Position numbers and translations under genes: made by a program
Assembly (NCBI GenBank): GCA_937951485.1
Contig: CALEDJ010000046.1
Coordinates: 1 to 14,924 of the forward strand
Direction: 5' to 3'
Length of the DNA stretch: 14,924 nt
From: an uncultured bacterium
Lineage (GTDB): Bacteria; Hydrogenedentota; Hydrogenedentia; Hydrogenedentales; CAILVY01
The notes under the pieces: model-generated
Database searches by the model: none
Seen by the model: the letters and a program-made list of their open reading frames with translations, nothing else
Told to the model about the DNA's origin: nothing
Shown here: piece by piece, positions 1 to 14,924 of the stretch
How positions within the stretch are numbered: position 1 is the stretch's first letter
Layout: every line of letters starts with the position of its first letter

Positions 1-1
1 C

Positions 2-2281
2 CCGACATTCCCCTATACTTTTACCTATGTGGTTGATGTCCCGCCCGCTGAAGAAGGTGATGTCATTCTCTCCGGCGAGGGCATCTTCCGCCTGCTGGGT
101 CCCGAATTGCGCACGGGGGTGGTGGAGACCGTCATTTGCGGCGCGGACCTGATTCCCCCGGTCATCACCTTGTTGGGTGATGCGTCGGTCACTGTGGAAT
201 GCGGCGGTGCGTATGTGGACGCCGGCGCCACGGCCTGGGACAGCATTGACGGCGACATCACCGAGGGTATCGAGACAGCAAATCCGGTGGACGCAAGCAC
301 GCCGGGCGTTTACATCGTAACCTACAACGTTACCAATTCATTCGGTATCCCCGCCCAGGAGGTAATCCGCACCGTGACCGTTACCGACACGACGCCCCCT
401 GTCATTTCCCTGAAAGGAAACAGCACTGTAGAGGTGGTCTGTGGACAGACCTATCGCGAATACGGCGCAACGGCGACAGACGTATGCGATGGCAATGTAA
501 TGGTGTCGGTGACGCGATTTGTGGATACCTCGACCCCTGGAACCTACACGCGCCACTACCAGGCGCGGGATGCCGCCGGCAACACGGCCGTCGCAATCCG
601 AACCGTTCACGTGCTTGAGCCTTGTGAGGGCGAAGGCGAAGGCGAGGGGGAAGGGGGAGCGGAAGGCGAAGGCGAGGGCGAAGGCGAAGGCGAGGGCGAA
701 GGCGAAGGCGAAGGCGAAGGCGAAGGCGAGGGCGAAGGCGAAGGCGAAGGCGAAGGCGAGGGCGAGGGCGAAGGCGAAGGGGCGCCGCAAAGTCCGCTGG
801 AGTATTGTCAAAACCTGTGCGCGGGCGCACCGGATGATGTGGACGAAGACGGGGACGGCCTGACGCGGTGCGTCGAGGACTGCCTGCAATACAGCGATCA
901 GACGCCGGATTCCAACGGCGACGGCATTCCGGACAACCTCCGGGCGATTCTCGATGAACTGGGCGAGGAAGGGCGCGCCTGCGCGGATCCCGACCGCGAC
1001 AACCTCACGAATCTCGAAGAATTTCTGCGCAACTCCGATCCGCTGAATCCAAACAGCCCCGCGCGACCGTTCTATCTTGCGCCGCCGCCCGTGGGCGCGG
1101 ATGCGCCGGGCAGAGGGACCATCGAACAGCCGTGGGCAAGCCTTCACTACGTTCTTTCGGCGTTTGCATCGGGCGCGATTGCGCCACCCACCCCGGCGTC
1201 GCCGGTGCGGCTGATTCTGAATCCCGGCGACTATGCGGGCGACATCGCGCTGATGGAATGGATGACCGTGTCTGGGGCGATTGTGCCGTGTCCGGAAGCG
1301 CCGCCCGAACTCGATGTGTTTATCGTGGGGCCTGTCATCGGCGCGGACCACAGCGGCCTGGAGCATCTGGAAATCAGGGGCCGGGAAGAAGACGGGGTGC
1401 TCCTGTACTGCAACGAGGCTGCGATGCGGATTTCGCGGGTGCGTTTCCGGGGCGCGCCACGGCGCGCAAGCACCGCCATGCTGATAGACGGCGACGCCCC
1501 GGCCCGCACGGTCATCGAGCGGTGCATGTTCACCAGTCTTGCGGTGGGGCTCGATATCGGCGGGGCCATCCCCATCGTGCGGCAGTCCATCTTCGGAAAC
1601 ATTGCCGGCGCTGCCATCGTCGTCCGCGCATCCGACGCAGGTCTCAACGCGGGAGATGAAATGGAAACAGGCTGGAACACCTTCCTGAGCACCATAGGCG
1701 ACCCGGTCATCATCAACGAGCGCGATGGGCCGGTCCTCATGCAGCAGTGCGACTGGGATTTGGAAGAACCCACCGATGAAGGGATTGCCGCGCGTGTCGA
1801 GGGGCCGGTGGATTTCAGCGGCTATCTGGCGCAGGGCGGGGCCGTGCTGGCGGCGTCCCTGTTCTGCACCGTGTGGGATGCGCAAAACCAGCAGCGGATA
1901 TTGAACGGCTCCGTGCAGGCGACCCCCGGCGGGTATCCGCCGGTCACTCAAAATATGGACGGCGTTTACGGGTATCCGTCCATCGCACAGGGCAGTTACA
2001 CGGTGTCCGTCAATGCGCCGAATTACCTGCCGCAGACCAGTTTCGTCAACGCAGGCGCCGGGGAACTGGTGTCCATTATCGTGCCCCTCTGGCGCGCCGC
2101 GCCGGAAGGCGAACCCGAAGGCGAAGGCGAAGGCGAGCCGCCTCCGCCCCGCCGTTGCGGCTGCCGCCGCCACAAAGAAGGCGACTGGCCGCCCGATTCT
2201 GGCGATCTGTTCATCACTGGCCTGGCGCTCTTCACGCTGGCGTTGTTGGGCCGCAATCCCGCGGCGCCCGGCAAAAAATAG
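2..2281 (+). CDS. Modular secreted surface protein, 5' partial (DUF11-like end, 2x DUF5011, GE linker, beta-helix, C-terminal anchor)
   Basis: The frame is open to the window edge. The first codons (PTFPYTFTY...) match the end of the repeat domain in the next gene (PPFPVAFTYRL...), so the GTG at 29 is internal and the true start lies upstream. In order: the tail of a DUF11-like domain; two DUF5011/HYR-type Ig-like domains (nt 155-382 and about 393-617, both starting PPVI and carrying an AGATA or YGATA motif); a Gly-Glu linker; an acidic calcium-loop segment (DVDEDGDG, DSNGDG, DPDRDN; nt 830-1020); a parallel beta-helix domain opening GTIEQPWASL as in DUF1565 proteins (nt 1100-1850); a carboxypeptidase-regulatory-like beta domain (nt 1861-2095); a short GE/Pro linker. 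The tail is CGC (nt 2156-2164), a hydrophobic segment and a basic end, resembling MYXO-CTERM-type sorting signals. Probably a cell-surface structural or binding protein; no enzyme motif was seen. Domain calls are by eye. Confidence 0.85.
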   Translation, partial: PTFPYTFTYVVDVPPAEEGDVILSGEGIFRLLGPELRTGVVETVICGADLIPPVITLLGDASVTVECGGAYVDAGATAWDSIDGDITEGIETANPVDASTPGVYIVTYNVTNSFGIPAQEVIRTVTVTDTTPPVISLKGNSTVEVVCGQTYREYGATATDVCDGNVMVSVTRFVDTSTPGTYTRHYQARDAAGNTAVAIRTVHVLEPCEGEGEGEGEGGAEGEGEGEGEGEGEGEGEGEGEGEGEGEGEGEGEGEGEGEGAPQSPLEYCQNLCAGAPDDVDEDGDGLTRCVEDCLQYSDQTPDSNGDGIPDNLRAILDELGEEGRACADPDRDNLTNLEEFLRNSDPLNPNSPARPFYLAPPPVGADAPGRGTIEQPWASLHYVLSAFASGAIAPPTPASPVRLILNPGDYAGDIALMEWMTVSGAIVPCPEAPPELDVFIVGPVIGADHSGLEHLEIRGREEDGVLLYCNEAAMRISRVRFRGAPRRASTAMLIDGDAPARTVIERCMFTSLAVGLDIGGAIPIVRQSIFGNIAGAAIVVRASDAGLNAGDEMETGWNTFLSTIGDPVIINERDGPVLMQQCDWDLEEPTDEGIAARVEGPVDFSGYLAQGGAVLAASLFCTVWDAQNQQRILNGSVQATPGGYPPVTQNMDGVYGYPSIAQGSYTVSVNAPNYLPQTSFVNAGAGELVSIIVPLWRAAPEGEPEGEGEGEPPPPRRCGCRRHKEGDWPPDSGDLFITGLALFTLALLGRNPAAPGKK
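626..781 (+). repeat. GGCGAR hexanucleotide repeat encoding a Gly-Glu linker
   Basis: About 26 tandem hexanucleotides alternate GGC with GAA or GAG and read as (Gly-Glu)n. It is interrupted once by GGA GCG (Gly-Ala). Apart from that interruption the variation seen is synonymous (GAA/GAG, GGC/GGG). It separates the DUF5011 domains from the calcium-loop segment and is probably an extended acidic spacer. Confidence 0.95.
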
Positions 2282-2446
2282 CGCGCGCATGATGCTTCCG
2301 AAATCCGCAATGAGAAGATTGCCGGGTGCGTTTGTGATCGAGAGAGAAAGCAATCGCTCATCCCCGTGATTGCGAGTTCCCCATCCCTTCCGGCGGCGAC
2401 TTGCAAGAGAAAGGGACGCACTTTTTCGCAGTGAAGAGCGGCATAT

Positions 2447-2518
2447 CCCATCCTGTTAATCCCGGTATCCCGTCTATATTTTCCTTTCTTTCCAGGATAA
2501 CGGGATTGTCAGGATGGG
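2447..2518. repeat. Imperfect inverted repeat / stem-loop
   Basis: The left arm (2447-2469, beginning CCCATCCTG) and the reverse complement of the right arm (2496-2518) match at 20 of 23 positions, with a 26-nt loop between them. Reading the arms directly shows the match. There is no U-tract after the stem, so it is not a standard intrinsic terminator. It may be a dispersed palindromic element or a transcript-end stabilising structure. Confidence 0.7.
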
Positions 2519-2559
2519 GCCGGAACAATGCGGAATGCGGAATACGGAGCGCGAACCAG

Positions 2560-2622
2560 ATAATTAAATATTATATTATGGCAATAGAACAAACTCACTT
2601 CATGTTTCGTCTTTCATATGAT
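2560..2622 (+). promoter_or_regulatory. Candidate promoter region for the giant surface-protein gene
   Basis: A 20-nt run of A/T (2560-2579) and a TATGAT hexamer (2617-2622) lie 65-130 nt upstream of the chosen start. No convincing -35 box sits at 16-18 nt from either, so this is only the best candidate in the gap. If TATGAT is the -10 box, transcription would begin near 2629, which rules out the ATG at 2618. Confidence 0.25.
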
Positions 2623-2671
2623 AAAATCCGTTAAGGAAGGCATGACGGACCGGCTGCCGGTGAATTGTCTT

Positions 2672-2683
2672 GGAGCAGAAGAG
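2672..2683 (+). promoter_or_regulatory. Ribosome binding site candidate deciding the start at 2687
   Basis: GGAG (2672-2675) and AGAAGAG (2677-2683) precede the ATG at 2687. The alternative ATG at 2642 has AAGGAAGG almost touching it, and the ATG at 2711 has no spaced purine tract. All are in the same frame; only the n-region of the signal peptide changes. Confidence 0.4.
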
Positions 2684-2686
2684 TAC

Positions 2687-5600
2687 ATGATGTTTGCTTG
2701 TGAACGCAGGATGGAACGGAACAGATGTCTTTCTATTCTGTGTATCCCGATCGTTTTCACTTGCGTATTCCCGGCAGCGGCGCAGACGACCCTGTCCATC
2801 ACCCGGACCGTGGATGGTGACGCTTTGTATACGCCGGGGGGCACGGTGAACCTGACCGTGACCTTTCTCAAAGACGGCCCGGACGGTGTGACGCAGTTGG
2901 GCCTGAAGGAATGGATTCCTGAGGGATGGACCTTTGACGGCGTGGTGGGGGGCGAAGCGCCGGCCATTGTGCCGCCAAACGGCGCCGCCGGCGTGCTCGA
3001 TTTCGCCTATCTGTTCATTCCCATGGTTTTTCCTGTCAGTTTCACTTATCGCCTCAATGTTCCCGGTGACGCCGCGGGTGCGGTGACGATTGAGGGTTAT
3101 GGCATTTACGCCACCGATATCATACAGGAATACACAGAAACGGTTTACACAGACATATTCCCTGTTGGCGGCGAAGGCGAGGGCGAAGGCGAAGGGGAAG
3201 GCGAGGGCGAGGGCGAAGGCGAGGGCGAAGGCGAAGGCGAGGGCGAAGGCGAGGGCGAGGGCGAAGGCGAGGATTCGGTGGTGTATCTGGCGCGGATCGT
3301 TGTGGGTGACGGACTGTATCATCCGGGCGGCACCCTGGACATCGAAGTCACCCTCACATTGGCCGGAACGGACACCGTGACCCAACTCGGCTTGGAGGAA
3401 ATGATCCCGCCGGGCTGGACTTTTGTGCAACTCGTATCGGGCGCGTTGCCGCCGCTGGCGCCTGCGCCGGGCGCTTCAGGGACACTGGGCTTTGGCTGGA
3501 TCACCGTGCCGCCTTTCCCCGTCGCGTTCACTTATCGCCTGGCAGTGCCGCTGGAGGCATCGGGGGGACAGGCGATATCCGGCGAAGGTATTTACGCCTT
3601 TGGCGGCGGCCAACTTCGAACAGAGACCGTGGTAACGCAGATCGGGGAGGGCGACCCTGCTGAAGGAGAGGAGGGGGAAGGCGAAGGCGAGGGCGAGGGC
3701 GAAGGCGAGGGCGAAGGCGAGGGCGAATTGCCGGAAATGACGCTCTTACGCACGGCGGTGGGAGGGGCGTTCTATCGCCCGGGCGAAACGGTGGACCTTC
3801 GAGTAACGATCTCCTATTCGGGCGCGGATGAGGTGACCGCGCTGGGGTTGCGGGAAACGCTGCCGTCGGGATGGACCTATCAGGGCATCGTCCGCGGCGC
3901 GCCGCCAAGCATCATGCCTTCGGTGGGCGAGGGGGGGGAATTGGTGTTTGCGTGGGTCCTGATACCGCCGTTCCCCATCGTATTCACGTATCGCGTGCAG
4001 GCGCCGCCGGACGCCGAGGGGGAACAGGTGGTTTCCGGTGTGGCGGTTTACCGCTCCTATGGACCGCAATTGGAAAGCAATACGCGGGAAACGCGGCTTA
4101 ATCCCCTCACTTCAGCGGACCTGTCGGTCGAAGCGCAGGCGGTCCCCACATCCGAGTGGGGCGGTTATCCCGTTGACGTTTCGTGGGTGGTGCGCAATGT
4201 CGGTGGAGCCACCGCAACGGCGCCGTGGAACGATTGCATCTATGTGTCGGCGGATGATGCCTTCGGCGATGATATTCCTGTGGAATGTGTCGAACGAACG
4301 CTGGATTTGGAGGTGGGCGCGGAATATGCGGTGAGCCGAACAGTCACGCTGCCGGAACTGTCCACAGGGGATTACTGGATCATCGTGGTCGCCAACGATG
4401 GCGAAGATGTTCCCGAAGATTATCGCGAGAACAATGTGGCCGTTGCGGGGCCGATAGCCGTCACGGCGATATCATATGCGGCGACCGTACAGGCATCGGT
4501 GGATGTCTCCCAGGCCGGCGCGCCGGTGGCCCTGATTGGGTCTGCCACACGCCTCGACAATGGTCAGCCCGCGCCCGGCGCGCGCGTGCTGATTGATGTG
4601 CTGTCACGCGGTGTCCGCCGCGTGATCGAAGCGGTCTCCGACGGAGCGGGCAACATTGCCGCCTGGTTTGAACCCTTGCCCACCGAGGCGGGGGCTTACA
4701 CGGTGGGCGCGCGCCATCCAGCCTTTGATGCGCCTGAAACGCAGGACATGTTTACCATTATCGGCCTGTTGATAAATCCGCCGCGCGCAAGCCTGACGCT
4801 TGCGCCGGGCATTCAACAGGAACTCGTATTTGAGGTGCGCAACCTGGGCCATTCGCTGCTGAGCAACCTCCAGGCCGGCGTATCCGGCGCGCCCGGCAAC
4901 ATTTCCGTGGAAGGGGTTGTCGGGCAGGCCGTGCCTGCGCATGGCGTCACCCGCCTCTCCGTGCGGGCGCTGGCGTCAGACGCCACCGTGCCCGCCGCGT
5001 CGGTTCGCGTGACGGTGTCCAGCGCGGAAGGGGCGGCGCATGCCGTTGATCTCGATATTGCCGTGCGGCCTGCGGGCTATCTGATCCAGACCGAAACGAG
5101 CGTCCTGCGGGCGGGTGCGGTGCGCGGCGCACAGGCGCTCTACACCTTTCAGGCGACCAATGCGGGCGGCGCGGTCGCGCCGGATTTCCGCGTGTCGCTG
5201 GCGGCGCTGCCCGAAGCCGCAGCCGCGTGGGTGTCGCTGGTCGCCCCGGTTGATCCCGTGGACCTTGGCCCCGGCGAATCCATTCCCGTGACCCTGCAAC
5301 TGACCCCGCCGCCGGATGCCCCGGTGGAATTGATACAGACCTTCATCCGGTTGCGGACAGGTGCAACCGGCAACCTCTCCGTGCCGTTCCACCTGAACGT
5401 GGTGGACCAGGAACGCGGCGGGCTGCAATTGACGCTGTGGGATGACCTGACATACACCACAGCGGGGCAGCCAAAGGTGGTCGGGGCGACAGTGAAGGTT
5501 CGCGATCCCAATACCGGCGAAATCATCGGGCAAGTTGTCAGCAATTCCCTGGGCCGCGCCGATTTCGCGGACCTGCCCGCCGGCCTCTACAACATCGAAG

Positions 5601-8600
5601 TCATTTCGCCCAATCATGCCTTCTTTTCCGATACGATGCGCGTGCGCGCGGGGCGCACTGTCGCGCGACAACTGAGATTGCGCCGCCTTTTTGTGTGGCA
5701 GCGGTGGACTTATACCCCGCAGCACGAGCAGGCGCCATATCGCGTGGCGGTGACTGTTGCCGCCAATGCGGGCACGCAGGCGGCGGCGATCAGTGTGGAG
5801 CCGCCCGTGCTGGACCTCGGCCTTTTGCAGGGGCCTTCAGTGCAACTCGAATTGATCATTACCAATCACGGCGGCCTGCCCGCGCGAAGCGCCCGCCTGT
5901 ATTTCGGCGGGCATTCCCGCTACGTTTTTACATCGCTGGTTGACGACCTGGGCGCCATCGCGCCCGGCGCTTCGCTCGCGGTGCCGGTGCTGGTGGAAGA
6001 CACGGCCTACGGCAAGCGCGACAAGCAGGACGGCGATTGCGACGTGGGTTTCCCCTCCGGCGTGATCTATTCCTGGGAAGTGGACGGCCGCCTGGAATGG
6101 CGGCGCGAACCCATCGCCATCCTGCTTCCGCCGGAGCATTGTCCGGGAGCGCCGCCCGCCTATGGCGTCATGCCGGCTGACGGCGAAGTGACCGCCTACG
6201 CCGCCGCGCCATCATTTGAACTGGGGCTGTTCTGTGATGCCAAAGACGCGCAGGGAACCCCGAAAGCCGTCGAACCCTGCCTCTTGGCGTCGGCGAAGGC
6301 CTCTCGAAAGACGATCCTGGCGCAAAGCCCGTTTGCCGCCGAACTTGTCCTGTCCCTCGCAAGCCACGGCTTCGCCCTTGATGATGTCGCAATCCTGTTG
6401 CGCATTCTGGACGTCACGGGCGCGGATGCAGCGCATCTCTTCGATATCGGCGCGCCGACCTTCGCCGGGATCAGCGGCATTGACGGGACCGCGACGCTGA
6501 ACCCCGGCGGCGAGGTGCGCGTGCAATGGCCGGTGACGCCGCGCGCGGAATCTGCACATGGTGTTCTGGGCTTTTATCTGATCAGCGGCGAAATCCATTT
6601 CCGGAGCGGCGGCGCACCCGGTGTCTTGGGGGTTCTTCCAGATGTGGTGACAATTTATCCGCCGGTCGCATTGGAGGCGGTATTGCTGCATCCGTTTGCC
6701 GTGTACAGCGACGATCCGCTGACGGAGGCGATTGAAGACGCCGAGCCGTATCAGGCGGGAATGCTGGTGCGCAATGCGGGCGTCACGCCCGCTTACGATG
6801 TCTCGGTTATCGCTTTGGAGCCGGTGATCGCCGCCCGGGACGACACATCCTTCGGCAGTTTCCGGGTGTTCCAGACCTTGGTCGGAGCCGATCCCGTGTT
6901 CCCGGCGCTGCGGCTGGACCTTGGCGATATTGCGCCGGGCGCCAGAGGCGGCGTGGTGTGGGACCTTGCCTCGATGCACGCCGGCACGCTCGCCGAATTG
7001 ACGCTGCAAACATCCTGCCGCGACATGGAAATCCAGCGCCAGGTCTTGTTTCCCTCGTTGATGGAAGTGGTGGACTTGGTTCGCACGGTCCGGGCGCGCG
7101 ACGCGGCCCCGGACGGACTGCCCGACTTTCTGGTCAACAGTGATCCTGACCCCAACCAATTTCCCGATGCCATCTACTTTGGCGACGGTTCGCAGGTCCC
7201 CGTTGCGGCGGCGACCAATGTGTTCCTGGTGGAAGAGGGAAAACAGACACATGTCCGCTTTACGCTGACCGCTGACGTCGGTCCGGGATGGTCCTACCTG
7301 CGGGTCCCCAATCCCCTCGAATCCGAGTATGTGCTTGGGTCCGTGCACCGCAGTGACGGGATTCATCCCCGGACGGAAAACGTCTGGACGACGCGCCGGA
7401 CCGTCCGCAACAGCGCAGGCCAACCCGAATCGGAAAGCCTGCTGCATGTGCTCGATTTCGACAGCACGGGATCATACACGGTCACATTCCGGTCCACATT
7501 GGTCGCGAATACGCCGCCCGTGGCAAACGCCGGTCCAGACCAGGTTGCCTTCATGGGGCAGCCGGTATATCTGGATGGGCGCGGCAGTTTCGATGCAGAC
7601 GGCGATCCGATCACCTATGCGTGGTCCTTCAGTTCGCGGCCCGCAGGCAGCACGGCGATTTTGAGCAATCCCGCGTCTCCGACGCCCTCCTTCACGCCGG
7701 ATTTGCGCGGCGTGTATGTGCTGCGGTTGATCGTGAACGACGGCGAAGCGGACAGCGCGCCGGACACCATGACCGTCACCGTGCGGAACCGTCCCCCCAT
7801 CGCCGAGGCGGGATCGGACCAGCAGCGGCATGTGGGGGACACCGCCACGCTGAACGGGTCGGCCAGTTATGACCCCGATGGCGATCCGATCACCTATGCA
7901 TGGGCTTTTGAATCCAGGCCGGCGGGCAGCACGGCGATCCTGAACCGCGCAAACACGGCCAATCCGTATTTCGTGGTGGACCGCGGCGGCGCCTATGTCG
8001 TCCGGCTGGTGGTCAGCGATGGCTTTACCACCAGCGACCCGGACTATGTGACGGTCCACACCGCCAACCGCGCGCCCGTGGCCGACGCCGGACCGGACCG
8101 GACCGGCTATGTGGGAGACACCATTTTTCTCGACGGCAGCGGCAGCGCCGATCCGGACGGAGATCTCATCACTTATGGTTGGTCCTTCGTGAGCCGGCCT
8201 TCGGGCAGCGCCGCCGTCCTCCTGAACCCGACAACACCGGCCCCCCAGTTCACCATTGACCGAAAAGGCAACTATGTTGTGCAGTTGGTGGTCAGCGACG
8301 GCAGCCTGAGCAGCACGCCGGACACCGTGACCATCGTTGTGCCGAATCGGCCGCCCATCGCCAATGCCGGGCCGGATCGGACGGCATACGTCGGCGAGAC
8401 GGTGCAGTTGGACGGGCGCGGCAGCAGCGATCCCGATGGCGATCCGCTGACCTTCGTGTGGACGCTGCTGTCCAAGCCGTCCGGCAGCGTGACGGTGCTC
8501 TCCGGCGCGGGGTCCGCCCGGCCTACGCTTACTCCAGACAAAACCGGCGCCTATACCGTGCAATTGGTCGTCAATGACGGCGCGATCAACAGCGCGCCCG

Positions 8601-11260
8601 ACACCATGACCGTTTCCGTGGCGAACCGGCCGCCGGTCGCCAACGCGGGACCTGACCAAAGCGGACGCACGGGCGACGTGATTACGCTCGACGGGCGCGG
8701 CAGCAGCGACCCCGACGGCGACGCCATCACCTATGCCTGGTCATTCAGCGCGCGGCCTGCCGGAAGCGCGGCGGCCCTGGACAATCCGGCATCGCCAACT
8801 CCGCGTTTCACGCTCGATCGCAAGGGCGAATACCGTCTTACACTGGTTGTCAACGACGGCATCGTGAACAGCCCGCCCGACACGGTGACGGTTCAATGCC
8901 TGAATTCGCCGCCGGTAGCCAACGCAGGACCGGACCGGTCTGCCCAGATCGAAGACATGGTCACGCTGGACGGGTCCGCCAGTTATGACCCCGACGGCGA
9001 CCCTATCACCTATGCCTGGACCATCACGGCGCGGCCTGCGGGCAGCGCGGCGGAACTGATCGGCGCAAGCACCGTATCGCCCAGTTTCGTGGTTGACGCG
9101 CCCGGCAATTACACCGTGCAGTTGGTGGTGAATGACGGCGCGGAAAACAGCGCCCCGGATACCATGCGCGTGCGCACGACGAACAGTCCGCCAGTGGCCG
9201 ACGCCGGCCCCGACCAGTCGGTCACGGTCGGCGATACGGTGACGATTGACGGCGGCAACAGCAGCGACCCGGACGGTGATACGCTGATCTTTGCGTGGTC
9301 CTTCGTTTCCAAACCGGCGGAAAGCGCCGCCACCGTCCAGAACGCCAATCAACAGACGGCCTTTTTCATCCCCGATGCGCCGGGAACGTATGTCGTGCAG
9401 TTGGTGGTCAATGACGGACTGGCGAACAGCGATCCGGATACCGCCACCATCACCGCCGCCGCAGTTGTGGAAAACCGGCCCCCCGTCGCCCACGCCGGGG
9501 CAAACCAAAGCGCCCGCGTGGGACAGCGGGTCACCCTGAACGGCAGCGCCAGTTATGATCCCGACGGCGACGAGATAACGTTCCGCTGGAGTTTCGTCTC
9601 GAAACCCGGCGCGAGCGCCGCAATACTGGCCGACAGTATGTCGGTGAATCCCTCTTTTGAGATTGACGCCCCCGGAACCTATGTGATTCAACTGATTGTG
9701 AATGACGGCGCGCTGGACAGCGCGCCGGCCACGGTGCGCGTAAGCACCGTCAACAGCGCGCCGGTCGCCGATGCCGGGCCGAACCAGTCCGGCCGCGTCG
9801 GGCAGGAAATCACGCTCGACGGTTCCCGCAGTTATGACGTTGACGGCGATACCCTGCGCTACGCATGGCGTTTCACGCAACGGCCAGACGGCAGCACGGC
9901 GACATTGAGCAATCCCGCCGCCGTCCGCCCGCGATTCACCATTGACCAGGCCGGAACATATGTCATCGAACTCATTGTGAACGACGGAAGCCTGGACAGC
10001 GAACCGGCCCATGTGGCCGTAAGCACCGAAAACTCACCACCGGTCGCCAATGCCGGTCCCGACCAGACGCGACGGGTGGGGCAACAGGCCACCTTGGACG
10101 GACGGAACAGTTATGATCCCGACGGCTATCCGATCACCTATTCGTGGCGCTTCGTCTCGCGTCCAGAAGGCAGCGCCGCCGCGCTCAGCGGCGCGAACAC
10201 CGCCACGCCCACATTCATCATTGACGTATTCGGCGAGTATGTCGTGCAGTTGATCGTGAGCGACGGTCTTCTTTTCAGCACCCCCGACACGGTGGTGATC
10301 AGCACCACGAACAGCCGGCCCGTCGCGAACGCGGGGCCGGACCAGTCGGTTGCTGTGGGCGATGTGGTGCGGCTGGACGGCAGCGCCAGTTTTGATCCCG
10401 ACGGCGATGTGTTGCGGTATCAGTGGAGCATCACATCCAAGCCGACAGGCAGCGCGGCGCGTCTCGATGATCCCGCCGCAATCCAGCCCACCTTCGTGGC
10501 GGACAAGGCGGGGCAGTATGTGGCGCAACTGATTGTAAGCGACGGCGTGTTGAACAGCGCCGCGGACAGCGTGGTCATTGATGCAAGCGATCCCCCCGAT
10601 CCATGCCCGAATCCGCCGTCCGCACCCGCAAATGTCAGCGCCACCGACGGCGTCTTTGCCACCCATGTCGTGATCACCTGGACCGGTTCGCCGGGAGCCA
10701 CGGCCTACCGCGTGTGGCGCGCGGATGCCCCCGATTCCGATACGGCGCAGCCCATCAGCGGATGGATTGCCAATACGTTCTTTAATGACGCCGGCGCGCG
10801 CGCCGCCGAGGTCATCCCGCCTACGGGCTGCTTCGCCCGTTGCAACAATGACCCGGAAATCATCCTGCATCACCATTATTATTGGGTCGAGGCGCGCATC
10901 AACGCGGAGTGCATGAGCGATTTGAGCAACCCGGACCGGGGCCATCGTGCGCCTTCCACGGTGAAATCGTTTTTGTTCGACATTCCGCAACGCATCTGGT
11001 TGCTGTTGATCGAAGATGCGCCTCCCGATGAAGGCACAGGTTATTATCATGATGATGGACCGCAGGCCATGGGGTGTCCGGTGGATTCCGGGGAATGCGT
11101 GATTGTGTCCGGTGAAGTCATTGCCGCGAATCCGGACTCCGCGTCGGTGATGGCGTCCATGCCGGCCATGTCTGGCGTGTTTTATGGCGATGCGCTGGCC
11201 GTCGGCCTGATGCTGGGATTCCTGTTTTTTGGCGGAAAGCGTCGCAGGGGGACAGGCTGA
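2687..11260 (+). CDS. Giant modular surface protein: 3 DUF11-like domains, CARDB, 11 PKD-like repeats, FN3, C-terminal anchor
   Basis: About 2857 residues. A signal peptide (residues 1-32, hydrophobic core after an Arg-rich n-region, cleavage likely after PAAA before Gln33) marks it as secreted. Next come three homologous DUF11-like domains (about 34-160, 196-322, 348-472; motifs LYxPGGT, QLGLxE, P-GWTF, FTYR) separated by Gly-Glu linkers. Then a CARDB domain (about 475-595), a macroglobulin-like beta domain, a carboxypeptidase-regulatory-like domain (about 911-1002) and further beta-sandwich-like sequence to 1607. Eleven PKD/K319L-like repeats of 93 residues follow (1608-2634), then an FN3-like domain (about 2635-2758). 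The C-terminus has a hydrophobic segment (2834-2850) followed by KRRR, a plausible anchor or sorting tail. No catalytic motif was seen; an adhesin or cell-envelope structural role is inferred. Starts at 2618, 2642 and 2711 are also possible. The stop codon lies inside an intergenic repeat copy. Confidence 0.9.
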   Translation: MMFACERRMERNRCLSILCIPIVFTCVFPAAAQTTLSITRTVDGDALYTPGGTVNLTVTFLKDGPDGVTQLGLKEWIPEGWTFDGVVGGEAPAIVPPNGAAGVLDFAYLFIPMVFPVSFTYRLNVPGDAAGAVTIEGYGIYATDIIQEYTETVYTDIFPVGGEGEGEGEGEGEGEGEGEGEGEGEGEGEGEGEGEDSVVYLARIVVGDGLYHPGGTLDIEVTLTLAGTDTVTQLGLEEMIPPGWTFVQLVSGALPPLAPAPGASGTLGFGWITVPPFPVAFTYRLAVPLEASGGQAISGEGIYAFGGGQLRTETVVTQIGEGDPAEGEEGEGEGEGEGEGEGEGEGELPEMTLLRTAVGGAFYRPGETVDLRVTISYSGADEVTALGLRETLPSGWTYQGIVRGAPPSIMPSVGEGGELVFAWVLIPPFPIVFTYRVQAPPDAEGEQVVSGVAVYRSYGPQLESNTRETRLNPLTSADLSVEAQAVPTSEWGGYPVDVSWVVRNVGGATATAPWNDCIYVSADDAFGDDIPVECVERTLDLEVGAEYAVSRTVTLPELSTGDYWIIVVANDGEDVPEDYRENNVAVAGPIAVTAISYAATVQASVDVSQAGAPVALIGSATRLDNGQPAPGARVLIDVLSRGVRRVIEAVSDGAGNIAAWFEPLPTEAGAYTVGARHPAFDAPETQDMFTIIGLLINPPRASLTLAPGIQQELVFEVRNLGHSLLSNLQAGVSGAPGNISVEGVVGQAVPAHGVTRLSVRALASDATVPAASVRVTVSSAEGAAHAVDLDIAVRPAGYLIQTETSVLRAGAVRGAQALYTFQATNAGGAVAPDFRVSLAALPEAAAAWVSLVAPVDPVDLGPGESIPVTLQLTPPPDAPVELIQTFIRLRTGATGNLSVPFHLNVVDQERGGLQLTLWDDLTYTTAGQPKVVGATVKVRDPNTGEIIGQVVSNSLGRADFADLPAGLYNIEVISPNHAFFSDTMRVRAGRTVARQLRLRRLFVWQRWTYTPQHEQAPYRVAVTVAANAGTQAAAISVEPPVLDLGLLQGPSVQLELIITNHGGLPARSARLYFGGHSRYVFTSLVDDLGAIAPGASLAVPVLVEDTAYGKRDKQDGDCDVGFPSGVIYSWEVDGRLEWRREPIAILLPPEHCPGAPPAYGVMPADGEVTAYAAAPSFELGLFCDAKDAQGTPKAVEPCLLASAKASRKTILAQSPFAAELVLSLASHGFALDDVAILLRILDVTGADAAHLFDIGAPTFAGISGIDGTATLNPGGEVRVQWPVTPRAESAHGVLGFYLISGEIHFRSGGAPGVLGVLPDVVTIYPPVALEAVLLHPFAVYSDDPLTEAIEDAEPYQAGMLVRNAGVTPAYDVSVIALEPVIAARDDTSFGSFRVFQTLVGADPVFPALRLDLGDIAPGARGGVVWDLASMHAGTLAELTLQTSCRDMEIQRQVLFPSLMEVVDLVRTVRARDAAPDGLPDFLVNSDPDPNQFPDAIYFGDGSQVPVAAATNVFLVEEGKQTHVRFTLTADVGPGWSYLRVPNPLESEYVLGSVHRSDGIHPRTENVWTTRRTVRNSAGQPESESLLHVLDFDSTGSYTVTFRSTLVANTPPVANAGPDQVAFMGQPVYLDGRGSFDADGDPITYAWSFSSRPAGSTAILSNPASPTPSFTPDLRGVYVLRLIVNDGEADSAPDTMTVTVRNRPPIAEAGSDQQRHVGDTATLNGSASYDPDGDPITYAWAFESRPAGSTAILNRANTANPYFVVDRGGAYVVRLVVSDGFTTSDPDYVTVHTANRAPVADAGPDRTGYVGDTIFLDGSGSADPDGDLITYGWSFVSRPSGSAAVLLNPTTPAPQFTIDRKGNYVVQLVVSDGSLSSTPDTVTIVVPNRPPIANAGPDRTAYVGETVQLDGRGSSDPDGDPLTFVWTLLSKPSGSVTVLSGAGSARPTLTPDKTGAYTVQLVVNDGAINSAPDTMTVSVANRPPVANAGPDQSGRTGDVITLDGRGSSDPDGDAITYAWSFSARPAGSAAALDNPASPTPRFTLDRKGEYRLTLVVNDGIVNSPPDTVTVQCLNSPPVANAGPDRSAQIEDMVTLDGSASYDPDGDPITYAWTITARPAGSAAELIGASTVSPSFVVDAPGNYTVQLVVNDGAENSAPDTMRVRTTNSPPVADAGPDQSVTVGDTVTIDGGNSSDPDGDTLIFAWSFVSKPAESAATVQNANQQTAFFIPDAPGTYVVQLVVNDGLANSDPDTATITAAAVVENRPPVAHAGANQSARVGQRVTLNGSASYDPDGDEITFRWSFVSKPGASAAILADSMSVNPSFEIDAPGTYVIQLIVNDGALDSAPATVRVSTVNSAPVADAGPNQSGRVGQEITLDGSRSYDVDGDTLRYAWRFTQRPDGSTATLSNPAAVRPRFTIDQAGTYVIELIVNDGSLDSEPAHVAVSTENSPPVANAGPDQTRRVGQQATLDGRNSYDPDGYPITYSWRFVSRPEGSAAALSGANTATPTFIIDVFGEYVVQLIVSDGLLFSTPDTVVISTTNSRPVANAGPDQSVAVGDVVRLDGSASFDPDGDVLRYQWSITSKPTGSAARLDDPAAIQPTFVADKAGQYVAQLIVSDGVLNSAADSVVIDASDPPDPCPNPPSAPANVSATDGVFATHVVITWTGSPGATAYRVWRADAPDSDTAQPISGWIANTFFNDAGARAAEVIPPTGCFARCNNDPEIILHHHYYWVEARINAECMSDLSNPDRGHRAPSTVKSFLFDIPQRIWLLLIEDAPPDEGTGYYHDDGPQAMGCPVDSGECVIVSGEVIAANPDSASVMASMPAMSGVFYGDALAVGLMLGFLFFGGKRRRGTG
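3170..3271 (+). repeat. GGCGAR hexanucleotide repeat, Gly-Glu linker 1
   Basis: Seventeen Gly-Glu pairs in tandem join the first and second DUF11-like domains. Variation is at the third base of the Glu codon plus an occasional GGG; the peptide pattern is unbroken. Confidence 0.95.
3662..3727 (+). repeat. GGCGAR hexanucleotide repeat, Gly-Glu linker 2
   Basis: A shorter linker that starts irregularly (EGEEGEGE) and continues as Gly-Glu pairs. It joins the second and third DUF11-like domains. The same design recurs in the flanking surface-protein genes. Confidence 0.93.
7508..10588 (+). repeat. Array of 11 PKD-like repeats, 279-nt period
   Basis: Units start at the Asn codon of N-x-P-V-A-x-A-G: 7508, 7787, 8066, 8345, 8624, 8903, 9182, 9473, 9752, 10031 and 10310. 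Every unit is 279 nt except unit 7, which carries 12 extra nt (four residues before unit 8). Each has a DGx(G/A)S-x-DPDGD-x(2,3)-YxW core and an (L/I)xV(N/S)DG strand, typical of K319L/PKD-like beta-sandwich domains. Units are diverged at the nucleotide level, so this is a protein repeat rather than a recent DNA expansion. Units 2 and 6 share an especially similar stretch around the SYDPDGDPITYAW motif. Confidence 0.93.
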
Positions 11261-11336
11261 AGCCCGTACTCCATAACTGGACAGGTTGAAGCCTGTACTC
11301 CAGAACCGGCCAGGCCGAAGCCTGTACTCCAGAAGT
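11250..11336 (+). repeat. Three tandem 29-nt palindromic repeats (forward orientation)
   Basis: Units at 11250-11278, 11279-11307 and 11308-11336 share the core ACAGGCTGAAGCCTGT followed by ACTCCAGAAC, with a few substitutions each. The core folds as a 6-bp stem with a TGAA tetraloop. The first unit contains the TGA stop of the giant gene. The same element occurs in reverse orientation at 12275-12368, on the other side of the aldolase gene. It resembles REP-type dispersed elements; that identity is an inference. Confidence 0.9.
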
Positions 11337-11357
11337 GGACTTCGGAACTTGCGCATC

Positions 11358-11362
11358 GAGGA
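11358..11362 (+). promoter_or_regulatory. Ribosome binding site of the DapA-like gene
   Basis: GAGGA sits 8 nt before the ATG at 11371. Two nearer ATGs (11363, 11366) are in another frame that stops after three codons. An in-frame GTG at 11335 lies inside the palindromic repeat and lacks a comparable site. The start at 11371 is therefore preferred. Confidence 0.65.
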
Positions 11363-11370
11363 ATGATGAT

Positions 11371-12294
11371 ATGAACCCGCTTACGGATCTTTGCGGCATC
11401 ATTACGGTTTTGAACACCCCATTCACCGAAGACGACGCTATTGATATCCAGGGATTTCAAAAGAACGTGCAACACGCCCTGGACGCAGGGGTCGCGGGAT
11501 TTCTTGTGCCTGCGATGGCGTCGGAGGTGGATAAATTGTCGCCACAGGAACGCGAGCAACTGGTCAAGGCGGTCCTGGGAATCACGCGCGGCAGAAAGCC
11601 GGTCATCGGCGGCGCGTCCGCGCCCACCACGGAAGCGCGCGTGACCGCGACACGTCGCCTGTTGGACCTGGGTTGCGACGGCATCCTGGCGGCCATCCCT
11701 TATCACGACGACCCGCAGTACGAGCGCGACCTGCGCGCACTCGCGGATTTACAGCCGCCTTTTCTGATGATTCAAGACTGGGACGCCACGGGCTACGGCG
11801 TTCCCGTCCCGCTGATTGCACGGCTCTTCCGGGAAGTGTCCGTCTTTCAAGCCCTGAAAATCGAAGTCGTTCCCGCCGGCGTCAAGTACAGTGCGGTGAT
11901 CGAAGCCACCGGTGGACGCCTCCATGTCTCCGGCGGCTGGGCCGTAATGCAGATGATCGAAGCAATGGACCGCGGCGTGCATGCCTTCATGCCGACCGCC
12001 ATGCACCCCATTTACACACGCATCTTCGCCCTCTACCGCGCCGGCCGCCGCGATGCCGCGCGCGCATTGTTCAACCGCCTGCTTCCGGTGCTCGCCTTCT
12101 CAAACCAGCATCTCGATATTTCCATTCATTTCTTCAAACGACTGCTGCGCCGCCAAGGCCTTTTCAGGACTGCGCGCGTGCGCGAACCCATCCTCCCCTT
12201 TGATGCCGTTCATGAGCGTATCGCGAACGAACTCGCCGACTACGCCATCCAACTCATGCGTGATTTGGATGATGTTTTGGAGTACAGGCTTTAG
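11371..12294 (+). CDS. Dihydrodipicolinate synthase / N-acetylneuraminate lyase family protein (class I aldolase)
   Basis: 307 residues, the usual length for this TIM-barrel family. It opens GIITVLNTPF, where the family has G-x-x-x-A-x-x-TPF. The Schiff-base lysine is probably Lys163 in FQALKIE, close to the position of Lys161 in E. coli DapA. Other signatures differ: GTTGE is replaced by AMASE (only the Glu, residue 52, kept), TPYYN by IPYHD (residues 109-113), and the LYNVPSRTG tyrosine motif by an IQDWDATGYGVP segment (134-145). This makes true lysine-pathway DapA activity doubtful; a carbon-carbon lyase on a pyruvate-type or other keto-acid substrate is more likely. It stands alone between two repeat arrays, with no partner gene that names a pathway. 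Its last codons (LEYRL, stop) are encoded by a repeat copy. Cytoplasmic; no signal peptide. Confidence 0.88.
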   Translation: MNPLTDLCGIITVLNTPFTEDDAIDIQGFQKNVQHALDAGVAGFLVPAMASEVDKLSPQEREQLVKAVLGITRGRKPVIGGASAPTTEARVTATRRLLDLGCDGILAAIPYHDDPQYERDLRALADLQPPFLMIQDWDATGYGVPVPLIARLFREVSVFQALKIEVVPAGVKYSAVIEATGGRLHVSGGWAVMQMIEAMDRGVHAFMPTAMHPIYTRIFALYRAGRRDAARALFNRLLPVLAFSNQHLDISIHFFKRLLRRQGLFRTARVREPILPFDAVHERIANELADYAIQLMRDLDDVLEYRL

Positions 12295-12368
12295 CCTTGC
12301 CGGTTCTGGAGTACAGGCTTTGGCCTGTTCCGGCGCTGGCCTGTTTTGGAGTACAGCCTTCGCCTGCC
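12275..12368 (-). repeat. Three copies of the palindromic repeat (reverse orientation)
   Basis: Copies contain GGAGTACAGGCTT or GGAGTACAGCCTT starting at 12279, 12308 and 12348, so the spacing is 29 and then 40 nt. They are the reverse complement of the units at 11250-11336. Hairpin cores such as ACAGGCTTTGGCCTGT are retained. The first copy contains the TAG stop of the DapA-like gene. The extra 11 nt before the third copy contain a partial GGCCTG fragment. Confidence 0.88.
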
Positions 12369-12429
12369 AAATACCAATAGGACGCCCGCGCCATTTGCAC
12401 CCAAAGAGGAAATTGCGGGAAAAACGGTG

Positions 12430-12435
12430 TACAAT
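12430..12435 (+). promoter_or_regulatory. Possible -10 element upstream of the DRTGG operon
   Basis: TACAAT lies 64 nt before the GTG start of the first operon gene, in the 204-nt gap after the repeat array. The nearest TTG-type hexamer (TTGCGG, 12413-12418) is only 11 nt away, too close for a standard -35 box. It is listed as the best visible candidate only. Confidence 0.25.
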
Positions 12436-12484
12436 GCCATTGAAAATGAGGGTGGTCAGGGCGACGGTGGACTGCCCGGGAGCA

Positions 12485-12490
12485 AGGGAG
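12485..12490 (+). promoter_or_regulatory. Ribosome binding site of the DRTGG gene
   Basis: AGGGAG lies 8 nt before the GTG at 12499. An alternative in-frame GTG at 12490 has GGGAG at 12478-12482. Homologous proteins begin shortly before the helix matching LQDIARELDLENLTPE, which fits either start and argues against the ATG at 12346 inside the repeat array. Confidence 0.5.
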
Positions 12491-12498
12491 TGACGCCG

Positions 12499-12852
12499 GT
12501 GAATCTGCAGGATATTGCCAGGGAACTTGATCTGGAAAACCTCACGCCGGAATTGCCGTTGGAGACAGGTCGAAAAATCCAGTGCGCTTATGTTTCCGAT
12601 TTGCTGAGCGATGTATTGGCGAATGCACCGAAAGACAGTGTGTTGGTGACGGTTCAGGTGCATTTGAACGTAGTGGCGGTGGCTGTGCACGCGGAACTGG
12701 CGGCGGTGATCTTCGCCATGGGCCGCCATCCGGACGAGACCGTGCGCGCAAAAGCGGCGGAAGAAGGCATTGTCCTGTTTACCTCGCCGGAACCCGCGTT
12801 CGAACTTGCGGGCCGTCTCTATGCCCTGGGATTGCGGGGCGAGCCGGGGTGA
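12499..12852 (+). CDS. DRTGG-domain protein (hydrogenase-associated regulatory family)
   Basis: 117 residues, matching small stand-alone DRTGG proteins. It opens with a short helix (LQDIARELDLENLTPE), then the domain core with YVSDLLSDVLANA, VTVQVHLNVVAVA and ELAAVIFAMGRHPD, and closes with SPEPAFELAGRLYALGL. The DRTGG domain is related to regions of phosphotransacetylase and HPr-kinase-linked proteins; its ligand is unclear. It is the first gene of a three-gene overlapping operon: its TGA overlaps the GTG of the PHP gene by 4 nt, implying translational coupling. In Clostridia and Thermotogae the same family sits beside HATPase, PHP and [FeFe]-hydrogenase genes, so a role in redox or hydrogenase regulation is inferred from context. 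Starts at 12490 or 12499 cannot be separated with certainty. Confidence 0.85.
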   Translation: MNLQDIARELDLENLTPELPLETGRKIQCAYVSDLLSDVLANAPKDSVLVTVQVHLNVVAVAVHAELAAVIFAMGRHPDETVRAKAAEEGIVLFTSPEPAFELAGRLYALGLRGEPG

Positions 12853-13598
12853 TTGCCGTCGCGGGAGACCTGCACATTCATACGGCGCTGTCGCCGTGCG
12901 CTGAAGATGTCATGACTCCCGGCGCGATTGTGCAGGCCGCCGTAGAGGCGGGGCTGGACCTCATCGCCATTTGCGACCACAACAGCGCCGACAATGCAGC
13001 GGCGGTGCAGGCCGCCGCGCAACACCATGCAGACAACCGGTTGCTTGTGCTGTCCGGCATCGAGATTACCACGTCGGAAGAAGTGCATCTCATCGGCGTT
13101 TTCCCCGAAACCGAGGCCGCCATGCGGGTCGGCGCGCAGGTGCGGAGCACGCTGCCGGCGCTTTCCGGGGCGCCCCGCCTTGATGGGAACCAATGGATCA
13201 TGAACGCTGAAGGCGAAAAAATCGCCAGGGAAACACAGATGCTTTCCATGGCATCCGGTTTTCCGTTGGCCGACGCTGTCGCGATGGTCCGCGATCACGG
13301 CGGCCTGGCCATCGCGGCGCATGTGGACCGTCCCTCCTTCTCCGTCACCAGCCAGTTGGGGTTCTTCCCGGACAATCTGCGCTTTGATGCGCTGGAAATC
13401 TCCGCTGCGGGCAGTCGCGAGGGCCGTCAGGAGCGATTCACGCATTTGGGCATGCCGCTGATCACCGCATCGGACGCGCATTGCCCCGAGGAAATCGGCG
13501 CGTGCCGAACCCTCTTCGCCATGAAGTCGCCGGACTTTGAATCACTGGCGGAAGCGTTGCGGTGTGATCCGCGAGAAGGGCGGTGTGTCATTGCTTGA
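12849..13598 (+). CDS. PHP-domain metallohydrolase
   Basis: 249 residues. Metal-binding motifs of the PHP superfamily are all visible: GDLHIHT (His9, His11), CDHN (Asp43, His44), GIEIT (Glu72), a further EVHLIG (His80), IAAHVDRPS, and SDAH near the C-terminus. Such proteins bind two or three divalent metals and hydrolyse phosphoester bonds; the substrate here is unknown. The GTG start overlaps the preceding TGA (GTGA, 12849-12852). The 3' end overlaps the next gene by about 14 nt. The family member found in [FeFe]-hydrogenase-associated clusters has this length and the same neighbours, which supports a shared regulatory module rather than a DNA-polymerase or histidinol-phosphatase PHP role. 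No signal peptide; cytoplasmic. Confidence 0.9.
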   Translation: MIAVAGDLHIHTALSPCAEDVMTPGAIVQAAVEAGLDLIAICDHNSADNAAAVQAAAQHHADNRLLVLSGIEITTSEEVHLIGVFPETEAAMRVGAQVRSTLPALSGAPRLDGNQWIMNAEGEKIARETQMLSMASGFPLADAVAMVRDHGGLAIAAHVDRPSFSVTSQLGFFPDNLRFDALEISAAGSREGRQERFTHLGMPLITASDAHCPEEIGACRTLFAMKSPDFESLAEALRCDPREGRCVIA

Positions 13599-14133
13599 AT
13601 TGTCGCTGCACATACTTGACCTGCTGGAAAACGCGGTGCGCGCCGGCGCCTCCGTGGTCTGCGTCACCCTGCGCGAAGCCCCTGAAGAAGACCTGCTGGA
13701 AATCAGCGTGGAAGATAACGGTCCCGGCCTGACCACATCGCCGGAGCACACCCTGGACCCGTTCTACACCACCAAGGAAGGCAAGCGCACCGGCCTGGGC
13801 TTGAGCCTTTTCCGCGCCGCCGCCGAGCAGGTGGGCGGACGCTTCACCCTGGAGCGCAGCGCGGAACTCGGCGGCGTTGCCGCGCGCGCCACCATGCAAT
13901 TACGTCATGTGGATCGCGCCCCGCTCGGCGATCTGCCCGGAACCTTCTTCGCTATGATCCTCACCCATCCTGAGGTGGAATTCCGGTGCCGCGTGCAAAG
14001 CCCCGTCAGCAATCTCTTCATTACGACGTCTGAAATCGCAACCGAACTGAATGCGGATACCCCCGCCGATTTCGCAGTGGCGAAATGCTTCTGCGATAAA
14101 TTGGCGGACACTCTGCGTACCCTCTCCGCATAA
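13585..14133 (+). CDS. Small HATPase (ATP-binding, histidine-kinase/anti-sigma-like) protein
   Basis: 182 residues from the GTG at 13585; a TTG at 13591 is better spaced from the GAGAAGGG tract (13573-13580) and is an alternative. It begins almost at once with the N-box (LSLHILDLLENAV), followed by the G1 box (EDNGPGL), DPFYTTK, and the G2 box (TGLGLSLFRAAAEQVGG), a complete GHKL ATP-binding fold. There is no phospho-acceptor His domain, sensor or membrane segment. The C-terminal 60 residues after HVDRAPLGDLPGT are family-specific. It may act as an anti-sigma-type kinase or as a kinase half that needs a partner; this is inferred. It overlaps the PHP gene and ends the operon. Homologues with the ELSLHILD start lie next to Fe-hydrogenase subunit genes in Firmicutes. 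Confidence 0.88.
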   Translation: MSLLELSLHILDLLENAVRAGASVVCVTLREAPEEDLLEISVEDNGPGLTTSPEHTLDPFYTTKEGKRTGLGLSLFRAAAEQVGGRFTLERSAELGGVAARATMQLRHVDRAPLGDLPGTFFAMILTHPEVEFRCRVQSPVSNLFITTSEIATELNADTPADFAVAKCFCDKLADTLRTLSA

Positions 14134-14203
14134 GAAGCGTAGGAGAAAAGGCATATCCCGGCGGTGCGGGGCCACCGGGGGAAAAACACGTCTTCGCGGA
14201 GTG

Positions 14204-14281
14204 GCGTGCAGCGCCGAGGAATAGAAAAGGCCATGTAGTGCGCCCCGACAATCTATGCCGTTCCGCTGTGGCGCTGCACGC
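14204..14281. repeat. 12-bp perfect inverted repeat in convergent intergenic region
   Basis: GCGTGCAGCGCC (14204-14215) and its exact reverse complement (14270-14281) are separated by 54 nt, between the stop codons of two convergent genes. Neither arm is followed by a clear T-tract, so a simple intrinsic terminator is not shown. A small GC-rich stem at 14159-14180, followed by AAAAA, is a second, weaker structure in the same gap. Confidence 0.6.
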
Positions 14282-14302
14282 AATCCGCGACTTCGATCTG
14301 TA

Positions 14303-14923
14303 TCAAATGGGCACGGGACCGGGACAGTAACCGTCCTCCGTGGGCGGGTCGGTATCCGGGCAGGGGTGGTATCCGCCGGCGTTGTAGAATTGAATAATAC
14401 GCAGGAGTTCGGAGAGCGAAATCAGCCAGTTCTGCGGATTGTAGTCCGATGCGTGTGGCCGGCATTCCTGATGCGCCGGGTTCGGCCCAGGCACGTAACC
14501 GTCTTCGGTGCTTGCGGGCGTCGCCGCGCAATGGTAACCGCCGGCGTTGAAGAACTGGATCACCCGCAGTAATTCGGACAGGGAAATCCGGCCATCTCCG
14601 TCAACATCGGCGGAATGAATTTCTGGTACGCCGATATCCCCCTCGCCCTCGCCTTCGCTCTCGCCTTCTCCTTCGCCCTCGCCTTCGCCCTCTCCTTCAC
14701 CCTCGCCTTCGCCCTCTCCTTCGCCCTCTCCTTCGCCCTCGCCTTCGCCCTCGCCTTCGCCCTCGCCTTGTGCCACAACGCTTACGTCAATGGGGCCATA
14801 GACGGCGGGCTGCGGCGGCGCGCCGTAGAAGGCCACCGGCTTGAGGTAGGCGCAGGTGTAGCGGCCGGTGTCCTCCTCCAGGGCGTGCAGAATATCCAGG
14901 GTGCGGCTGGTCGCGCCCACGAT
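14303..14923 (-). CDS. Secreted protein with Ig-like end, GE linker and dockerin-like C-terminal duplication, 5' partial
   Basis: On the minus strand the frame is open to the window end, so the GTG at 14920 is not a supported start. The first visible residues end an immunoglobulin-like domain with the classic D-x-G-x-Y-x-C motif (LHALEEDTGRYTCAYL). A Gly-Glu linker follows, with one Ser substitution. Then a tandem C-terminal module: copy 1 has an intact calcium-loop motif (DVDGDGRIS) before LSELLRVIQFFNAGGYHC and TEDGY-PGP; copy 2 has SDYNPQNWLIS in place of the acidic loop, then LSELLRIIQFYNAGGYH and TEDGYCPGP. The pattern resembles type I dockerin/EF-hand duplications and recurs in Hydrogenedentes surface proteins (from memory). 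No transmembrane tail, unlike the other two surface proteins here. Convergent to the HATPase operon. Confidence 0.85.
   Translation of the reverse strand: MVGATSRTLDILHALEEDTGRYTCAYLKPVAFYGAPPQPAVYGPIDVSVVAQGEGEGEGEGEGEGEGEGEGEGEGEGEGEGEGEGEGESEGEGEGDIGVPEIHSADVDGDGRISLSELLRVIQFFNAGGYHCAATPASTEDGYVPGPNPAHQECRPHASDYNPQNWLISLSELLRIIQFYNAGGYHPCPDTDPPTEDGYCPGPVPI
14639..14767 (-). repeat. GGCGAR hexanucleotide repeat encoding a Gly-Glu linker (minus strand)
   Basis: About 21 Gly-Glu pairs lie between the Ig-like and dockerin-like parts, with one Glu replaced by Ser. On the plus strand it appears as a CT-rich CTCGCC/TTCGCC tract. It is the same linker type as in the plus-strand genes, 11 kb away. 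Confidence 0.93.
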
Positions 14924-14924
14924 G

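Follow-up and report, generated by a model that had tools for sequence, protein, structure and literature searches.

A conserved DRTGG, PHP and GHKL ATPase module, split in a Hydrogenedentota genome, and its probable link to NuoE/NuoF/HydD oxidoreductases

The window analysed here is an entire contig of 14,924 bp (contig C46) from a Hydrogenedentota genome, and three consecutive, overlapping open reading frames on its plus strand form the trio under study. The first (12499..12852, GTG start at 12499, 117 aa) encodes a DRTGG-fold protein, here named DRTGG2; the second (12849..13598, GTG start at 12849, 249 aa) a PHP-domain metal-dependent phosphoesterase; and the third (13585..14133, GTG start at 13585, 182 aa) a GHKL/HATPase_c protein without a HisKA (phospho-acceptor) domain. 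The first two genes overlap by 4 nt (GTGA) and the last two by 14 nt if the GTG at 13585 is taken as the ATPase start; an alternative TTG at 13591 would give an 8-nt overlap, as in most relatives. The ORF calls agree with the original prediction on the three genes, their positions and both overlaps. The arrangement is more than chance, since PHP orthologues in relatives nearly always keep the same neighbours with similar overlaps. No second copy of the whole trio was found in the genome, only one further DRTGG-like gene on contig C29 and distant PHP paralogues.

It had also been claimed that no hydrogenase lies downstream. The operon does end at 14133 and is followed by a convergent ORF (14303..14920, minus strand), which runs to the contig end, carries two dockerin-like repeats and marks the 3' boundary, but as the whole window is a single contig, just 791 bp 3' of the operon are known. 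Scans for a promoter and a terminator around the trio gave nothing above chance, and no Rex-like operator was found in the window with a consensus derived from Thermoanaerobacterium. The window further encodes three proteins of surface type, with long linkers of Gly-Glu repeats, at 29-2281 (+), 2618-11260 (+) and 14303-14920 (-); the 2880-aa member resembles tandem PKD-type repeats.

Two of the three family assignments made originally pass the Pfam gathering thresholds. The PHP protein scores 29.4 bits against PF02811 (cut-off 26.4) and 39.0 bits against PHP_C (cut-off 21.3), and its orthologues occur in 19 relatives at 38-56% identity. Eight residues are invariant among 39 homologues (H9, H11, H44, E72, H80, H158, D209 and H211) and, judging from the family, are likely to be the ligands of the metal centre. 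The canonical Asp of the HxHTxxSDG motif is missing, the sequence being HxHTxLSPC (SPC in place of SDG) with C17 invariant; the top structural relative, EndoQ, also lacks this Asp.

The ATPase scores 54.9 bits against PF02518 (HATPase_c, cut-off 26.4) and retains the N and G boxes, with N16, D44-x-G46-x-G48 and G70-x-G72 invariant, as are D110, P113 and G115. C-terminally it carries an alpha/beta extension that begins with the motif HxDRxPxGD. The ATPase domain and this extension fill the 182 residues, and no HisKA/DHp domain with a phospho-acceptor His was matched by Pfam, so the protein is not a classical sensor histidine kinase. Over most of its length it aligns with GyrB/ParE/MutL-type GHKL ATPases at low TM.

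The third assignment, DRTGG, fell short in Pfam (PF07085, 16.6 bits against a cut-off of 25.2) and was therefore tested by profile and by fold. A profile built from 60 DRTGG2 homologues matched the DRTGG/HPrK chains 1ko7, 2ioj and 3l2b, that is, HPr kinase, AF1212 and a pyrophosphatase DRTGG region. The predicted structure (pLDDT 96.8) found AF1212 (2ioj, Pfam DRTGG) as its best PDB match (TM 0.82, E 5e-7), and a DRTGG fold is thus supported at the level of the model despite the sub-threshold score. D34, L35, S37 and N57 are invariant in the 60 homologues. A phmmer search with a single DRTGG sequence returned one match only, to Pumilio, which was rejected as spurious.

The trio is not free-standing and makes up the 3' half of a five-gene module with the conserved order DRTGG1, FUS, DRTGG2, PHP and GHKL ATPase. 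The full or near-full order is visible in 16 of 19 same-phylum relatives, which encode all of DRTGG1, FUS, PHP and the ATPase (with a fragmented FUS in G009), DRTGG1-FUS lying directly 5' of the trio. DRTGG2 of G008 is not a separate match because the FUS frame runs on. Among the other three relatives, G006 and G043 have no FUS, while G058 gave no DRTGG2 match and its contig stops after PHP. In the genome studied here, DRTGG1, which shares the invariant S37 with DRTGG2, is located on contig C29 and overlaps the FUS gene by 4 nt.

FUS is a protein of 515 residues that combines a SpoIIAB-like ATPase (SpoIIAB being the nearest named family of its N-terminal part), ferredoxin-like clusters, a partial [FeFe]-hydrogenase domain and an FeS domain. 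Four cysteines of the hydrogenase-like part (C281, C324, C406 and C410) are invariant, and the domain falls short of a complete H-domain, with 40 bits against PF02906 over model positions 10-105 of 245. In some phyla, as judged from a single short FUS match, the hydrogenase-like domain is absent, and H2 sensing cannot therefore be the constant task of the module.

Among the relatives read, the module order is broken only in the present genome. The split is not an artefact of contig ends, with about 1.8 kb following FUS on C29 and 12.5 kb preceding DRTGG2 on C46; there is a slight chance that wrong binning of one of the two contigs lies behind it. The place held by DRTGG1-FUS in relatives is taken in the window by a gene for a DHDPS-family aldolase (11371..12294, plus strand), which lies outside the module. 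A palindromic interspersed repeat, TGGAGTACAGGCTTCAGCCTG, occurs in runs spaced by 29 nt at 11253-11331 (-) and 12278-12327 (+), flanking the aldolase gene in inverted orientation at the site where relatives carry the first half of the module; 86 copies were counted in the genome at no more than one mismatch, against zero for the reversed control.

The original prediction proposed that such genes accompany [FeFe]-hydrogenases, and genes for these are present in the genome. Six genes match PF02906 strongly, three of which, on contigs C51, C68 and C34, encode NADH-dependent group A6 HydA. The C51 locus reads rex, nuoE, hydD, nuoF fused to a GltD-like part, and hydA. Its HydA scores 901 bits against NF040763 (cut-off 765) and contains the H-cluster motifs TSCSPGW, MPCTAKKFE and CPGGCIGGGGQP. 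NuoE, NuoF and a group A6 HydA with H-cluster motifs are the genes by which bifurcating HydABC enzymes are recognized, and the C51 enzyme is, on its sequence, probably an electron-bifurcating hydrogenase. A fourth of the six strong matches, on contig C39 (L022:5807-7894), is a 695-aa protein in which an [FeFe]-hydrogenase domain, FeS, HisKA and HATPase are fused, in effect a sensory hydrogenase and a histidine kinase in one chain.

The distribution of the module was profiled over 68 genomes of the phylum, in which PHP scores fell into two separate groups (>150 and <35 bits), giving a PHP orthologue in 20 genomes. Hydrogenase genes in general are associated with PHP, any PF02906 match occurring in 20/20 carriers against 22/48 non-carriers (Fisher p = 7e-6; this and the following genome-level p-values ignore shared ancestry, which overstates their significance). 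PHP tracks HydD and the C51-type HydA far more closely. A stand-alone HydD orthologue was found in 19/20 PHP carriers and 0/48 others (Fisher p = 6e-16), the single exception being G019, where the hydrogenase contig ends within NuoF. FUS was found in 18 genomes (Fisher p = 1e-14) and a C51-type HydA of at least 78% identity in 17 (Fisher p = 3e-13), in both cases all among the 20 carriers. A genus-level test (10/10 against 0/34, p = 4e-10) reduces the effect of shared ancestry without removing it, and the distribution across five families is patchy. The module is absent from five genomes in which HydA is 70-74% identical and a close stand-alone HydD is missing.

Gene neighbourhoods point the same way. 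The quintet runs directly into nuoE-hydD in G050 and G056, as does the trio in G043, and in G008 and G058 the module and hydrogenase genes share a contig. The original prediction had left it undecided whether the trio works in trans on a hydrogenase elsewhere or forms an independent signalling module. The co-distribution with HydD and C51-type HydA, together with the three relatives in which the module runs into nuoE-hydD, favours the former, and the trio is best read as acting in trans on the C51 enzyme. An independent module that has lost its original role with the split, and has no hydrogenase client, would fit the location of the nearest HydABC genes on other contigs and a broken order unique among the relatives read. 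Against this, HydD, C51-type HydA, FUS and PHP are all kept in the genome, and two same-family genomes without PHP and FUS also lack both a close stand-alone HydD and a C51-type HydA, so that independence seems very improbable.

Beyond the phylum, a scan of named genomes gave 80 loci in many phyla. With profiles made from the Hydrogenedentota proteins, DRTGG was matched in 77 of these, FUS or its ATPase part in 71 and the GHKL ATPase in 67; HydD and NuoE were each matched in 62 and NuoF in 61, with at least one of the three close by in 68. A HydA gene above 400 bits was found in only 20 loci. In about 30 others just the N-terminal ferredoxin part of HydA was matched, and most of the partial matches scanned are FdhA/NuoG-like molybdopterin proteins or HdrA2; six to eight loci also carry genes resembling [NiFe]-hydrogenase subunits by sequence. 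When 30 module-bearing genomes, chosen for their lack of a full HydA beside the module, were searched, 16 proved free of PF02906 matches; two of these, L148 (CP070638.1) and L174 (CP070787.1), are single-chromosome records. This is in line with the report that hydrogenases make up only about half of HydABC-type clusters (PMC9304861). The proposed association with [FeFe]-hydrogenase is borne out within Hydrogenedentota, and the hydrogenase label is too narrow elsewhere: with FdhA/NuoG-like or HdrA2 partners and PF02906-free genomes, the steady companion of the module is the NuoE/NuoF/HydD core. Of the 50 loci with over 4.5 kb of flank on either side, nine had no detected C51-type HydD, NuoE or NuoF.

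Two further observations were made among these loci. Near the module and NuoEF of L148 (15696-17825, Neomarinimicrobiota), a [2Fe-2S] NuoG-like N-terminus is apparently fused to imidazolonepropionase (HutI), which could be a frame read-through or a new NuoEF partner. Five loci (L131, L135, L144, L155 and L179) carry the module with no GHKL ATPase match and no HydD, NuoE or NuoF in their flanks; the four of these genomes that were searched encode several strong [FeFe]-hydrogenase matches at other sites, making action in trans possible there.

From the gene content and order, the split, the fold and family assignments and the co-distribution computed here, we infer that the module, divided in this genome between C46 and C29, serves NuoE/NuoF/HydD oxidoreductases that are probably bifurcating, and that its likeliest client here is the C51 hydrogenase, acted on in trans; a probability of roughly 0.6 is given to this reading. 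As three group A6 HydA genes are present, the client could instead be the C68 or C34 enzyme. In the likeliest mechanism, FUS would read the redox or H2 state through its Fe-S and H-domain-like part, and its SpoIIAB-like ATPase would work as a protein kinase, with phosphorylation of a Ser or Thr on a partner such as a DRTGG protein (with its invariant S37), HydD or NuoF. The GHKL protein of the trio could play a similar role or be an ATP-dependent assembly factor, and the PHP enzyme would take the phosphate off the partner. The state of such a switch would then govern how the enzyme's diaphorase part is assembled or how active it is.

Several of these features would also suit an assembly or maturation system, in which GHKL chaperones load FMN or Fe-S clusters or dock HydD, NuoE and NuoF with help from DRTGG and PHP. 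HydE of Acetobacterium woodii, of the same family and operon position as the trio ATPase, was absent from the purified enzyme, and 'assembly or signalling' was considered possible for it (PMC3315566). The trio ATPase has no HisKA and aligns at low TM with GyrB/ParE/MutL-type ATPases, and the module follows the NuoE/NuoF/HydD core regardless of the third subunit. On the other hand, the N-terminal part of FUS is nearest to SpoIIAB, a serine-kinase anti-sigma factor; group D sensory hydrogenases in a FUS-like position have been proposed as sensors (PMC3561251, PMC8163306); and HydA enzymes at 70-74% identity occur in module-free genomes, indicating that such enzymes can be assembled without the module. 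An assembly role is therefore held to be rather unlikely, if still a serious alternative to control by phosphorylation.

Transcriptional partner switching, with an anti-sigma-like ATPase, an antagonist and a phosphatase and with the hydrogenase genes in the regulon, would account for the SpoIIAB-like ATPase, the small soluble partners and the many loci in which the module precedes enzyme operons. The module neighbourhoods, however, contain no recurrent gene for a sigma factor, STAS protein, PP2C or DNA-binding protein, and a gene for the Rex repressor already precedes the C51 operon. This explanation is considered improbable, and with no DNA-binding partner seen, post-translational control of the NuoE/NuoF/HydD enzymes is preferred. 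It is suggested more tentatively, at somewhat short of even odds, that DRTGG, PHP, SpoIIAB-like and GHKL proteins constitute an undescribed phospho-relay acting post-translationally on NuoE/NuoF/HydD enzymes in many phyla, with interchangeable sensors and enzyme types.

In the open literature, subscription journals being largely outside its scope, no paper was found that deals with DRTGG, PHP and both ATPases as a single system; the parts are already known from A. woodii HydE and the group D sensory hydrogenases. A. woodii HydE is a HATPase-only protein encoded among NuoE, HydD, NuoF and HydA genes (PMC3315566), and the Firmicutes order PHP-NuoE-ATPase-HydD-NuoF-HydA puts the ATPase family of the trio in the place of HydE. 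The likeness is one of family and operon position, and the trio ATPase differs in lying in a DRTGG/PHP operon unlinked to hydrogenase genes. SpoIIAB/SpoIIAA pairs likewise use GHKL ATPase domains without a DHp domain, but the module has a PHP enzyme and DRTGG proteins in place of a STAS antagonist, PP2C and sigma factor. The BfuABC family shares the NuoE/NuoF core, and the module spans its HydA, FdhA/NuoG-like and HdrA2 partners; in the accessible part of that work (PMC9304861) the enzymes are classified, while hisK and hydD are drawn and named and not analysed as a system. The sharp co-distribution found here indicates that the module goes with HydD and the NuoE/NuoF core and not with H2 chemistry alone; how electron bifurcation is controlled bears on fermentation yields, syntrophy and acetogenesis.

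A further close parallel is offered by the group D (M2e) loci, such as those of TamHydS in Thermoanaerobacter mathranii and TTE0887, where a hydrogenase-like sensor gene lies upstream of bifurcating HydABC with a histidine-kinase-like ATPase gene nearby (PMC3561251, PMC3608648, PMC8163306); no DRTGG/PHP part is described in the accessible parts of these papers. In Hydrogenedentota, by contrast, the sensor-like domain, degenerate as measured by Pfam (40 bits over a third of the model), forms one protein with a SpoIIAB-like ATPase, and FUS is unlinked to the hydrogenase operon in the present genome. In the characterization of TamHydS (PMC8163306) the question was raised of how the signal is transmitted by a group D sensory hydrogenase that lacks a PAS domain; the module would supply the missing gene set for that question, and for the 'assembly or signalling' role of HydE.
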